From Candidatus Saccharibacteria bacterium CG2_30_41_52 (GTDB taxonomy: Bacteria; Patescibacteriota; Saccharimonadia; Saccharimonadales; Saccharimonadaceae): a stretch of 64,000 nt of DNA. The notes under the pieces are model-generated. The model did not search any database and had not been told where the DNA came from. It worked only from the letters and a program-made list of their open reading frames with translations. Below are positions 1 through 64,000 of the stretch, one piece after another; position 1 is the stretch's first letter, and the number at the start of each line of letters is the position of its first letter. The translations under genes were made by a program, and so were the position numbers. Location: the NCBI GenBank assembly GCA_001873625.1, contig MNZN01000001.1:1-64000 (forward strand), in the 5' to 3' direction.

Positions 1-270
1 CCAGAATACAGTCGTTACTTTGAACAAGTCTTAAGACAAAACAACATAGCTACTCGTCATACTAGACTGGGGCGACCAAACGACAACGCTCACATTGAGC
101 GCTTCAACCGTACAGTTCAAACAGAATGCATTGGTTACTGCTGGCAGGTGAGCGTTCCGCTCTCCCGCCAGCAAGATAAGCTAACCGCTTATCTAGACTA
201 TTACAACCAAAAACGAGTACACTTAGGCATACAGATGCGAGTGCCGATCAGCATGTTGCAAAGGTCTTGA
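1..270 (+). CDS. DDE transposase (IS3-like), C-terminal fragment cut by window edge
   Basis: Frame 1 is open from the first base to a TGA at 268-270 (89 residues, no start codon in view). It carries the last part of an integrase-core (rve) domain. The block GRPNDNAHIERFNRT around residues 24-38 holds the catalytic Glu (E33) in the usual NAxxERFN context, and a YYNQKRVHLGI-type tail follows. This is the usual C-terminal end of IS3-like transposases. The rest of the element lies upstream of the window, and I could not identify its right inverted repeat in 271-350. It is the only transposase seen here. Confidence 0.85.
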   Translation, partial: PEYSRYFEQVLRQNNIATRHTRLGRPNDNAHIERFNRTVQTECIGYCWQVSVPLSRQQDKLTAYLDYYNQKRVHLGIQMRVPISMLQRS

Positions 271-350
271 GTTTTATACGTCAGATGCGCGGCAAGATTT
301 AAGTTTAAAAACGTGATATTATTAGGTTAATTAATCTTAGGAGAAAAGAT

Positions 351-1253
351 ATGGCTTCCAAGGGGATAGGTAAGGGAATGAGCAAGAGAAATAAGTGGAT
401 TATTGGCGGAGTCGCTGGTTTTGTCATATTGTTCGTTTTAGTGGCGGTTTTTGGCACGCCTAGTGCCGAATTAGTGTTCAAAGATATGAACGAAAAGATG
501 TTGCAGACTAAATCTGTTACGATTGACCAAAAAGTTGCCATGAAGGGTACGGCAGAAATTGGTTCAAGAGTATACATGGACTTTAGTAGTAATAAGGATT
601 TGATGGCTAAGGGCAGCTTCTCGATGGATATTACCGCAGCAAGCAATCCAATGGCTATTACTGGCGATTTGATTAAAATCGGCGACAGTAATTATGCTAG
701 ATTTAGTAAACTAGCCTCTTCGAATAAAAAAATCGATGCAACTCTGAATCCAGTAGAGACTAAATTGAAAAACGAATGGATTAAAGTTCGCAATAATGAT
801 CAATACGCATCATTTTCTGAGTCTGCCTTTAGCTTTATGGCAAATATTTTACCAGTGCCATATGCTAACTTGAACGATGTACAGCGTAAAGAAGTTTTGG
901 CGATATTGCAAGATAAAAGCATGTACACGATTAGCGAGAGTTCCAAAGTCGAAACAGCTGGCGTGTCAGCGTACAAATACATAATTTCATACAACAAAGA
1001 TCAATTTAAAAAAGCCGCCAAAGCAATCGCAGGATATGTTAGCTATTTTAAATCAGACGATAGTGCTAGCGGCGAAATTACCGCGTTGACGATATGGGTA
1101 AATATCAGCACTAAACAATTAATCAAAGCTGAATATACTGGTACGACGGACAGTGGCGAAGTAACTGGCACTGTATCTTTCTCGGACTACAACAAAACTC
1201 AAACAGTTGAAAAACCAAGCGATTATTCAATCGAGTCTGAATTGTTGAATTAA
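351..1253 (+). CDS. Membrane-anchored extracytoplasmic protein of unknown function
   Basis: A 300-residue protein with a short basic N-terminus, one membrane segment (about residues 16-35) and a roughly 260-residue soluble domain predicted outside the cell. The domain alternates beta-rich and polar stretches and vaguely resembles LppX/LolA-like lipid-binding lipoproteins, but there is no lipobox and I do not claim that function. The start at 351 is supported by AGGAG at 339-343, 7 bases upstream; a weak -10 (TATTAT, 317-322) lies before it. It is a single-gene unit closed by the terminator at 1266-1296, opposite a second anchored protein on the other strand. Confidence 0.7.
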   Translation: MASKGIGKGMSKRNKWIIGGVAGFVILFVLVAVFGTPSAELVFKDMNEKMLQTKSVTIDQKVAMKGTAEIGSRVYMDFSSNKDLMAKGSFSMDITAASNPMAITGDLIKIGDSNYARFSKLASSNKKIDATLNPVETKLKNEWIKVRNNDQYASFSESAFSFMANILPVPYANLNDVQRKEVLAILQDKSMYTISESSKVETAGVSAYKYIISYNKDQFKKAAKAIAGYVSYFKSDDSASGEITALTIWVNISTKQLIKAEYTGTTDSGEVTGTVSFSDYNKTQTVEKPSDYSIESELLN

Positions 1254-1265
1254 TTGGTTATAAAT

Positions 1266-1296
1266 AAAAACATCCTCTTGTGAAGAGGATGTTTTT
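1266..1296. terminator. Bidirectional intrinsic terminator
   Basis: The arms 1266-1279 and 1283-1296 pair perfectly (AAAAACATCCTCTT / AAGAGGATGTTTTT) around a GTG loop. T-runs lie on both sides. It separates the convergent genes at 351-1253 and 1313-1794. Confidence 0.9.
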
Positions 1297-1312
1297 ATTT
1301 ATTTGATGTTAT

Positions 1313-1794
1313 TTATTTTTTGACGCTTTCAAAGTTTAATACTTTCCAGTCGCCATTTTTTTGTACTAGATTAACTGTTATGACATGGATATAATTGTCG
1401 CTGCCAGATATTTCATAGACAACTTTGGCTGATGGGTCGCTGCCTGTTTCGGCGCTGACTTCTTTGCTAATGTTGTTTGGTTTGCCAGTTAATATTGGGC
1501 TCATATTTTCAACCATTGCCGCAAAATCTGCAGAACTGGTTGCGATTTGAGCATCGGACGACATCATATCATAAGCGGTCGACGATTTGCCTAGTTGAAT
1601 GTTTGATACGAAGTCGTCACTAACTTTTAGGGGCGCACTAGTTGCGACATTGGCGACAATCACGAGTCCGACAATGAACACTAATATAGCACCGACTATA
1701 ACTACAATTTTCTTTTTAACTGACCATTTTTGCTTGGTTTTTTTAACTCTGTTTTTTCGGTTGCTTTTGCTGGTTGTTCACCTGAAGTTTCCAT
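1313..1794 (-). pseudogene. Anchored NTF2/DUF4878-like protein, reading frame broken at an A7 tract
   Basis: Reading from the minus strand, a start at 1794 follows a perfect AAGGAGG site and begins METSGEQPAK. That frame stops after about 30 codons. The downstream frame, open to the stop at 1313, encodes a membrane segment (IVVIVGAILVFIVGLVIVANV region) and a roughly 100-residue domain ending in VQKNGDWKVLNFE, as in DUF4878/DUF3887 lipoprotein-like proteins. The frames join sensibly across seven A at 1738-1744 (T7 on the plus strand): one extra A would give a continuous protein of about 160 residues. No good start codon exists in the downstream frame before the membrane segment. It may be a disrupted gene, a sequencing error in the homopolymer, or a slippage or phase-variation site. 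Confidence 0.6.
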
Positions 1795-1817
1795 AGAGCC
1801 TCCTTATTAATGACTAT

Positions 1818-1823
1818 ATTATA
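1818..1823 (-). promoter_or_regulatory. -10 box for the 1794 minus-strand gene
   Basis: TATAAT on the minus strand, 24 bases before the ATG at 1794. It leaves room for the strong AAGGAGG ribosome site, so this gene has a normal short leader. A weak -35 (TGACTT) lies about 18 bases upstream. Confidence 0.6.
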
Positions 1824-1859
1824 CACCCGTGTTCAGCAAAAAAGTCAGTTAATAGGTGC

Positions 1860-1865
1860 TATAAT
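1860..1865 (+). promoter_or_regulatory. Extended -10 (TGCTATAAT) of the redox operon
   Basis: TATAAT preceded by TGC, 12 bases before the ATG at 1877. Initiation about 7 bases downstream would leave a leader of only about 5 bases. No Shine-Dalgarno sequence is visible. Confidence 0.7.
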
Positions 1866-1876
1866 TAAGCATATTT

Positions 1877-3049
1877 ATGTATAGATTTTACGTTACAGAA
1901 AGCCGATTATTAACGGCTACAACTTTATTGCTTACGATCAAAAAAGGTCCATCAGAAAAACCTTTTTCTTTTCAGCCTGGTCAGTATGCAACAATAAGTT
2001 TTACGGTAAATGGTCGGCCAACTCCTGCTAGAAATTTTTCTATAGTTAATTCGCCAACAGAACAAGGTATATTGCAATTTAGTATTCGCGTAAAAGGGCG
2101 ATTTACTAATGCATTGACTAATTTGAAGGTAGATGACGAAGTAAAAGTTCAAGGTCCGTTTGGGGCTTTTGTATTTGATTCAAATCGCGACGACGAAACA
2201 ATAATGTTAGCTGGTGGTATAGGCATTGCTCCGTTTATGAGCATGATTCGATTTGCGTCAATGACAAACCTAAATAACAAATTAAAGTTGATATATAACA
2301 ACAGAAATCAAATTGATGTTCCGTTTGTTGATGAAATTAAAGATTACGCGAACAGCAATCCAAATTTTCAGCCGACTTTTTTGGTTGGCGAGGGACCATC
2401 TGACAATTTTGCGGGTTGTAACGTTAAAAACGGTAGAATTACGCCGGAAGTTGTCGACCAGGTTGTCAAAAATAATTATGCAGACAAAGTCTTTTTCATA
2501 TGCGGACCACCAAATTTTATGAATGGCATGACGGAAATATTACGAAATAAGGGCGTGTCTGGTGAGGATATTATTACTGAGGCTTTTAGTCAGAACAGCA
2601 AACGTCAAACTAGCAGAATTTTTAGTTGGCCTATGAATGTTTATGCACTGAGTGCCGTTGGTTTATCTGTAACTAGTGCGGCTGTTATGGTTAGTGATTT
2701 AATCAAGACTTTACCGCCAGCTGCGACTTTGAGTTCATCGAACATAGCTAATCCATTAGGATTTGCTAATAGTAGACAAAATGATTTAGATGAATTGGTA
2801 AATGGGCTACCTTCGGTCGACACCAAAGACCCTGTAACTGATGCGGTAAGAGCCGATGTTGCAAAAAAAGCGGCTGCATTAACTGCATCCAAAAATGCGT
2901 CTAATGTGAATACCAATTCTACAACTATCGCGACGCCATCACCTACGCCTTCTTCGCCCGCTCCAACCCCAGCACCTGCGTCAGCCACGGTTTATAAACC
3001 CGTGCCTGTGTGTACTACTAGTCAAAGTGGGGTAACGACATGTGTCTAG
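1877..3049 (+). CDS. Membrane-tethered ferredoxin/flavodoxin-NAD(P)+ reductase-type oxidoreductase
   Basis: A 390-residue protein. Residues 1-100 form an FAD-binding beta-barrel with RNFS at 52-55, a variant of RxYS. Residues 101-245 form the NAD(P)-binding domain, with AGGIGIAPF at 112-120 and CGP at 209-211. A single membrane segment (about 252-274) and a roughly 110-residue Ala/Pro/Thr-rich tail ending in two cysteines follow, predicted to lie outside. The enzyme would pass electrons from cytosolic NAD(P)H via FAD. It is first in an operon with ApbE (10-base overlap) and a heme b membrane subunit, which together suggest a split NOX/ferric-reductase. The electron acceptor is unknown. Confidence 0.85.
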   Translation: MYRFYVTESRLLTATTLLLTIKKGPSEKPFSFQPGQYATISFTVNGRPTPARNFSIVNSPTEQGILQFSIRVKGRFTNALTNLKVDDEVKVQGPFGAFVFDSNRDDETIMLAGGIGIAPFMSMIRFASMTNLNNKLKLIYNNRNQIDVPFVDEIKDYANSNPNFQPTFLVGEGPSDNFAGCNVKNGRITPEVVDQVVKNNYADKVFFICGPPNFMNGMTEILRNKGVSGEDIITEAFSQNSKRQTSRIFSWPMNVYALSAVGLSVTSAAVMVSDLIKTLPPAATLSSSNIANPLGFANSRQNDLDELVNGLPSVDTKDPVTDAVRADVAKKAAALTASKNASNVNTNSTTIATPSPTPSSPAPTPAPASATVYKPVPVCTTSQSGVTTCV

Positions 3050-4026
3050 TAAAAACATCACAAACAAAATCAGCGCTAGGGGGTGACGTTACGCTAGGAT
3101 TAATAACTGGCATGTCGTCATCGGAAACCGAATCACTATTTAATTTACTTTGGAAAAAAATATTTAAATTTGAAATCAAATTCAGTCGCTTTTTATTAAG
3201 TAGCGAACTAACGAAGTTTAATCGTTCTGCTGGTATAAAAACTGTTGTTTCATCTGAATTCAAGGAATTATTGATTAGTGCGCAAATACAATCGGTGCGA
3301 ACGAGCGGACTATATAATCCGTTTATTACACCGGCTTTGCAACGCGCTGGTTATATAAAATCGGCTTTGGTAGGATACGAACAAGATAAGCAGATTGATT
3401 ATACAGACCGCAAGATTGTAGATGTCGATCGATTAATAATTGGCGACGACTGGGCATTGATACCATATGGAACAGCAATCGACTTGGGTGGATGCGGCAA
3501 GGGTTATTTAGCTGACAAATTAGCAGAAATATTAAATGATTATGGCATTGCGGGATATTGGCTGTCATTGGGTGGTGACGTTGTTGTCAAAGGGCATGAC
3601 GAAAATGGCGATGCATTAACATTAGCTATTCAGGATGCGAGTGACCTTAGTAGTACGATTAATTGGTTAATTGAGTGTCCGCAAAACGGTATTGCTGTTG
3701 CTACATCGGGAACCTTTAAACGCCAAGGTCAGAATATACCACATAGTTGGCATCATATTATTGATCCTACTACTAAAAAGCCAGCTGTCACTGATATTCG
3801 ATTAGTGACAGTGTGTACAGATAGCGGTATTGACGCAGATGTATTGGCTTCGTGCGCTATTATATTGGGTTCAAAAAAAGCGCCTGATTACTTAAAAAAT
3901 CACGGTGTAAAATCAGCGCTGTTGCAGTGTATTGATAATAATGGCAATAGTTTTAAAGTTAAGTTTGGTCCTAATTTTTACAAGAGCCATTCAAATGTCG
4001 TCGAGGAGGTTTTGATAAATGCGTAA
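3040..4026 (+). CDS. apbE: FAD:protein FMN transferase (ApbE family)
   Basis: A 328-residue ApbE-family protein, which covalently attaches FMN to a Thr or Ser of target proteins using FAD and Mg2+. Visible family blocks are SSELTKFN (54-61), YNPFITPAL (92-100), DLGGCGKGYLADK (148-160), SLGGDVVVKG, ATSGTFKR (221-228), HHIIDP (238-243) and a DADVLASC block near 265-272 matching the metal-binding aDalsT motif. No signal peptide or lipobox is seen although many ApbE proteins are exported, so it may act in the cytosol. It overlaps the reductase by 10 bases and the membrane subunit by 8, indicating translational coupling. No protein with a clear D-x-x-(S/T)-G-A-T target motif was found in the window. 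Confidence 0.85.
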   Translation: MCLVKTSQTKSALGGDVTLGLITGMSSSETESLFNLLWKKIFKFEIKFSRFLLSSELTKFNRSAGIKTVVSSEFKELLISAQIQSVRTSGLYNPFITPALQRAGYIKSALVGYEQDKQIDYTDRKIVDVDRLIIGDDWALIPYGTAIDLGGCGKGYLADKLAEILNDYGIAGYWLSLGGDVVVKGHDENGDALTLAIQDASDLSSTINWLIECPQNGIAVATSGTFKRQGQNIPHSWHHIIDPTTKKPAVTDIRLVTVCTDSGIDADVLASCAIILGSKKAPDYLKNHGVKSALLQCIDNNGNSFKVKFGPNFYKSHSNVVEEVLINA

Positions 4027-4729
4027 ATGGTTAATAATTACATCTGTATTAATTTTAGGATTGTCTTTGGTGGTAGTTATGGGCCAACCAACAGTCGCGC
4101 AGTCAGCGGGCAATATAGTAGTTCAAAATATACCCGGTCCATCAGTTGTCGAGCAATTGACAAATCGTGTCCTTGGTTCTTGGCCTTGGTATTTGGTACG
4201 CGCGTCGGGAATCGTTGCCGCAATAGTCTTGGTGATATTGATGTTATCTGGCATAGGATTAGTTACGGGGCATACTTTTAGGTTCCTAGAGCCGATTACG
4301 GCTTGGGCATCGCATAAGGCGCTAGGAATTGTATTTGGTATATCAGTTTTGATTCATATGATTGGGTTGTTATTTGACCACTTTGTGCCATTCGATATTC
4401 CGACCCTACTGGTGCCGTGGCTGTCTAGTTATAAACTGGTAACGATATTTGGATTACAGATGGGATCGTTGTTTGTGGCATTGGGCGTACTAGCTTTTTA
4501 TGGTTTGATTCTGGTTGTAATAACGTCGCTACTTTGGATAGAAAAAAAGCCGTTTCTATGGAAGATAATTCACTTGTTATCGTATTTGGTAATGGTATTT
4601 GTGTTTATCCACGCGCTTTATCTAGGTACTGATTTAGCTAGTGGACTATGGCGATGGGTGTGGATTGCATCTGGCGTCATCGTAGCGGCAGCTGTTGTCG
4701 CTAGACTCTGGAGGGCTAAAACTATATGA
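4019..4729 (+). CDS. Bis-heme b transmembrane subunit (ferric reductase/NOX-like)
   Basis: A 236-residue polytopic protein with an N-terminal hydrophobic signal or anchor (about 4-22) and five or six further membrane helices. Two helices each carry a His pair: H99 and H113 (13 residues between), H185 and H198 (12 between). This matches the spacing that binds two stacked hemes in NOX/FRE proteins. It lacks its own FAD/NAD domain, which is supplied by the first gene of the operon. The likely role is transfer of electrons across the membrane to an acceptor outside the cell. ATG 4019 overlaps the end of apbE, with GAGGAGG just upstream. Confidence 0.8.
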   Translation: MRKWLIITSVLILGLSLVVVMGQPTVAQSAGNIVVQNIPGPSVVEQLTNRVLGSWPWYLVRASGIVAAIVLVILMLSGIGLVTGHTFRFLEPITAWASHKALGIVFGISVLIHMIGLLFDHFVPFDIPTLLVPWLSSYKLVTIFGLQMGSLFVALGVLAFYGLILVVITSLLWIEKKPFLWKIIHLLSYLVMVFVFIHALYLGTDLASGLWRWVWIASGVIVAAAVVARLWRAKTI

Positions 4730-5367
4730 ACAATGAATTAAAAAATATGCGTAATCCGCATAAATTACGATTGATTTGGGTGATTTTATACATTATTATA
4801 TCTGTCGTCGTAATATATGTGGCAGTACAAGCCGCTGATAAAATTAAGACTCATACTTTGCCTACTGGAAAAGTTCAATTAACGATTCCATATTCGAAAT
4901 ATCTGGTTGGTGAAAAAATAGGCTACACAATCAAGAACGAATACACTAGTCCGATTTATATAATAAATAGTTGTCCAAGTGAACCGCTGACGGTATATCG
5001 TCAAGAAAGTGGCAAATGGGTCCGTCAACACGATGAGGCAAAATTAAAAGATTGTCCAGATGAGGATCGTCAAATTAGCGTTGATGCCGGACAAACCGTA
5101 GGTGGTAGTTTTGCAAATTGGCATAATTTGTTTAAGAGGCCCGGTAAATATAGAGTTGTGGCTGTAATAGAGCATTACGATTCTTTGCCATATCAAGAAT
5201 TTGAAGTCGTAGAACCGAGCGTTGCGTCGATTGATCAGACGATAGTTACAAATACGGAATTACCGGTAATAAATAGCCCTACCGAAACCACAACTCCGAC
5301 CAAGACAGATGCAAAACCAGCAATAACAAATTCAGATCGTGATGAAAACGAACCCGAAGACGATTAA
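4726..5367 (+). CDS. Anchored Ig-like extracytoplasmic protein, last gene of redox operon
   Basis: A 213-residue protein starting at an ATG that overlaps the preceding stop (ATGA). It has a membrane anchor at about 16-36, then a beta-sandwich-like domain (about 48-165) with a BsuPI/Ig-like pattern: VGEKIGYTIKN, two cysteines near NSCPSEP and KDCPDE, and a closing PGKYRVVAVIE strand. A Thr/Pro-rich, acidic tail follows. Operon position makes it a candidate partner or acceptor-side component of the redox system, but no heme, flavin or metal motif is visible. Confidence 0.65.
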   Translation: MNNELKNMRNPHKLRLIWVILYIIISVVVIYVAVQAADKIKTHTLPTGKVQLTIPYSKYLVGEKIGYTIKNEYTSPIYIINSCPSEPLTVYRQESGKWVRQHDEAKLKDCPDEDRQISVDAGQTVGGSFANWHNLFKRPGKYRVVAVIEHYDSLPYQEFEVVEPSVASIDQTIVTNTELPVINSPTETTTPTKTDAKPAITNSDRDENEPEDD

Positions 5368-5627
5368 TGGGATTGTTTTTTAAGAGCAATCGCAAACCAA
5401 TTGGTTTTGCCTTTTATGAAATGTTCTTCGTAAACTGAATCGAAATTATTACCCGCTAAAAGTTTTATAATAGTTGGATTGTAATAATAAAACATGCGTA
5501 TGCCGTAAACATTGGTTTTGGCGGCTAGTTTTAGAGCACGATTTATGTCATCACATCTGGAACCAATGCCTCTCAGCCGTTCAGATATTTCGACGGCTAA
5601 GTTATTATAGACTTTGTGTGATTGCAC
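5364..5627 (-). CDS. Small hypothetical protein, possible
   Basis: An 87-residue frame with a GTG start at 5627 and no clear ribosome site; it overlaps the convergent gene by 4 bases. Its composition looks protein-like (DDINRALKLAAK, YYYNPTIIKLL), with no family I recognise. A TATAAT on the minus strand falls inside the frame near 5606-5611 and does not help define the start. It fills an otherwise empty gap, so it may be real or a chance frame. Confidence 0.4.
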   Translation of the reverse strand: MQSHKVYNNLAVEISERLRGIGSRCDDINRALKLAAKTNVYGIRMFYYYNPTIIKLLAGNNFDSVYEEHFIKGKTNWFAIALKKQSH

Positions 5628-5646
5628 CTATTTTTATTGCTTATGC

Positions 5647-5652
5647 TATACT
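5647..5652 (+). promoter_or_regulatory. Extended -10 (TGCTATACT) for 5687 gene
   Basis: TATACT with an upstream TGC. The predicted start of transcription near 5659 leaves a leader of about 28 bases that contains GGGGG before the ATG at 5687. Confidence 0.65.
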
Positions 5653-5686
5653 TTAGGTATTCTATTATTAATGGGGGATAATAACT

Positions 5687-6640
5687 ATGGACGAGGAATA
5701 TAAAACAAACGGAGAGGCGGAGCCTACCTTAGAGCCTGTTGCAGAAACGCCACAGCAAAACGAAGAAACCGATCCATTCGCAGCGGTTGAAACGATTAAT
5801 GTTCCTGAGTCTAGCGAAGAGCAAAAATCCGACTATATGTCGTCAGAAGAGCCAGAATCTTTTTCAGAGCCAGCCGAAGTTAGCGTGCCGGTTAGTGTGC
5901 CGGTTTCATCAAGTCCTCAATCATTTGACATTGTCAAGCCAGCAACTGCACCTGCAGTAGTTGAGACTCCAACGACTGTTGAACCTGCACAGCCTAAAGG
6001 CCAAAAAACAGCCGAAACGACCATTGTGCCGTCAGCAACAAAGCCTAAAAAGTATGTATTAAAGGCAATTCTTTTGATAATAATTGTCTTGGCATTAGCT
6101 GCAGCTGCAGCCGGTGCTGCATATATGTATCGCGATGGTGTTGCGGTTAGCGCTGAAAAGCAAAAAACCGATGAGATTGCAGCTTTAAATACTAAAGCAG
6201 CCGGTCTACAGACAAAATTGGATGCCGAAATTGCCAAGAATGCAACAACTGTTACAGCACCAACATCAGTCGCGCCAGGTGTAGCAGCAGCTGCAAACAT
6301 CAAAGCTTCGATTACTTCAGGTAATACCGCAGCTCTTGAAGGATATATGGCTACTAGCGTGAATGTGATTATTGCAGCTAGCGAAGGTGTTGGCCCAAGC
6401 ACACCAGCAGTAGCGGTTTCAAATATCACAACTTTCATAGCTGATGCAACTTCACCATGGAATTTTGAATTAGCAGCATCTGTACTAAGTTCGTACGGAC
6501 AGGGTAGCTATGATCAATACTTCCCAAGTACATCTATAGTTGGAAAATCCGCAAATAACAAAGTCATATCATTTGGGTTTGACGCCAACGCCAAAATTAA
6601 TACGGTTTTCTTGTCATCAAGTGACAGCTTGCTAGAATAG
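5687..6640 (+). CDS. Anchored protein with acidic cytoplasmic N-terminus
   Basis: A 317-residue protein. Residues 1-120 are acidic and Pro/Val/Ser-rich, a disordered tract. KPKKYVLK precedes a membrane helix (about 126-146). A short coiled-coil stretch (about 155-185) and a roughly 110-residue C-terminal domain rich in Ala, Ser and Tyr then lie outside. The start is fixed by GGGGG upstream of ATG 5687. It is monocistronic and closed by the terminator at 6657-6695. The architecture suggests a surface or envelope protein; no enzyme motif is visible. Confidence 0.7.
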   Translation: MDEEYKTNGEAEPTLEPVAETPQQNEETDPFAAVETINVPESSEEQKSDYMSSEEPESFSEPAEVSVPVSVPVSSSPQSFDIVKPATAPAVVETPTTVEPAQPKGQKTAETTIVPSATKPKKYVLKAILLIIIVLALAAAAAGAAYMYRDGVAVSAEKQKTDEIAALNTKAAGLQTKLDAEIAKNATTVTAPTSVAPGVAAAANIKASITSGNTAALEGYMATSVNVIIAASEGVGPSTPAVAVSNITTFIADATSPWNFELAASVLSSYGQGSYDQYFPSTSIVGKSANNKVISFGFDANAKINTVFLSSSDSLLE

Positions 6641-6656
6641 AAAAAAATTCTATAGC

Positions 6657-6695
6657 ATATTTATTAACCCCGCGAAATGCGGGGTTAATAAATAT
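6657..6695. terminator. Strong bidirectional terminator
   Basis: Two 17-base arms pair perfectly (6657-6673 with 6679-6695; core AACCCCGC / GCGGGGTT) around a GAAAT loop. AT-rich flanks act for both the 5687 gene and the convergent VKOR gene. Confidence 0.9.
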
Positions 6696-6708
6696 ATATG
6701 CTAGATTT

Positions 6709-7281
6709 CTAAAAGAATTTTATTATCATTTCAGCTATGATGATTGCGACAATTGAAAGCCAGATAAATATATCATTATTTTTTGCAATCATTCGGCCAA
6801 TTGCTTGTCTATTATTAATACTAATAGGCAAATCTGCTTGATTTATCCTAAGCCAAGCGCCACTGATTGTTAGAACTGCGGCATAACAGAATATGCAGAA
6901 TATACATAAACCGCCAACGACAAAAATACTTTGGGCTAAGTACCAGAATCCAAAGGCTATGAAAAATAGCGCCATTCCCATAAACCAAAGTCGAAGTTTT
7001 TTACTCATTATTCCACCTGTCCAGCCGACTAATCCAATAGCCATAGTTAAGGCGAAAAAGGTAATACAAAGAAGTGAGTTTGGAAATCCAAACACCGAGC
7101 TTTGCCATGCGTTTAATATGTTTGTACAGCTAAAGACAGCGTTTATATTACACGATAAAACTGCTTGAGGGTTTTTGAGCAGCTCAATTTTTTCTATCAT
7201 TTGTAGAAATGATGCTATAAATCCGACTGCTGATGCGACCGTGACCGTTCCGTAAAGAGTTTTTTGTAAAGATTGTTTCAT
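6709..7281 (-). CDS. Vitamin K epoxide reductase (VKOR) family protein
   Basis: A 190-residue membrane protein with about five helices. It has the loop cysteines C44 and C52, the Ser/Phe-Gly-Pro-Asn block (SSVFGFPNS, about 61-69) and the redox CxxC (C129 and C132; C126 nearby). Bacterial VKOR homologues reoxidise DsbA-like thioredoxins using quinone, driving disulfide formation outside the cell. No fused or adjacent DsbA/thioredoxin domain is present, so the partner lies elsewhere. A minus-strand -10 box sits exactly 7 bases before the ATG, so the mRNA is probably leaderless. Confidence 0.85.
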   Translation of the reverse strand: MKQSLQKTLYGTVTVASAVGFIASFLQMIEKIELLKNPQAVLSCNINAVFSCTNILNAWQSSVFGFPNSLLCITFFALTMAIGLVGWTGGIMSKKLRLWFMGMALFFIAFGFWYLAQSIFVVGGLCIFCIFCYAAVLTISGAWLRINQADLPISINNRQAIGRMIAKNNDIFIWLSIVAIIIAEMIIKFF

Positions 7282-7287
7282 GTTCTG

Positions 7288-7293
7288 ATTATA
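7288..7293 (-). promoter_or_regulatory. -10 box of leaderless VKOR gene
   Basis: TATAAT on the minus strand, with the A of the start codon (7281) 7 bases past its last base. No ribosome site lies between. Confidence 0.7.
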
Positions 7294-7320
7294 TCATTTG
7301 TTAAGGTCGCGTTTATAATT

Positions 7321-7360
7321 GTATGTATAGTTAGCGTAATCGTATGTATAATTAGTATGA
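7321..7360. repeat. Direct repeat with 21-bp period between VKOR and ABC genes
   Basis: Two copies of a 19-base unit, 7321-7339 and 7342-7360, match at 15 positions and share GTATGTATA and TTAG. A 21-base period equals two helical turns. The repeat lies between divergent promoters, so it may be an operator. Confidence 0.45.
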
Positions 7361-7421
7361 CGAGTATGAATGCTCCGAAAAATCTTTTGGGAGTTATTTA
7401 TAATAATTTAAGGGGATAACA

Positions 7422-9161
7422 GTGAAGTATTCAATTAAGTATTTGAAACCTTATATTTTATGGCTAGTGGTGCTGGTTGTGTTAGTTTGGGGCCAGGCGA
7501 CAGTAAACTTGACTTTGCCAGACTATATGGCCAAGATTATAAACGAAGGCATTATTCATAAAGACATCGCTGCAGTCTGGACTAATGGTTCTCAGATGCT
7601 GACTATAACTTTAATGGGCGGATTAGCGGCAATTGCGATTGGTTTTGTCGCGGCTCGTATATCGACTGGATATGTGCGCAAATTGCGAGAAGCAATATTT
7701 GTAAAAGTAGAGCGATTTTCGTTGAATGAGTTTAATAGTTTTTCATCGTCTTCATTGACAACTCGTGCAACAAACGATATGCAACAGATTCAAAATACAA
7801 CTGCCATGATATTACGCATGGCTTTTTTGGCGCCATTTATGGGAATCGGATCAATTATCAAGGCTGGTCGATTAGCGCCATCAATGTTATGGATAGTTTT
7901 GACGGCAATAGGTGTTATGGTTTCGGTCATAGTAATGTTGTTTTTTGTCGTTATTCCTAAATTTACGCTAATCCAAAAATTAGTCGACAAACTAAGCCTG
8001 CAGACGCGCGAAATGTTGACCGGAATCAGAGTAACGCGTGCGTATAATAACGACAAACACCAGCAACAAAAGTTCAATACGACTAACATTGAATCAACTA
8101 GGCTGAATGTATACGTAAACCGCATTATGATGTTAATGCAACCAGTTATGACGTTAGTCATGGGCTTGGCCTCTATGGCTGTAGTTTGGGTTGGTTCGTA
8201 TGTCGTTAATGACGGTAATCTGCAGGTTGGCAATTTGTTCGCATTGATGCAATATGTCATGCAGACTATTTTTGCCTTTTTAATGATATCGATTATATTC
8301 ATCATGGTGCCACGAGCTGCGGTTTCGTGGAAACGAGTCAGCGAGGTTTTATCGACCGAGCCTACGATTTATGATCCTGAGACTCCATTAAAATTGCAAC
8401 AAAAAGTCCGAGGTGTTATTGAATTCAGAAACGTCAACTTTAGATATTCGGGGTCCGAACAGCAAGTTCTTTCCGATATCAGTTTTACAGCTGAACCGGG
8501 TCAAACAACTGCTATTATTGGCGGAACTGGAAGCGGTAAATCGACGCTACTAAATTTGATTCCGCGTCTTTATGATGTTTCGAACGGTTCGATTACGATT
8601 GACGGCATTGATATTAGAAATATAAAACAATCAGAATTACGTAAACATATCGGATATGTTTCACAAAAAGCATTGTTATTTTCGGGCACGATTAGTAGCA
8701 ACATTGCCTATGGCAAGCCAAATGCAACTAAAGAAGATTTGAAAAAAGCATCATCAATTGCGCAGGCAGACGAGTTTATTGATGATTTATCGGACAAATT
8801 TGATAGTCCAATTGCTCAGGCTGGCAATAACTTTTCAGGCGGTCAAAAACAGCGTTTGTCTATTGCTCGGGCGCTGGCAAAAAAGCCAGAAATATATTTG
8901 TTTGATGATAGTTTTTCAGCGCTAGATTTTAAAACTGACGCAGCTTTGAGGCATGCTTTGAATAAAGAGGTATTCAAAGCGACATTTATTGTCGTAGCAC
9001 AGCGAATCAGTACGATTATGCAGGCTGAAAAAATTATTGTTTTGGATGATGGCAAAATTGTCGGCATTGGAACGCACTTGGAATTGTTAAAAAAATCTAA
9101 AGTCTATCGTGAAATTGCTGAATCGCAATTGTCAGCTGCCGAGTTGGGAGAGGAAAAATAA
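7422..9161 (+). CDS. ABC exporter half-transporter with degenerate nucleotide-binding site
   Basis: A 579-residue type IV ABC exporter with a six-helix membrane domain (about 1-310) and an ATPase domain (about 335-570). Walker A is GGTGSGKST and the signature is a canonical FSGGQ. After Walker B the catalytic Glu is replaced by Asp (FDDS), and the H-loop His is replaced by Gln (VAQRIS). Those two changes are typical of the degenerate-site subunit of heterodimeric exporters such as BmrC/TmrA. The GTG start at 7422 follows AAGGGG. The partner begins 2 bases after the stop. The substrate cannot be told from sequence. Confidence 0.9.
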   Translation: MKYSIKYLKPYILWLVVLVVLVWGQATVNLTLPDYMAKIINEGIIHKDIAAVWTNGSQMLTITLMGGLAAIAIGFVAARISTGYVRKLREAIFVKVERFSLNEFNSFSSSSLTTRATNDMQQIQNTTAMILRMAFLAPFMGIGSIIKAGRLAPSMLWIVLTAIGVMVSVIVMLFFVVIPKFTLIQKLVDKLSLQTREMLTGIRVTRAYNNDKHQQQKFNTTNIESTRLNVYVNRIMMLMQPVMTLVMGLASMAVVWVGSYVVNDGNLQVGNLFALMQYVMQTIFAFLMISIIFIMVPRAAVSWKRVSEVLSTEPTIYDPETPLKLQQKVRGVIEFRNVNFRYSGSEQQVLSDISFTAEPGQTTAIIGGTGSGKSTLLNLIPRLYDVSNGSITIDGIDIRNIKQSELRKHIGYVSQKALLFSGTISSNIAYGKPNATKEDLKKASSIAQADEFIDDLSDKFDSPIAQAGNNFSGGQKQRLSIARALAKKPEIYLFDDSFSALDFKTDAALRHALNKEVFKATFIVVAQRISTIMQAEKIIVLDDGKIVGIGTHLELLKKSKVYREIAESQLSAAELGEEK

Positions 9162-9162
9162 T

Positions 9163-10995
9163 ATGGACAAAAAACAACAACAACCAGCACCTGTTATGGG
9201 ATTTAGAGGTGGTCCAATGGGGATGCGTGGCGGTGGGACTCCTCAAAAAGCTAAAAATCTGAAAAAAACTCTAATTCGAATCCTGGGCTATCTGCGTCCA
9301 TATTGGTGGAGGCTAGGATTTGTTGTCGTCTTTGCTGTTATTAGCACGGTATTTGCGATTATCAGTCCGAAAGTGCTAGGAAATATGACTGACGAAATTA
9401 TTAAGGGTTTGATGGGTCATGCTGGTATTAACTTTGCGGCGATTAATGCAGTCGGACTATCGCTAATTGGACTTTATATAGTTAGTGCCGCATTTAGCTA
9501 TATTCAAAGTTGGTTGATGACGACCATTTCACAGAAAGTAACATTTGCTTTTAGGCGCGATATATCTGAAAAAATCGCCAGATTGCCGCTAAGATATTTT
9601 GATCAACACGAGAATGGTCAAGTCGTAAGTTACGTCACGAATGACGTTGAAACAGTTAGCCAAAATTTGAATCAGGGCATGACTCAGATTATATCGTCGG
9701 TGATTATGATTATTGGTATTTTGGCTATGATGATAGGTATTAGTTGGCAAATGACACTGATCGCTATGTTGGTGTTACCGCTAAGCCTATTTATTGTGAC
9801 GAGCATCGTAAAACGATCTCAACGATACTACGACAGTCAGCAAGCTGCTTTGGGTGAAATTGATGGGCACATTGATGAGATGTTTTCAAATCATGCAATC
9901 GTTAAAACATTTAATGGTGAACAACGATCAATAAATACATTTAATGCAAAATTATATACGAGCGGTTGGAAATCACAATTCATGTCTGGTTTGATGATGC
10001 CGATTATGCAGTTTATTGGCAATATTGGCTATGTAGGCGTTGCGGTTATGGGTGGCTGGCTGGCGATTAATGGCAAGATAAGTATTGGTGATATTCAAGC
10101 GTTTATTCAATACATGAATCAGTTTACGCAGCCAATTTCGCAAACTGCAAATATTGCTAACGTATTGCAGACAACGGCGGCTGCTGCCGAGCGTGTCTTT
10201 GAATTTTTGGCTACAAACGAAGAGACGGCTGAGATAAAATCAGTTAGTTCACCAAAAACCATCAAAGGCGAAGTTTCGTTAGATAATGTAAGTTTTGGAT
10301 ATAATTCTGACCAATTAATTATCAAACACTTTTCGACACACATTAAACCAAAGCAAAGTGTGGCTATTGTTGGTCCAACTGGTGCTGGCAAAACAACGAC
10401 TGTTAATTTATTGATGCGTTTCTATGGTTTAAACAGCGGATCGATTAAGATTGATGGTATCGATACGGCAACCATGAAACGCAATGATGTGCGTAAAATG
10501 TTTGGAATGGTACTACAAGATACATGGTTATTCCAGGGTACGATTGCAGAAAACATTGCTTATAGCAAGCATGACGCCAGCCGAAAAGAAATAATAGAAG
10601 CAGCCAAAGCTGCCCACGCTGACCACTTTATTTGTACACTATCTGACGGATACGACACGATTATTAGCGAAACTGCTGACAGTATTTCGGCAGGTGAAAA
10701 ACAGCTATTGACCATCGCTAGGGCTATTTTAGCCGATGCACCAATGTTGATTCTGGACGAGGCAACCAGCTCGGTTGATACCAGGACAGAAGTTTTAATT
10801 CAGTCAGCTATGGATAAATTAAGTCATGGACGAACCAGTTTCGTGATTGCGCATCGATTGTCGACAATTCGTAGTGCTGATGTAATTTTAGTTATGAAGG
10901 ACGGAAATATAGTTGAACAGGGAACACATACCGATTTGCTAGCTAAAAATGGGTATTACGCTGAACTTTACGCCAGCCAATTTGCCCGAGTATAA
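9163..10995 (+). CDS. ABC exporter half-transporter, catalytic partner
   Basis: A 610-residue partner of the preceding protein. ATG 9163 is chosen over an upstream in-frame start at 9109 because GGGAGAGG lies about 10 bases before it and the 9109 start lies inside the previous gene. The N-terminus is Gln/Gly-rich, followed by six helices and an ATPase domain. It has Walker A GPTGAGKTT, Walker B ending in the canonical LDEATS, and H-loop AHRLS, but a changed signature (ISAGEKQ). Together the two subunits make one complete ATP site (this Walker set with the partner's FSGGQ) and one degenerate site. Confidence 0.9.
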   Translation: MDKKQQQPAPVMGFRGGPMGMRGGGTPQKAKNLKKTLIRILGYLRPYWWRLGFVVVFAVISTVFAIISPKVLGNMTDEIIKGLMGHAGINFAAINAVGLSLIGLYIVSAAFSYIQSWLMTTISQKVTFAFRRDISEKIARLPLRYFDQHENGQVVSYVTNDVETVSQNLNQGMTQIISSVIMIIGILAMMIGISWQMTLIAMLVLPLSLFIVTSIVKRSQRYYDSQQAALGEIDGHIDEMFSNHAIVKTFNGEQRSINTFNAKLYTSGWKSQFMSGLMMPIMQFIGNIGYVGVAVMGGWLAINGKISIGDIQAFIQYMNQFTQPISQTANIANVLQTTAAAAERVFEFLATNEETAEIKSVSSPKTIKGEVSLDNVSFGYNSDQLIIKHFSTHIKPKQSVAIVGPTGAGKTTTVNLLMRFYGLNSGSIKIDGIDTATMKRNDVRKMFGMVLQDTWLFQGTIAENIAYSKHDASRKEIIEAAKAAHADHFICTLSDGYDTIISETADSISAGEKQLLTIARAILADAPMLILDEATSSVDTRTEVLIQSAMDKLSHGRTSFVIAHRLSTIRSADVILVMKDGNIVEQGTHTDLLAKNGYYAELYASQFARV

Positions 10996-11020
10996 TATCG
11001 CGCGACTTTGTGTCTTGTGC

Positions 11021-11026
11021 TAATCT
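11021..11026 (+). promoter_or_regulatory. Extended -10 of leaderless PAP2 gene
   Basis: TAATCT preceded by TGC. The ATG at 11033 is 7 bases past the box and no ribosome site is present. Confidence 0.55.
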
Positions 11027-11032
11027 AGAGTT

Positions 11033-11509
11033 ATGACCAGTGAAATTATAGTTCGTATTCTTGCCGATGGCGCGGTAGTACCAGTCGTATTACTAGGCGC
11101 CTATGCATTGATATTCAAAATTCCAAAAGGCAAGCGATTACAGGCGTATACGCGCATATTATTGGCTGGATTAACGGCTTATTTGGTAGCAAAATTGGCG
11201 GGCGCGATCTACCAACCGGCTAGCGAAAGACCTTTTGAATTATTGGGGACTGTGGCAGGAGCGGCTTATTTGAATAATCCAGGGTTTCCTTCTGATCACG
11301 TACTATTTATCAGTGCAATTACTTGTGCTGTTTGGTTTGAGACGAAACAAAAAGTAATAACAGTAATACTGATTGGATTAACTATTGCAGTAGGTATTGG
11401 TAGGATATTGGCGTTGGTGCACACCCCAACTGACGTAATTGGTGGCGTAGTGATTGCATTAATTGGCGCTCTTTGGTATCTGAACGTGGATGCGCATTCC
11501 GCTAAGTGA
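11033..11509 (+). CDS. PAP2-family membrane lipid phosphatase
   Basis: A 158-residue membrane protein with the three PAP2 motifs: K54 with R66-P67 (a longer spacing than the usual K-x6-RP), PSDH at 86-89 (PSGH in most), and R124...H130...D134. The likely role is dephosphorylation of undecaprenyl pyrophosphate (BcrC-like) or another lipid phosphate at the outer face. This fits with the class A PBP encoded later in the window. The gene appears leaderless. Confidence 0.85.
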   Translation: MTSEIIVRILADGAVVPVVLLGAYALIFKIPKGKRLQAYTRILLAGLTAYLVAKLAGAIYQPASERPFELLGTVAGAAYLNNPGFPSDHVLFISAITCAVWFETKQKVITVILIGLTIAVGIGRILALVHTPTDVIGGVVIALIGALWYLNVDAHSAK

Positions 11510-11541
11510 TGATATAATATAGAAAATCAAGGGGGTTTGGT

Positions 11542-11979
11542 ATGGCAAAGGTAATCAAAAGTGATATAGAGCCGCAGTCAATCAATGCTTATTACTCTTT
11601 ATGGCGAATAACTCTAGTCGGAATCCTGATGGGAATTGTTTATTGGGCTTTGGCAGCTTTTATAGATAATTATTCTATTTCTGTCGAGACGGCCGGCAAT
11701 ATCGCAACGATATTAGTCGCTACATTGAGTATTATTGTAATGTTGCGTTTGCGTATGGCACAATCGGTCATTGTCGCGGTTGCATCCGGTGGGACGTTAT
11801 GGGGTTTGGCTCAATTAACACGTGGTCTATCGGCTGTCGAAGCTGCTGCGTGGAGCGTTTTGTTATATGGTTTGGCATATGGGTTATTTTCATGGATGGC
11901 AAGGTATGTAAAACCAGTGCCAGTCCTGACGGCTATGATTATTGTGGTTATCACCGTACGGATTGTCGTTAACCTATAG
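11542..11979 (+). CDS. Small polytopic membrane protein, unknown
   Basis: A 145-residue protein with four hydrophobic helices (about 20-42, 52-70, 75-110 and 122-144) and short loops. GGGGG lies 7 bases before ATG 11542, and a TATA-like -10 near 11514 precedes it. No charged or metal-binding motif marks a function. It sits between PAP2 and rmuC, each with its own promoter. Confidence 0.65.
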   Translation: MAKVIKSDIEPQSINAYYSLWRITLVGILMGIVYWALAAFIDNYSISVETAGNIATILVATLSIIVMLRLRMAQSVIVAVASGGTLWGLAQLTRGLSAVEAAAWSVLLYGLAYGLFSWMARYVKPVPVLTAMIIVVITVRIVVNL

Positions 11980-11982
11980 TGT

Positions 11983-11988
11983 TATACT
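11983..11988 (+). promoter_or_regulatory. -10 of leaderless rmuC
   Basis: TATACT, last base 7 bases before the ATG at 11995. No Shine-Dalgarno site is seen. Confidence 0.65.
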
Positions 11989-11994
11989 GGTTAT

Positions 11995-13059
11995 ATGGAT
12001 CAAACAATTCTTCTTGTTGTAGTTATCGTTGGGTTTGGGGCAGTTTTGTTTATGTTGAACCAACGTTTGAAGGATCTAAAAAGCTCTAGCGCTGTTGAGT
12101 TGCTAAAAAGCGATGTGACTGAATTGTCGCGTGGCATCAATAACTTACAGCAGTCTGTAGGCAATAAACTTGACCAAAACAACATGACTATGCAAACCTC
12201 AATGCAAAAACAGCTAAGTGAGAGTGCTAAATTAGTGTCTGACGTTACTCAGAGGCTCGCCAAGCTTGACGAGACCAATAGGCGTGTTGTTGACGTGGCC
12301 GATGAACTAAAGACCTTGCAGAACGTTCTGCAGAATCCAAAACAGCGCGGAGTGTTCGGTGAATACTATTTGGAATCAGTTTTGGACAACATTTTGCCCA
12401 GTAAAAATTATCAGATGCAGTATAAGTTCAAAGATGGCGAAATTGTTGATGCGGTCGTGTTCTTAGACAAGGGTCAGATATTGTCAATTGACAGCAAATT
12501 TAGCCTAGAAAATTATAATCGTATGGTCAGCGAGGACAAAAAACCAGAACGAGAGAAATTATTGGCAAAAGTTAGGTCTGATTTAAAAAATAGGATTGAT
12601 GAAACCAGCAAATATATCCGTCCCAGCGAAAAAACAATGGATTTTGCATTTATGTTTATACCCAGCGAATCACTTTATTATGATTTGTTAATCGGTGATG
12701 TTGGTACCGGATCAAGCGCGCGTGATTTGATTGAATATGCGTTTAGAGATAAAAAGGTTATTATCGTTAGCCCCACTAGTTTTATGGCTTATTTGCAGAC
12801 AGTTTTACAGGGTTTGCGTAGTTTACAAATCGAAGAACAGGCCAAAGATATTCAGATTCGCGTTGGCCAGCTGGGTCAACACATTGGCAAGTTTGACGAA
12901 TTGATGGGCAAGATGGGGCGATCGTTGGGGCAAACCGTCGGTCATTATAATGATGCACACAAAGAATTAGGCAAAGTCGACAAAGATGTCGTTAAAATCG
13001 CTGGTACTAGCCCTGCTGTCGATGCTTTATTATTGGACAAACCTCGCATTGACGAATAG
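11995..13059 (+). CDS. rmuC: RmuC-family DNA recombination protein
   Basis: A 354-residue protein with an N-terminal membrane segment (about 4-22), a coiled coil (about 25-110) and the RmuC nuclease-like core (about 115-320; QNPKQRGVFGEYYLE, DAVVFLDKG and LSIDSKFSLENY are visible). RmuC proteins limit recombination at inverted repeats and are predicted nucleases. That is notable because the gene is followed directly by the highly palindromic region A, although the link is only positional. Confidence 0.85.
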   Translation: MDQTILLVVVIVGFGAVLFMLNQRLKDLKSSSAVELLKSDVTELSRGINNLQQSVGNKLDQNNMTMQTSMQKQLSESAKLVSDVTQRLAKLDETNRRVVDVADELKTLQNVLQNPKQRGVFGEYYLESVLDNILPSKNYQMQYKFKDGEIVDAVVFLDKGQILSIDSKFSLENYNRMVSEDKKPEREKLLAKVRSDLKNRIDETSKYIRPSEKTMDFAFMFIPSESLYYDLLIGDVGTGSSARDLIEYAFRDKKVIIVSPTSFMAYLQTVLQGLRSLQIEEQAKDIQIRVGQLGQHIGKFDELMGKMGRSLGQTVGHYNDAHKELGKVDKDVVKIAGTSPAVDALLLDKPRIDE

Positions 13060-13086
13060 TTTTTAATATAGTTTTTGCCGTCCACC

Positions 13087-13193
13087 ACCACTACATTTAT
13101 TCCAACAGCACACTCTACGTGTGACCCTCATCGGGTCAGCACGTGGCGTTCGGCTGGCCTACCGGCCACAGTCTGTTGGGGATAAAGTAGTGG
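13087..13193 (+). repeat. Structured module M, plus orientation (region A)
   Basis: An outer stem of about 20 bp pairs 13088-13108 with 13173-13193, with one bulge on each side. Inside are CACAC/GTGTG (13109-13123), GACCC/GGGTC (13123-13137), a conserved AGCACGTGGCGTTCGGC segment, and TGGCC-TACC-GGCCA (13155-13168). The same module occurs inverted at 34102-34219. Two inner hairpins differ in length there while staying paired. It may be a structured RNA or a folded DNA element; nothing I know matches it. It begins 28 bases after the rmuC stop. Confidence 0.75.
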
Positions 13194-13194
13194 A

Positions 13195-13336
13195 GTTGAA
13201 CGTACTTAGCTAATTTTCAAAGTCATATACTTATTAGCTTTAATCAACCAGGGTCCGACCTTGGTTGATGTAATTGGGTTCAGGTAGTCCTCGACAATCC
13301 AGGACCAAATTAGTTTATTGTTACGGTAAGTTAACA
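13195..13336 (+). repeat. Structured module N, plus orientation (region A)
   Basis: It contains a perfect-to-wobble 11-bp hairpin with a CCG loop (13244-13268) and the conserved hairpin GGGTTCAGGTAGTCCTCGA (13276-13294). ACTTA and CTAATTT (13204-13216) can pair across the module with AAATTAG and TAAGT (13307-13331). The 19-base core and a following TACGG(T/C)AA recur in the same orientation near 33969-34021. No open frame covers it. Confidence 0.65.
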
Positions 13337-13340
13337 GCCG

Positions 13341-13424
13341 ATTTTATTATTGGGACTTGGTAAGGCTAGCTACTTACATTATCGCTAAACTTGGCCGCCT
13401 TCTCTGAAGTGCCAATAATAAGAT
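13341..13424. repeat. Third long hairpin of region A
   Basis: 13341-13358 pairs with 13407-13424 over 18 positions with one mismatch and one wobble (core TTATTATTGG / CCAATAATAA). An inner GTAAG/CTTAC hairpin lies at 13360-13377. The rest of the gene-free stretch, 13425-13510, is AT-rich and shows nothing I can name; it ends at a terminator. Confidence 0.65.
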
Positions 13425-13510
13425 AACCCAGCGAAATGCCGTAGATAATAAAGTGAAATGAACCTTGCTAGCAGAGTATGTTTGAACGTAGTGAGTTACA
13501 CGGAATATAT

Positions 13511-13541
13511 TTAAATCCCCGCCTTGTTGGCGGGGATTTAA
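13511..13541. terminator. Terminator ending region A and the aquaporin gene
   Basis: TTAAATCCCCGCC (13511-13523) pairs perfectly with GGCGGGGATTTAA (13529-13541) around a TTGTT loop. It serves the convergent aquaporin gene and would end any transcript running through region A. Confidence 0.85.
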
Positions 13542-13564
13542 TGTTAGTTTATTAGACTAATTAA

Positions 13565-14380
13565 TTAACATTCACAGCTATCACAGTCGCAGCTGTCGCT
13601 TTGGCTGTGTAGGTAATCTTGCACAGTGAATCCAATGATACCACCGAGAATTGGAGCAACGATGTAGATTGCGATTGGGCACACGTTCCATGACAATCCG
13701 TTAGCAGCAATAGCAATTGCTGGGTTTAGGAATGTTAGGTTTGTGCTTGATGCTGTCAAAAGTACTGTTGTGAGTGACATACCAATATATAGAGCTGTTA
13801 GAACTGCAAATCCAACTGCTATTGCACCTGCTACGCGATCGCGCTTTAGGCGAATAGCGTATGCAACGCCTAGAGATAGGATTGTTACACCCAATAGTTC
13901 AGCGAAGAATACATACCATTCTTTGCCGCTTGTTAATGTTGCAGCGTGGAAGATAGCTTCGGTTACTTTTGCGCCTTCGGCTGCAGAGTTTTGCAAGAAA
14001 GCATTTAATACTAACCATGCAACTGTTGCACCTAGTACTTGAGCTGCGATGTAGCAAAATGCATAAATTGCGCTAATTTTTCGTGTTACAAATGCACCGA
14101 TTGTTAGACCTGGGTTTAGGTGTGCGCCTGAAACACCACCAACTACTAAAGTTGCACCAATAAGTGCGAATCCAAAGAATAGTGGGTTACCTTGCATTTC
14201 TAAAAATGAAGCAGTAATGATGAATGTTCCGATGAACTCGGCAACAATTACACCAAGTAGCGGCATGCTTTTAAGTGTTTTGCAAAATGACATAACACTT
14301 GCTAGTGCCGCTTTGCTCTTTTTTGTTGAAGTAGCTTTTACGGTTGTTTTCTTAGATGAACTGGCTTTTACAGTCGCCAT
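13565..14380 (-). CDS. Aquaporin/MIP-family channel with unusual pore residues
   Basis: A 271-residue MIP-family protein with six helices and two half-helix motifs. The first motif is NPG (89-91) instead of NPA. The second is NPA (219-221), but the selectivity-filter Arg that normally follows is Ile. The N-terminus is Lys/Thr/Ala-rich and resembles a histone-like tail. The C-terminus ends in a five-Cys cluster (SCDCDSCEC) that could bind metal. The start is supported by AAGGAGGG before ATG 14380 and a TATACT -10 further up. Loss of the filter Arg suggests passage of a solute larger than water, or altered selectivity. Confidence 0.85.
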   Translation of the reverse strand: MATVKASSSKKTTVKATSTKKSKAALASVMSFCKTLKSMPLLGVIVAEFIGTFIITASFLEMQGNPLFFGFALIGATLVVGGVSGAHLNPGLTIGAFVTRKISAIYAFCYIAAQVLGATVAWLVLNAFLQNSAAEGAKVTEAIFHAATLTSGKEWYVFFAELLGVTILSLGVAYAIRLKRDRVAGAIAVGFAVLTALYIGMSLTTVLLTASSTNLTFLNPAIAIAANGLSWNVCPIAIYIVAPILGGIIGFTVQDYLHSQSDSCDCDSCEC

Positions 14381-14450
14381 GAATTTTTTCCCTCCTTAGG
14401 TAAAATATAACAATAGTATAGCACAATAATTTTGAAACAAACATTAGTGA

Positions 14451-14456
14451 TATAGT
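14451..14456 (+). promoter_or_regulatory. -10 of leaderless 14463 gene
   Basis: TATAGT, last base 7 bases before ATG 14463; no ribosome site. Confidence 0.55.
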
Positions 14457-14462
14457 AATAAT

Positions 14463-14705
14463 ATGGCATTATTTATTCGACAAGACGATAACCGAAGTGA
14501 ATTACAAAGCAAGTTGGCTGCTGAATTACAAGAGCGCGCCAAAGAGCGTGCCAAAATGACAGATAGGCCAGATGGCGTTAGTGATTCGCAATATATTAAA
14601 GGGACTAAAACAACTACAAGTTTAGCTTGGGTCTGGATAGTTATTATTTTACTAGCTGTTGGTATATCAATTTGGTTGATGATTGTCGGTCTGGCGCAAC
14701 GTTAG
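14463..14705 (+). CDS. Small tail-anchored membrane protein
   Basis: An 80-residue protein. A charged, helical N-terminal half (Arg/Glu/Lys-rich, about 5-35) is followed by one membrane helix (about 53-76) near the C-terminus. No family is recognised. It is divergent from the aquaporin gene and upstream of pheS, which has its own promoter. The -10 spacing supports a leaderless mRNA. Confidence 0.6.
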   Translation: MALFIRQDDNRSELQSKLAAELQERAKERAKMTDRPDGVSDSQYIKGTKTTTSLAWVWIVIILLAVGISIWLMIVGLAQR

Positions 14706-14715
14706 TTGTTTAGCG

Positions 14716-14721
14716 TATAAT
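14716..14721 (+). promoter_or_regulatory. -10 of pheST
   Basis: TATAAT, 12 bases before ATG 14733, giving a leader of about 5 bases without a ribosome site. Confidence 0.65.
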
Positions 14722-14732
14722 AATCCTCAGTT

Positions 14733-15737
14733 ATGCAAAATATTGAGGATATAAGTAAAAAACTTCTTGATTTAGTTGCGGGTAGCGATACTCCGCGTGA
14801 AATTCTAAAGTCTGTGGAATTAAAACAACTTTATGGAGTGGTTACTACGCTACCTGTTGTGGAGCGTGGCGCGTATGGAAAGCGCGTTAATGAACTGCGA
14901 ATAGCGCTAGAATCAGCTGTCACAGCACGTGAAGCTGAATTAGAAGACAAGACTGTTGAAACAATTGATGTTACGGCGCCATGGGATAAAAATGCTGGGC
15001 CAGTAGAATTGATTCAGACTGAACAGGGAACGCAACACCCTTTGACGCGTGAACTTGAAAACGTGGCAGATATTTTCACTCGAATGGGATTTGATGCAAT
15101 TGAATCCCGACAAATCGATGATGACGAGCATATGTTTGGTACACTTAATTTTCACGAAAATCATCCTGCACGTGATGGTTATGATACATTTCGAACCGAA
15201 GAAGGTTTTATTCCTCCTGCACACACTTCAACTATGCAAAATCGTATATTAAAAGCTGGCAAAGCTAAATTGGAAGCTGGCGGTCAGATTGCGGCTGTAT
15301 GTTATGGTCGCGTTTATCGCAACGAAGACGTTGATGCGACTCACGAGCATACTTTTTATCAATGTGAAGGTGTATTTGTGAGCAAGGACGCGACATTAGG
15401 ACAAATGTTAGGTACTTTGCGTAGTTTTTTCGAGACTTATTATGGTCAAAAATTAAAAATCAAAACTCAACCTGCATATTTCCCATTTGTTGAACCTGGC
15501 CTAGAATTTGCGATCGAAAAACCAGCAGCACTAGGCGGCAAACCTGGCGAATGGTTAGAGATGTTAGGCTGTGGCATGATTCATCCAAACGTCTTAAAAG
15601 CTGCCGGCATTGATCCGACTAAATATCGCGGATTTGCATGGGGTGGCGGAATTGAACGTTTGGTAATGTTGAAATATGGCATCGAAGATTTGCGTTATTT
15701 TGAATCCGGTAAACTACAATTCTTGAGGAAATTTTAA
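14733..15737 (+). CDS. pheS: Phenylalanine-tRNA ligase alpha subunit
   Basis: A 334-residue class II synthetase catalytic subunit. It has an N-terminal coiled-coil region (about 1-75), then motif 2 blocks (NFHENHPARD, HTSTMQNR, YRNEDVDATHEHTFYQ) and motif 3 (GFAWGGGIERLVMLKYGI). With PheT it forms the alpha2-beta2 enzyme that charges tRNA-Phe. The stop is 1 base before the pheT start, so the two are co-transcribed and coupled. Confidence 0.97.
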   Translation: MQNIEDISKKLLDLVAGSDTPREILKSVELKQLYGVVTTLPVVERGAYGKRVNELRIALESAVTAREAELEDKTVETIDVTAPWDKNAGPVELIQTEQGTQHPLTRELENVADIFTRMGFDAIESRQIDDDEHMFGTLNFHENHPARDGYDTFRTEEGFIPPAHTSTMQNRILKAGKAKLEAGGQIAAVCYGRVYRNEDVDATHEHTFYQCEGVFVSKDATLGQMLGTLRSFFETYYGQKLKIKTQPAYFPFVEPGLEFAIEKPAALGGKPGEWLEMLGCGMIHPNVLKAAGIDPTKYRGFAWGGGIERLVMLKYGIEDLRYFESGKLQFLRKF

Positions 15738-15738
15738 A

Positions 15739-18231
15739 ATGATTATTTCACTAAACTGGTTAAAAAAATTTACAGAAGTTAATATGCCCGTCGACGAATT
15801 GGCGACATTAATTGGCGCTCGATTGGTTGAAATCGAAGAGACAATTAATTTAGGTGAAAAATACAAAGGCGTCATTATCGCAAAAGTAGTTGAATGCGCG
15901 CCACTCGAGAACACTGATCATTTGAATCTGACAAAAGTTGACGATGGTGGCGTAACTGTCGGCGTCGAGCGTGATGCGAATGGATTAGTCCAAGTTGTAT
16001 GTGGTGCACCGAACGTTAAATCAGGTCTATTGGTTGCTTGGTTGCCTCCAAAAACTATTGTTCCAAATACATTTGGCAAACCTGATCAATTCGTTTTGGA
16101 CGCTCGTAATTTACGTGGAGTTATCAGTAACGGCATGATTGCAAGTAGCCGTGAATTGGATTTGTCTGATGATCATGAAGGTATTTTAGAAATTCAGGCA
16201 GATGTGAAACCTGGCACGTCATTTGCATCAGCATTTGAACTTGATGATGTATTGTTTGATATTGCCAACAAATCACTTACTCACCGTCCTGATTGTTTCG
16301 GCATTGTTGGTTTTGCTCGCGAAGTATCGGCTATTCAAGGCAGAGCATTTAACACTCCAGAATTATTGTTGGGAAATTTAGCCGATTTCGAGAATTTACA
16401 AAACGACCAAGTGTCTTTGAACGTATCAATCGATAACCCGGATATGTCGGATCGATATTTGGCGGTTGTTATGTCTGGGGCTGATGCTAATAAACAATCT
16501 CCATTCGAAGTTCAAACGTATTTGTCGCGAGTTGGCGTCAGGGCAATCAGTGCAATTGTAGATGTTACGAATTATTTGATGATGCTAACTGGTCAACCAT
16601 TACACGCATTTGATTACGATAAATTGGTTGCATTAAATAACGGTAAAGCCGATATTCATGTTCGTGCTGGTCGCGACAAAGAAACTTTGGTCTTACTGGA
16701 TGGACGTGTTATCGAACTTACACCTGATGATATTGTGATTGCTTCGGGTGAAACAGCGATTGGTTTGGCTGGCGCAATGGGTGGTAGTAGTACAGCAATT
16801 GACAAAAATACCAAGACAATTATTATTGAAAGCGCAACATTCAATCTTTATAATTTGCGTTCGACTCAAATGCGTTACGGTATTTTTAGCGAAGCTATTA
16901 CCAGGTTCACCAAAGGCCAACCGGCTGAATTATCAGCTCCTGTGTTAATCAAAGCTGTCCAGTTAATGACAGAATGGTCGGGTGCAAAATGTATTAGCAA
17001 AATTGCTGAAACATATACAGGCCGTCATACTGAACCGACATTGGAATTTGAACTGAGTGTTATTAACGATGTTCTGGGTAGTGAATTTACAGCTCAGGAA
17101 GTCGTTCGCACATTGCAAAACGTTGGTTTTAAAGCCGAAGAAGTTCGACTTAAAGTAATTAGAACCACTGCTCCTTATTGGCGAGCTGACATTCATATTG
17201 TCGAAGACATTGTTGAAGAGATTGGCCGATTGAACGGATTTGACAGTATTAATCCTACGTTACCAACTCGCGATTTTACAGCTGTCAGACCATCTGATTT
17301 TGATAATTTTCGCAAACAAGTTCGACAAATTTTGGTTCGCGCCGGCAGTAACGAAATTCTGACATACAGCTTTATACACGGTAATATATTGCAAAAAGCT
17401 GGCCAAAAAGTTGAAAATTCTTATCGAATCATCAACTCGATTAGCCCAGACCTTCAGTATTATCGTCAAACGCTTAGTCCAAGCTTGTTTGAATTGGTCC
17501 ATCCTAATATTAAACAAGGGTATGATAATTTTGCATTGTTTGAAATAAATAAAACGCATCAAAAATCAGACGGCATGACAGACGAAAACGTTCCAGTTGA
17601 ATCTAATATGACGGCACTTGTTGTTGCTGATAAAAACAAATTATCATCAGCTCCTTATTACCAGGCAAAACGACTACTTGATTATTTGTGCGAATCACTC
17701 GGAATCAAAGTTACATATAAACAATTTGAAAAAGAATCGGATAGTCCATTAACTGCGCCGTTCGAATATCGTCGAAGTGCAAAGGTTATTAATCAAGAAA
17801 CTGGTAAATTAATCGGTATCGTTGGTGAATATAAAAAATTAATCACCAAAGGATTCAAATTACCAGAACAAATTGCGGGCTTTGAAATAAAAACTGATGA
17901 ATTGTTTAACGCTACAATCGGTCAGAGCGGCAGCTATAGACCGCTTAGCAAGTACCCAGCTTCAGAGCGAGATGTATGTTTCCAAATTGAAAATAGTATT
18001 CAATATAGTCAAATTATTGATGCTGCCACGAGCGCCCTTTTAGGCGTCGGTTTAGAAACCAGTATTGTGCCCGTAGATATATATCAGGCCGAGTCATCAG
18101 CCACGAAGAATATAACAATTCGCGTAAGACTAACTTCATATGACCATACGCTAACTGGCGATGAAGTGACGCTTGTAATAAACTCAATCATCACCTCAGT
18201 TATATCTGCTACTCACGCTAAGGTTATATAA
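15739..18231 (+). CDS. pheT: Phenylalanine-tRNA ligase beta subunit
   Basis: An 830-residue full-length PheT. It has an N-terminal EMAP-II-like tRNA-binding domain (about 40-160), B3/B4 editing domain (about 215-390), B5 (about 410-480), the catalytic-like core, and a C-terminal anticodon-binding FDX-ACB domain (about 735-830; SKYPASERDVCF marks its start). GAGGAAA near the end of pheS serves as its ribosome site. Confidence 0.97.
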   Translation: MIISLNWLKKFTEVNMPVDELATLIGARLVEIEETINLGEKYKGVIIAKVVECAPLENTDHLNLTKVDDGGVTVGVERDANGLVQVVCGAPNVKSGLLVAWLPPKTIVPNTFGKPDQFVLDARNLRGVISNGMIASSRELDLSDDHEGILEIQADVKPGTSFASAFELDDVLFDIANKSLTHRPDCFGIVGFAREVSAIQGRAFNTPELLLGNLADFENLQNDQVSLNVSIDNPDMSDRYLAVVMSGADANKQSPFEVQTYLSRVGVRAISAIVDVTNYLMMLTGQPLHAFDYDKLVALNNGKADIHVRAGRDKETLVLLDGRVIELTPDDIVIASGETAIGLAGAMGGSSTAIDKNTKTIIIESATFNLYNLRSTQMRYGIFSEAITRFTKGQPAELSAPVLIKAVQLMTEWSGAKCISKIAETYTGRHTEPTLEFELSVINDVLGSEFTAQEVVRTLQNVGFKAEEVRLKVIRTTAPYWRADIHIVEDIVEEIGRLNGFDSINPTLPTRDFTAVRPSDFDNFRKQVRQILVRAGSNEILTYSFIHGNILQKAGQKVENSYRIINSISPDLQYYRQTLSPSLFELVHPNIKQGYDNFALFEINKTHQKSDGMTDENVPVESNMTALVVADKNKLSSAPYYQAKRLLDYLCESLGIKVTYKQFEKESDSPLTAPFEYRRSAKVINQETGKLIGIVGEYKKLITKGFKLPEQIAGFEIKTDELFNATIGQSGSYRPLSKYPASERDVCFQIENSIQYSQIIDAATSALLGVGLETSIVPVDIYQAESSATKNITIRVRLTSYDHTLTGDEVTLVINSIITSVISATHAKVI

Positions 18232-18260
18232 ACCATTGGAGTTTGACGGCTATTATTTGA

Positions 18261-18266
18261 TATAAT
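18261..18266 (+). promoter_or_regulatory. -10 of the FKBP/trxB unit
   Basis: TATAAT about 38 bases before ATG 18305; a leader of about 32 bases contains GGGAG. No well-spaced -35 is visible. Confidence 0.55.
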
Positions 18267-18304
18267 AGAGTCAATAGTTAATGTCAGATAGGGAGTAGGT
18301 ATTT

Positions 18305-18883
18305 ATGGCGACACCACGATCGCAAAGAGTTGGTATTTGGATTATTGCAATTGTATTAACACTGGGTACATTAGGATCATTTTTAGTTATGGCACTCAGT
18401 GTTCAAAATCAAACCGCCGATCAGGTGCAACAACAAAAAGCGTATGATGATTATTTGGCGCAGCAAAAAGTGGCTGCTCAGCAAAATGCTGATAAATCTG
18501 ATGTTTTGGCGGGATATGCGGCTAGAAAATTTGATGCGGCTGGCGTTACTAAATTGACAGTCGAAACTCTAAAGCAGGGAACTGGCGAAACTGTAAAATC
18601 AACTGATTCGATTAATTCGAGTTATTTTGGATGGACATCTGACGGTAAAATATTCGATAGCAGCAAGAAAAAAGATGCTGACGACAAACCAGTTACTTTC
18701 ACATTATCTGGTGTGATTGCTGGTTGGACTGAGGGATTGACAGGTGTAAAAGTTGGTAGCGTGGTTCGTTTGACTATCCCATCCGAAAAGGCATATGGCG
18801 CTCAGGGATCTGGCGCTATCCCAGCAAATTCACCATTGGAATTTATTGTTGAGATTCACAAGTTAGATAATACCGCGGCTTAA
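18305..18883 (+). CDS. Membrane-anchored FKBP-type peptidyl-prolyl isomerase
   Basis: A 192-residue protein with a membrane anchor at about 10-30, a Gln/Lys-rich linker, and an FKBP domain (about 80-190). The FKBP domain shows YFGWTSDGKIFDSS, VIAGWTEGL, VRLTIPSEKAYG and PANSPLEFIVEI. It would act on proteins folding outside the membrane and fits alongside VKOR as an envelope folding factor. trxB follows 23 bases later with its own ribosome site. Confidence 0.92.
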   Translation: MATPRSQRVGIWIIAIVLTLGTLGSFLVMALSVQNQTADQVQQQKAYDDYLAQQKVAAQQNADKSDVLAGYAARKFDAAGVTKLTVETLKQGTGETVKSTDSINSSYFGWTSDGKIFDSSKKKDADDKPVTFTLSGVIAGWTEGLTGVKVGSVVRLTIPSEKAYGAQGSGAIPANSPLEFIVEIHKLDNTAA

Positions 18884-18906
18884 ATACCAAAAGGAGAATG
18901 AATATT

Positions 18907-19842
18907 ATGAGCGAAAACATAAAAGACGTAGTAATGATCGGCGGTGGCCCAAGCGCACTGACGGCAGCTATCTATACCTCACGCGAAGATCTAGATACTA
19001 CGATATATGAAAAAGCGGTTGTTGGTGGTATAACTGCGGTTATTGATAAGATTGATAACTACCCTGGCTTTGCTGATGGAATTGAAGGTAGCGTACTCGC
19101 AGAACAAATGGAAAAACAAGCTAAACGTTTTGGTACTAAAATTGAATTTGGTGATGTTTCTGCTATTCGCAAAGACGGTGATTTAGTAGTCGTAACTGTT
19201 GATGAAACAGAAATCAAAGCAAAAGCTGTTCTGATTGCAACAGGTAGTTCAAATAGTAAATTGGGCGTTCCTGGTGAATTAGAATATTATGGTCGCGGAG
19301 TCCATTATTGTGCGACTTGTGACGGTGCATTTTATCGAGGTAAAAGATTAGTTGTTGTTGGTGGCGGTAACTCAGCCGTTCAGGAGGCAATCTATCTAAC
19401 TCGTTTCGCTACACATATCGATTTAGTAGTTCGTAGTACGATAAAAGCCAGTGAAGTGTTGCAAAACGAACTGAAAAAGTTCGTCAAAGATGATAAGATT
19501 ACTGTTCATTTAGGTTCACCAACCGAAGAGATTGTTGCTGTCAATGGACATGTTACTTCCGTTCGGGTAACTCAGTGCGAGAAATCTGTCGATATTGAAA
19601 CTGATGGAGTGTTTGTTTTTGTCGGTCTAAAACCAAATACTGATTTTTTGTCTGGTAGTGGAATCGAACTTGATGAACAAGGTTTTATTAAAACTGATTT
19701 AAAATTACAAACCAATATACTAGGCATATTTGCCAGTGGCGATGTGCGCAGCGGTGCGACCATGCAAATTGCAAGTGCAGTTGGTGAAGGTGCAACAGTT
19801 GCAGATACGATTGACGAATATCTACATACGCTCAAAAAATAA
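18907..19842 (+). CDS. trxB: Thioredoxin-disulfide reductase
   Basis: A 311-residue FAD/NADPH enzyme that reduces thioredoxin. It has an N-terminal FAD site (GGGPSALTAA), redox centre C135-A-T-C138, NADPH site (VVVGGGNSAVQEA) and a C-terminal FAD block (GIFASGDVRSG). ATG 18907 is preferred over 18898, because AAGGAG at 18891-18896 is 10 bases from 18907 but almost touches 18898. Confidence 0.95.
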   Translation: MSENIKDVVMIGGGPSALTAAIYTSREDLDTTIYEKAVVGGITAVIDKIDNYPGFADGIEGSVLAEQMEKQAKRFGTKIEFGDVSAIRKDGDLVVVTVDETEIKAKAVLIATGSSNSKLGVPGELEYYGRGVHYCATCDGAFYRGKRLVVVGGGNSAVQEAIYLTRFATHIDLVVRSTIKASEVLQNELKKFVKDDKITVHLGSPTEEIVAVNGHVTSVRVTQCEKSVDIETDGVFVFVGLKPNTDFLSGSGIELDEQGFIKTDLKLQTNILGIFASGDVRSGATMQIASAVGEGATVADTIDEYLHTLKK

Positions 19843-19856
19843 TGCAACTTGCATGT

Positions 19857-19862
19857 TATAAT
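19857..19862 (+). promoter_or_regulatory. -10 of ppa
   Basis: TATAAT about 38 bases before the GTG at 19901; the leader contains AAGGAG. Confidence 0.6.
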
Positions 19863-19900
19863 ATTATTTAGCTAATTGACAATTTTAAGGAGAAATAACA

Positions 19901-20431
19901 GTGGCAGATTTTAACCAAATACTTACACCAGGTAATGTCGAAAACGGAATAATCAACGTAGTTATTGAGATTCCAGCCGGCAGTAGCCATAAAATTGAAT
20001 GGAATCGCGAAAAAGCTGTAATGCAACTTGATCGTGTTGATCCAAAGATTTTTGCTAAACCAACTAATTATGGATTTATTCCACAAACTTTGGACGAAGA
20101 CGGTGATGAATTAGACGTTTTGTTGATTACTGATAATCCACTTCCAACTGGTATTTTTTTAGAGGCTCGTATTTTAGGTGTTATGAAGTTTGTTGACGAC
20201 GGCGAAGTAGATGACAAAATTGTTGCAGTACCTGCTGATGATCGAAATACTGGGAACGTGATTAATTCACTATCGGACCTACCAAAGCGAACACTTGACC
20301 AAATTACTTTCCACTTTAACCACTACAAAGATCTCAAAAAAGCAGGTTCTACGGAAGTTAAAGATTGGGGTGATGTCACTGAAGCTAAATCAATTATTCA
20401 AAGTTCTATTGAAAGATGGAATAATCGTTAA
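19901..20431 (+). CDS. ppa: Inorganic pyrophosphatase
   Basis: A 176-residue soluble family I pyrophosphatase. Signature blocks include EIPAGSSHKIEW, the metal-binding DEDGDELDVLL and a VPADDR-like segment. It hydrolyses pyrophosphate from synthetase and polymerase reactions. The start codon is GTG, set by AAGGAG 8-9 bases upstream. Residues that differ from classic forms (LITDNPLPTG for the usual Asp-rich block) still fit the family. Confidence 0.95.
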   Translation: MADFNQILTPGNVENGIINVVIEIPAGSSHKIEWNREKAVMQLDRVDPKIFAKPTNYGFIPQTLDEDGDELDVLLITDNPLPTGIFLEARILGVMKFVDDGEVDDKIVAVPADDRNTGNVINSLSDLPKRTLDQITFHFNHYKDLKKAGSTEVKDWGDVTEAKSIIQSSIERWNNR

Positions 20432-20445
20432 GATTTAATCATTTC

Positions 20446-20479
20446 AAAAAATAAGCGCCGATTGAGGCGCTTATTTTTT
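20446..20479. terminator. Bidirectional terminator overlapping the rel stop
   Basis: AAAAAATAAGCGCC pairs with GGCGCTTATTTTTT around GATTGA. The 3' arm contains the rel stop codon (20471-20473). Confidence 0.9.
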
Positions 20480-22036
20480 ACGTCTGGGACGAATTTTTAT
20501 GCGTTTGATGTTGCGAACGGTTTTTTCACGAATCATTTTGCTAGTGTCGATAACGTTCATTAGACCTAGGTGGCCTAACTGAGTGCGCAATTTATTGCGG
20601 GCATGAGTGGTGGTGATTAAATTTTTCCAGTCTGACTTTGGTAATGATAATTTGCGCGTGATAACCTCGACGATGTCGCCATTTTGTAATGGTTTATCAA
20701 ACGGATGAATCTTGCCATTAACTTGGAAACTGTAGGCGTGTTTACCGATGTCGCTGTGAACCAAATATGCGAAATCAAGCGGTAAAGCTCCTTCGGGTAA
20801 ATTATAAATATCGCCTTTGGGTGAATGTACGAATATACGATTACCAAATAGGTCAATTTGTAATTGATCGCGCGATATTTCTTCGCCGTTCTTCAGCTTT
20901 GTGACGACTTCTTGCAGCTGGGTTATCCATTGCATGTTGTTTGGCAATGTTGAGCTAGGGCGGCCTGATTTGTAGTCTTTGGTTCGTTTTTGTTCGTTGT
21001 AATGAAAACTAGCGGCAAGTCCTCGTTCTGCAAATTCGTGCATTTCAAAAGTACGTATTTGGAATTCAACGATTTGTTTATTGTGTGTGATCACTGTTGT
21101 GTGGAGACTTTGATAACCATTTGGTTTTGGAGTAGAAATATAATCTTTGATACGGCTAATCATAATTGGTTGGTATAGACTATGCAAAATACCAAGTATT
21201 AAATAACAATCCTCTTTACGATCAACAATAATGCGTAACGCCATTAAATCATGAATATCGTCAATGTTGTTATTATATTTCTGAAGTTTTAAATATAAAC
21301 TATAAATGCTTTTAATGCGGCTATCGATTTCGGCTTTAATTCCATATTCTTTGAGTGTTTTTTCAACTTCTTGGTGAACTTCTTGTAACTGGCGTGAGTT
21401 TTTACCGAGCCGTTTCGCAACAAGATTCTTTAAACGTTTGAACTCGACCGGATCTAGATAACTAAAAGCTAATTCTTCGATTTGTAGCCGAACTCGCCCC
21501 ATGCCTAGTCGGTCGGCCATAGGTCCAAAAACCTCTAGTGATTCGCGAGCTATTTTTTGTTGTTTTTCGGGCGATTTGTATTTTAATGTCGACAGATTAT
21601 GAAGGCGGTCGGCTAATTTGATGATGAGAACACGAATGTCCTGTCCAACGGCAATAAGCAATTTTGACAAATTGTCTTTGGTTTGCGGTAAATAATTCGT
21701 CAGGTTTTCCATATCGGCACTGGCTTTGGATACTTTAGTAACACCATCGACAATAAAGGCAACGTCGCCGCCGAATAAACTTTCAATTGTACTGAGGCTG
21801 ACGGTTGTGTCTTCGACTATGTCGTGCAAAACTCCGGCTATAACACTGTCGATGTCCATTCCCCATAATATTAATTTATTAGCGACAAAAATTGGATGGT
21901 TGATGTAGGGCTCGCCGCTGTCACGCTTTTGATCGGCATGAGCTGTGGAAGCGAACTCGATTGCATGCTCAAGCTCAAGAATCTGATTTACATCGTATAA
22001 TTGCTTAGCACGCTTCAATAATTCCATTTTCTCCAT
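20471..22036 (-). CDS. rel: Short RelA/SpoT-type (p)ppGpp synthetase/hydrolase
   Basis: A 521-residue protein. The HD hydrolase domain (about 20-190) keeps HP at 47-48 and HDIVEDT at 71-77. The synthetase domain (about 235-370) keeps the key PKPNGYQSLHTTV and EFQIRT blocks. A TGS domain (about 405-465) follows. The protein ends soon after TGS, without the helical and ACT domains of long Rel proteins, so ribosome-linked control should differ. ATG 22036 could be used from a leader of about 5 bases; a second ATG 9 bases on has GGAG before it. Confidence 0.92.
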   Translation of the reverse strand: MEKMELLKRAKQLYDVNQILELEHAIEFASTAHADQKRDSGEPYINHPIFVANKLILWGMDIDSVIAGVLHDIVEDTTVSLSTIESLFGGDVAFIVDGVTKVSKASADMENLTNYLPQTKDNLSKLLIAVGQDIRVLIIKLADRLHNLSTLKYKSPEKQQKIARESLEVFGPMADRLGMGRVRLQIEELAFSYLDPVEFKRLKNLVAKRLGKNSRQLQEVHQEVEKTLKEYGIKAEIDSRIKSIYSLYLKLQKYNNNIDDIHDLMALRIIVDRKEDCYLILGILHSLYQPIMISRIKDYISTPKPNGYQSLHTTVITHNKQIVEFQIRTFEMHEFAERGLAASFHYNEQKRTKDYKSGRPSSTLPNNMQWITQLQEVVTKLKNGEEISRDQLQIDLFGNRIFVHSPKGDIYNLPEGALPLDFAYLVHSDIGKHAYSFQVNGKIHPFDKPLQNGDIVEVITRKLSLPKSDWKNLITTTHARNKLRTQLGHLGLMNVIDTSKMIREKTVRNIKRIKIRPRRKK

Positions 22037-22047
22037 AACCTATAACA

Positions 22048-22053
22048 TTATAC
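22048..22053 (-). promoter_or_regulatory. -10 of rel
   Basis: TATAAT on the minus strand, 12 bases before ATG 22036. The divergent gap promoter starts 9 bases away. Confidence 0.65.
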
Positions 22054-22061
22054 GCTCCATT

Positions 22062-22090
22062 TTGCATAAAATCATCTTTGAGGATATACT
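22062..22090 (+). promoter_or_regulatory. Promoter of the sugar-enzyme block
   Basis: TTGCAT (22062-22067), 17-base spacer, TATACT (22085-22090). The expected leader is about 38 bases and has GTGGG before ATG 22135. Confidence 0.65.
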
Positions 22091-22134
22091 GATTCTAAAG
22101 ATAAGCTAATGCTTATAAAAGAAGTGGGTTATTT

Positions 22135-23151
22135 ATGGGCAAAATAAAAATTGGTATTAATGGGTTTGGTAGGATAGGACGAAACGCTTTTAAAATTGCG
22201 TTTGAACGCAGTGATATTGAAATTATTGCCATAAATGACTTAACTGATGCCAAAACTTTGGCATATTTATTAAAACATGACAATAATTATGGTACATATC
22301 AACGTGATGTTACGTATAGCGATGATGAAATTATTGTAGGTGACCAACATATCAAAATATTGGCTCGCGACAATCCAGCTGGCATTCCGTGGGGAGATTT
22401 AGGAGTTGATATAGTTATTGAATCAACTGGCAGATTTACAACTCGTGAATATGCAGCAATGCACATCGAAGCTGGTGCCAAAAAAGTAGTAATTGGTTCT
22501 CCAGCCAGAGACGAAGCAGTTGATATTATAGTCATCGGCGTTAACGAAGACGTTATAAAAAGTGAAAATGCCATTATTAGCAATGCTAGCCCAACGACAA
22601 ATTCAGTCGGATCGTTATTAGCTATTTTGGATGGCGAATTTGGTGTCCAGAAATCAATGCTGATGACTATTCATAGTTATACCTCGTCACAGACTTTAGT
22701 TGGCTCTTCGGCTAATGATTTGCGCGAAGGCCGTTCGGCTAGTGAAAATATTGTACCGTCAACGACTAGCGCGGTGGCTTCACTTGCCAAAGCTTTGCCT
22801 CAATTGGAAGGTAAAATTGATGGTTTGAGTGTTCGCGTGCCAACGTCGGTTGTATCACTAAGCGACGTCACGGTTCTATTGGGTCGCAATACAACAGCAA
22901 ATAAAATCAATGAAGTTATTACGCGCGCTGTCAGTGAACCATTTTATCAAGGCATACTCGGTGTCAGTAACGAACCTCTCGTTAGCCGTGACTACATTGG
23001 CAATAGCCATTCTGGCGTAGTTGATTTGTTATTGACTAAAGTTGTCGGTGGAAATATGGCTAAAATAATGGTTTGGTACGACAACGAATGGGGCTATTGC
23101 AATCGCTTAGTTGAATTAGTCGCAGACATCGGTCGTGGCTTGCATAACTAA
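22135..23151 (+). CDS. GAPDH-family protein lacking the catalytic cysteine
   Basis: A 338-residue protein with the full glyceraldehyde-3-phosphate dehydrogenase layout: NAD site INGFGRIGR (8-16), His180 in the IHSYTS block, RVPTSVVSLSD, and C-terminal WYDNEWGYCNR. The invariant active-site SNASCTTNC reads SNASPTTNS, so the nucleophilic Cys is Pro153 (codon CCA at 22591-22593) and the second Cys is Ser. Without the thiol it cannot form the thioacyl intermediate of normal GAPDH. It may be an NAD(P)-binding paralogue with another role. It heads a block of pentose and triose enzymes, but the next gene has its own promoter. Confidence 0.85.
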   Translation: MGKIKIGINGFGRIGRNAFKIAFERSDIEIIAINDLTDAKTLAYLLKHDNNYGTYQRDVTYSDDEIIVGDQHIKILARDNPAGIPWGDLGVDIVIESTGRFTTREYAAMHIEAGAKKVVIGSPARDEAVDIIVIGVNEDVIKSENAIISNASPTTNSVGSLLAILDGEFGVQKSMLMTIHSYTSSQTLVGSSANDLREGRSASENIVPSTTSAVASLAKALPQLEGKIDGLSVRVPTSVVSLSDVTVLLGRNTTANKINEVITRAVSEPFYQGILGVSNEPLVSRDYIGNSHSGVVDLLLTKVVGGNMAKIMVWYDNEWGYCNRLVELVADIGRGLHN

Positions 23152-23163
23152 CACTATAAAGCT

Positions 23164-23169
23164 TATACT
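23164..23169 (+). promoter_or_regulatory. -10 of leaderless rpiB
   Basis: TATACT, last base 7 bases before ATG 23176. Confidence 0.65.
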
Positions 23170-23175
23170 TTAACT

Positions 23176-23625
23176 ATGAAGATATTTATCGGTAGTGATC
23201 ACATGGGCTTTCATTTGAAAGAAAAAGTTTTTGCATATTTAGCAAAACATGGTTATGAGGTTGAAGATGTTGGCGACCAAACATTGGATCCAAATGATGA
23301 TTTTCCTGAATTTGCACAGGCTGCTGCCTTCAAGGTTATTGGCAGCATTGATACTGATCCGCGGGCAATTTTGTTGTGCGGTGGTGGTCAAGGTATGGCT
23401 ATGGCGGCTAATAGGTTTCGCGGTATTCGCGCTAGTGTTATTTGGGACGCTTTTGAGGCAAAAATGACTCGAAATGATAATGACAGTAATGTACTATGTT
23501 TACCATCAAGAATCCTTGAAGATGACAACAGGGCCTGGGAAGGCATATTAGAGACTTGGCTTAACACGCCTTTTGCTGGCGCTGTTCGATATAAACGCCG
23601 CAACGCGCAGATTGATGAGTTTTAA
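23176..23625 (+). CDS. rpiB: RpiB/LacAB-type sugar-phosphate isomerase, divergent active site
   Basis: A 149-residue RpiB-like protein, expected to interconvert ribose-5-P and ribulose-5-P. It has N-terminal GSDHMGF, the base Cys68 in LLCGGGQG, and the C-terminal Arg-rich tail. The family Thr two residues after the Cys is Gly, and the His of RxHND is Asp101 (RNDNDSN). Activity is plausible but not certain. Its stop is followed directly by the rpe start (23626). Confidence 0.8.
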   Translation: MKIFIGSDHMGFHLKEKVFAYLAKHGYEVEDVGDQTLDPNDDFPEFAQAAAFKVIGSIDTDPRAILLCGGGQGMAMAANRFRGIRASVIWDAFEAKMTRNDNDSNVLCLPSRILEDDNRAWEGILETWLNTPFAGAVRYKRRNAQIDEF

Positions 23626-24270
23626 ATGAGCATAATTGCACCAGCTATTTTGGTTGAAACCGATGAACAATACAAAGCGTCAATTGAAAGATTAACGCCA
23701 TTTGTCCAACGCGTGCATATTGATATTAGTGATGGCGAGTTTGCGCCAGTCTTTTTGGTTGAACCTGAAAAACTGTGGTGGCCCAAAGAATGGATAGTTG
23801 ATATTCATGCTATGGTTATGCACCCAATGGATTATGTTGATAGATTAATTGCTTTAAAACCGCATTTAATCACATTTCATGCTGAAACTGGTGTAAATCT
23901 GATACCTATTATGGAAAAAATAAAAAAAGCTGGAATTAAGACTGGTATAGCGTTATTAAAACCAACAGTTCCGGTAACAATTGCTGATGCGATTCGAGCA
24001 GCGGACCATGTTTTGGTATTTACAGGTGATCTTGGTCATTACGGTGGAAGTGCCAGTTTGATGCAGCTAGAAAAAGTTCGACTAATTAAAGTTATTAATC
24101 CTAATGTTGAAATTGGATGGGATGGTGGTGTGAGTGTTGATAACGCGTTTACTTTGACTCAAGGTGGCGTTAATGTGCTAAACGTTGGTGGGGCAATCGG
24201 AAATTCCGAAGATCCCGCTAGTGTTTATGCTACACTTGTAAGAGAAATTAATAAACAAGGGGTGATTTAG
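23626..24270 (+). CDS. rpe: Ribulose-phosphate 3-epimerase-like protein
   Basis: A 214-residue TIM-barrel protein, divergent but with the epimerase metal and acid-base positions: VHIDISDG (His and Asp), DIHAM (His), FHAE, and GWDGGVS (Asp). The family phosphate loops are recognisable (LKPTVP and GGAIGNS). It should interconvert ribulose-5-P and xylulose-5-P, fitting the genes on both sides. It abuts rpiB with no gap and is 4 bases from the transketolase start. Confidence 0.8.
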   Translation: MSIIAPAILVETDEQYKASIERLTPFVQRVHIDISDGEFAPVFLVEPEKLWWPKEWIVDIHAMVMHPMDYVDRLIALKPHLITFHAETGVNLIPIMEKIKKAGIKTGIALLKPTVPVTIADAIRAADHVLVFTGDLGHYGGSASLMQLEKVRLIKVINPNVEIGWDGGVSVDNAFTLTQGGVNVLNVGGAIGNSEDPASVYATLVREINKQGVI

Positions 24271-24274
24271 TACG

Positions 24275-25138
24275 GTGGGCGGACAACTAAATTTGGTTCA
24301 ATTGCAACACAAAGCAAATGACTTGCGTCAAGATGTGATTCGCATGCTGGAAGCGGCAGGTAGCGGACACACCGCTGGATCTTTGGGTATGGCTGATATT
24401 CTAACGGCACTTTATTTTCATATTTTAAACATTGAGCCCAAAAACCCTACTTGGTCAGATCGCGATATATTTTTACTTAGCAACGGTCACACCGTACCGA
24501 TTCAATATGCTGCCATGGCAGAAGCCGGATATTTTGAAAAAGATGAATTAATGACGTTACGTAAATTAGGCAGTCGTTTGCAGGGTCATCCTGAACGAAC
24601 GATGTTACCCGGTCTTGAAAATACCAGTGGTCCACTTGGCAGTGGCTTGTCGCAAGCTTGTGGAGTTGCGTATTCTTTTCAATATTTAGATAATCAAAAA
24701 CATCGTTTTGTTTATACGATAATGGGTGATGGTGAACTAGATGAGGGCAATGTCTGGGAAGCAGCTATGTTTGCTGGAAAATACAAACTTTCACAACTAA
24801 TCTGTTTTATCGATCGCAATAACATTCAAATTGATGGCAGTACCGAAGATGTCATGCCACTGGAAGATTTGCACGCTAAATGGGAATCGTTCGGTTGGTA
24901 TGTTATCGATATTGATGGCAATAAAATCCAAACCATCATTGATACTGTAAACACCTCTAAGGCTATTACAAATAGGCCAGTTATGATTATTGCTCATACA
25001 GTTCCGGGTAAAGGCGTTGATTTTATGGAATATGATTGCAAATGGCATGGTGTATCGCCGAATAAAGAACAGGCTGAAAAAGCTTTGCAGCAATTGCAGG
25101 CAAAGGGCAGCAAAATTGATTCAGGAGATATCGAGTAA
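24275..25138 (+). CDS. Transketolase, N-terminal (thiamine pyrophosphate) subunit
   Basis: A 287-residue split-type subunit. It has GHTAGSLGMADILTAL, SNGHT, and the TPP motif GDGELDEGNVWEA...IDRNNIQIDG. The start is GTG 24275, with AAGGGGTGA 10-18 bases upstream inside the rpe end. It works with the next gene to move two-carbon units between sugar phosphates. The split organisation is common in archaea and Patescibacteria. Confidence 0.93.
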   Translation: MGGQLNLVQLQHKANDLRQDVIRMLEAAGSGHTAGSLGMADILTALYFHILNIEPKNPTWSDRDIFLLSNGHTVPIQYAAMAEAGYFEKDELMTLRKLGSRLQGHPERTMLPGLENTSGPLGSGLSQACGVAYSFQYLDNQKHRFVYTIMGDGELDEGNVWEAAMFAGKYKLSQLICFIDRNNIQIDGSTEDVMPLEDLHAKWESFGWYVIDIDGNKIQTIIDTVNTSKAITNRPVMIIAHTVPGKGVDFMEYDCKWHGVSPNKEQAEKALQQLQAKGSKIDSGDIE

Positions 25139-26136
25139 TGAGTGATTATCTGATTAATCCAAATGTGCTAAATGATGATGTTGAAGCGGATACTATCCGT
25201 GGTGGTTTTGGTCGCGGCTTGAAGGCTGCCGGTGAGGCAAACAATCAGATTGTTGCACTATGCGCTGATTTGACCGAAAGCGTTCAGGTTAATATATTTC
25301 GTGAAGCATATCCTGAGCGCTTTATTCAAACTGGTATTGCTGAACAAAACTTAGTTGCTGTTGCTAGCGGCTTGGCGCTAGCTGGCAAAATTCCTTTTGC
25401 CGCTAGTTACGCTGCTTTTAACCCAGGACGTAACTGGGAACAGATTAAAACGACAGTTTGTATCAATGATCAACCAGTCAAGATTGTTGGCGGACATGCT
25501 GGCATCGGTGTCGGTCCTGATGGTGCAACTCACCAAATGCTCGAAGATATTGCGATTATGCGCGTGTTACCAAACATGGTAGTTGTTGTGCCTGGCGATG
25601 CTATCGAAGCCGAAAAGGCAACTAGGGCGATTGCTGAAAATGGCAAGCCAAGTTATATACGATTGGCCCGTGTCAAAACTCCGATAATTAGTACGCTTGA
25701 ATCGCCATTCGAAATTGGCAAAGCCTATGTTTTACGTGAGGGACATGATGTTAGTTTGATGGGTACGGGTGTAATGACATATCAATTACTAGTCGCTGCT
25801 AAATTGCTATCGGATATTGGAATTAATGCTGAGGTTGTGCACGTGCCAACGATTAAACCTTTAGATAATGATACAATTTTAGCTAGTGCTAGACGCACCG
25901 GACGAGTTGTTACTGCCGAAGAAGCCCAGATTGCTGGTGGTTTTGGTGGTGCGGTTGCTGAACTATTGAGTGAAAAAATGCCAACACCATTGATGCGTAT
26001 CGGTATCTGCGATAGATACGGCGAAAGTGGTGAACCGGCTCAATTATTTGAATTCTTTGGATTAACGGGCGAACATATTGCTAAAAAAGTTTCAGATTTT
26101 GTTAATAATGTGCCTCAATATCACCGAGAGTATTAA
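25138..26136 (+). CDS. Transketolase, C-terminal subunit
   Basis: A 332-residue protein with the pyrimidine-binding domain (about 15-185; TGIAEQNLVAVASGLA holds the catalytic Glu) and the C-terminal domain (about 200-325). The ATG overlaps the stop of the N-terminal subunit (TAATG), so the two are made together. Confidence 0.93.
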   Translation: MSDYLINPNVLNDDVEADTIRGGFGRGLKAAGEANNQIVALCADLTESVQVNIFREAYPERFIQTGIAEQNLVAVASGLALAGKIPFAASYAAFNPGRNWEQIKTTVCINDQPVKIVGGHAGIGVGPDGATHQMLEDIAIMRVLPNMVVVVPGDAIEAEKATRAIAENGKPSYIRLARVKTPIISTLESPFEIGKAYVLREGHDVSLMGTGVMTYQLLVAAKLLSDIGINAEVVHVPTIKPLDNDTILASARRTGRVVTAEEAQIAGGFGGAVAELLSEKMPTPLMRIGICDRYGESGEPAQLFEFFGLTGEHIAKKVSDFVNNVPQYHREY

Positions 26137-26148
26137 GGAATATATTAT

Positions 26149-27093
26149 ATGGCTTTATCAATAGAACAAATCCGAGACAACACTGCTCGCGCCCGACAAT
26201 TGATGCAGCGTAGCCGCGATGAACATTTTTCAATTGGTGCGTTTAATATGGACAATCAAGATGTATTGGTTGCGATATCCAGAGCAGCTCAAAAACTAAA
26301 TTCACCAGTGTTAGTTGAAGTAACTCACGACGAAGTAACATCTATTGGTATCCAAAATGTTCGTGATTTGGTTGATAATTGTAAGATTGAATATGGTATT
26401 GAAATGTATGTTAATTTAGACCATGGCCGAAGTGTTGAAGTGTCAAAACATGCGATTGATGCCGGTTTTGAATTTGTTCATATTGATGTTAGTCAGGCGA
26501 ACCACGACGCGTCCGACGCAGAAATTATTCGCCAAACACGCGAAGTTGTCGAATATGCTAAATACACTGGGGCGCTAGTCGAAGGCGAGCCACATTATTT
26601 TGGCGGCAGTAGTAATGTTCATGCCGAAGATATTGATTATGAAGAGATAAAGATGACTTTTACAAAGCCAGAGGCTGCCGATGCTTTCATCAAGGCGACA
26701 GGTATTGATATATTTGCAGCAGCAATAGGTAATCTTCATGGCAAGTATCCGGTTCCAAAAATTTTAGACATTGAACTTTTAAAGCAGATTAGAAATACAA
26801 TTAGTCAAACCACTACAATCAGTTTGCATGGTGGTAGTGATACGCCAGCCCATTATTTCACTGAAGCGGCTCAAGTTGGTGTTGGCAAAGTTAATATAAA
26901 CAGTGATTTACGATATACATACCGCACAAATTTGGAAAAAGTCCTGGCTGATAATCCAGAACAATTTGCCGTCGTCAAAATTATGGAACCAGTTCGTCAA
27001 GCCGTCCAGGCGGTTGTCGAAGAAAAAATTGCAGCACTTGGGTCAGCCAATAAGGCGGAAATGCTAGCCCACCTTAAAGGTAATTCGATTTAG
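26149..27093 (+). CDS. Class II fructose-bisphosphate aldolase family
   Basis: A 314-residue TIM-barrel Zn aldolase. It has IGAFNMDN at the N-terminus, VNLDHG (Zn His), the GNLHGKYP and SLHGGSDT blocks (further Zn His residues), and NINSDLR. It splits or forms fructose-1,6-bisphosphate, or a related ketose bisphosphate. AAGGA precedes ATG 26149. It is convergent with tal, with a 1-base gap and no visible terminator between them. Confidence 0.88.
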   Translation: MALSIEQIRDNTARARQLMQRSRDEHFSIGAFNMDNQDVLVAISRAAQKLNSPVLVEVTHDEVTSIGIQNVRDLVDNCKIEYGIEMYVNLDHGRSVEVSKHAIDAGFEFVHIDVSQANHDASDAEIIRQTREVVEYAKYTGALVEGEPHYFGGSSNVHAEDIDYEEIKMTFTKPEAADAFIKATGIDIFAAAIGNLHGKYPVPKILDIELLKQIRNTISQTTTISLHGGSDTPAHYFTEAAQVGVGKVNINSDLRYTYRTNLEKVLADNPEQFAVVKIMEPVRQAVQAVVEEKIAALGSANKAEMLAHLKGNSI

Positions 27094-27094
27094 A

Positions 27095-28177
27095 TTATAA
27101 ACTGGCTTTTTTAGTTTCGATTGCGTTTAGTAATGACGCGTAAGATGCTTTAAATTTTTCAACACCTTCGTTTTCAAGAACTAGTGATACATCGCTCATG
27201 TCGACGCCGACTGCCTTAAGTTTGGCAAGCATTTTATGCGCATTTTCAATATCAACCATAGTGACTGATTTAGCATCAGCGGGCAAATGGTCCAAAATAC
27301 GTGCAATTGTATCTTCCGGCAAGGTATTAATTGATAGTGGAGTAAGCAGATTGCTGACATACAACAAATCATTATAGGCAGGGTTTTTAGTTGAAGTTGA
27401 TGCCCATAGTAATCTCTGGACTGATGGTCCGTGGCTGTCTATGACGGCTTCTTTGCCCATGCGGTCCAAGAATATGTCATATGCAACGATAGCTTGAGCA
27501 ACGGCTGATTTGCCGCGTAAAGACATAGCTTCTTCGGTTCCGATTGCTTCAAGGCGTTTGTCGGTTTCGGTGTCGACGCGGCTGATAAAGAACGAAGCAA
27601 CGCTACGAGCAGAATTGCCAGAGCCAGTCATATGAGTATCTTTGAAGGCGGTAATAACGTCTTGGTAACGATCAAGGCTAAAAATCAAAGTGACATTGAC
27701 ATTGATACCGCTCCCCAACAGTTCGCGAATAGCCGGAACACCAGCCTTCGTTGCAGGTACTTTGATCAATAGGTTAGGCAGATTTAATTCGTTCCACAGT
27801 TGCTTGGCTTGTTTGATTGTGGCTTCGGTGTCGTCGGCTAGGTTAGGTGACACTTCCAGTGATACGTATCCGTCTTCGCCGTTAGATTCGTGCCAAATTG
27901 GCTCTAATAATTTTGCAGAGGCACGAATATCTTCGATGGCTAGTTTAAAGAAAATTTCTTCGTTACTTAAGCCGATATTGGCGTATTCTTTGATTTTTTC
28001 GTCATAAGAATCGCTGCCTTTTATAGCGTTTTCCAAGATAGTCGGGTTAGAGGTTAAACCTCGAACACCGTTATTGATAAATTGTTGTAGTCGTCCGGAT
28101 TCAACTAATTCTCGTGAGAGATTGTCAATCCATGGGCTCTGTTGAAAGTTGGTGTGTAATTTTTGTAGATTTGTCAT
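27095..28177 (-). CDS. tal: Transaldolase
   Basis: A 360-residue protein of the longer transaldolase type also found in Actinobacteria: GVRGLTSNPTI, the Schiff-base Lys in LLIKVPAT, and LLWASTSTKNP. It completes the non-oxidative pentose pathway with transketolase, Rpe and RpiB on the opposite strand. A minus-strand TATAAT ends 9 bases before the ATG, suggesting a leader of 0-2 bases. Confidence 0.93.
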   Translation of the reverse strand: MTNLQKLHTNFQQSPWIDNLSRELVESGRLQQFINNGVRGLTSNPTILENAIKGSDSYDEKIKEYANIGLSNEEIFFKLAIEDIRASAKLLEPIWHESNGEDGYVSLEVSPNLADDTEATIKQAKQLWNELNLPNLLIKVPATKAGVPAIRELLGSGINVNVTLIFSLDRYQDVITAFKDTHMTGSGNSARSVASFFISRVDTETDKRLEAIGTEEAMSLRGKSAVAQAIVAYDIFLDRMGKEAVIDSHGPSVQRLLWASTSTKNPAYNDLLYVSNLLTPLSINTLPEDTIARILDHLPADAKSVTMVDIENAHKMLAKLKAVGVDMSDVSLVLENEGVEKFKASYASLLNAIETKKASL

Positions 28178-28185
28178 TTGTGCTT

Positions 28186-28191
28186 ATTATA
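28186..28191 (-). promoter_or_regulatory. -10 of tal
   Basis: TATAAT on the minus strand, 9 bases before ATG 28177; no ribosome site. Confidence 0.65.
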
Positions 28192-28201
28192 CCAAATGAG
28201 C

Positions 28202-28210
28202 TATTATAAT
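28202..28210 (+). promoter_or_regulatory. -10 of the PfkB kinase gene; decides its start
   Basis: Overlapping TATTAT (28202-28207) and TATAAT (28205-28210). An in-frame ATG at 28209 lies inside the box, so the next ATG, 28215, is the likely start (8 bases from the first box). Confidence 0.6.
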
Positions 28211-28214
28211 GTAT

Positions 28215-29180
28215 ATGGTTAGAATTTGTTCAATCGGGGCGGCTTCTCAGGATGTGTTTATGTCTGGCAAAGACATTAAATCTCATTTGGATCCTGTCGA
28301 ACATGTTGATGTTGAATCTTTTAAGCTTGGAGCAAAACTCGAAGCTGAAAAGATAGATTTTGCAACTGGTGGCGGTGCCACAAATGCCGCTGTGACTTTT
28401 GCACGTCAGGGATTAGACAGCAGTTTTATTGGTAAACTTGGCCGGGACATTTCTGCACATGGTGTGATTGTCGAATTGGATAACGAAAACGTTAATACCC
28501 AAAATGTTGTTTATGACGAAACCAACGGGACTCAGTATTCTACGATTTTATTAACCGACAGTGGTGAACGAACGATCCTTATTTATCGTGGAGTTGCCAA
28601 TAGTCATAAGCCTGCAGATTACGAAAACCTTGATTTTACACAGTATGACTGGTTGTATATTTCGTCATTCGGCGGGGCGATGGATGCACTGGACTGCATA
28701 TTTCAAATAGCATCGAGATTGGGTAAGAAAATAGCTTTTAACCCAGGCGGTGCAGAACTAGCACAAATGGATAAATTAAAACCACTGCTTGAAGATGTTG
28801 AGATATTGATTGTTAACAAAGATGAGGCGCAGTTGATTGTTGAAGGTGGAAATATAGAAGAATTAGCTCGTCATCTGTTGCATTTTGTGCCACTGGCTAT
28901 TGTTAGCGATGGACCAAATGGTGTAACTGCCTGTGATGGCAAAACTGTTGTTAGGGCCGGAATGTATGAAGATGTTAAAGTTGTCGATCGCACTGGCGCT
29001 GGTGATGCGTTTGGTTCAGGTTTTCTAAGTCAATGGGTGATTGGTCGTTCGTTGAAGGATTCAATTGTTTTCGCTAGTGCAAACTCGACTTCTGTGGTTA
29101 CTAAAATTGGCGCCAAAGCTGGGATTTTATCAAAAGGTGTTGTATTGCACGCTATGCCGCTTAGCGAGAAACCATTTTAG
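28215..29180 (+). CDS. PfkB-family sugar kinase
   Basis: A 321-residue ribokinase-fold kinase. It has the N-terminal GGGATNAAV substrate block and the C-terminal DRTGAGDAFGSGF with the catalytic Asp and anion hole. The substrate is not fixed by sequence: ribose, fructose, fructose-6-P or a nucleoside are possible. No 6-phosphofructokinase of the PfkA type is seen in the window, so a role feeding the pentose block is attractive but inferred. The start at 28215 is preferred for promoter geometry. Confidence 0.85.
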   Translation: MVRICSIGAASQDVFMSGKDIKSHLDPVEHVDVESFKLGAKLEAEKIDFATGGGATNAAVTFARQGLDSSFIGKLGRDISAHGVIVELDNENVNTQNVVYDETNGTQYSTILLTDSGERTILIYRGVANSHKPADYENLDFTQYDWLYISSFGGAMDALDCIFQIASRLGKKIAFNPGGAELAQMDKLKPLLEDVEILIVNKDEAQLIVEGGNIEELARHLLHFVPLAIVSDGPNGVTACDGKTVVRAGMYEDVKVVDRTGAGDAFGSGFLSQWVIGRSLKDSIVFASANSTSVVTKIGAKAGILSKGVVLHAMPLSEKPF

Positions 29181-29186
29181 GATAAT

Positions 29187-29726
29187 ATGGCACGATTTTT
29201 GCAACAATTACTTGACGCCCAAGAACCGATGTTTAGTCGGGGGATTGCAATGCTGGAAAAATCAACAGGCCACAGCAGTGTCGATGTTCGTTTGATTGCC
29301 GATATTACCGAACAATCACATGCAATTATGCGACAGTTAGGGTTGGACACTAGTGATACTACTGGTCGTGAGCTGTACGGTGCTTTAATATCAGCAGTCC
29401 ATTCGGGATCTATTGAAACATTATTAGAAGATGCGGATTATGTGATGATGAAACTTGATGGCAAAATCATATCTTTTAATATGATTGATGTAATTGAAAA
29501 CGCACATCACAAATTGCCATATGCTAATCAAACTATCACACATGGGCAACGAAGTTTACGCGGTGAATTATTATCCCGATATATTGATCATGCCCGAACC
29601 GATGAGGTTACAACTCGTCAAATTGCCGAATCGATTGGGCTACTGCCGGGCGATGATGCATGGTATAATTTTGTTAAATACCACGAAAAACAAACAGCCA
29701 AGCCAGTAAAGGAGTTTATAAAATGA
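29187..29726 (+). CDS. Conserved-looking protein of unknown function
   Basis: A 179-residue soluble, mostly helical protein with no signal peptide or membrane segment. TAGGA lies 5 bases before ATG 29187, directly after the kinase gene, and the stop overlaps the next start (ATGA). This indicates a three-gene unit with the kinase and the SLOG protein. No motif I recognise. Confidence 0.65.
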   Translation: MARFLQQLLDAQEPMFSRGIAMLEKSTGHSSVDVRLIADITEQSHAIMRQLGLDTSDTTGRELYGALISAVHSGSIETLLEDADYVMMKLDGKIISFNMIDVIENAHHKLPYANQTITHGQRSLRGELLSRYIDHARTDEVTTRQIAESIGLLPGDDAWYNFVKYHEKQTAKPVKEFIK

Positions 29727-30340
29727 AATATCAGATTTGTGTATCAGGTGCTGCCAGCGGAAGCACTGTAACGGCTTCGCATCAGTTAGCTTATGACTTA
29801 GGCAAAGCAATTGCTGTTGCAGGCAAGACATTAACTACTGGTGCAACTGTAGGTTTGCCATGGTTTGCTGCGCAAGGTGCATTTAGTGTCAAAGACCGCG
29901 AAGGCGTTTCGGTTGGTTTTTCGCCAGCCAGTTCGTTCCGCGAACACGTTACTGTCTATCGTTTACCAACAGTTGAATTTGATTACATTAATTTCACAGG
30001 TATGGCGTACGTTGGTCGCAATATTCACTTGGTCCGCAGCAGCGACGCTGTTATTACCGTCGGTGGACGCATGGGCAGTTTGCATGAATTCGCGACGGCA
30101 CTGGAAAGTCAAAAAATTATCGGCGTATTACTTGGCAGTGGTGGCTTAGCCGATTATATTCCGACATTATTGCAAAATATCGAAGCCCCAGACGTTAAAA
30201 ACGTGATTTATGATACTGATCCAGCTAGATTGGTTAGCAAGATTATCAAAGCGCTTGACGCAAAATACTCTGAATTTAAACACGACGGAACTGATGACGG
30301 AATAAATCACCAAGTCACTAGTAATAACAATAACGGCTAG
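29723..30340 (+). CDS. SLOG/LOG-like Rossmann nucleotide-binding protein
   Basis: A 205-residue Rossmann-like protein of the TIGR00725/LOG group: N-terminal ICVSGAASG strand and loop, GKTLTTGATVGLP, and the GGRMGSLHEFATAL motif, equivalent to PGGxGTxxE. Related proteins bind nucleotides or hydrolyse nucleoside monophosphates. The C-terminal tail is Asn-rich. Coupling to the unknown gene before it suggests a joint role. Confidence 0.7.
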   Translation: MKYQICVSGAASGSTVTASHQLAYDLGKAIAVAGKTLTTGATVGLPWFAAQGAFSVKDREGVSVGFSPASSFREHVTVYRLPTVEFDYINFTGMAYVGRNIHLVRSSDAVITVGGRMGSLHEFATALESQKIIGVLLGSGGLADYIPTLLQNIEAPDVKNVIYDTDPARLVSKIIKALDAKYSEFKHDGTDDGINHQVTSNNNNG

Positions 30341-30353
30341 ACGACATTATTGC

Positions 30354-30359
30354 TATAAT
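30354..30359 (+). promoter_or_regulatory. Extended -10 of leaderless uvrB
   Basis: TGCTATAAT; the GTG at 30366 begins 7 bases past the box. A leaderless GTG start is notable. Confidence 0.7.
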
Positions 30360-30365
30360 GTCTAA

Positions 30366-32333
30366 GTGACAGATTTTAAACTTCAAAGTGACTATCAGCC
30401 AACCGGTGACCAGCCTAGTGCTATCAAGCAATTGATTGAGGGGCTTGATTCGGGTGTTCGAGAACAAACGCTTTTGGGCGTGACTGGATCTGGTAAAACA
30501 TTTACGATGGCTAATATTATTGCCAATCGCAACGTACCTACGCTAGTGCTAGCACATAACAAGACTTTGGCGGCTCAGTTATATAGTGAATTTAAGTCAT
30601 TTTTCCCCGATAACGAAGTGCATTATTTTGTTAGCTATTTTGACTATTATCAGCCTGAAGCTTACATGGCCAGCAGTGATACTTATATCGAAAAAGATAG
30701 CAAAATTAATGACGAGATTGACCGTTTGCGCCACGCTGCTACCTCGGCGCTACTGACGCATCGCGACACTATTATTGTAGCCAGTGTCAGTTGTATTTAC
30801 GGTATTGGTTCGCCCGAAGATTATCAAGACATGGCAATTGAAATCAATTGTGGTGAAAAACGCCAACAAGATAAATTTGTCCGTTTGCTGACCGATATTC
30901 AGTATCATCGTAATGATATTGATTTTCATCGTGGTACTTTCCGTGTTCGTGGCGATATTGTTGATGTTTTTCCAGCTGGTTCTGACGCGGCATATCGAAT
31001 CGAATTTTTCGGTGATATAGTCGAACGATTGACTCGAATTGACGCACTGACGGGTGAAATTTTGGCTGAACCAAATGCGGTGACTATTTTCCCAAGCAGT
31101 CACTATGTAACACCCAAGGAAAAAACACAGCGGGCAATTGCTGGAATCAAAGAGGAATTTGCTGTTCGTCTGGAATACTTTGAAAAACACGACAAATTGC
31201 TTGAAGCTCAGCGTTTATCTCAACGCACAAAATATGATTTGGAAATGTTGGAAGAGACGGGTTTTGTTAAAGGCATCGAAAACTATAGTCGTTATCTGAC
31301 AAATCGCGAACCAGGCCAACAGCCGGCAACATTAATGGACTACTTTTCGGACGATTTCCTGTTATTGGTTGATGAAAGCCATATGACATTGCCTCAGGTA
31401 CGCGGAATGTATAACGGCGATAGGGCGCGCAAAGAAGTGCTGGTTGAATATGGCTTTCGTTTGCCGTCGGCTATGGATAACCGTCCACTAACATTCGATG
31501 AATTTAATAAACATATTAATCAGGCAATTTATGTGTCGGCAACACCAAGTGAATATGAATTATCACACAGTCCAAAACCCGCCGAGCAGATTATTCGTCC
31601 AACTGGTTTGATTGAGCCTGAAATCATTATTCGTCCAACCAAAAACCAGATTGATGATTTGATTGCCGAAATTCATGATAGAGTCGAAAAACATCAACGT
31701 GTGTTGGTTACAACATTAACTAAACGTATGGCAGAAGATCTATCGGCTTATTTACAAGAAATGGGCGTCAAAACCGCCTATATTCACAGTGATGTCGATA
31801 CGTTAGAGCGTGGTGATATTTTGAAAGATTTACGCAGTGGAGTATATGATGTGCTGGTTGGAATTAACCTGTTGCGCGAAGGTTTGGATTTACCCGAAGT
31901 CAGCATGGTGGCAATTATGGATGCCGACAAAGAAGGATTCTTGCGCAGTAGTGGAGCATTGATTCAAACAAGTGGTCGTGCAGCTCGACACGTCGAAGGC
32001 AAAGTGTATATGTATGCTGATCGAATCACCGATTCAATGAAACGAGCAATCGACGAAATGGATCGACGACGTAGCGTTCAGTTGACGTATAACATCGAAC
32101 ATAACATAACGCCTGAAAGTATTGCTAGGGAAGTTGGCGAGGGCTTGCGTGCCCTGATTCCTAAAAAAGCCGACGAATCAGCCAAACTCAACCTTAAAAA
32201 GATTCCGAAGGACGAATATCCAGGACTTATCCGTGAACTGTCAGGTCAAATGGACTTTGCGGCGGCTAACTTGGATTTTGAAAAAGCGGCTGAACTGCGC
32301 GACATGATCGCTGATATTAAAAGTAAATTATAG
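30366..32333 (+). CDS. uvrB: UvrABC excision repair helicase subunit UvrB
   Basis: A 655-residue full-length UvrB. It has Walker A GVTGSGKT, the beta-hairpin region ([10 protein letters not shown]...[15 protein letters not shown]), helicase motifs ([33 protein letters not shown]) and a C-terminal UVR motif that contacts UvrC. It loads onto damaged DNA with UvrA. The start codon is GTG and the mRNA is probably leaderless. Confidence 0.97.
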
Positions 32334-32344
32334 TAGTACGATGC

Positions 32345-32373
32345 TTGCAAAATTGCATTTAGTATGCTATTAT
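32345..32373 (+). promoter_or_regulatory. Promoter of DEAD-box helicase; long leader follows
   Basis: TTGCAA, 17 bases, then TATTAT with an upstream TGC. Transcription from about 32380 leaves a leader of about 135 bases, by far the longest in the window. ATGCTATT occurs twice across the -10 (32364-32381), and AGCGC/GCGCT near 32419-32444 could pair. Confidence 0.6.
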
Positions 32374-32514
32374 CATGCTATTGCATTCATTGGATGCTAG
32401 GGCCTCTTTCAAAGACGAGCGCAACCCGTAAAAGATTTGGCGCTACCAACGAATTATTCTCTTGTTTCTAAATACATTGCAAACTATATCATTTCATTAG
32501 AAAGGCTATTAAAT

Positions 32515-33774
32515 ATGGCATATCAACAATCAAGTGGCGGTTTTCGTCCACGTACAAATGGCGACTCACGCCCAGGCGGATCACGCTTTGGCGGCTCACG
32601 TTCAGGCGGTTCTAGCCGTGGACGTAGCAGCGGTGGAAGCCGTGGTCCAGTAAAAAAATATATCAACCCAAGTAAGTTTATTAACCATGCGACTCCAAAA
32701 GCTGAAGAGATTGCATACGTGCCAACTCATAATTTTACGGACTTTGCATTTGGTAGTAAGCTACAGCATAACATCGATAAAAAAGGCTACGAATCACCGT
32801 CGTCTATCCAAGACCAGGCTATTTCACATATTCTTGAAGGCAAAGACGTTATCGGAATTGCAAACACAGGCACTGGTAAAACAGCAGCATTCCTGCTGCC
32901 AATTATCGAACACCAAACTGGCGTTTCACTACGACCAAGTGTTCTTATTATTGCTCCAACTCGTGAGCTTGCTCAACAAATCGACGAAGAATTCCGCGCA
33001 TTTGCTCAAGGCTTAGACCTATACTCAGCACTAGTTGTTGGTGGTATGCCAGCTGAACGTCAAATTCGTGATTTGAAACGTCGCCCACACTTTATTATTG
33101 GTACACCAGGTCGTCTAAAAGACCTTATGAACCGACGCCACATCAACCTTGAAAATATCAATACGTTGGTGTTGGACGAGGCTGACCGCATGTTGGACAT
33201 GGGCTTCTTGCCTGATATCCGTGCGATTGTGACCGAAACACCACGTGAACGCCAAACACTATTGTTTAGCGCCACGATTACTCCTGAAATTACTGCAATT
33301 ATTAATAATTTCAGCAAAAATCCTGTAACTGTTTCAGTTCGAACCAGCGAAACTAACGAACACATCGAACAAGATGTTATCGAAGCTCGCGACAAAACTC
33401 ACAAAGTCGAATTGTTAACCGAAATGTTACAAGACCGAACACTTTACGACAAAGTCCTAGTCTTTGGTGAAACTAAATTTGGCGTTCAACGCCTAAGTGA
33501 TCACCTTGATAACAGTGGTATTTCATCGATTGCTATCCATGGTAACAAAAACCAATCACAACGTGCCCGCGCTTTGAAACAATTCAAAGATGGTCGCGTT
33601 CGTGTCATGGTTGCAACTGACGTTGCTGCCCGTGGTCTAGACATCCCAAATGTATCACACGTTATTAACTTTGATACACCTCAAACTTACGATGATTACA
33701 TTCACCGTATTGGTCGAACTGGTCGTGGTGGTGCATCAGGTCACGCCCACACCTTTATCGATTCACGTCGTTAA
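32515..33774 (+). CDS. DEAD-box RNA helicase
   Basis: A 419-residue protein with an N-terminal Gly/Arg/Ser-rich basic tail (about 5-45) and then the two RecA domains: Q motif, NTGTGKT, PTRELAQQ, TPGRL, DEAD, SAT, ARGLD and HRIGRTGR. It ends shortly after motif VI, so the RG-rich tail is at the front rather than the usual back. ATG 32515 with GAAAGG upstream is preferred over a TTG at 32437. A long leader is typical of cold-induced helicase genes, but regulation is only inferred. Confidence 0.92.
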   Translation: MAYQQSSGGFRPRTNGDSRPGGSRFGGSRSGGSSRGRSSGGSRGPVKKYINPSKFINHATPKAEEIAYVPTHNFTDFAFGSKLQHNIDKKGYESPSSIQDQAISHILEGKDVIGIANTGTGKTAAFLLPIIEHQTGVSLRPSVLIIAPTRELAQQIDEEFRAFAQGLDLYSALVVGGMPAERQIRDLKRRPHFIIGTPGRLKDLMNRRHINLENINTLVLDEADRMLDMGFLPDIRAIVTETPRERQTLLFSATITPEITAIINNFSKNPVTVSVRTSETNEHIEQDVIEARDKTHKVELLTEMLQDRTLYDKVLVFGETKFGVQRLSDHLDNSGISSIAIHGNKNQSQRARALKQFKDGRVRVMVATDVAARGLDIPNVSHVINFDTPQTYDDYIHRIGRTGRGGASGHAHTFIDSRR

Positions 33775-33792
33775 TAGTGTTAAGTGAAAACT

Positions 33793-33814
33793 AAATACCC
33801 CGAAAGGGGTATTT
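33793..33814 (+). terminator. Terminator after DEAD-box helicase
   Basis: AAATACCCC and GGGGTATTT pair around a GAAA loop and are followed by a T-run. Confidence 0.9.
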
Positions 33815-33833
33815 TTTTGTTTTATACCCACCT

Positions 33834-34058
33834 CGCCGCATCTTCAGGGCTAATAACCAATGTCCGGTTTGGTCTGCGCGCTATGAATGAATTACTTTAT
33901 TCTTTGTAATCTGCGGAACGACCCTGCTGGTTACATCAGGGATCGCCCTTTCGCCCGTGATTACACGGGGTTCGGGTAGTCCTCGATTAGCAATGAATAA
34001 AGTAATTCATTCATACGGCAACCCAAAAGGACACCAGTTATTACCCTTTGATGCGGCG
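33834..34058 (+). repeat. Structured module N, plus orientation (region B), 225-nt hairpin
   Basis: The outer arms CGCCGCATC / GATGCGGCG (33834-33842, 34050-34058) continue as AGGG, TAATAAC and TGTCC pairings. An inner perfect 20-bp stem follows (33883-33902 with 33995-34014). The apical part has TGTAATC/GATTACA, CCCTG/CAGGG and CCCGTG/CACGGG hairpins, plus the conserved GGGTTCGGGTAGTCCTCGA (33969-33987) shared with region A. A 62-codon frame across it (33957-34145) is not credible as a gene. Confidence 0.75.
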
Positions 34059-34101
34059 CTTCATTGCTTAGGAATCTATAACTCCAATTATATGCAGGAT
34101 A

Positions 34102-34219
34102 TGGCTGATGCCAATTACTTTATTCTCAACAGACTGTGGCGGTAGCCAGCCGAACGCCACGTGCTGACACAGTCACACGTAGAGTGTGCTGTTGGAATAA
34201 ACGTAAGTGGCAGCAGTCG
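34102..34219 (-). repeat. Structured module M, minus orientation (region B)
   Basis: An inverted copy of the module at 13087-13193. The outer stem 34111-34132 / 34189-34210 extends outward to about 34102/34219. The minus strand shows CACAC/GTGTG, a shortened GAC-TGT-GTC hairpin, the conserved AGCACGTGGCGTTCGGC, and TGGC-TACC-GCCA, one base pair shorter than in region A but still paired. The joining 34059-34101 shows nothing recognisable. Confidence 0.75.
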
Positions 34220-34269
34220 CTAGAATGTGAGTTTGGTTTTGACTAGTTCAAAATTGCCGATGATTGGGC

Positions 34270-34275
34270 TATAAT
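34270..34275 (+). promoter_or_regulatory. -10 of leaderless gatC; decides its start
   Basis: TATAAT with ATG 34282 beginning 7 bases past it. An in-frame ATG at 34264 lies upstream of the box and cannot be on this transcript. Confidence 0.7.
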
Positions 34276-34281
34276 AACTCT

Positions 34282-34572
34282 ATGACACAAATTACTCGTG
34301 ATGATGTGCTTCATTTGGCACAGCTTTCTAGCTTAGAGCTTAATGACGCCGAAATTGATGGATTACAGACCGACCTTGGTAATATTTTGGGGTATGTTGA
34401 GCAGTTGAGCCAATTGGACACAACCGGCGTTGAGCCGACCTATCAGGTTACTGGATTGCAAAATGTTTGGCGTGATGACAGCGTGATTGACTACGGAGTT
34501 AGCCGCGAAGACATGTTAGCATTATCGACCGAATCGTCCGAACATCAAGTAAAAGTTCCAAAGGTACTATAA
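34282..34572 (+). CDS. gatC: Asp-tRNA(Asn)/Glu-tRNA(Gln) amidotransferase subunit C
   Basis: A 96-residue GatC, with ITRDDVLHLAQLSSLEL at the N-terminus and LGNILGYVEQLSQLDT mid-protein. It links GatA and GatB. The start is set by the -10 position. gatA begins 2 bases after its stop. Confidence 0.92.
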   Translation: MTQITRDDVLHLAQLSSLELNDAEIDGLQTDLGNILGYVEQLSQLDTTGVEPTYQVTGLQNVWRDDSVIDYGVSREDMLALSTESSEHQVKVPKVL

Positions 34573-34574
34573 AT

Positions 34575-35963
34575 ATGATTACGATTTCAGACATAATCGC
34601 ACAAATTGATAGTACTTCTGCTCGTGAAGTTATTGAAACAGCACTAGCCAAAGCTCGTGAAAGTTCAGATTACCATGCATTGTTAAATCTAACTGCAGAA
34701 CGCGCATTAGAGCGTGCTGACGCAGTCGATGCAGGCAAAATTACTGGTAAATTGGCTGGTGTGCCGTTTGTTATTAAAGATAACTTTTTGGCATTTGGCG
34801 CTCCAACGACTGCTGCCAGCAAGATGTTAGAAAATTTTGTGGCACCATTGCAGGCAACTTCAGTTGAAAAACTAGAAGCCGAAGGTGCAATCTGTATCGG
34901 TAAATCCAACCTAGACGCTTTTGCTCATGGTGGAAGTACTGAAAACTCTGCCTTTGGACCAACCAGTAACGCCTATGATAAAACTAGAGTCTCTGGTGGC
35001 AGTAGTGGTGGCTCAGCTGTCGTTACGGCACTGGACATCGTTCCGTTTGCGTTAGGTAGTGATACCGGTGGATCAATTCGTCAGCCCGCTAGCTTTAATG
35101 GCGTAGTCGGTGTTAAACCAACTTATGGAACAATCAGTCGTTATGGCGTGGTTGCTATGGCCAGCAGCACTGATGTTATTGGTGCGTTTACTAATAATGT
35201 ATCAGATGCCGAATTGGTTATTAGTATTATGGCTGGCCGCGACGTTCGAGATATGACAACTTTGCCGAACTTTTTTGAACCTTTGGCTGAAACTAAGCCG
35301 GGTTTAAAGATTGGATTAATTAGTGACTTTATGGCCGAAGGTGTTGATTCAGATGTTCGGGCTCGCGTTAATGAATACGTAGCCAAACTTCGCGAAAATG
35401 GACATATTGTCGAAGACGTAAGTTTGCCGATGGCTGAATACGCATTGGCGATTTATTATATTTTGGTTCCAGCTGAACTTAGCAGTAATTTGGCGCGTTA
35501 TGATGGAATCAGGTATGGTTTCCGTGCCGAAGGCGTAAAAACGCTCGCAGAACTATACGGTCGAACTCGTGACCAAGGTTTTGTGACTGAAAACAAACGA
35601 CGAATTATGATCGGAAGCTACGTTTTGTCTAGCGGTTTCTTTGACGCTTATTATTTGCAGGCTCAAAAAGCCCGAACCTTGTTGATTAATCAATTTAACA
35701 AACTTTTCAAAAAATACGACATGTTAATTGGTCCGGTTGCACCAACGACTGCTTTTAAAATCGGTAAAAATTCATCTGATCCAATCAAAATGTATTTGGG
35801 AGATATCATGACTGTCCCTACGTCACTAGCAGGATTACCTGCAATTAGCGTTCCTGCGGGTCATGACGAATCCGGATTGCCAGTTGGAGTACAGTTAATG
35901 GGCCCAATGCGTAGTGATGCTAAATTGTTGGCTTTGGCCCGCTCTATGGAGTCAAAACTATGA
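34575..35963 (+). CDS. gatA: Amidotransferase subunit A (glutaminase)
   Basis: A 462-residue amidase-signature enzyme with an intact catalytic triad: Lys68 (VIKDN), cis-Ser143 in SGGSSGGS, and nucleophile Ser167 in GSDTGGS. It releases ammonia from glutamine for GatB to convert misacylated Glu-tRNA(Gln) or Asp-tRNA(Asn). Its end overlaps the next gene by 4 bases. Confidence 0.96.
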   Translation: MITISDIIAQIDSTSAREVIETALAKARESSDYHALLNLTAERALERADAVDAGKITGKLAGVPFVIKDNFLAFGAPTTAASKMLENFVAPLQATSVEKLEAEGAICIGKSNLDAFAHGGSTENSAFGPTSNAYDKTRVSGGSSGGSAVVTALDIVPFALGSDTGGSIRQPASFNGVVGVKPTYGTISRYGVVAMASSTDVIGAFTNNVSDAELVISIMAGRDVRDMTTLPNFFEPLAETKPGLKIGLISDFMAEGVDSDVRARVNEYVAKLRENGHIVEDVSLPMAEYALAIYYILVPAELSSNLARYDGIRYGFRAEGVKTLAELYGRTRDQGFVTENKRRIMIGSYVLSSGFFDAYYLQAQKARTLLINQFNKLFKKYDMLIGPVAPTTAFKIGKNSSDPIKMYLGDIMTVPTSLAGLPAISVPAGHDESGLPVGVQLMGPMRSDAKLLALARSMESKL

Positions 35964-36373
35964 ATTATACGTTAATTTTGTTTTTGGCGGCAGTTATTAT
36001 TCTTGGTGCAATAATGCTGATTTTTGCAAACCTAAAATCTGGCCGACATTTGGACGTAGATCGTTATCGCGTTAAATGTTTATCAATCGAGCAACAACTC
36101 AAAGCCGATGAACCATCTAGCTATCAATTAGCAGTCTTGAATGCTGATAAATTAGTTGACCAAGCTTTGCGAGAACGCGGGCTAAAAGGTAAAACTATGG
36201 GCGAAAGAATGCAATGTGGAGCAACGCTATTTAGTGATCGCAATGGTATTTGGACGGCACATAAATTACGCAATACTATTGCACATGAACCAGAAGTCCA
36301 GGTGACTTATGACCAAGCCCGTTATGCACTATCCTGTTTTAGAAAAGCATTGAAAGACCTAGGAGCAATATAA
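35960..36373 (+). CDS. Membrane-anchored protein with HEPN-like RNxxxH motif, inside the gat operon
   Basis: A 137-residue protein with an N-terminal membrane helix (about 3-23) and a roughly 110-residue helical cytosolic domain. The segment HKLRNTIAHEPEV (R104-N105...H109) followed by a long helix (about 117-134) resembles the Rx4H centre of HEPN ribonuclease-like domains. It overlaps gatA (ATGA) and gatB (TAATG), so it is translated with the amidotransferase. The function is unknown; an RNA-related role is an inference from the motif and location. Confidence 0.6.
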   Translation: MNYTLILFLAAVIILGAIMLIFANLKSGRHLDVDRYRVKCLSIEQQLKADEPSSYQLAVLNADKLVDQALRERGLKGKTMGERMQCGATLFSDRNGIWTAHKLRNTIAHEPEVQVTYDQARYALSCFRKALKDLGAI

Positions 36374-37848
36374 TGATAACTGATGAAATACTAGCAAAAT
36401 ATGATATGACAATCGGTATCGAATGCCATGTTCAGTTGGCGACTAAGACTAAATTATTTAGCGGTGCCGATAATGACGCTCGAGATAAATCACCAAACAG
36501 TGTCGTTAGTCCAATTGATTTTGCGCTACCTGGAATGTTACCGGTATTAAACCGTGGCGCAGTCGATTTGGCAATTAAAGCTGGTAAGGCGCTAAATAGT
36601 TCAATAGCTCATGTTAGTCGATTTGATCGCAAACACTATTTTTATCCTGATTTACCCAAAGGTTATCAGACCACTCAGATGTATCAGCCGATTATTGGCG
36701 TTGGCGTTGTTCATGTTCCAATGGAAGATGGCAGTATTGTTGATGTTAGAATTCACCATGCTCACTTGGAAGAAGACGCCGGTAAATTAATTCACAATGG
36801 TAATTACAGTCTGGTTGATTTAAACCGCGCTGGTACACCGTTGATTGAAATCGTATCTGAACCAGATATTCATTCCTCTGCTGCCGCCAAAGCTTACGCG
36901 TCGGAACTATACCGATTAATGACATATGCTGGGGTAACGAATGGCGATTTGTATCATGGCAATATGCGTTTTGACGTTAACGTCTCGGTTGCATTAAAAG
37001 GCGCCGATAAATTAGGATTACGAGCCGAAGTAAAAAATCTGAACTCATTTAGAAGCGTTGAGCGCGCTGCTGAATACGAGTTTCGTCGCCAAATTGAAAT
37101 TGTTGAGGGCGGCAATCAGGTTATTCAGGAAACTCGCGGTTGGGATGAGGCTAAACAAAAAACATCTAGTCAGCGCAGTAAAGAAGACGCTCAGGATTAC
37201 CGCTATATGCCCGATGCTGATATTCCGCCAATCGTTTTGACGGATAGCGAGATTGCAGAAATCCAGGCAACAGTGCCTCGTCTACCTGGGCAGTGGCGAT
37301 TTATATTGCGTCAGTTGGGATTAGAATATCTGCCAATCGAAACACTATTGGACGCTGAAAACGAATTCCGCGGACAAATAAATATCCTAAAAATGATTGA
37401 AGACGTGGTTAGTGACACTAAAAAGGCAAAATTCATTGCAAACTGGACGGTAAATAATTTTATTACTTTGTTGCGTGGTGAGCCAACTTTCAAAATTGGT
37501 TCAATTGATTATTTAGCGCTTGAAGTTGCGATCTATGAACTTACCGATGCCAACAAACTCAGCTCGACTAATGCAAAAATCTTATTCCGCGAATTAGCCG
37601 TAATGGAAACATTACCTGATGTTGAAAAATATGCGACCGACAAGGGATATATTCAGGTTAGTGATGAGGGTTCGATTGCTGTGATAGTTGATGAGGTTTT
37701 GGCTGATCCGTTGTCTGCAAAGGCGGTCGAGGATTTGAAAAACGGCAACGACAAAGTGATTGGATTCTTGGTGGGGCAAGTTATGAAAAAATCGGGTGGT
37801 AAGGCAAATCCGGCGTTAGTTCAAAAACTAATCAGAGAAAGGATATAA
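36373..37848 (+). CDS. gatB: Amidotransferase subunit B
   Basis: A 491-residue GatB with N-terminal GIECHVQLATKTKLF, DLPKGYQ..., the HLEEDAGKL block, YRYMPDADIPP, and a C-terminal YqeY/tail domain. It phosphorylates and amidates the misacylated tRNA using ammonia from GatA. The start overlaps the preceding stop; galU follows 3 bases after its end. Confidence 0.96.
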   Translation: MITDEILAKYDMTIGIECHVQLATKTKLFSGADNDARDKSPNSVVSPIDFALPGMLPVLNRGAVDLAIKAGKALNSSIAHVSRFDRKHYFYPDLPKGYQTTQMYQPIIGVGVVHVPMEDGSIVDVRIHHAHLEEDAGKLIHNGNYSLVDLNRAGTPLIEIVSEPDIHSSAAAKAYASELYRLMTYAGVTNGDLYHGNMRFDVNVSVALKGADKLGLRAEVKNLNSFRSVERAAEYEFRRQIEIVEGGNQVIQETRGWDEAKQKTSSQRSKEDAQDYRYMPDADIPPIVLTDSEIAEIQATVPRLPGQWRFILRQLGLEYLPIETLLDAENEFRGQINILKMIEDVVSDTKKAKFIANWTVNNFITLLRGEPTFKIGSIDYLALEVAIYELTDANKLSSTNAKILFRELAVMETLPDVEKYATDKGYIQVSDEGSIAVIVDEVLADPLSAKAVEDLKNGNDKVIGFLVGQVMKKSGGKANPALVQKLIRERI

Positions 37849-37851
37849 TTT

Positions 37852-38730
37852 GTGAAACAACCAACAAAGGCTATCATTTGTGCCGCAGGACTAGGCACGA
37901 GGTTTTTACCTCAGACCAAAGCAATGCCCAAGGAGATGTTGCCAATTATCGACAAGCCTGTTATTCAGATAATTGTTGAGCAGGCTGTAAAAGCTGGTGT
38001 CACTGAAGTTATTATCGTTACGGGAAGCACGAAACGTGCAATTGAAGACCACTTTGATCGCAGCGACGGCCTTGAGGCGGAATTACGCGAAAAAGGCAAA
38101 CACGATAAAGCTGATCAAATTAAGGCAATCGCTGAACTTGCGAATTTTATCTATATCCGTCAAAAAGGCTACCCAAAAGGTAACGCTCGCCCAATATTAA
38201 ATGCTCAACATTTGATTGATGATGATGAACCGTTTTTTGTCTTTTTTGCTGACGACTTTTTCAGGGCTGATACCGCATGGCCTTTGCAATTAAAAGAAGT
38301 CTATAACAAAACGGGCAAATCAGTCATTTCATTGATTGAAGTCGAAAAGAAAGATGCCGATAAATACGGTATGGCTGTCATTGGGAAGAAACTGTCGGAT
38401 CGTGTATTCAAGCTTAAAGGTTTAGTTGAAAAACCAGGCGAAGCCAATACGCCATCGACGTATGCATCAGTCGGAAGCTATTTATTGACCCCAGATATTC
38501 TTCCAATAATTGCTAATGAAAAAATTGATAAGAACGGTGAGATTACACTTGCCGACAGTATTAATGAATTGGCTAAAAAAGGTACAGTTTATGGTTGTTT
38601 TATTGATGGTGTCTGGCATGATACGGGTGACCAATTTAGGTATATGAAGGCGGTTGTTGATTACGCGCTTGAAAGTCCAAAATACGGCAAAGATTTTGCA
38701 GATTATCTAAAAAAACGTTTAGATTGTTAA
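37852..38730 (+). CDS. galU: UTP-glucose-1-phosphate uridylyltransferase
   Basis: A 292-residue nucleotidyltransferase. It has the N-terminal AAGLGTRFLPQTKAMPKEMLPI signature, an FFADDFF-type metal Asp block, GLVEKP, and the C-terminal GVWHDTGDQ. It makes UDP-glucose for envelope polysaccharide. The start is GTG 37852, with AAGGA upstream inside gatB, so it belongs to the same operon. Confidence 0.95.
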   Translation: MKQPTKAIICAAGLGTRFLPQTKAMPKEMLPIIDKPVIQIIVEQAVKAGVTEVIIVTGSTKRAIEDHFDRSDGLEAELREKGKHDKADQIKAIAELANFIYIRQKGYPKGNARPILNAQHLIDDDEPFFVFFADDFFRADTAWPLQLKEVYNKTGKSVISLIEVEKKDADKYGMAVIGKKLSDRVFKLKGLVEKPGEANTPSTYASVGSYLLTPDILPIIANEKIDKNGEITLADSINELAKKGTVYGCFIDGVWHDTGDQFRYMKAVVDYALESPKYGKDFADYLKKRLDC

Positions 38731-38734
38731 TTTA

Positions 38735-38762
38735 TTGTCACCAGTGTTATTATTAGTATAGA
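38735..38762 (+). promoter_or_regulatory. Promoter of the small envelope-protein unit
   Basis: TTGTCA (38735-38740), 16 bases, TATAGA (38757-38762); AAAGGA lies before ATG 38795. Confidence 0.55.
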
Positions 38763-38794
38763 CGCTCGATTATGGGTGACTAGAAAAGGATTAT

Positions 38795-39055
38795 ATGAAT
38801 TCAGCAGCAGAAGTACTTGTCGTTATTCTATCTATATTTTTAGGATTGTTTTTGATTCTTGCCATAACTTTGACAGTGTATCTTATTAACCTTACTCGTC
38901 AAATTCGCAAAGTTACTAATGTCGCAGAGCGTACTGTTGGCAATATCGAGTCGGTTGTGTCCGGAGTTTCCAAAGTGATATCGCCTATATTTGTAGCCGA
39001 AATGGTCACCGGATTCATCAAAAAGTTTAATAAGAAAAATAAAGGGGATAAATAA
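38795..39055 (+). CDS. Small membrane protein, DUF948-like
   Basis: An 86-residue protein with one long N-terminal helix in the membrane (about 5-31), then an amphipathic helix (RQIRKVTNVAERTVGNIESV) and a basic tail. The layout resembles DUF948 proteins, which often precede YtxH-type genes, as here. The gap to the next gene is 1 base. Confidence 0.65.
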   Translation: MNSAAEVLVVILSIFLGLFLILAITLTVYLINLTRQIRKVTNVAERTVGNIESVVSGVSKVISPIFVAEMVTGFIKKFNKKNKGDK

Positions 39056-39056
39056 T

Positions 39057-39365
39057 ATGTCAAAAGGTAAATTTGCTCTAGGTGCTATATTTGGCGCCGT
39101 CGTAGGTGCCGTAGCTGGAGTATTGGCTGCACCAAAAAGCGGTAAAGAAACTCGTGCAGAATTAAAATCTAGAGCTAATGTAATTAAGACTGATGTAACT
39201 AAAAAAGCTGAAACTGTTGCTGCAAAAACTACCGAAGCTGTTGTTGATGCAAAATCCAAAGCAGAAAAAGTAGTCAAAGAAGCAAAAACAGAAGCTAAAG
39301 ACCTAAAGGGTCGTGCTGAACGCGCGCTTGCGGGTGCTAAAAAAGGCTTTAACAGCAAGAAATAG
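39057..39365 (+). CDS. YtxH-domain protein
   Basis: A 102-residue protein. The N-terminal Gly/Ala-rich helix (about 5-24) leads into AAPKSGKETR, the YtxH hallmark, then a long Lys/Ala/Glu-rich helical tail resembling LEA or histone-like repeats. YtxH proteins are linked with stress and envelope association, but the exact role is unknown. GGGGATA before the start couples it to the DUF948-like gene. Confidence 0.8.
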   Translation: MSKGKFALGAIFGAVVGAVAGVLAAPKSGKETRAELKSRANVIKTDVTKKAETVAAKTTEAVVDAKSKAEKVVKEAKTEAKDLKGRAERALAGAKKGFNSKK

Positions 39366-39382
39366 TTTTTGGATTGTCAATA

Positions 39383-39412
39383 AATAGCACACGGCTTCAG
39401 TTGTGTGTTATT
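39383..39412 (+). terminator. Terminator after YtxH gene
   Basis: AATAGCACAC pairs with GTGTGTTATT (one G-T) around a 10-base loop, followed by TTTT. Confidence 0.7.
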
Positions 39413-39437
39413 TTATATATAGGAGCATAAGCATTAT

Positions 39438-39731
39438 ATGATGAACGAACTTCACAAAAAGGCTGTTAATAGGGTTAAAAGCGACAATGAACGCGGGGCT
39501 CGCCATGCATTATTAGAGGAATTGTTTTATGATTTTCAGCGTAGTCGAGCTCAAGTGTACGGAATGAACTTTATGCGTGGAGTGTTTTTTGGATTTGGTT
39601 CAGTATTGGGCGCAACGGTAGTAGTGGCGTTCATTATTTGGCTACTCAGCTTATTCACTGGCCTGTTTCCAGAATATATTGGACACTATATTCAACAGAT
39701 TATTGATGCCATGCAGCACACCAAGCAATAG
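39438..39731 (+). CDS. DUF5665-type small membrane protein
   Basis: A 97-residue protein. The N-terminal helical, charged part (about 1-40) precedes FMRGVFFGFGSVLGATVVVAF, the conserved block of DUF5665 proteins, with membrane helices to about 77. AGGAG lies 12 bases before ATG 39438 and 15 before ATG 39441. The function is unknown. Confidence 0.7.
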   Translation: MMNELHKKAVNRVKSDNERGARHALLEELFYDFQRSRAQVYGMNFMRGVFFGFGSVLGATVVVAFIIWLLSLFTGLFPEYIGHYIQQIIDAMQHTKQ

Positions 39732-39766
39732 TCGTTTTTTACTACATAAAAACGGTTAAACTTAGG

Positions 39767-39772
39767 TATAAT
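39767..39772 (+). promoter_or_regulatory. -10 of dnaE
   Basis: TATAAT, 12 bases before ATG 39784; a leader of about 5 bases and no ribosome site. Confidence 0.65.
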
Positions 39773-39783
39773 AGTATGTATAT

Positions 39784-42700
39784 ATGGGGGTCCAATTAAA
39801 ACCGTCCGATTATGTGCACTTACATAATCATACTCACCACAGCTTGCTTGATGGTTTGACAAAGATACCCGATTTAGTGAGCATGGTCAAAGAAATGGGT
39901 ATGGAAGCCGTTGCCGTTACTGACCATGGTACAATGTCTGGTGCTCTAGAATTTTATAAAGCCGCCACTGAAGAGGGTATAAAGCCAATTTTGGGCCAAG
40001 AATTTTATGTCGCCACTAGATCTAGGCATGACAGGGACCCTGCCAAGGATAAAGCTAGGTATCACTTGACAGTTTTGGCTATGAACAATCAAGGTTATCA
40101 AAACCTGATGCAATTATCGACGATTGCCAATTTAGAAGGTATGTATTACAAGCCTCGTATTGATCATGAGGTGATTGAAAAATATAACGAAGGCCTAATT
40201 ATTTTGTCGGGTTGTGCCGGTAGTGAACTTGGCGAAAATTTGAGTGGCGATAATTATGAAGAAGCTAAAAAAATAGCATTGTGGTACAAATCGATTTTTG
40301 GCGATCGGTATTATTTGGAAATGCAAGACCACGGGCACAAAGATCACCCGGGTCGTTGGGACACTCAATACAAAATTAATGGGTATTTGGAAAAATTATC
40401 TAAAGACATCGATGTACGATTAGTTGTCAGTAACGACGGTCATTATTTGATGCATGAAGACCAAGATGCACATGAAATCTTGTTGTGTGTTGGAACTGGT
40501 GCGTATTTAAGTGATGAAAAGCGCATGAGTTTGAAGGATTTTGATTTGCACGTGTCAAGTCCGCTGGATATTATTTCCAGATGGGGTAAAACTAATCCTG
40601 ATGCAATTACTAACACGAAACTAATCGCTGATAGGTGTAATGTAGAAATTGCGCTTGGTGGTATTTTAATTCCTGTTTTTCCGACGCCAAATGGCAAGAG
40701 TGAAAAATCATATTTGGATGAATTAGTTTATCGTGGTTTGGCTTGGCGCTATGGAAAAGTTGAAAAAGATATAGCCAAAGATTTGACTGCCGAAGAAGCG
40801 AAAAAACACATCCCCGATGATGTGATGCAGCGTGCCTTGTACGAACTCGGTGTCGTTGAAAGTATGGGTTTTAACGGCTACTTTTTGATTGTCGCTGATT
40901 TTATAAACTGGGGCAAGGAACGAGGAATTATTTTTGGGCCGGGCAGGGGAAGTGCGGCTGGCTCTATATTGGCATACGCTTTGAGAATTACCGAACTTGA
41001 TCCACTAGAATACGATCTGCTGTTTGAACGTTTTTTAAACCCAGACCGTATTAGTATGCCCGATGTTGATATTGATATTCAAGATACAAGGCGCGATGAG
41101 GTTATAAATTATTGTACTGAAAAATATGGTTCGGCGCGCGTTGCTAATATCGTGACTTTTGGAAAAATGGCGGCTCGTGCTGCAGTTCGCGATGTCGCGC
41201 GAGTTTTACAAGTACCTTATGCCGAAGCTAACCGTCTGTCACAAATGATCCCACCGCCAGTTCAGGGCAAGCATATTCCATTAAAAGTTAGTGTTAAAAA
41301 TGATTCTGATTTAAGACGTGAATACGAAACCAGCCCGACAGCTAAAATGGTTTTCGATTACGCGGTCAGATTAGAAGGTACAATTCGTTCACATGGTGTT
41401 CATGCCTGTGGAGTAGTGATTGCGCCAGATGACATTGTCAAATTTGTGCCGCTTGAAATGGCTCAAAAAGGCGTAATTGCGACGCAGTATTCAATGGGAT
41501 TGATTGAAGAATTAGGGCTACTCAAGATGGATTTTTTGGGGCTGTCAAACCTTACGACAATTAATAATACATTGCGTATAATTAAAAAAGTTTACAAAGA
41601 AAAAATTGATTTAGGCAATCTGCCACTTGACGATAAAGAGACATACGAATTGTTGAAACGTGGTGATACAACTGGAGTTTTCCAACTGGAATCGGCCGGC
41701 ATGAAACGTTATTTGCGCGAGCTTAAACCATCATCATTTGGTGACATCATCGCTATGGTGGCACTTTATCGACCAGGCCCAATGCAGTTTATTGATAGTT
41801 TTATCAAACGCAAACATGGTCAAGAACAAATATCATATTTGCATCCAAAGTTTGAAAACTCGCTTGAAGAAACTTATGGAATTTTGGTCTACCAAGAGCA
41901 ATTTATGCAGATTTCAAAAGATTTTGCTGGATTTACTGGTGGGCAGGCCGACACTTTGCGCAAAGCTGTCGGTAAAAAGAAAATTGATTTGATGCGTAAG
42001 GTCAAAGAAGATTTCGTTGAGGGTGCTGTTAAACATAGTGGTGCCGATCCAAAACTTGCTGAAAAGTTTTGGGCGCAGTTGGAAGAGTTCGCTAATTACT
42101 GTTTCAACAAATCTCACGCGGCTTGTTATGGATTGATTGCATATCAAACTGCATACTTGAAAGCTCATTATCCTGAAGCGTTTATGGCAGCGTTAATGAC
42201 AAGCGATCAAAATGATATTGATAGATTGGCGATTGAAATAAACGAATGTAAGCACATGGGAATCACAGTGTTGTCACCCGATATAAATGAAGGTTTCGTC
42301 GAATTTGCTGTTGTGCCTGAAAAAAAAGAAATTAGGTTTGGCATGGCGGCTGTAAAGGGTGTTGGCGTTGGAGCTGTCGAAGAAATTTTGCGCGCTCGCA
42401 AAGACGGGAAGTTTACAAGTATCGAAGATTTTGCTAAACGTGTCTCAACTAGCCGTTTCAATAAAAAGGCTTGGGATTCATTAATTAAATCTGGCGGATT
42501 TGATAGTTTAGGTGATCGATCTGATTTGCTATTTAATTTGGAAACAGTGCAAGCGTTTGCAAGTAAGTTGCAGAAAGAAGCTCTTAGTGGCCAAACTGAT
42601 TTATTTGGTGATTTAATTGGTGCCACGAACATCCAGCCAACCGTTACGATGCAAATTTCTCCAGTCAAACATACTGATCGCGAGCGTTTGACTTGGGAGC

Positions 42701-43461
42701 GAGAGCTTATGGGGCTGTATGTTAGTGCTCATCCGCTAGACAATTATGATGTCTATTTCGAAGAACAAACTGTATCATTATCACAAATTACTCCAAATGT
42801 TGATGGCAAAAAGGCGACAATAGGTGGATTGATTTCGAGCGTTCGTTCGATTGTTACTAAAAGTGGTTCAAAAATGGCGTTTGTTGGCATTGAGGACAAG
42901 ACTGGTGAAGGAGAAATTATAATTTTCCCAAATCTATACGAAACAATTGGTGCTAAATTAGTGCAAGACGCAGTTGTTTTAGTAACTGGTAAAATTAGTG
43001 CGCGCGATCGTGATGGTAATTTGGGAACCGAAGCAAAAATGATTGCCGATGAAGTTCAATTTATATCCGATCAAGAGCTCCGTGGATATGAATCGATTGG
43101 CCGAAGGATGGATGCGCCAAAGATGAGCGCCAAGGTCAAAGCAATGCGTGTTGCTGCTGCTAAAAATCCAGCAAAGATCGCTGCGAAAACTGTTACTGAA
43201 ACTGTAAAAACAAAAATAGTTCCATTAGAAACAGCTGGCGTCAAAAAGTTCTATGTTCATATTAAAGACCCCGATGATCACGAGTTGTTAATATCATTGA
43301 AGCAAATTTGCAGTAATTACGTTGGTCTATTTGATATTATTTTAGTTCTAGGCGCCGATAAAAAATCAGCAGTCAAATTGCCGTTCAAAGTTGATCCAAG
43401 TAACGATCTAATTGGTGAATTAGTCAAAATTTTGGGCGAAGACAGTGTTGTCTTTAAATAG
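39784..43461 (+). CDS. dnaE: DNA polymerase III alpha subunit
   Basis: A 1225-residue replicative polymerase of the DnaE group. It has an N-terminal PHP domain (about 8-280) with metal-type His residues (HLHNHTHHS and VTDHGT). The polymerase core has catalytic Asp427 and Asp429 (MPDVDID) and Asp583 (KMDFLG). Fingers, tandem helix-hairpin-helix, an OB-fold domain (about 990-1080) and a short C-terminal domain follow. The well-kept PHP residues leave room for PHP proofreading. Its end overlaps the convergent methyltransferase gene by 8 bases. Confidence 0.96.
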   Translation: MGVQLKPSDYVHLHNHTHHSLLDGLTKIPDLVSMVKEMGMEAVAVTDHGTMSGALEFYKAATEEGIKPILGQEFYVATRSRHDRDPAKDKARYHLTVLAMNNQGYQNLMQLSTIANLEGMYYKPRIDHEVIEKYNEGLIILSGCAGSELGENLSGDNYEEAKKIALWYKSIFGDRYYLEMQDHGHKDHPGRWDTQYKINGYLEKLSKDIDVRLVVSNDGHYLMHEDQDAHEILLCVGTGAYLSDEKRMSLKDFDLHVSSPLDIISRWGKTNPDAITNTKLIADRCNVEIALGGILIPVFPTPNGKSEKSYLDELVYRGLAWRYGKVEKDIAKDLTAEEAKKHIPDDVMQRALYELGVVESMGFNGYFLIVADFINWGKERGIIFGPGRGSAAGSILAYALRITELDPLEYDLLFERFLNPDRISMPDVDIDIQDTRRDEVINYCTEKYGSARVANIVTFGKMAARAAVRDVARVLQVPYAEANRLSQMIPPPVQGKHIPLKVSVKNDSDLRREYETSPTAKMVFDYAVRLEGTIRSHGVHACGVVIAPDDIVKFVPLEMAQKGVIATQYSMGLIEELGLLKMDFLGLSNLTTINNTLRIIKKVYKEKIDLGNLPLDDKETYELLKRGDTTGVFQLESAGMKRYLRELKPSSFGDIIAMVALYRPGPMQFIDSFIKRKHGQEQISYLHPKFENSLEETYGILVYQEQFMQISKDFAGFTGGQADTLRKAVGKKKIDLMRKVKEDFVEGAVKHSGADPKLAEKFWAQLEEFANYCFNKSHAACYGLIAYQTAYLKAHYPEAFMAALMTSDQNDIDRLAIEINECKHMGITVLSPDINEGFVEFAVVPEKKEIRFGMAAVKGVGVGAVEEILRARKDGKFTSIEDFAKRVSTSRFNKKAWDSLIKSGGFDSLGDRSDLLFNLETVQAFASKLQKEALSGQTDLFGDLIGATNIQPTVTMQISPVKHTDRERLTWERELMGLYVSAHPLDNYDVYFEEQTVSLSQITPNVDGKKATIGGLISSVRSIVTKSGSKMAFVGIEDKTGEGEIIIFPNLYETIGAKLVQDAVVLVTGKISARDRDGNLGTEAKMIADEVQFISDQELRGYESIGRRMDAPKMSAKVKAMRVAAAKNPAKIAAKTVTETVKTKIVPLETAGVKKFYVHIKDPDDHELLISLKQICSNYVGLFDIILVLGADKKSAVKLPFKVDPSNDLIGELVKILGEDSVVFK

Positions 43462-43939
43462 ATAATTGGTACAATGCGATACCAGTTGCGACACTTACGT
43501 TAAATGATTCTTTTTTGCCAACCATTGGTATTTCAATCAAATCGTCGCAATCGTCCAGCAGGTCGTTTGTAATCCCATGAACTTCTTCGCCTAACAGTAA
43601 TGCGATTTTGTTTGGTTTTTTGTAATTATTTAACATGGTACTGCGTTTATCTTGTTCCAGACCGATAATTGTGTAGCCAGCAGATTTTAATGATTGGAAA
43701 TCTGGCATTTCTTGATGTTCGAACGGAACCATTGTTTCAGCGCCAAGGGCAGTTTTGTGAATTTGAAGTGTTAACTTTTCAGAAATATGTGGCAATCGTG
43801 AATCAACAGCTAGTCGGGGATATGGGCTATAGCCAGATAAAATTATTTTAGATACGCCAAATCCTTCACAAGTCCGAAAAATAGACCCAATGTTATGAGT
43901 CGAACGAATATTATGCGCAATTACGATTATTTCTGGCAC
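43454..43939 (-). CDS. SPOUT-family RNA 2'-O-methyltransferase
   Basis: A 161-residue SpoU/TrmH-type protein with motif 1 NIGSIFRTCEGFG, motif 2 LLLGEEVHGI and motif 3 IPMVGKKESFNVSVATGIALYQL, which form the knotted AdoMet site. The substrate (tRNA or rRNA ribose) is not evident. It lacks an N-terminal RNA-binding extension. The start is GTG 43939, 11 bases from a minus-strand -10, so the leader is nearly absent. Confidence 0.88.
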   Translation of the reverse strand: MPEIIVIAHNIRSTHNIGSIFRTCEGFGVSKIILSGYSPYPRLAVDSRLPHISEKLTLQIHKTALGAETMVPFEHQEMPDFQSLKSAGYTIIGLEQDKRSTMLNNYKKPNKIALLLGEEVHGITNDLLDDCDDLIEIPMVGKKESFNVSVATGIALYQLSI

Positions 43940-43949
43940 GATATATGTT

Positions 43950-43959
43950 ATTGTATCAT
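43950..43959. promoter_or_regulatory. Overlapping divergent -10 boxes
   Basis: Minus-strand TACAAT (43950-43955) and plus-strand TATCAT (43954-43959) share two bases. They serve the SPOUT gene (start 43939) and the TylF-like gene (start 43966, 7 bases past its box). Only one polymerase could bind at a time. Confidence 0.55.
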
Positions 43960-43965
43960 CTATAT

Positions 43966-44556
43966 ATGAACTTACTGTCTGATCAGGTTGATCAAAAAGA
44001 AATTGACGTTATTACGCGTGAATTAAAGCGCATTCTGGATAAAGATATTTCAGGAGATGTCGTTGAATTTGGCTGTTACATTGGTACAACTAGTGTTTAT
44101 TTGGCAAAAATGTTGATGCCAACCACACGAGAATTATATGTTTATGATTCTTTTGCTGGTTTACCCGAAAAACACGTCAAAGATACCAGTCCATTGGGCG
44201 AACAATTTGTTGCTGGTGAATTGTTAGCGTCAAAAAAACAGTTTATCAAAAATATAGCTCAAGCTGGCGTTACTATGCCTCACATCAAAAAGGCCTGGTT
44301 TGCGGATTTGTCACCAATTGATGTGCCGACAAAAATATCATTCGCATTTTTGGACGGCGATTATTATTTGTCAGTTTTATATCCGCTAAAACTAATTGAA
44401 AAATGTCTGCAACTCGGCTCAACAATTGTAGTTGATGATTACGGCAATGCGGCATTGCCAGGTGTTGCTAAGGCGGTTGATGAATGGTTATTGAAACATC
44501 CAACGGCTCAAAAAAGGGTAGAACATTCACTTGCTATCATCTATGTAAAACGCTAG
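43966..44556 (+). CDS. TylF/MycF-like AdoMet-dependent methyltransferase
   Basis: A 196-residue protein with the class I AdoMet fold: VEFGCYIGTTSVYLA (motif I), YVYDSFAGLPE, FAFLDGDYY (metal-binding Asp pair in this family) and VVDDYG. TylF-like enzymes methylate sugar or polyketide hydroxyls; here a cell-surface sugar is a possible target, by inference. ATG 43966 is chosen over 43945 because the -10 box lies between them. Confidence 0.8.
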   Translation: MNLLSDQVDQKEIDVITRELKRILDKDISGDVVEFGCYIGTTSVYLAKMLMPTTRELYVYDSFAGLPEKHVKDTSPLGEQFVAGELLASKKQFIKNIAQAGVTMPHIKKAWFADLSPIDVPTKISFAFLDGDYYLSVLYPLKLIEKCLQLGSTIVVDDYGNAALPGVAKAVDEWLLKHPTAQKRVEHSLAIIYVKR

Positions 44557-44567
44557 CGCTTTTATGC

Positions 44568-44573
44568 TATGAT
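44568..44573 (+). promoter_or_regulatory. Extended -10 of the GspE/PilB gene
   Basis: TGCTATGAT; ATG 44582 begins 9 bases past the box with no ribosome site. Confidence 0.6.
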
Positions 44574-44581
44574 TAGAGTCA

Positions 44582-46204
44582 ATGGACGAAGACAAAGTAC
44601 AACAAAATCGTCGAGAGACTGACGAACAAGCAACTGCACAACGTGCGGCTATTTTGGGTATTAAATATCTAGATACTCGACAGTTTGAAAATACACTTCC
44701 GCTGTCACCAAATATTCTTGAAATATCTGTCATGCACCAAAATCGTATCGTTCCACTTTTTGTTGGTAATGAGGCTCAACCATGGCAATTTGGCGCAACA
44801 ACCCAGACGCCACAATCATTTTTACGTGATCTCAGCCAGAAATATACAAGTGTCGGTCATAGTGTTCAATTTTTCTTGATTAGTAATAGTGGGTTCAAAC
44901 AAATCATGGATCGATATGATCCAGTAGTTAAGGTTGTTCACGATGACATCAAAATTGCTAAAGAAGGCGACAGCGACACATTATCCGAAGTTAGCAGAAT
45001 GCTTAATTCGGTCGGTAGCGATGAAGTATTTGATTACCTAGTCGATCAAGCTGACAGATTAGGCGCTAGCGATATTCATATTGAAAATCAACGAACTCAT
45101 ATGCGCGTCCGCATGCGTATTGACGGCGTATTACACCCAGTTGCCGATTTAGAAAACGATCGTTATCGTATTATTTTGGGTGCTTTGGCGTCGCGCGCTA
45201 ATATATCAACTGCCGCCAAAGAACCTCAATCTGGGCATATGCAAAAAGAAATCACTCGTGATGGCGAAACTCATATGCTAAATCTTCGTGTTGAAACTGT
45301 TCCAACAATGTATGGAAATGATGCAGTGTTAAGGTTATTTAACTTTGATGAATCAATGTTAAATTTGGATAGATTAGGAATCGGGCAAACTGAACGGAAT
45401 GAAATTAACGAAATTGTTGGACATCCACGTGGCATGGTATTGATGGTTGGCCCAACTGGATCTGGTAAATCAACGACTCTTTATAGCATTATTAACGCGC
45501 TAAATACGACCAGACGCAAGATTATTACACTAGAAGATCCAATTGAGTACGGCATAACTGGAATAACACAGATACCAATCGATACAAACGGTGGACAAAG
45601 CTTTGCTGATGGCTTGCGGGCTGTTTTGCGTCTAGATCCTGATGTCGTCATGGTTGGTGAGATTCGTGACGCAGACACGGCTAAAACAGCCATCCAGGCA
45701 TCTATTACAGGCCACTTGGTGTTATCAAGCTTCCACGCTAACTCTTCGTCGTCGGCATTTAGTCGCATGATTGATTTAATTGGCGTAAATCCTATATTTA
45801 GTTCGGCTATTCGATTGGTTATTGCACAGCGATTAGTCAGGCGTTTGGATGATGAGACTAAACAAGAATACGAACCAGATGAATCAACTAGAAATTGGGT
45901 CAGAACTGCCCTAAAAGATCTACCAGATCACATTGAAAAACCTGATTTTGATAATTTCAAATTATGGCGACCAGTCGTTAGTGAATCTTCACCATTTGGA
46001 TTCAAAGGCCGCATAGTTATTATGGAGCAAATGGTAGTTGGTGAAGAAATTCAACGATTTTTACGTGGCGATGAAAATGATGTTCATACTGAAATTATCG
46101 AAGCTGCCGCTCGTAAGGCTGGCATGGTTACGTTGCTAGAGCGTGGTGTTTTGGCTGCACTTCGCGGCGAAACAACTTTGGATGAAATAAATTCAGTAAT
46201 TTAG
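44582..46204 (+). CDS. GspE/PilB-type secretion or pilus ATPase
   Basis: A 540-residue protein. The divergent N-terminal domain (about 1-140) is followed by the N2 domain (ASDIHIENQRTHMRVRMRIDGVL) and a RecA-like ATPase: Walker A GPTGSGKST, Asp box LEDPIEYG, Walker B VMVGEIRDADTA and the His box (SSFHANS). The four-Cys zinc motif found in many PilB/GspE proteins is absent. It powers pilus or pseudopilus assembly; no other pilus gene lies nearby. Confidence 0.9.
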   Translation: MDEDKVQQNRRETDEQATAQRAAILGIKYLDTRQFENTLPLSPNILEISVMHQNRIVPLFVGNEAQPWQFGATTQTPQSFLRDLSQKYTSVGHSVQFFLISNSGFKQIMDRYDPVVKVVHDDIKIAKEGDSDTLSEVSRMLNSVGSDEVFDYLVDQADRLGASDIHIENQRTHMRVRMRIDGVLHPVADLENDRYRIILGALASRANISTAAKEPQSGHMQKEITRDGETHMLNLRVETVPTMYGNDAVLRLFNFDESMLNLDRLGIGQTERNEINEIVGHPRGMVLMVGPTGSGKSTTLYSIINALNTTRRKIITLEDPIEYGITGITQIPIDTNGGQSFADGLRAVLRLDPDVVMVGEIRDADTAKTAIQASITGHLVLSSFHANSSSSAFSRMIDLIGVNPIFSSAIRLVIAQRLVRRLDDETKQEYEPDESTRNWVRTALKDLPDHIEKPDFDNFKLWRPVVSESSPFGFKGRIVIMEQMVVGEEIQRFLRGDENDVHTEIIEAAARKAGMVTLLERGVLAALRGETTLDEINSVI

Positions 46205-46227
46205 TCACTTTTTACTATAAAAACCCT

Positions 46228-46255
46228 TTGAATTATTAAGATATTGTGTTATAGT
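46228..46255 (+). promoter_or_regulatory. Promoter of rplS
   Basis: TTGAAT, 16 bases, TATAGT. The leader of about 37 bases has AAGTGAG before ATG 46299. Confidence 0.6.
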
Positions 46256-46298
46256 CAATAGCTGATTGTATCTAAATAAACGTAAAAGTGAGTAAATA

Positions 46299-46823
46299 AT
46301 GAGTTTTGAACTAATTAAAAAAGTTAATGACGCTCAAAAAAAATCTAGCGTTGTAGCAGCCCGAAGTGGTGATACTGTTCGCGTTCACCAAAAAATTAAA
46401 GAAGGTACCAAAGAGCGTATTCAGATTTTTGAAGGCGTTGTTATACGTACTGATCGAAACGATTCACACACAGCTCGAATTACTGTCCGTAAAGTTGCTA
46501 GTGGTGTTGGTGTTGAAAAGAGCTTTTTAATCCACAGTCCATTGGTTGAAAAAATTGAAATCACACGTCGTTCTAAAGTTCGCCGTAATTTCCTTAGTTT
46601 CTTGCGTGAACGAAGCGGTAAAAGCACTCGCCTCAAAAACCAAAACTTTGACCGCGACAGCGTTAATGATGTGCATGATGCTGCTGCCGAAGCAGAAGAA
46701 GCTCGTTTAAAAGAAGTTGCTGCTGCTAATCATGAAGCTAAAATGGCTGAAAAAGCAGCCGATGAGGCTGATTTATTAGCTAAACAAGCTGAAGTCGAAG
46801 CTCGACATAGCGAAGAAGCTTAA
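46299..46823 (+). CDS. rplS: Ribosomal protein L19 with C-terminal extension
   Basis: A 174-residue protein. Residues 1-118 are a standard L19 (GDTVRVHQKIKEG, RIQIFEGVVI, ITVRKVASGVGVEKSF). The last roughly 55 residues are an Ala/Glu/Lys-rich helix not found in typical 115-residue L19 proteins. The extension could project from the ribosome surface near the 30S-50S bridge. A clear terminator follows. Confidence 0.95.
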   Translation: MSFELIKKVNDAQKKSSVVAARSGDTVRVHQKIKEGTKERIQIFEGVVIRTDRNDSHTARITVRKVASGVGVEKSFLIHSPLVEKIEITRRSKVRRNFLSFLRERSGKSTRLKNQNFDRDSVNDVHDAAAEAEEARLKEVAAANHEAKMAEKAADEADLLAKQAEVEARHSEEA

Positions 46824-46836
46824 CAAGATTTTTATC

Positions 46837-46865
46837 AAAATAGACCGCCTAGCGCGGTCTATTTT
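46837..46865 (+). terminator. Terminator after rplS
   Basis: AAAATAGACCGC pairs with GCGGTCTATTTT around CTAGC, followed by ATTTT. Confidence 0.9.
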
Positions 46866-46875
46866 ATTTTGCTGA

Positions 46876-46881
46876 TATACT
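46876..46881 (+). promoter_or_regulatory. -10 of leaderless HAD gene
   Basis: TATACT, last base 7 bases before ATG 46888. Confidence 0.65.
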
Positions 46882-46887
46882 ATATAA

Positions 46888-47547
46888 ATGATAAAAGCAG
46901 TTGTTATTGATGTTGACGATACACTTTGTTTAACTGAGGTTGCTTGTTTTAATCTGGAAAATGAAGTGTTACGACGAATGGGGCGATATCCGATGTCTCG
47001 TGAGGTGCATTTGGCGACTTGGGGCCGTCCGTTATTCGATGCGATGCTGGAACGTTCGCCTGGGGTGAATATAGAGCATTTTATTGCTGAATTTCAACCT
47101 GTGATTGCAGAATTTATTGAAAGTGGTAAATTAGACGTTATTCCGGATGAAAATTACTATGCGCTTGATAAATTAATCAAATCAGGCAAAGCTATAATTA
47201 TTTTAACATCCCGAACTCAACATGAACTAAAACATATGCTAATGTCAGATCACTTGTTGGCTAGCCGAGTTAAAACTATATATCACAAAGGCAATACAAA
47301 ATTTCATAAACCCGACCCAAGGGCGTTTGATGAATTATTTGCCGACTATCAATTCGCGCCAAATCAATGTGTTTATATAGGTGATTCACCAACCGATGCG
47401 TATGCAGCAATAGGTGCTGGAATGAAGTTCATTGCGACTATGGAAAGCGGGCTAAGGCAAAAGTCAGATTTTGATGATTACGATGTTGATGTTTTTGTCG
47501 ATAGTTTCCCAGAAATAACCGCAGCAATCAACGGAATTGACAAATGA
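46888..47547 (+). CDS. HAD-family phosphatase
   Basis: A 219-residue phosphoglycolate-phosphatase-like HAD enzyme. It has catalytic DVDDTL (D8, D10), ILTSR, the KPDP Lys block and YIGDSPTDA. A helical cap lies between motifs 1 and 2. The substrate is unknown. The stop overlaps the rnhB-yraN start by 4 bases, so the genes are coupled. Confidence 0.85.
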   Translation: MIKAVVIDVDDTLCLTEVACFNLENEVLRRMGRYPMSREVHLATWGRPLFDAMLERSPGVNIEHFIAEFQPVIAEFIESGKLDVIPDENYYALDKLIKSGKAIIILTSRTQHELKHMLMSDHLLASRVKTIYHKGNTKFHKPDPRAFDELFADYQFAPNQCVYIGDSPTDAYAAIGAGMKFIATMESGLRQKSDFDDYDVDVFVDSFPEITAAINGIDK

Positions 47548-48497
47548 TTTTAGGAATTGATGAAGTTGGACGTGGTCCTTGGGCTGGACCATTGGTTGTT
47601 GGGGCTGTAGTGTTGGGTGGTGAGATAATTGAAGGCTTAACTGACAGTAAAAAGCTTTCCAAAAAACGTCGAGAAATTCTAGACATAGAAATTCGTCAAA
47701 AAGCACAAGGTTTTGGTCTGGGTTGGGTAACGGCGGCTGAAATTGATGAGATTGGATTATCGCAAGCGTTAAAACTGGCCACAAAACGAGCCGTCGAACA
47801 AATAGCAGTACCGTATCACGAGATTATTATTGACGGGACTGTTAATTTTCTGGCAGAAACTAGTAAAGGAAAATACGTAACAACTATGAAAAAAGCCGAC
47901 TTGTTGGTTCCGGCGGTTTCAGCAGCGTCAATTATAGCAAAAGTTGCGCGCGATAATTTTATGACTAAGCAAGATGATGTTTTTCCTGGCTATGAATTTA
48001 AAAAACATGTTGGCTACGGTACGGTCGTTCATACGACAGCAATTGATAATCTAGGCATCACACCGTTACATCGTTTATCATTTGCACCACTTAAAAAATA
48101 TGCGAAACTCTCTAATAAGTTCAAGAAGAATAATGATTCAGGTAATTTAGTCAATGAAACAACGAAGCAAATAGGTGATTCGGCAGAAACCGTAGCTGCA
48201 AATTATTTGATGAAAATGGGCCATAAGATAATTGATCGTAATTGGAAAACGAAATATTGTGAAATTGATATTGTATCGCAGATTAAAGATGTCATCTATT
48301 TTACAGAAGTAAAATATCGTAAAAGTCAAAATCAAGGTGGTGGACTAGCGGCTATAACACCGAAAAAAATGAATCAAATGAAATTCGCGGCTGAGTTTTA
48401 TGCACTATCAAACAAAATTGATGACACAAATCTACGATTGTCCGTAGTGTCGCTATATGGCAAACCGTCAGTTGTTGATGTATTTTTAGAGGTTTAG
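47544..48497 (+). CDS. RNase HII fused to a YraN-type nuclease
   Basis: A 317-residue fusion. Residues 1-190 are RNase HII with DEDD residues D6, E7, D97 and D137 (GIDEVGRG, IIIDGT, AASIIAKVARD), which removes ribonucleotides from DNA. After a polar linker, residues 209-317 match YraN/UPF0102. They keep the restriction-like fold centre E240-x-D242 and E255-V-K257 and the RNW block. In many bacteria rnhB and yraN are neighbours; here they are one frame with no stop or ribosome site between. The fusion suggests joint action at RNA-DNA junctions. Confidence 0.9.
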   Translation: MILGIDEVGRGPWAGPLVVGAVVLGGEIIEGLTDSKKLSKKRREILDIEIRQKAQGFGLGWVTAAEIDEIGLSQALKLATKRAVEQIAVPYHEIIIDGTVNFLAETSKGKYVTTMKKADLLVPAVSAASIIAKVARDNFMTKQDDVFPGYEFKKHVGYGTVVHTTAIDNLGITPLHRLSFAPLKKYAKLSNKFKKNNDSGNLVNETTKQIGDSAETVAANYLMKMGHKIIDRNWKTKYCEIDIVSQIKDVIYFTEVKYRKSQNQGGGLAAITPKKMNQMKFAAEFYALSNKIDDTNLRLSVVSLYGKPSVVDVFLEV

Positions 48498-51011
48498 TAA
48501 GGCTTCGCGAACTGATGAGCCGTCGTGTTCGATAGTTTCTATTCGAGTTTTAATTTCGTTAATTCCCATTTCAATTGCACGCAATAGTGCTGGGTTAGAC
48601 TTTAGCGGCGTAAAGAAATCGCGATATTCATTTAATTGTTGACGTGTCACTAAAGCTGATGCTGTATATCGTGGATAATCATCATAGCTTTTGTCGCCAC
48701 TGAATGTTAGTTCAATCCAGTCCCAATTGTTGCGCACCCACAGCCAAGTTTGTGTCCTTGCGTGTTTATTGCGAATTAAATATATTAGCCACCTGGCGGT
48801 GTCTTGGGTGCGAATAGTCGACGTGTCTTTGAACATTTTTAAAAACTTGTCGATTATGTTAGGGTTGTTGGTTGAAGTAAGGCCGATGCTAATGTCTTGT
48901 TTTAATTCGGCTGAATCAGTTATTTTGTATGTATTTACTAATGAGTTAATTACCGAATCATCGACGCCATTTTGGATAGTAGCAATAATAATTAGAGCTC
49001 TAAGTTCAGGGTCCAGAAGTTCAAGTGGTGTTGAGTTAAATAGGTTGGTTGCTGTTGTGATCGTATTTGGATCTTTGCCATATACCATCAATCCTAAGGC
49101 AATTCCACGCAGCTTTGAGTCGGTTTCAGGTTCACCTGTCTCCATCTTCCAACCTAATCTTTGGTATTGTTTTTCGGCTATAGAAATTGCCAATGATTTA
49201 AGTTTGGACTCTGCTTCTAGGTCATCTTCAACAAACTTTTTAAGTTCGCCAATTGCCATACTGATAATACTCCAGACAGCTTCGTTGGTTTCGTCTCGAT
49301 AGGCGTCAAGTAGTGGAACTAATTCAGCGCTGCCGATGATACCTGCTCGTGCCAAAATGGTTTGTTCGTTTAATAACTGAAGTCGATCAATTGGCGATAA
49401 ATTACCAGAGCGTAATTCGTGAATCAATTTGCTCATTAACTCTGGACTGTAGTGTGTGATAAAATGCCCAGTATTGCCGCAATTGAACTTTAGTGTTTCG
49501 GTATTATGAACTGGTATTGATAATGATCGAGTTTCAAATAATTCAGGAATATCGGAACAATTAGAATTTAGAGTTATTGGCCATAAGACCTCGGAGGTTT
49601 TAGTCGGGTTGCTAGTTAATTTTTCTTGTTGTAATAATAAATTATTGTCATTTATGGATGCGTGCAAAACTGGGAATCCTGGCTGTGAAATCCAGGCGCT
49701 CATCAATGATTGAATATCTTTGTTGCTAGCGGTAGATAGTGCGCGCCACAAATCTATTGCTTCAGTGTTTTTATATGCGAAATCTTGGAAATATTGTTTT
49801 AGGCCAGCCTGAAAAGCTACATGACCAATATAATGCTGCAGCATTTGTAACAATCGCGCACCCTTAGCATAAACAATTGCTCCATCAAATAGCGTACTAA
49901 TTTCATCGGGATGATTGACATCGGTTTGAACGGATTGTACGCCATCAAGGCTATCGCGTCGAAGTGCGGCGATACTTTCACTGCTGGCAAAATCTAGCCA
50001 TACGTTCCAACTAGGTTCTAGTGCATCGATAGCAATGTATTCAACCAAAGTTGCAAAGCTTTCATTCAACCATAGATCATTCCACCATTTCATTGTAACT
50101 AGATTGCCAAACCATTGGTGGCTTAATTCGTGTGCGATAACTGTTGCAATATAATGTCGGTTTGAAATTGATGTCGTCACAGGGTCGGCTAGTAATGCAA
50201 TTTCGCGATAAGTGATTAGTCCCCAGTTTTCCATAGCCCCTGATGAGAAATCTGGTAATGCAACATGATCGCATTTTGGTAATGGGTAGGCCGTACCAAA
50301 ATACTCGTCAAAAAAATCAATCGAACGTGTTGCAATATCCAAGGCAAAATCTAGGTTATTAGCAGGTTGTGCTGGTGTGGCCCAGACATTTACTTCGACG
50401 CCACTTTTTGTGTAGGCTGTTCTTTTGTGAAGTTCGCCAACTACCCAGGCTAATAAATAACTACTCATTAATGGAGTGGTATCAAAAGTTGTGACAAGCA
50501 AATCACCATCAGTAGTTTGAGATTTAATTGGCATATTACCTAAAACGACGACATTATTTTCAGTAGTTAATGTTACGTCGAATGTTGCCTTGGCTACGGG
50601 CTCATCAATACATGGAAAAACTTCTCGCGCATGATGACTTTCGAATTGAGTAGCTAATAATTCTTTTTTTTGGCCCTCGTGTTCGTAATAACATGGATAT
50701 AGTCCGTGCATTGAATCAGAAATTTTACCAGAAAAATTTATTACCAAAATATGATTACCTGGAACGATATCCGGGTGGTTAATTACTAGCGCGTCGTCTT
50801 CTGAAAATGAGAATTCAGCATTTTTGCCGTCAAGAATGATGGATTTTATGTCTAAATCTTTGCTATGTAACGTAATTTTGTTTGAACCTGGTTGTGAATC
50901 GCCAGTTATAGTCGCTATACCGCTAAAAGTTCTGTCTAATCGGCTGAGTTTGATTGAAAGTTGATAATTATTTGGAACGAATTGGTCAATAAGTCGAGTG
51001 ACGGTTTGCAT
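48486..51011 (-). CDS. M1-family zinc aminopeptidase
   Basis: An 841-residue PepN/tricorn-interacting-factor-like enzyme. It has GAMEN substrate loop, HELSHQWFGN (H294, E295, H298), then NDLWLNE with the third zinc ligand. A long C-terminal helical ERAP1-like domain follows. It has no signal peptide, so it probably trims peptides in the cytosol. ATG 51011 is chosen because a minus-strand TACAAT lies 8 bases upstream; an ATG at 51044 precedes that box. The gene end overlaps rnhB-yraN by 12 bases. Confidence 0.92.
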   Translation of the reverse strand: MQTVTRLIDQFVPNNYQLSIKLSRLDRTFSGIATITGDSQPGSNKITLHSKDLDIKSIILDGKNAEFSFSEDDALVINHPDIVPGNHILVINFSGKISDSMHGLYPCYYEHEGQKKELLATQFESHHAREVFPCIDEPVAKATFDVTLTTENNVVVLGNMPIKSQTTDGDLLVTTFDTTPLMSSYLLAWVVGELHKRTAYTKSGVEVNVWATPAQPANNLDFALDIATRSIDFFDEYFGTAYPLPKCDHVALPDFSSGAMENWGLITYREIALLADPVTTSISNRHYIATVIAHELSHQWFGNLVTMKWWNDLWLNESFATLVEYIAIDALEPSWNVWLDFASSESIAALRRDSLDGVQSVQTDVNHPDEISTLFDGAIVYAKGARLLQMLQHYIGHVAFQAGLKQYFQDFAYKNTEAIDLWRALSTASNKDIQSLMSAWISQPGFPVLHASINDNNLLLQQEKLTSNPTKTSEVLWPITLNSNCSDIPELFETRSLSIPVHNTETLKFNCGNTGHFITHYSPELMSKLIHELRSGNLSPIDRLQLLNEQTILARAGIIGSAELVPLLDAYRDETNEAVWSIISMAIGELKKFVEDDLEAESKLKSLAISIAEKQYQRLGWKMETGEPETDSKLRGIALGLMVYGKDPNTITTATNLFNSTPLELLDPELRALIIIATIQNGVDDSVINSLVNTYKITDSAELKQDISIGLTSTNNPNIIDKFLKMFKDTSTIRTQDTARWLIYLIRNKHARTQTWLWVRNNWDWIELTFSGDKSYDDYPRYTASALVTRQQLNEYRDFFTPLKSNPALLRAIEMGINEIKTRIETIEHDGSSVREALLNL

Positions 51012-51018
51012 GCTATCC

Positions 51019-51047
51019 ATTGTAGCATTTAAGGAGTGATGCATAAT
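51019..51047. promoter_or_regulatory. Divergent -10 boxes between aminopeptidase and HNH nuclease genes
   Basis: Minus-strand TACAAT (51019-51024) ends 8 bases before ATG 51011. Plus-strand CATAAT (51042-51047) ends 8 bases before ATG 51055. Both arrangements predict almost no leader. Confidence 0.5.
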
Positions 51048-51054
51048 AGGCTAT

Positions 51055-51756
51055 ATGACTAATGTTTATAGAATTAGACGTGCAGTTATCGCATTAATGT
51101 CACTGGCTCTATTCGTTTTTATTGTAATTTCAAATACTCCTAATCAAGCGTGGCAAATTCAACCAGTGGAGATTAATAAATCTCAAAATACATCTAGTCC
51201 CGCATTAATTGCGCTAAGCAGCCTGCTTATCAAAGGCAGAGCGCCTAAAACTGATTATTCCAGAGAACAATTTGGGTCTGGTTGGTCTAAAAATAAAGGT
51301 TGTGATACTCGGAATATTATCTTGAATCGTGATTTGATGAATCCAACAGTTGACGAAAACTGTAATGTATTAAGTGGAGTTTTGAACGATCCCTATACTG
51401 GCGGAATCATTCAATTTAATCGTGGCAGTGACACCAGTGGCGACGTTCAAATTGATCACGTGGTTGCATTATCTGATGCTTGGCAAAAAGGCGCCCAGCA
51501 ATTTACGTTCGCTAAGCGCATAAAACTTGCTAACGATTCGCTTGAGTTATTGGCGGTTGATGGAGACGCTAATATGCAAAAAAGTGATGGTGATGCTGCG
51601 ACTTGGTTGCCTCCGAATAAATCTTTTCGATGTCAATATATTGCTAGGCAGATTGCTGTAAAGCAAATTTATGGATTGTGGGTGACTCAGGCTGAACACG
51701 ATGCTATGGTCACGATTTTAGACAAATGCCCCGGCCAGTTATTGCCAAGCCCATAA
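51055..51756 (+). CDS. Anchored or secreted HNH nuclease (DUF1524-like)
   Basis: A 233-residue protein with an N-terminal hydrophobic signal or anchor (about 10-27) and a C-terminal HNH domain: IDHVVALSDAW (D134-H135), LANDSLELLAVDGDANMQKSDGD, TWLPPN and a C-terminal K-x-x-Y-G-L block. Four cysteines outside may form disulfides, fitting the VKOR in this window. Closely similar secreted nucleases are common in Actinobacteria. Breakdown of host or environmental DNA for nucleotide uptake is a reasonable inference for an organism of this type. Confidence 0.85.
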   Translation: MTNVYRIRRAVIALMSLALFVFIVISNTPNQAWQIQPVEINKSQNTSSPALIALSSLLIKGRAPKTDYSREQFGSGWSKNKGCDTRNIILNRDLMNPTVDENCNVLSGVLNDPYTGGIIQFNRGSDTSGDVQIDHVVALSDAWQKGAQQFTFAKRIKLANDSLELLAVDGDANMQKSDGDAATWLPPNKSFRCQYIARQIAVKQIYGLWVTQAEHDAMVTILDKCPGQLLPSP

Positions 51757-51770
51757 TTGTAAGTTATAAT
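51742..51770 (+). promoter_or_regulatory. Promoter of nusA, inside the end of the HNH gene
   Basis: TTGCCA (51742-51747), 17 bases, TATAAT (51765-51770). Initiation near 51777 puts the hairpin at 51792-51815 within the nusA leader. Confidence 0.65.
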
Positions 51771-51791
51771 GCTGGTAGTTCATTGCATTTC

Positions 51792-51815
51792 GTCGGCCGG
51801 CAGGTCGACTTTTTT
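51792..51815 (+). terminator. Terminator/attenuator in the nusA leader
   Basis: GTCGGCC pairs with GGTCGAC (one G-T) around GGCA and is followed by six T. It lies downstream of the nusA promoter and 26 bases before the start codon. It may stop read-through from the HNH gene and also control nusA by premature termination. Confidence 0.65.
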
Positions 51816-51841
51816 AATAGGTATTAGATAAGGAGAAAATT

Positions 51842-52963
51842 ATGGAAGAAATTAATATTAAACAATTAGTCTTGGCGGTTCATATAATTGCTGAAGAAAA
51901 AAACTTACCTGAAGAGACAGTTTTATCTGTTATAGAACAGGCAATTGCGGCAGCATGGCGCCGTGATAATGGTGAACGCGATCAAGAAGTTCGCTCAGAA
52001 TTAAATATTAACGACGGTACAGCAAATGTCTTTGTTGCCCGTGAAGTCGTTGAAGAAGTTGGTTCTGATGCAGTTGAAATCAGCTTGAAAGACGCTAAAA
52101 AAGTTAAAAAAGATGCCGTAATTGGTGATGTAATCGAAGAAAAACACGAAGTCACTTCGTTTGGCCGTGTTGCTGCTCAAACTGCTAAACAAGTTGTTTT
52201 GCAACGTCTACGCGAAGCAGAGCGCGAAGTTGTTTTGGGTGAATACGAAGACAAAATCGGAACAGTTGTGAATGGTACCGTTCAACGCGTTGAGCCACGT
52301 GTTATTCGTGTCGATTTGGGCAAAGCAACCGGTATTATTCCTCAAAGCGAGCAAATCCAAGGTGAATTCTACAGTATTGGTAGCCGAATTAAGGTTTACA
52401 TCAAAGATATCGAACGCGATAACCGCGGTCCACAATTAATTCTAAGCCGTGGTAACGAACAATTTGTTGAATACTTATTCCGCCAAGAAGTTCCTGAAAT
52501 CGATACTGGTGCAGTTGAAATCAAAGCTATCGCTCGCGAAGCCGGACGACGCACTAAGTTGGCTGTTGCCAGCACAGTTCCTGGTATCGATCCAGTCGGA
52601 ACATTTGTCGGTGGTCATGGAACACGCGTTCAGGCTGTCATGAATGAAATCGGTAACCAAGAAAAAATCGACATCATATCATTTGATGAAAACAAAGAGC
52701 AATTTATCAAAAACGCTCTTAGTCCAGCTGAAGTTTCAAAGGTTTTGATTAACGAAACTGGCAAACGAGCAACCGTTTATGTTAGCGAAGAACAACAGTC
52801 TATCGCAATCGGACGTGCCGGACAAAACGTACGCCTAGCTAGCCGTCTAACTGGCTACGAGATCGACATCGAACAAGTTGCCGCCGCTAAACCCGCTGTT
52901 CCAAAAGAGCGCAAAAACATCGAAGATAGCTTACTAGACGCTCTTCAAGAATCAACTAAATAA
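51842..52963 (+). CDS. nusA: Transcription factor NusA
   Basis: A 373-residue NusA with an N-terminal RNA-polymerase-binding domain (about 1-125), S1 domain (about 135-200), and KH1 and KH2 (about 225-345; VGGHGTRVQAV and IAIGRAGQNVRLA). It lacks the C-terminal acidic repeats of enterobacterial NusA, as in most Gram-positives. AAGGAG lies 7 bases before ATG 51842. Confidence 0.95.
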   Translation: MEEINIKQLVLAVHIIAEEKNLPEETVLSVIEQAIAAAWRRDNGERDQEVRSELNINDGTANVFVAREVVEEVGSDAVEISLKDAKKVKKDAVIGDVIEEKHEVTSFGRVAAQTAKQVVLQRLREAEREVVLGEYEDKIGTVVNGTVQRVEPRVIRVDLGKATGIIPQSEQIQGEFYSIGSRIKVYIKDIERDNRGPQLILSRGNEQFVEYLFRQEVPEIDTGAVEIKAIAREAGRRTKLAVASTVPGIDPVGTFVGGHGTRVQAVMNEIGNQEKIDIISFDENKEQFIKNALSPAEVSKVLINETGKRATVYVSEEQQSIAIGRAGQNVRLASRLTGYEIDIEQVAAAKPAVPKERKNIEDSLLDALQESTK

Positions 52964-53012
52964 TAATATTCTACTAACTACTACCTATCACCTACAATCA
53001 ACCAAAATGAGT

Positions 53013-53018
53013 TACAAT
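53013..53018 (+). promoter_or_regulatory. -10 of clpC
   Basis: TACAAT; ATG 53027 begins 9 bases past the box; no ribosome site. Confidence 0.55.
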
Positions 53019-53026
53019 AGTAGTAT

Positions 53027-55510
53027 ATGGGAGACGATTTTTCAGATTTTGTGGCACATCTGACAGACAATGCTAGAACAAGTCTGCAGCATGCTAATGT
53101 TATTGCTCAGGGTGACGGTAGTTCATATATCGGAACAGAGCATTTACTATTAGGTATCTTAGCCCAAATGTCATCAGTTGGCGCCAAGTTTTTGGCAGAT
53201 TCAGGTGTAACGCTTGATCGTGCTAGATTAGCATTAAACCTTGCTCCGCTGACAGTAGTTGTTAGTCCTGAATCTAGGGGTTTAAGCGAGACGGCCAAAT
53301 TAACTCTAAAAATGAGCTGGGATATAGCCCAAGAATATCATCAAGATATGTTAGGCACCGAGCATATTTTATACAGTTTATTGAGTCAACGAAATGCTAG
53401 AGCGTCCGTTTTATTGCGCGATATGGGCGTTAGTTTAACCGATTTGGTCAACGATTTAGAGGAATATCTAGATCGTCAGAGCAATTCGAACCCAAAAGGT
53501 TATGAATCAGTGGCTCCATTTGCTGATAAGCGCTCAAAGGCAAAATCAAGTGGTGCTTTGGCGACATTTGGCATTGACTTAACAGCACTTGCCAAAGCCG
53601 GCAAACTAGACCCAGTTATTGGTCGTGATATCCAAGAGGAACGAGCTATAACAATCCTTAGTCGTCGTACAAAGAACAATCCAGTCTTAATTGGTGAACC
53701 GGGCGTAGGTAAAACGGCTATTGTTGAAGGTTTGGCGCAGCGAATTGTGCGTGAAGATGTGCCAGAACATTTGCTAGATAAAAAACTTATTCAGTTAGAT
53801 CTTGCTGGCATGATTGCTGGTACTAAATATCGTGGTGAATTCGAAGAGCGCTTAAAAAAAGTAATGGCTGAGTTACGAAAACTCAAAAACATAATTGTAT
53901 TTATTGATGAAATTCATCTATTAGTTGGTGCGGGTGTGGCAGAAGGCACGATTGACGCCGCTAATATACTAAAACCAGCACTTGCCAGGGGTGAAATCCG
54001 TTTAATCGGCGCAACTACCACCGAAGAATATCGAAAATATATCGAAAAAGATAGCGCTTTGGATCGTCGTTTGCAAACAATTATGGTGCCAGAACCGACT
54101 ATCAAAGATACAATATCGATACTAAAAGGTCTGCGAGCTAAATATGAAAAGCATCACGGTGTCAGCATAAGTGACGAGGTGATTGAAGACGCCGTTTATA
54201 TGGCTGACCGTTATATTAATGAACGATTTATGCCAGACAAGGCTATTGATGTGATTGACGAAGCGGCGGCATTGGTTAGAGTAAGGTCTGGTCGTAAACC
54301 CAGCAAATTACGAGATTTTACCGCTCAACTTAAAAATCTAAACGAAAAGATGGAAGACGCTGTTGGTTCCGAAGATTATGAACGTGCGGCGTTATATAAA
54401 ACAAGAATTAGTCAAATCACAACTCAATTGAATGAAACGCGTGAAGAATTCGAAAAGAAAACGCCTATCGTTCTAACTAACGAAGACATTGCTCATACAA
54501 TCGCCACGATGACTGGTATCCCTGTCGCCAGATTGCAAAAGTCTGAATCGAATTTGTTGCGTAATTTGGAAAAGCATCTTGGTAAATATATTATCGGTCA
54601 ACAAGAAGCTGTTGAAAAAGTATCGAGAGCCATTAGGCGTGGTCGTAGCGGCGTTGCTGATAGTCATCGTCCAATCGGATCATTTGTGTTTATGGGTCCA
54701 ACTGGTGTTGGCAAAACTGAGCTTGCAAGAGTTTTGGCTCGTGAAGTATTCGGAAGTGAAGACGCGCTAATCAAGATTGATATGAGTGAATTTAGCGAAC
54801 GACATAATACCAGCCGTTTAATCGGTGCGCCGGCTGGATATGTCGGATATGATGACGGCGGGCAATTGACCGACAAAATTCGCAGACAGCCATACAGTGT
54901 AGTTTTGTTTGATGAAATAGAAAAAGCTCACTCAGAAGTATTTAATTTACTATTACAAATCCTCGAAGATGGCACATTATCGGACGCCAAGGGTCGTAAG
55001 GTTAACTTTAGTAACTCTATTATTATATTAACCAGTAATCTGGGTGCAGATTTGATGATGAAGGAATCTAGCCTAGGATTTCATGCTGCCTCAAAAACTG
55101 ATGAAAAAAAGTTAGAATTAATTCATTCTGATAATGCTGCAGCGGCTGAGGCAGCACTTAGTAAAATTATGCGACCAGAGTTAATTAATCGTTTTGATGG
55201 CATTGTTACATTTCGTGCTTTAATGCGCAAGCAAATTGGACGAATATTTGATAATCTAATAGAAGAGCTAAAACAGCGTTTGGTCCAAAAGGGTATTCAC
55301 CTAGTTATTAAACCAAATGCAAAAAAGCTGATTATTTCAAAAGGCTACAGTGAAAAGTTTGGCGCTCGACCATTGCGTCGTGCTATCCAAGATGAACTAG
55401 AGCATGGTATTGCTGATGGAATCCTATCAGGCATTTACGAAAAGGGTAGCGTATTAACAATAGGTGTTCAAAATGGAGAAATCAAAATTGATGTTGCGAC
55501 GGAAATTTAG
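53027..55510 (+). CDS. clpC: ClpC-type AAA+ unfoldase
   Basis: An 827-residue class I Clp ATPase. It has two N-terminal Clp repeats (about 10-150), AAA1 with GEPGVGKTA and FIDEIH, a middle domain with a UVR-like stretch (about 425-485), AAA2 with GPTGVGKTE and LFDEIEKAH, and an LGF loop (SSLGFH) for docking to ClpP. It unfolds proteins for the ClpP protease, which is not in the window. The next gene starts inside its end. Confidence 0.94.
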
Positions 55511-56489
55511 TAAAACTGTAATCATCGTAAATACCACTATTAGTTTAATCTTAATCGCATTGGCGTTACTAATTGTTGCTAATAGACAGCGTATTATCGA
55601 TCAAATAACAGTTTGGCAGTTTCATCCAACTAGCGCAATTACTAGTTTAGTCGACCGGGCTGGCATGAATGGCAATGGTAAGTTTTTATATTTGTCTAGT
55701 CAGCCAGCTTTAGATGCGACGCAAAATTTTAATAATGAATGTGACCGAATCGAAAACACTACATCAATCCTGGGCTGTTATAGCAATTATAGGATATTCA
55801 TCTACGACGTAACCGACAAAAAACTAGATGGGGTACGAGAGGTTACTGCCGCTCACGAAACATTACACGCAGCGTATGCGAGGCTAGGGTCGGACGAAAA
55901 AGACAAAATTAATGTACTACTTGAAGCTGAATACAAAAAACTTGAAAATAACAAAGATTACGTCGATAGAATGGCATTCTATGCTCGCACTGAACCTGGC
56001 GAACGCGATAACGAACTACATTCAGTAATTGGTACTGAAATTGCAAATATTAATCCAGATTTGGAGAAATATTATGATAATTATTTCTCGGATCGCCAAA
56101 AAGTAGTCGCTTTGAATACTAAATATAGTAGCGTATTTATTAACCTAAAAGCTCACGCCAATGTGTTATTGGCGCAACTAAACTCATTGTCGGAAGGCAT
56201 TGGTAGCGCTACCGAACGATATAACTCGGACGTTAAAACACTAAATGCTGACATCTTTGAATTTAACAGACGAGCTAATAATGGTAGTTTTCAAACTCAG
56301 TCACAATTTAATTATGAGCGAGCTGTTTTGTCAGCGCGTGTTGATGAATTAGATGTCGGTAGGGCAAAAATAGATGCTGATTTAGCACTGTATGACCAGA
56401 CTTTAGCAGAATATAACTCAATTGCGTCTGAATCTAAAAAATTATATAACAGCATCGATAGTACGCTTGCACCGGCTCCAACAGTTTAA
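55491..56489 (+). CDS. Membrane protein with HExxH motif and coiled coil (putative metallopeptidase)
   Basis: A 332-residue protein with a basic start, one membrane helix (about 9-28), a globular region containing VTAAHETLHAAYARL (H122-E123-x-x-H126), then mostly helical coiled-coil sequence (about 195-320). HExxH within a helix, with several downstream Glu and His candidates for a third ligand (GERDNELH), suggests a zinc peptidase facing outside, but no known family is recognised. ATG 55491 is preferred over 55464 or 55473 because it starts with MLRRKFSK and leaves a 20-base overlap with clpC. Confidence 0.65.
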   Translation: MLRRKFSKTVIIVNTTISLILIALALLIVANRQRIIDQITVWQFHPTSAITSLVDRAGMNGNGKFLYLSSQPALDATQNFNNECDRIENTTSILGCYSNYRIFIYDVTDKKLDGVREVTAAHETLHAAYARLGSDEKDKINVLLEAEYKKLENNKDYVDRMAFYARTEPGERDNELHSVIGTEIANINPDLEKYYDNYFSDRQKVVALNTKYSSVFINLKAHANVLLAQLNSLSEGIGSATERYNSDVKTLNADIFEFNRRANNGSFQTQSQFNYERAVLSARVDELDVGRAKIDADLALYDQTLAEYNSIASESKKLYNSIDSTLAPAPTV

Positions 56490-56491
56490 GG

Positions 56492-56497
56492 TATAAT
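56492..56497 (+). promoter_or_regulatory. -10 of radA
   Basis: TATAAT with ATG 56505 8 bases past it. A second TATAAT overlaps the start codon and is too close to act. Confidence 0.65.
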
Positions 56498-56504
56498 AGA
56501 TATA

Positions 56505-57863
56505 ATGGTTAAATCAAGAACTCAGTTTGTCTGTCAGAATTGTGGCGCAAGTTATCCAAAGTGGATAGGCAAGTGTGATAATTGTGGCGAGTGGAATACA
56601 TTAGTTGAACAAGCGCCTGTTTCTAGCGGCAAATCCGTAGTTGCCAGAAGTGGTACGTCGGGAAACGTATTAGCAGTGCAAACGATGCGCTCGATATCTA
56701 ACAAAGAGAGTATTAAACGATTATCGACTGGGTTTGCTGATTTAGATGATGTTTTGGGTGGTGGAATATTACTTGGCGGAGTGGTTTTGTTGGCTGGTCA
56801 GCCCGGAATCGGTAAAAGCACGCTTTTGTTGCAGGTTTCGGCCCACATTGCACGTAACGAACCGGTCCTTTATGCCAGCGGTGAAGAATCAGCCGGTCAA
56901 GTAAAATTACGAGCGCAGCGATTAGGTGCCGAGACTAGCGAACAACTAAGTTTCGCATCTAGTACGAGTGCTGATGATATTGCAGCAACAATTCGTTCGG
57001 GTGGTTATAAATTGGTTGTTATTGACTCAATCCAGACATTATCTCTCGATGAAATTACTTCGGCTCCGGGTACGGTCAGTCAAATAACCAACAGTAGCAA
57101 TGTCATTATTCGTGCTGCTAAACAATCTGGTGCTGCTGTAATATTAGTTGGGCATGTCACCAAAGAGGGCAGTATCGCTGGTCCAAAAGTATTAGAGCAC
57201 TTAGTTGATGTTGTATTGCAATTTGAGGGTGATCGGTACGGTGGATTCAAGATTGTTCGGGCGGCCAAAAACCGTTTTGGATCAACCAACGAAGCTGCAA
57301 TTTTTGAAATGGTTTCAGAAGGTTTAAGGTTAGTTAAGAATCCATCGGCTGCATTACTTGCCGAAAGACAGAACGCTGATGGATCAGTCGTTTTGGCAAC
57401 AATCGAAGGCACTAGGCCATTATTAGTTGAGATTCAGGCACTTGTTAATCCTACAAGTTTCGGTTATCCTAAACGTACCGCCAGTGGGTTTGATTTAAAT
57501 CGATTGAATTTATTAATTGCAGTGCTAGAACGACGCACGAAACTAAACCTCAGCGACAAAGATATTTATATCAACGTGGTTGGCGGGCTAAAACTGAATG
57601 ATAGGGCAGCAGATTTAGCCATTTGTATGGCGATAGCCAGCGCAGCTGCTGGGCGTCGTATCGAAGACGGCATTGTCGTGTTCGGTGAAGTTGGATTAGG
57701 CGGTGAGATTCGCTCAGCTCAATCGACAGACCGACGCGTCGCCGAAGCGAAAAAACTTGGATTTACACAGGCGATTGCCCCTAAAGCAAGTGCCAAAAAT
57801 ACATTTATTAAAGGTGTTAGTGATTTGCGAACAGCTCTCATTGACTATCTACAAAAAAATTAA
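56505..57863 (+). CDS. radA: DNA repair/recombination protein RadA
   Basis: A 452-residue RadA (Sms). It has an N-terminal zinc finger (C10, C13, C24, C27), RecA-like ATPase with GQPGIGKST, the RadA-specific KNRFG motif, and a C-terminal Lon-protease-like domain (about 285-450). It helps branch migration during recombination. The PIN-TRAM gene follows 9 bases later. Confidence 0.96.
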   Translation: MVKSRTQFVCQNCGASYPKWIGKCDNCGEWNTLVEQAPVSSGKSVVARSGTSGNVLAVQTMRSISNKESIKRLSTGFADLDDVLGGGILLGGVVLLAGQPGIGKSTLLLQVSAHIARNEPVLYASGEESAGQVKLRAQRLGAETSEQLSFASSTSADDIAATIRSGGYKLVVIDSIQTLSLDEITSAPGTVSQITNSSNVIIRAAKQSGAAVILVGHVTKEGSIAGPKVLEHLVDVVLQFEGDRYGGFKIVRAAKNRFGSTNEAAIFEMVSEGLRLVKNPSAALLAERQNADGSVVLATIEGTRPLLVEIQALVNPTSFGYPKRTASGFDLNRLNLLIAVLERRTKLNLSDKDIYINVVGGLKLNDRAADLAICMAIASAAAGRRIEDGIVVFGEVGLGGEIRSAQSTDRRVAEAKKLGFTQAIAPKASAKNTFIKGVSDLRTALIDYLQKN

Positions 57864-57872
57864 GGATTAAAA

Positions 57873-58790
57873 ATGGAAAATATAATAGTAATAATGCTGC
57901 TGGTAATTTTGGCAGAATCGTCATATTTGGTTGCAGTAAATACAAAAAAACTATCACACAAAAAAGAAATTCGACCGATTTTTGTCGATACATCAGTATT
58001 GATTGACGGGCGAATTATACCGGTGGCACAGTCTGGTTTCGTAAGCGGAACCCTTAATATACCACGGAGCGTTATAGGTGAATTACAGTTTTTGGCTGAT
58101 CATGCAGATACTGAAAAACGCAGTCGTGCTAGACACGGTTTAGATGTTGTGACGGAACTACAAAATATGCCTGGTGTTAAAGTCGAGATATTTCAAGATG
58201 GAAGTCGCGCCGAAGAAGGCGTCGACGAACGTTTATTGAAACTAGCAAAAAAATATAATGGATCGATTTGTACGATAGATTTTAATCTAAACAAAGTAGC
58301 TCAAGTTGAAGGTATTACAGTATTAAACGTCAATGATTTGGCTATGGGACTTCGTATGGCATACTTGCCGGGTGAAAAAATGCTGTTAGAGCTCACTGCG
58401 AAGGGCCAGGACGCACATCAGGCCGTTGGACACCTTACAGACGGCACAATGGTTGTTGTTGAACATGCGAGCAGCCAGATAGGTCAAACTATCGAGATTG
58501 AATTTATTCGTAGTTTGCAAACGGCTGCTGGTAAAATGATGTTTGCTAAATCGACTAAACCGGTAGTTAAACAAAATCAAGCCCCAAAAGTTAATAAAAC
58601 TACGAATAAGCAGCAGAATCAAAAACCTCCTGTTCAAGATCAAAAACAGTCTGCTCCTTTTCGTAATAATCGAAACCAACGTCAAAATAATCGCTCAAAC
58701 GATCAACAATCAAGTCAGCCAAAGCAGTTCAAAAAACGTTCAGATCAACACGAACAAAGTTTTATAGACTTGTTAAACAATCAGAAATAA
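57873..58790 (+). CDS. Membrane-anchored PIN-TRAM protein (YacL-like) with Asn/Gln-rich tail
   Basis: A 305-residue protein: N-terminal membrane helix (about 4-22), PIN nuclease domain (about 35-150) with acidic residues D39 and D45 (FVDTSVLIDGR), a Glu in VIGEL and an Asp in CTIDFN, then a TRAM domain (about 165-225). The last roughly 80 residues are Asn/Gln/Lys-rich low complexity, likely RNA-binding or phase-separating. YacL-type proteins are predicted membrane-associated RNases. It follows radA with little gap and ends at a strong terminator. Confidence 0.88.
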   Translation: MENIIVIMLLVILAESSYLVAVNTKKLSHKKEIRPIFVDTSVLIDGRIIPVAQSGFVSGTLNIPRSVIGELQFLADHADTEKRSRARHGLDVVTELQNMPGVKVEIFQDGSRAEEGVDERLLKLAKKYNGSICTIDFNLNKVAQVEGITVLNVNDLAMGLRMAYLPGEKMLLELTAKGQDAHQAVGHLTDGTMVVVEHASSQIGQTIEIEFIRSLQTAAGKMMFAKSTKPVVKQNQAPKVNKTTNKQQNQKPPVQDQKQSAPFRNNRNQRQNNRSNDQQSSQPKQFKKRSDQHEQSFIDLLNNQK

Positions 58791-58807
58791 ATAAAATTAC
58801 TAGCATT

Positions 58808-58839
58808 AAAATTAGCTACCGGATAGGGTAGCTAATTTT
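58808..58839. terminator. Bidirectional terminator
   Basis: AAAATTAGCTACC pairs perfectly with GGTAGCTAATTTT around GGATAG, between the PIN-TRAM gene and the convergent PBP gene. Confidence 0.9.
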
Positions 58840-58863
58840 GTATCTAGTCGATGTTTGATTTCA

Positions 58864-61512
58864 TCATGGTACAAAAATGCCAGTTTTTGATGTGTCGGTA
58901 CCAGAGTAGTACCCAGTATCTGTTGCGGTTGCGGTGACCGTAATTGCCTTCTTGTCGTCTTTGGTTAATTTGCCTGTGTAAGTGTAGATATTTGTGCTCG
59001 ATGCAGGCGAGGTCGATACTACTAGGCCACCAACCGTAATCTGTACACTGGTGATTTCGAATGGGCTACCAGGTGTTACGGTTGCAGTTACAGTGTATTC
59101 GTTTTTAGTCGTACTTGTTACGTCAACTGATACAATTGGTTTAACGTCCGAAGCCTTGTGAGCATCATCATCTTTGGATGCATCATATCCGTCGGGAGCA
59201 ATGAATACGTCCTTTTTGGTTACTGGATCAACCATTTTGCTGACCTCGATTTCAATACGAGCTGCGTCAGGCGTTAAATCGGTCGCTTTCTTTTTGGATA
59301 CACGGTCAAATGCTAGGTTAGCTTTGGTTTGACCTTGGGTCTTATTCCACCATGAGGGATATAATTCATTATTTACAACTTGGATGCCAGCTGGTCTGAC
59401 GTACCAGTCACCTGATTTCCATAGTCCTGCAGGTCCGTAGACGTCCTTGTGGGAGTATTCCATAACCTTGGCGATAATTGCGCCAGGAAGTGATGATGTA
59501 CCATGAGTCAAGATTGTTGCGTCCGAGTTACCGAACCATACTGCCATTGTTAGTGCTGGACTGTAACTTGCCATCCAAATATCTTTAGCATTGCCACCTT
59601 TGTCTGATGTACCGGTTTTGGTCGAAGTTCGAACACCAGGAATTTCCATACCTAGGGCGTGGTAGCCATCTAGTGGTGCACGAGCGTTGTCATCAGATAA
59701 TATGTCGCTAACAATATAAGCTGATTGAGGATCAATAACTTGCACTGGAGCTGTATCGGTCCATTTTTTCAATACATCACCAGCGTTATTTTTAACTTCT
59801 AATACTGTTGATTGCGGTTTGTATGCGCCTTCACGAGCCAATGTTGCGTATGCGTTTACTAAATCAATTTGTTTAATTCCACATCCGCCAATCGCTGCTG
59901 CTAATCCTACGTTGATTTCGTCTCCCTGAGTACAGTAACTTGGTGCACCCATATCATGAATAGTATCGATTGTAGGTTTTACGCCTGATATGTACATAGC
60001 TTTTACGGCTGGAATGTTCCTGGATGTTGCCAGACTCGACCTAATAGTAATATTGCCTTTGAATAATTGGTCGGCGTCTCGTAATTGTGCGCCATAAATT
60101 GAGTCTATATTTTCATCTTTTAATATAGTGCCGCTACCGTAGTTGGCTTGGCCGGCTGGTTTTTTTTCGAACAATTCAGCGTATACAAGTGCTTTGACGG
60201 TAGAACCTGGCTGGATATAAGCTATCGAAGCGTTATCTTGACCATATCCTGGATAGCTAAAGTTGCGACTGCCCATTAATGCTACGATTTGCCCGGTTTT
60301 GGTGTCTTCGACGGTTGATGAGCCGTTGGTAAATCCAGCCCAAGTTGGCACCCAAGAGCTGAACATATCATTCATCGCTTCTTCTAATTTGGTTTGGATA
60401 TTTAGGTCAAGTGTAGTTTTGACGACCAATCCACCTTTACCGACTGTTGCTTTGCCTAGTTCTTTTTCCAATTCTGAACGAACCATTTGGACAAAGTGAG
60501 GTGCGCGAATATTTGTATATTGGCTAGCTTCTGGAATGACGTGGTCAATAATTGGATATTTTTTTGCTTCATCGGCTTGCGCTTTGGTTATATAGCCTTG
60601 TTCAGCCATGTTATCCAAAACTGTGTGTTGACGAGTAATTAAACCTGCGTGACCAGCGACGTTATAGGGGTCATAAACTGATGGGTTTTGAGGAATAGCA
60701 GCCAACAAGGCTGCTTCTGGCAGAGTTAAATCTTTGGCTGATACACCAAAGTATGTCTGGGCGCCAGATTCCACACCATTACGTCGTCCACCATATGGAG
60801 ATTCGTTGAGATACAGATTTAATATTTGATACTTGTCGTACATGCGTTCGACTTCTATTGACAAAATAATTTCTTTGATTTTACGCGGTATACCGGCCAG
60901 ACCTCTTTGTTGAGCTTCATCAGCAAAGAAAACTTGTTTAACTAGCTGTTGAGTTAATGTCGAGCCACCTTGAGTGCTGCCGCCATTGACGTTGTTGAAT
61001 ACGGCTCGAATCAATCCAGTTGCACTGACGCCGCCGTGTTTGTAAAAATCACGGTCTTCGATTGCAACAGTTGCATCTTTGATGTATTTGCTAATTTCGT
61101 CGCCATTAACAACTAATTTATAGTTACCGTCGCCTTTGTCTTCCCATAGCAATTTTCCGTTACGGTCTAAATAAGTTGTGACAGTAGTTTGAACTCGTTT
61201 AGCAAGTTCGCCTGGTCGTATCGAATCAAGATCTTTACGGAAATAAGCAAATAACCCGCCAACCAATAGGCCAAGCAATAATATAGTAACGCCAGTAATC
61301 TTGAGGGCCATTAGTAGGCCTCGTTTACTGAACCAATAACCAATAACGCGTTTTGGATGCATACGGTAAACTAGGCGTTTAATTGGATGTTTTGGCAAAG
61401 ATGCTAAATACTGCGCATGTTTTCTAGCAGCAGCATCTTTTTTTGCCCTGTGTGAATGCGACAAATTAGAATACACACTTAGCTTGCGTGATTTGAATAT
61501 TTTTCTAGACAC
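58864..61512 (-). CDS. Class A penicillin-binding protein (PBP1a-like)
   Basis: An 882-residue protein. The basic cytosolic tail (about 50 residues) and membrane helix (about 70-90) precede a glycosyltransferase-51 domain (EDRDFYKHGG from E152, GGSTLTQQLVKQ) and a transpeptidase domain with S437-T-V-K440, SRN and K632-T-G. A C-terminal Ig/FN3-like domain (about 790-882) lies outside. It polymerises and cross-links peptidoglycan. GTG 61512 is preferred over a GTG at 61542, which lies 2 bases from the -10 box, and over the frame's first ATG at 61569, which precedes the promoter. Confidence 0.93.
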   Translation of the reverse strand: MSRKIFKSRKLSVYSNLSHSHRAKKDAAARKHAQYLASLPKHPIKRLVYRMHPKRVIGYWFSKRGLLMALKITGVTILLLGLLVGGLFAYFRKDLDSIRPGELAKRVQTTVTTYLDRNGKLLWEDKGDGNYKLVVNGDEISKYIKDATVAIEDRDFYKHGGVSATGLIRAVFNNVNGGSTQGGSTLTQQLVKQVFFADEAQQRGLAGIPRKIKEIILSIEVERMYDKYQILNLYLNESPYGGRRNGVESGAQTYFGVSAKDLTLPEAALLAAIPQNPSVYDPYNVAGHAGLITRQHTVLDNMAEQGYITKAQADEAKKYPIIDHVIPEASQYTNIRAPHFVQMVRSELEKELGKATVGKGGLVVKTTLDLNIQTKLEEAMNDMFSSWVPTWAGFTNGSSTVEDTKTGQIVALMGSRNFSYPGYGQDNASIAYIQPGSTVKALVYAELFEKKPAGQANYGSGTILKDENIDSIYGAQLRDADQLFKGNITIRSSLATSRNIPAVKAMYISGVKPTIDTIHDMGAPSYCTQGDEINVGLAAAIGGCGIKQIDLVNAYATLAREGAYKPQSTVLEVKNNAGDVLKKWTDTAPVQVIDPQSAYIVSDILSDDNARAPLDGYHALGMEIPGVRTSTKTGTSDKGGNAKDIWMASYSPALTMAVWFGNSDATILTHGTSSLPGAIIAKVMEYSHKDVYGPAGLWKSGDWYVRPAGIQVVNNELYPSWWNKTQGQTKANLAFDRVSKKKATDLTPDAARIEIEVSKMVDPVTKKDVFIAPDGYDASKDDDAHKASDVKPIVSVDVTSTTKNEYTVTATVTPGSPFEITSVQITVGGLVVSTSPASSTNIYTYTGKLTKDDKKAITVTATATDTGYYSGTDTSKTGIFVP

Positions 61513-61543
61513 GTAATATATTTCCCATAAACAATACTTCACT

Positions 61544-61549
61544 ATTATA
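61544..61549 (-). promoter_or_regulatory. -10 of the PBP gene
   Basis: Minus-strand TATAAT with TGC before it. It lies inside the longest reading frame, so it rules out starts upstream of it. Confidence 0.6.
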
Positions 61550-61618
61550 GCACCAAGTTTGTAGCACAACCATGATTTCTACTGGATATATGAATGTACA
61601 ATTACACGCAATCTTTGG

Positions 61619-61624
61619 TATACT
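61619..61624 (+). promoter_or_regulatory. -10 of tyrS
   Basis: TATACT with TGG upstream and a TGTACA -35 at 61595-61600 (18-base spacer). A leader of about 26 bases carries GGGG before ATG 61657. Confidence 0.6.
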
Positions 61625-61656
61625 ACCAGATGTAGTATTAAATGAACGGGGATAAT

Positions 61657-62871
61657 ATGAAACTATCTGAAGAACTGAAGTGGCGCGGTTTTGTAAACCA
61701 AACTACATACGAAGATATATCAATACTAGATGAAAAACCCGTTTCTTTCTATTTTGGCGTAGATCCAAGTGCTGATAGTATGCAAATTGGTAATCTAGCG
61801 GCTGCAATGATGGTACGGCATTTTATAGATCATGGACATAAAGCCTATCTACTTGTTGGCGGTGCTACTGGAATGATTGGTGATCCAGATGGCAAAAAAG
61901 ACGAGCGAAACCTTAAAGCACTTGATGAAATTACCAAAAACAAAGCTGGAATCGCTGCTCAATATAAAACGGTTTTTGCAGGCAAAGATTTTACATTGGT
62001 TGATAATTATGACTGGTTCAAGGGTATAAATTACCTGGACTTTTTGCGTAATGTTGGTAAACATGTGCCAATGAGCCAAATGTTGGGACGAGATTTTGTC
62101 CAGGCTCGATTGGGCAATAATGGTTCCGGTATTTCATACGCTGAATTTAGTTATTCACTTATTCAGGGCTACGATTTTGTTTATTTGTACCGAGAACACG
62201 GTGTGACTTTGCAGGTTTGTGGTGCTGACCAATGGGGCAACTCAGTTGCTGGCGTTGATTTGATCCGTCGTATGGAAGGCGCAGAAACTCATGTATATTC
62301 AACTCCACTGGTTATTAATAAAGCTACAGGCATTAAATTCGGCAAGTCCGAAGGTGGTGCAATCTGGTTGGATTCAAATAAAACCAGTGTTTTCAAGTTT
62401 TACCAATTTTGGCTAAACGTTGATGACGAAGGCGTTATTGATTATATGAAAATTTACACATTGTTATCAAAAGAGCAGTTAGAACAAATCGAACAGCAAA
62501 AGTCTGTAGATCCAAGCTTACGCCAAGCTCAAAAGGCCTTGGCACATGAAGTTACAACTATTGTTCATGGTGCCGAACGGACAGCTAGTGTAGAACGTGT
62601 AACCGATGTGTTGTTTGGGAATGCTGATTTTAATAGTTTGCAGACTGCCGAACTTGATGTGTTAGCTAGCGAAATTCCTGTTGTAGAATTAGGCAAGTCA
62701 CTAATTGAAATACTTGTACAATCCGAACAGTTATCTAGCAACGGTGAAGCTCGTCGATTAATAGCAAGTGGTGCTGTATCAGTCAATGGTATAAAAGTTA
62801 CCGAAGATCAAACTATTAACTTAGTCACTCTTGTTAAAAAAGGCAAAAATAGCTTCGTTTTGGTTCGATAA
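61657..62871 (+). CDS. tyrS: Tyrosine-tRNA ligase
   Basis: A 404-residue class I synthetase. It has a catalytic domain with DPSADS, a substituted HIGH motif (QIGN, residues 43-46), GADQWGN, and the KMSKS equivalent KFGKS (227-231). A C-terminal S4 RNA-binding domain follows (about 340-404). ATG 61657 is chosen over 61642 because GGGG sits 5 bases before it and the family usually starts MKL-like. It charges tRNA-Tyr; both His positions of the HIGH motif are changed. Confidence 0.94.
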   Translation: MKLSEELKWRGFVNQTTYEDISILDEKPVSFYFGVDPSADSMQIGNLAAAMMVRHFIDHGHKAYLLVGGATGMIGDPDGKKDERNLKALDEITKNKAGIAAQYKTVFAGKDFTLVDNYDWFKGINYLDFLRNVGKHVPMSQMLGRDFVQARLGNNGSGISYAEFSYSLIQGYDFVYLYREHGVTLQVCGADQWGNSVAGVDLIRRMEGAETHVYSTPLVINKATGIKFGKSEGGAIWLDSNKTSVFKFYQFWLNVDDEGVIDYMKIYTLLSKEQLEQIEQQKSVDPSLRQAQKALAHEVTTIVHGAERTASVERVTDVLFGNADFNSLQTAELDVLASEIPVVELGKSLIEILVQSEQLSSNGEARRLIASGAVSVNGIKVTEDQTINLVTLVKKGKNSFVLVR

Positions 62872-62880
62872 TTAATTTGT

Positions 62881-62886
62881 TATAAT
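62881..62886 (+). promoter_or_regulatory. -10 of the PMM-like gene
   Basis: TATAAT; ATG 62894 begins 8 bases past it. Confidence 0.65.
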
Positions 62887-62893
62887 AAAGTTT

Positions 62894-63652
62894 ATGATTA
62901 GAAAAGTTATAGTATTTGACCTGGACGACACACTAGCAATTACTAAATCACCAATATCGGATCGCATAGGTGATTTATTGGATGCATTATTAAATAAATA
63001 TGATGTTTGTATTATTTCCGGCGGAAAATTTGAACAGTTTAAAGTCCAAGTTGCCGACAGATTAGTAGCGACACCGCGACAATTATCAAGACTTCATTTA
63101 ATGCCTACTTGCGGCACCAGGTATTACAGATTTGATGAAATTGCCAAAGAATGGCAACAACAATACTCGGAAGATTTGTCAGATGATCAAAAAAAGCGAA
63201 CACTCGCTGCGTTAGAGGCTGGCGCCAAAGAACTTGGACTATGGGAAGCAAAGCCATACGGCGATATTATCGAAGATCGTGGTTCACAAATAACCTTTTC
63301 AGCACTTGGGCAAAAAGCTCCTGCCGAGAAAAAATATGCATGGGATCCAGACGGTAAGAAGAAACATAATTTGCGTGATTATGTAGCACCTATTGTCCCC
63401 GATTTAGAAGTTCGTGTTGGGGGAACTACATCTGTTGACGTTACGTTGATTGGCATTGATAAAGCCTACGGAATGAAAAAGCTGATGGAAACTATGAATC
63501 TCAATAAAGCAGACATATTGTTTATAGGCGACAAACTAGAAGAAGGAGGCAATGATTACCCCGTAAAAGCTATGGGAATCGACACAATTGCAGTTAAGTG
63601 TTGGGAAGACACCGCCTTGGTCCTGGAAGGCATATTGGCTGTTACTCAGTAG
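62894..63652 (+). CDS. HAD phosphatase/phosphomutase resembling phosphomannomutase
   Basis: A 252-residue HAD protein with a type IIB cap. It has FDLDDTLA (D9, D11), ISGGKFEQF, MPTCGTRYYR, EDRGSQITFSALGQ, GGTTSVDVT, GIDKAYG and FIGDKLEEGGNDYPV. This set matches the eukaryotic PMM-like branch, which converts mannose-6-P to mannose-1-P, but a plain sugar phosphatase is also possible. With galU it suggests nucleotide-sugar production for surface glycans. Confidence 0.85.
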   Translation: MIRKVIVFDLDDTLAITKSPISDRIGDLLDALLNKYDVCIISGGKFEQFKVQVADRLVATPRQLSRLHLMPTCGTRYYRFDEIAKEWQQQYSEDLSDDQKKRTLAALEAGAKELGLWEAKPYGDIIEDRGSQITFSALGQKAPAEKKYAWDPDGKKKHNLRDYVAPIVPDLEVRVGGTTSVDVTLIGIDKAYGMKKLMETMNLNKADILFIGDKLEEGGNDYPVKAMGIDTIAVKCWEDTALVLEGILAVTQ

Positions 63653-63659
63653 TTCTTGA

Positions 63660-63665
63660 TACACT
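63660..63665 (+). promoter_or_regulatory. -10 of leaderless recG
   Basis: TACACT, last base 7 bases before ATG 63672. Confidence 0.55.
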
Positions 63666-63671
63666 ATAGGT

Positions 63672-64000
63672 ATGAACCTTGTGTCGTCACTTAAAAAAAT
63701 AAAAGGTGTTGGTTTAAAGACAGCCGAACAGTTTACATTGGCTGGGATACGAACAGTCGGTGATTTAATTGATTTTTTGCCACGTACATACGAGGATTTT
63801 TCACACATCACCACAATTGCCAACATTGCGCCTGGCAAAGCTACCATCTTGGCTCGTTGTGAAAAGATTGCAACTCGTCCGGTTCGGCGCGGTTTGCGTA
63901 TTACAACAGCTACCTTAGTTGATAGCACAGGTAAATTGCAAGCCGTTTGGTTTAATCAACCGTACCGCGAGACTCAACTAAAATCAGGTGAGGAGTTCTA
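63672..64000 (+). CDS. recG: ATP-dependent DNA helicase RecG, N-terminal part (cut by window end)
   Basis: The frame is open from ATG 63672 to the window end (about 109 residues). It begins with a helix-hairpin-helix-like block (LKKIKGVGLKTAEQF), then DLIDFLPRTYEDFS, and an OB-fold wedge domain start (GKATILARCEK, ATLVDSTGKLQAVWFNQPY). These are characteristic of RecG, which reverses stalled forks. Helicase motifs lie outside the window. Confidence 0.92.
   Translation, partial: MNLVSSLKKIKGVGLKTAEQFTLAGIRTVGDLIDFLPRTYEDFSHITTIANIAPGKATILARCEKIATRPVRRGLRITTATLVDSTGKLQAVWFNQPYRETQLKSGEEF

Follow-up and report, generated by a model that had tools for sequence, protein, structure and literature searches.

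A natural exchange of the catalytic cysteine of GAPDH for proline has been described in TbGAPDHL (Tb927.9.9820), a GAPDH-like protein of the trypanosomatid flagellum, in which Cys152 is replaced and which is predicted to be inactive; its cofactor pocket is apparently kept in its model, it evolves faster than active GAPDHs, and it has a degenerate PGK-like partner (PMC4106842). No description of a bacterial Cys-less GAPDH was found in the open-access literature, which is not proof of absence. Surveys of CPR bacteria treat TIM, GAPDH and PGK as essentially universal and put absences down to missing data (PMC7304191, PMC8406219), and one soil Saccharibacterium has been described as combining a phosphoketolase and a neighbouring acetate kinase with glycolysis as far as pyruvate (PMC6031116). 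Synthetic non-oxidative glycolysis (Bogorad 2013, cited in PMC12965863) is presented as a research construct.

The GAPDH homologue considered here is encoded in a 64,000-nucleotide stretch of Candidatus Saccharibacteria bacterium CG2_30_41_52 (hereafter the window), and shares with TbGAPDHL the Cys-to-Pro exchange at the catalytic site. However, TbGAPDHL is eukaryotic and flagellar and occurs beside active GAPDHs, whereas the window protein is bacterial and the only copy of its genome; similarly, the PGK-like partner of the former is degenerate, whereas PGK has been lost outright in the Saccharibacteria clade. As the proline-bearing proteins are nested in Saccharibacteria GAPDHs, their origin is independent of that of TbGAPDHL.

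The gene (Table 1) has an ATG start and a stop-free frame of 338 aa that reads SNASPTTNS at the catalytic site. The protein resembles type I phosphorylating GAPDH (GapA; TIGR01534, PF00044/PF02800) in its full-length fold, NAD loop, His180 and Arg234, with near full-length Pfam matches to Gp_dh_N (2.5e-37) and Gp_dh_C (1e-42), but Pro153 takes the place of the cysteine of the S-x-A-S-C-T-T-N motif that characterizes the type I enzyme, and the score falls just below the cut-off of the NCBIfam GAPDH-I (TIGR01534) equivalog (353.7 vs 367.2 bits). The GINGFGRIGR NAD loop, Ser152, Thr154 and Arg234 are retained in the proline-type GAPDHs, as is His180 in all four of them. GAPDHs are also its closest relatives of solved structure. 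The matches listed by Foldseek for the AlphaFold (AF2) model (mean pLDDT 94.6) are all GAPDHs, with TM values of about 0.95 (including 1nbo and 1gd1); crystal structures of the B. stearothermophilus mutants C149A and C149S with NAD+ (1npt, 1nq5) are among them. To go by the titles of these entries, a Cys-less GAPDH folds and binds NAD+; these mutants are engineered, however, whereas the window protein is natural and has proline and further changes. In the model, the active-site helix spans residues 153-169 and Pro153 is its first residue. Proline is well tolerated at the first position of a helix, so the exchange would be compatible with the fold.

The preliminary description of this gene is confirmed as an observation, and supported in part as an interpretation; the context that matters most for the latter, the loss of PGK and the presence of phosphoketolase with acetate kinase throughout the clade (see below), was not visible to it. 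It had reported proline for the catalytic cysteine, which the CCA codon bears out, and an NAD site, His180 and fold that look intact, in agreement with the retained residues and the model; it had placed an intact gene at the head of a sugar block, and the full open frame indeed stands before the pentose-phosphate genes. We agree with it that, without the catalytic cysteine, the usual oxidation-phosphorylation should not be able to take place, and we infer, from these sequence features, that the protein lacks dehydrogenase activity.

Table 1. Features of the GAPDH locus and the adjoining sugar block (positions in the window)
Feature	Position	Strand	Basis or remark
RelA/SpoT family protein, divergent neighbour; marks conserved relA-gapdh-rpiB junction	20471..22036	-	
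GAPDH-I homologue lacking catalytic Cys	22135..23151	+	ORF, Pfam; sole GAPDH in genome; AF2 pLDDT 94.6
CCA = Pro153 replacing catalytic Cys149 (B. stearothermophilus numbering)	22591..22593	+	sequence, model
Ribose-5-phosphate isomerase B (rpiB)	23176..23625	+	named from sequence only
Ribulose-phosphate 3-epimerase family (rpe)	23626..24270	+	match of almost full length, score under curated cut-off
Transketolase N-terminal half (split transketolase; tktN)	24275..25138	+	
Transketolase C-terminal half	25138..26136	+	
Class II fructose-bisphosphate aldolase family	26149..27093	+	
Transaldolase	27095..28177	-	429 bits, above curated cut-off
PfkB-family sugar kinase, ribokinase-like	28209..29180	+	

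One suggestion of the preliminary description, a paralogue beside a normal copy elsewhere, is not borne out at the completeness of this assembly: a search of the rest of the assembly (825 kb, 96.5% complete) at E values up to 10 found no second GAPDH, and GapN of the aldehyde-dehydrogenase type was found in none of the 28 genus genomes compared (the window genome is G000 in this set). Comparison of the relatives at the catalytic site revealed proline at the same codon in three more genomes of the genus, G005, G007 and G020 (CCA, CCG and CCA, respectively, against TGT in relatives), at 62-69% protein identity to the window protein, and cysteine in about 100 others from the family, the order and beyond. 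The frame is open over its full length in G000, G007 and G020, and cut by a contig end in G005; the G007 gene is also present as CAIUKF010000004.1 (L055) in a second collection. With proline at the same codon in three other assemblies of the genus, chance or error is excluded, and a sequencing error at Pro153 was rejected, as the residue lies within open frames in four separate assemblies. A degenerate-codon search for the proline motif in 295 genomes of the order, part of whose hits were checked at their loci, gave no further proline-type GAPDH among the hits checked: the one locus with GAPDH similarity (L135) belongs to the Cys-type genome G014, and the loci of matches in G184 and G158 contain no GAPDH.

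Could another thiol, a partner subunit or an error in the reads still hide a normal GAPDH function? G005, G007 and G020 possess a cysteine, Cys150, three residues before the site, which would favour such a restoration; however, the same residue (SCAS) occurs in normal Cys-type relatives (e.g. L100), and the only cysteine of the window protein, C322, is distant from the active site in sequence. As there is moreover no second GAPDH, the proline recurs between assemblies, and no PGK is present to use the product, hidden activity of this kind is hardly credible.

Maximum-likelihood analysis of 32 GAPDHs groups the four proline proteins in a single clade (99/91) within the Cys-type GAPDHs, with the Cys-type protein of G012 as sister (100/99). 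Since proline arose once, its tie to PGK loss represents one event, not a statistical series. A tree based on rpiB, rpe and tktN unites five GAPDH-bearing and nine GAPDH-less genomes, several of the total more than 95% complete, into a 14-genome clade (100/98), in which GAPDH is of the Cys type in one genome, of the Pro type in four and not found in nine, so that 13 of the 14 have either no GAPDH or the Pro type. Of the nine genomes without GAPDH, seven have relA directly beside rpiB with no GAPDH remnant, so that these losses are deletions and not assembly gaps (the relA junction is not covered in the other two, G024 and G026). G008 is without gapdh though nested with G007 and G020, and the role of the retained GAPDH is thus not essential everywhere. 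Across the genus, rpiB comes after gapdh or after the gapdh deletion junction. In G010 and G023 (L207, L211, L204, L210), an antisense second RpiB-like gene (about 36% identity) lies between gapdh and rpiB, and at L221 (G018:C52) fragments of rpiB (32-127), rpiB (1-38), gapdh (252-333) and rpe (70-214) follow in a row, through local rearrangement or mis-assembly.

Intact PGK is absent from all 14 genomes of this clade, including the four with proline, and the window genome therefore has no PGK to use 1,3-bisphosphoglycerate, as the pathway of a type I GAPDH demands. TIM is retained in all 14. Against the near-universal TIM-GAPDH-PGK core described for CPR bacteria, this clade stands out as exceptional. 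The gene order in relatives is PK-PGK-TIM (L175), and in G005, G007, G020 and G012 PK adjoins TIM, PGK having gone without a remnant. In the window genome, PK is reduced to a relic of 41 residues (L165:8366-8497, minus strand, contig C7 of G000; 48% identity, E 1.7e-5), beside tim where PK sits in relatives, and is otherwise absent. G012 has kept its Cys-type GAPDH without PGK, which indicates that an active-looking GAPDH is tolerated there. A truncated PGK, a 225-aa N-terminal piece directly before tim (L174:5230-5907), was observed in G013 and possibly represents an intermediate stage of PGK loss. As for the enzymes further down, nearly all PGK-bearing genomes of the genus lack it in the case of enolase (found only in G014) although they keep PK, whereas both enolase and PK are present in the PGK-less G005, G007, G008, G012 and G021.

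A codon model fitted to the GAPDH tree gave an omega of 0.029 in the background vs 0.075 in the proline clade (range for this clade, 0.070-0.075), values that are rough and indicative only as synonymous sites are saturated, and fixing omega at 1 in the proline clade costs about 297 log-likelihood units and is rejected. The window GAPDH gene is not decaying neutrally. No rise of omega accompanies the proline clade in rpiB and rpe; in tktN it goes from 0.026 to 0.066, 2.5-fold like GAPDH, perhaps from changed flux, and faster change is therefore not unique to GAPDH. Cys-type proteins share 120 invariant positions, of which 14-22 are broken in the proline sequences (0-6 in controls), and single members have substitutions at substrate or NAD contacts (T183I in G005, G212S in G000, S121G in two), an erosion that argues against strict ligand binding. 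Purifying selection combined with so many broken invariants points to a gene that is under constraint, although the demands on it have changed. Two of the marks of a GAPDH pseudoenzyme, an orthologous fold that has lost an essential catalytic residue and purifying selection on the gene, are found here.

These data also bear on two other readings. A slowly decaying pseudogene, drifting since PGK loss and awaiting the deletion seen in the nine GAPDH-less relatives, would agree with the repeated clean removal of gapdh in the same clade, an omega 2.5 times the background and the broken invariant positions; yet the rejection of omega = 1 contradicts drift, frames remain open over their full length in G000, G007 and G020 at 62-69% identity, and PK, which this genome really has lost, survives only as a relic of 41 residues, which makes such a decay quite improbable. 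A neofunctionalised enzyme, in which the kept NAD site and His180 serve a Cys-independent reaction (for example, a sugar phosphate made by the pentose-phosphate block could be oxidised or reduced non-covalently), would account for the retention of the NAD loop, His180, Arg234, Ser152 and Thr154, for the strong purifying selection, and for the stay of the gene at the head of that block. We nevertheless consider it unlikely, given that the active-site changes differ between members and give no single new conserved site, that the gene was lost in G008, and that no GAPDH-fold relative this close is known to carry out such Cys-independent chemistry.

How would a genome without this step of glycolysis draw ATP from sugars? 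Genes for phosphoketolase and acetate kinase, the pair expected for non-oxidative glycolysis, are present in the window genome and in all 14 genomes of the clade. The clade phosphoketolases are 69-86% identical to the copy of the window genome, which is of full length by Pfam, NCBIfam and PDB comparison, and about 44% identical to the other type of the genus, which occurs in some PGK-bearing relatives; of the motifs checked, most are intact. The PGK-bearing G004, G010, G015 and G023 have neither phosphoketolase nor acetate kinase. With transketolase, transaldolase, rpe, rpiB, FBA and TIM genes in addition, the window genome resembles both the bifid shunt and non-oxidative glycolysis. The bifid shunt still uses GAPDH, and non-oxidative glycolysis needs FBPase. 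Here lies a difference: GlpX, the only FBPase type tested, was not found, which counts against the reading given below, since a phosphoketolase route would need a sink for triose phosphate. An IMPase-family gene, considered as a candidate FBPase, stands beside PK only in G007 and G020 and has HisN as its best match. An ORF of about 520 aa (LGANGxQLSxQLAAAKA...) lies beside phosphoketolase in most PGK-less genomes checked (L241:6878-8452, minus strand; similar in L242, L244-L247, L251 and L254), and the copy of the window genome has no Pfam match.

Taken together, we consider it likely that the window GAPDH is a pseudoenzyme that followed the loss of PGK in a genome with a phosphoketolase route, and that it is kept probably for binding. 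Phosphoketolase and acetate kinase would probably supply ATP from sugar phosphates, bypassing the GAPDH/PGK step, and PGK was lost in the clade. Without PGK, the product of an active GAPDH would lead nowhere and its formation would use up triose phosphate, NAD+ and phosphate, so that GAPDH catalysis may have become useless or harmful. Two outcomes would have ensued: deletion of gapdh in several lineages, and the Cys-to-Pro exchange in one, where proline, as the first residue of the active-site helix, would keep the fold. Purifying selection has continued to act on the presumably dead protein, its target most likely being the binding of NAD(H), triose phosphate or partners from the pentose-phosphate block. 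The protein is thus probably retained for something other than catalysis, and a non-catalytic or altered role is the best guess that its sequence allows; the phosphoketolase flux, the order of events and the binding role are what we infer. A bolder version, which we put forward only tentatively, is that a natural GAPDH-free phosphoketolase route replaced the payoff phase of glycolysis in this clade, and that in one lineage the sole GAPDH became a dead NAD/triose-phosphate sensor or scaffold through a trypanosomatid-like Cys-to-Pro exchange.

Few features of metabolism are as conserved as GAPDH and its catalytic cysteine. The conserved pseudo-GAPDH is most likely real, its interest residing mainly in the evolutionary series that surrounds it, as living relatives display the stages: Cys-type GAPDH with PGK, Cys-type GAPDH without PGK, Pro-type GAPDH without PGK, and no GAPDH. 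The turning of a core enzyme into a pseudoenzyme can thus be traced here, in convergence with trypanosomes, and the case is a warning that an annotation of GAPDH as present does not mean running glycolysis. It also provides a testable idea for the ATP supply of these presumed epibionts.
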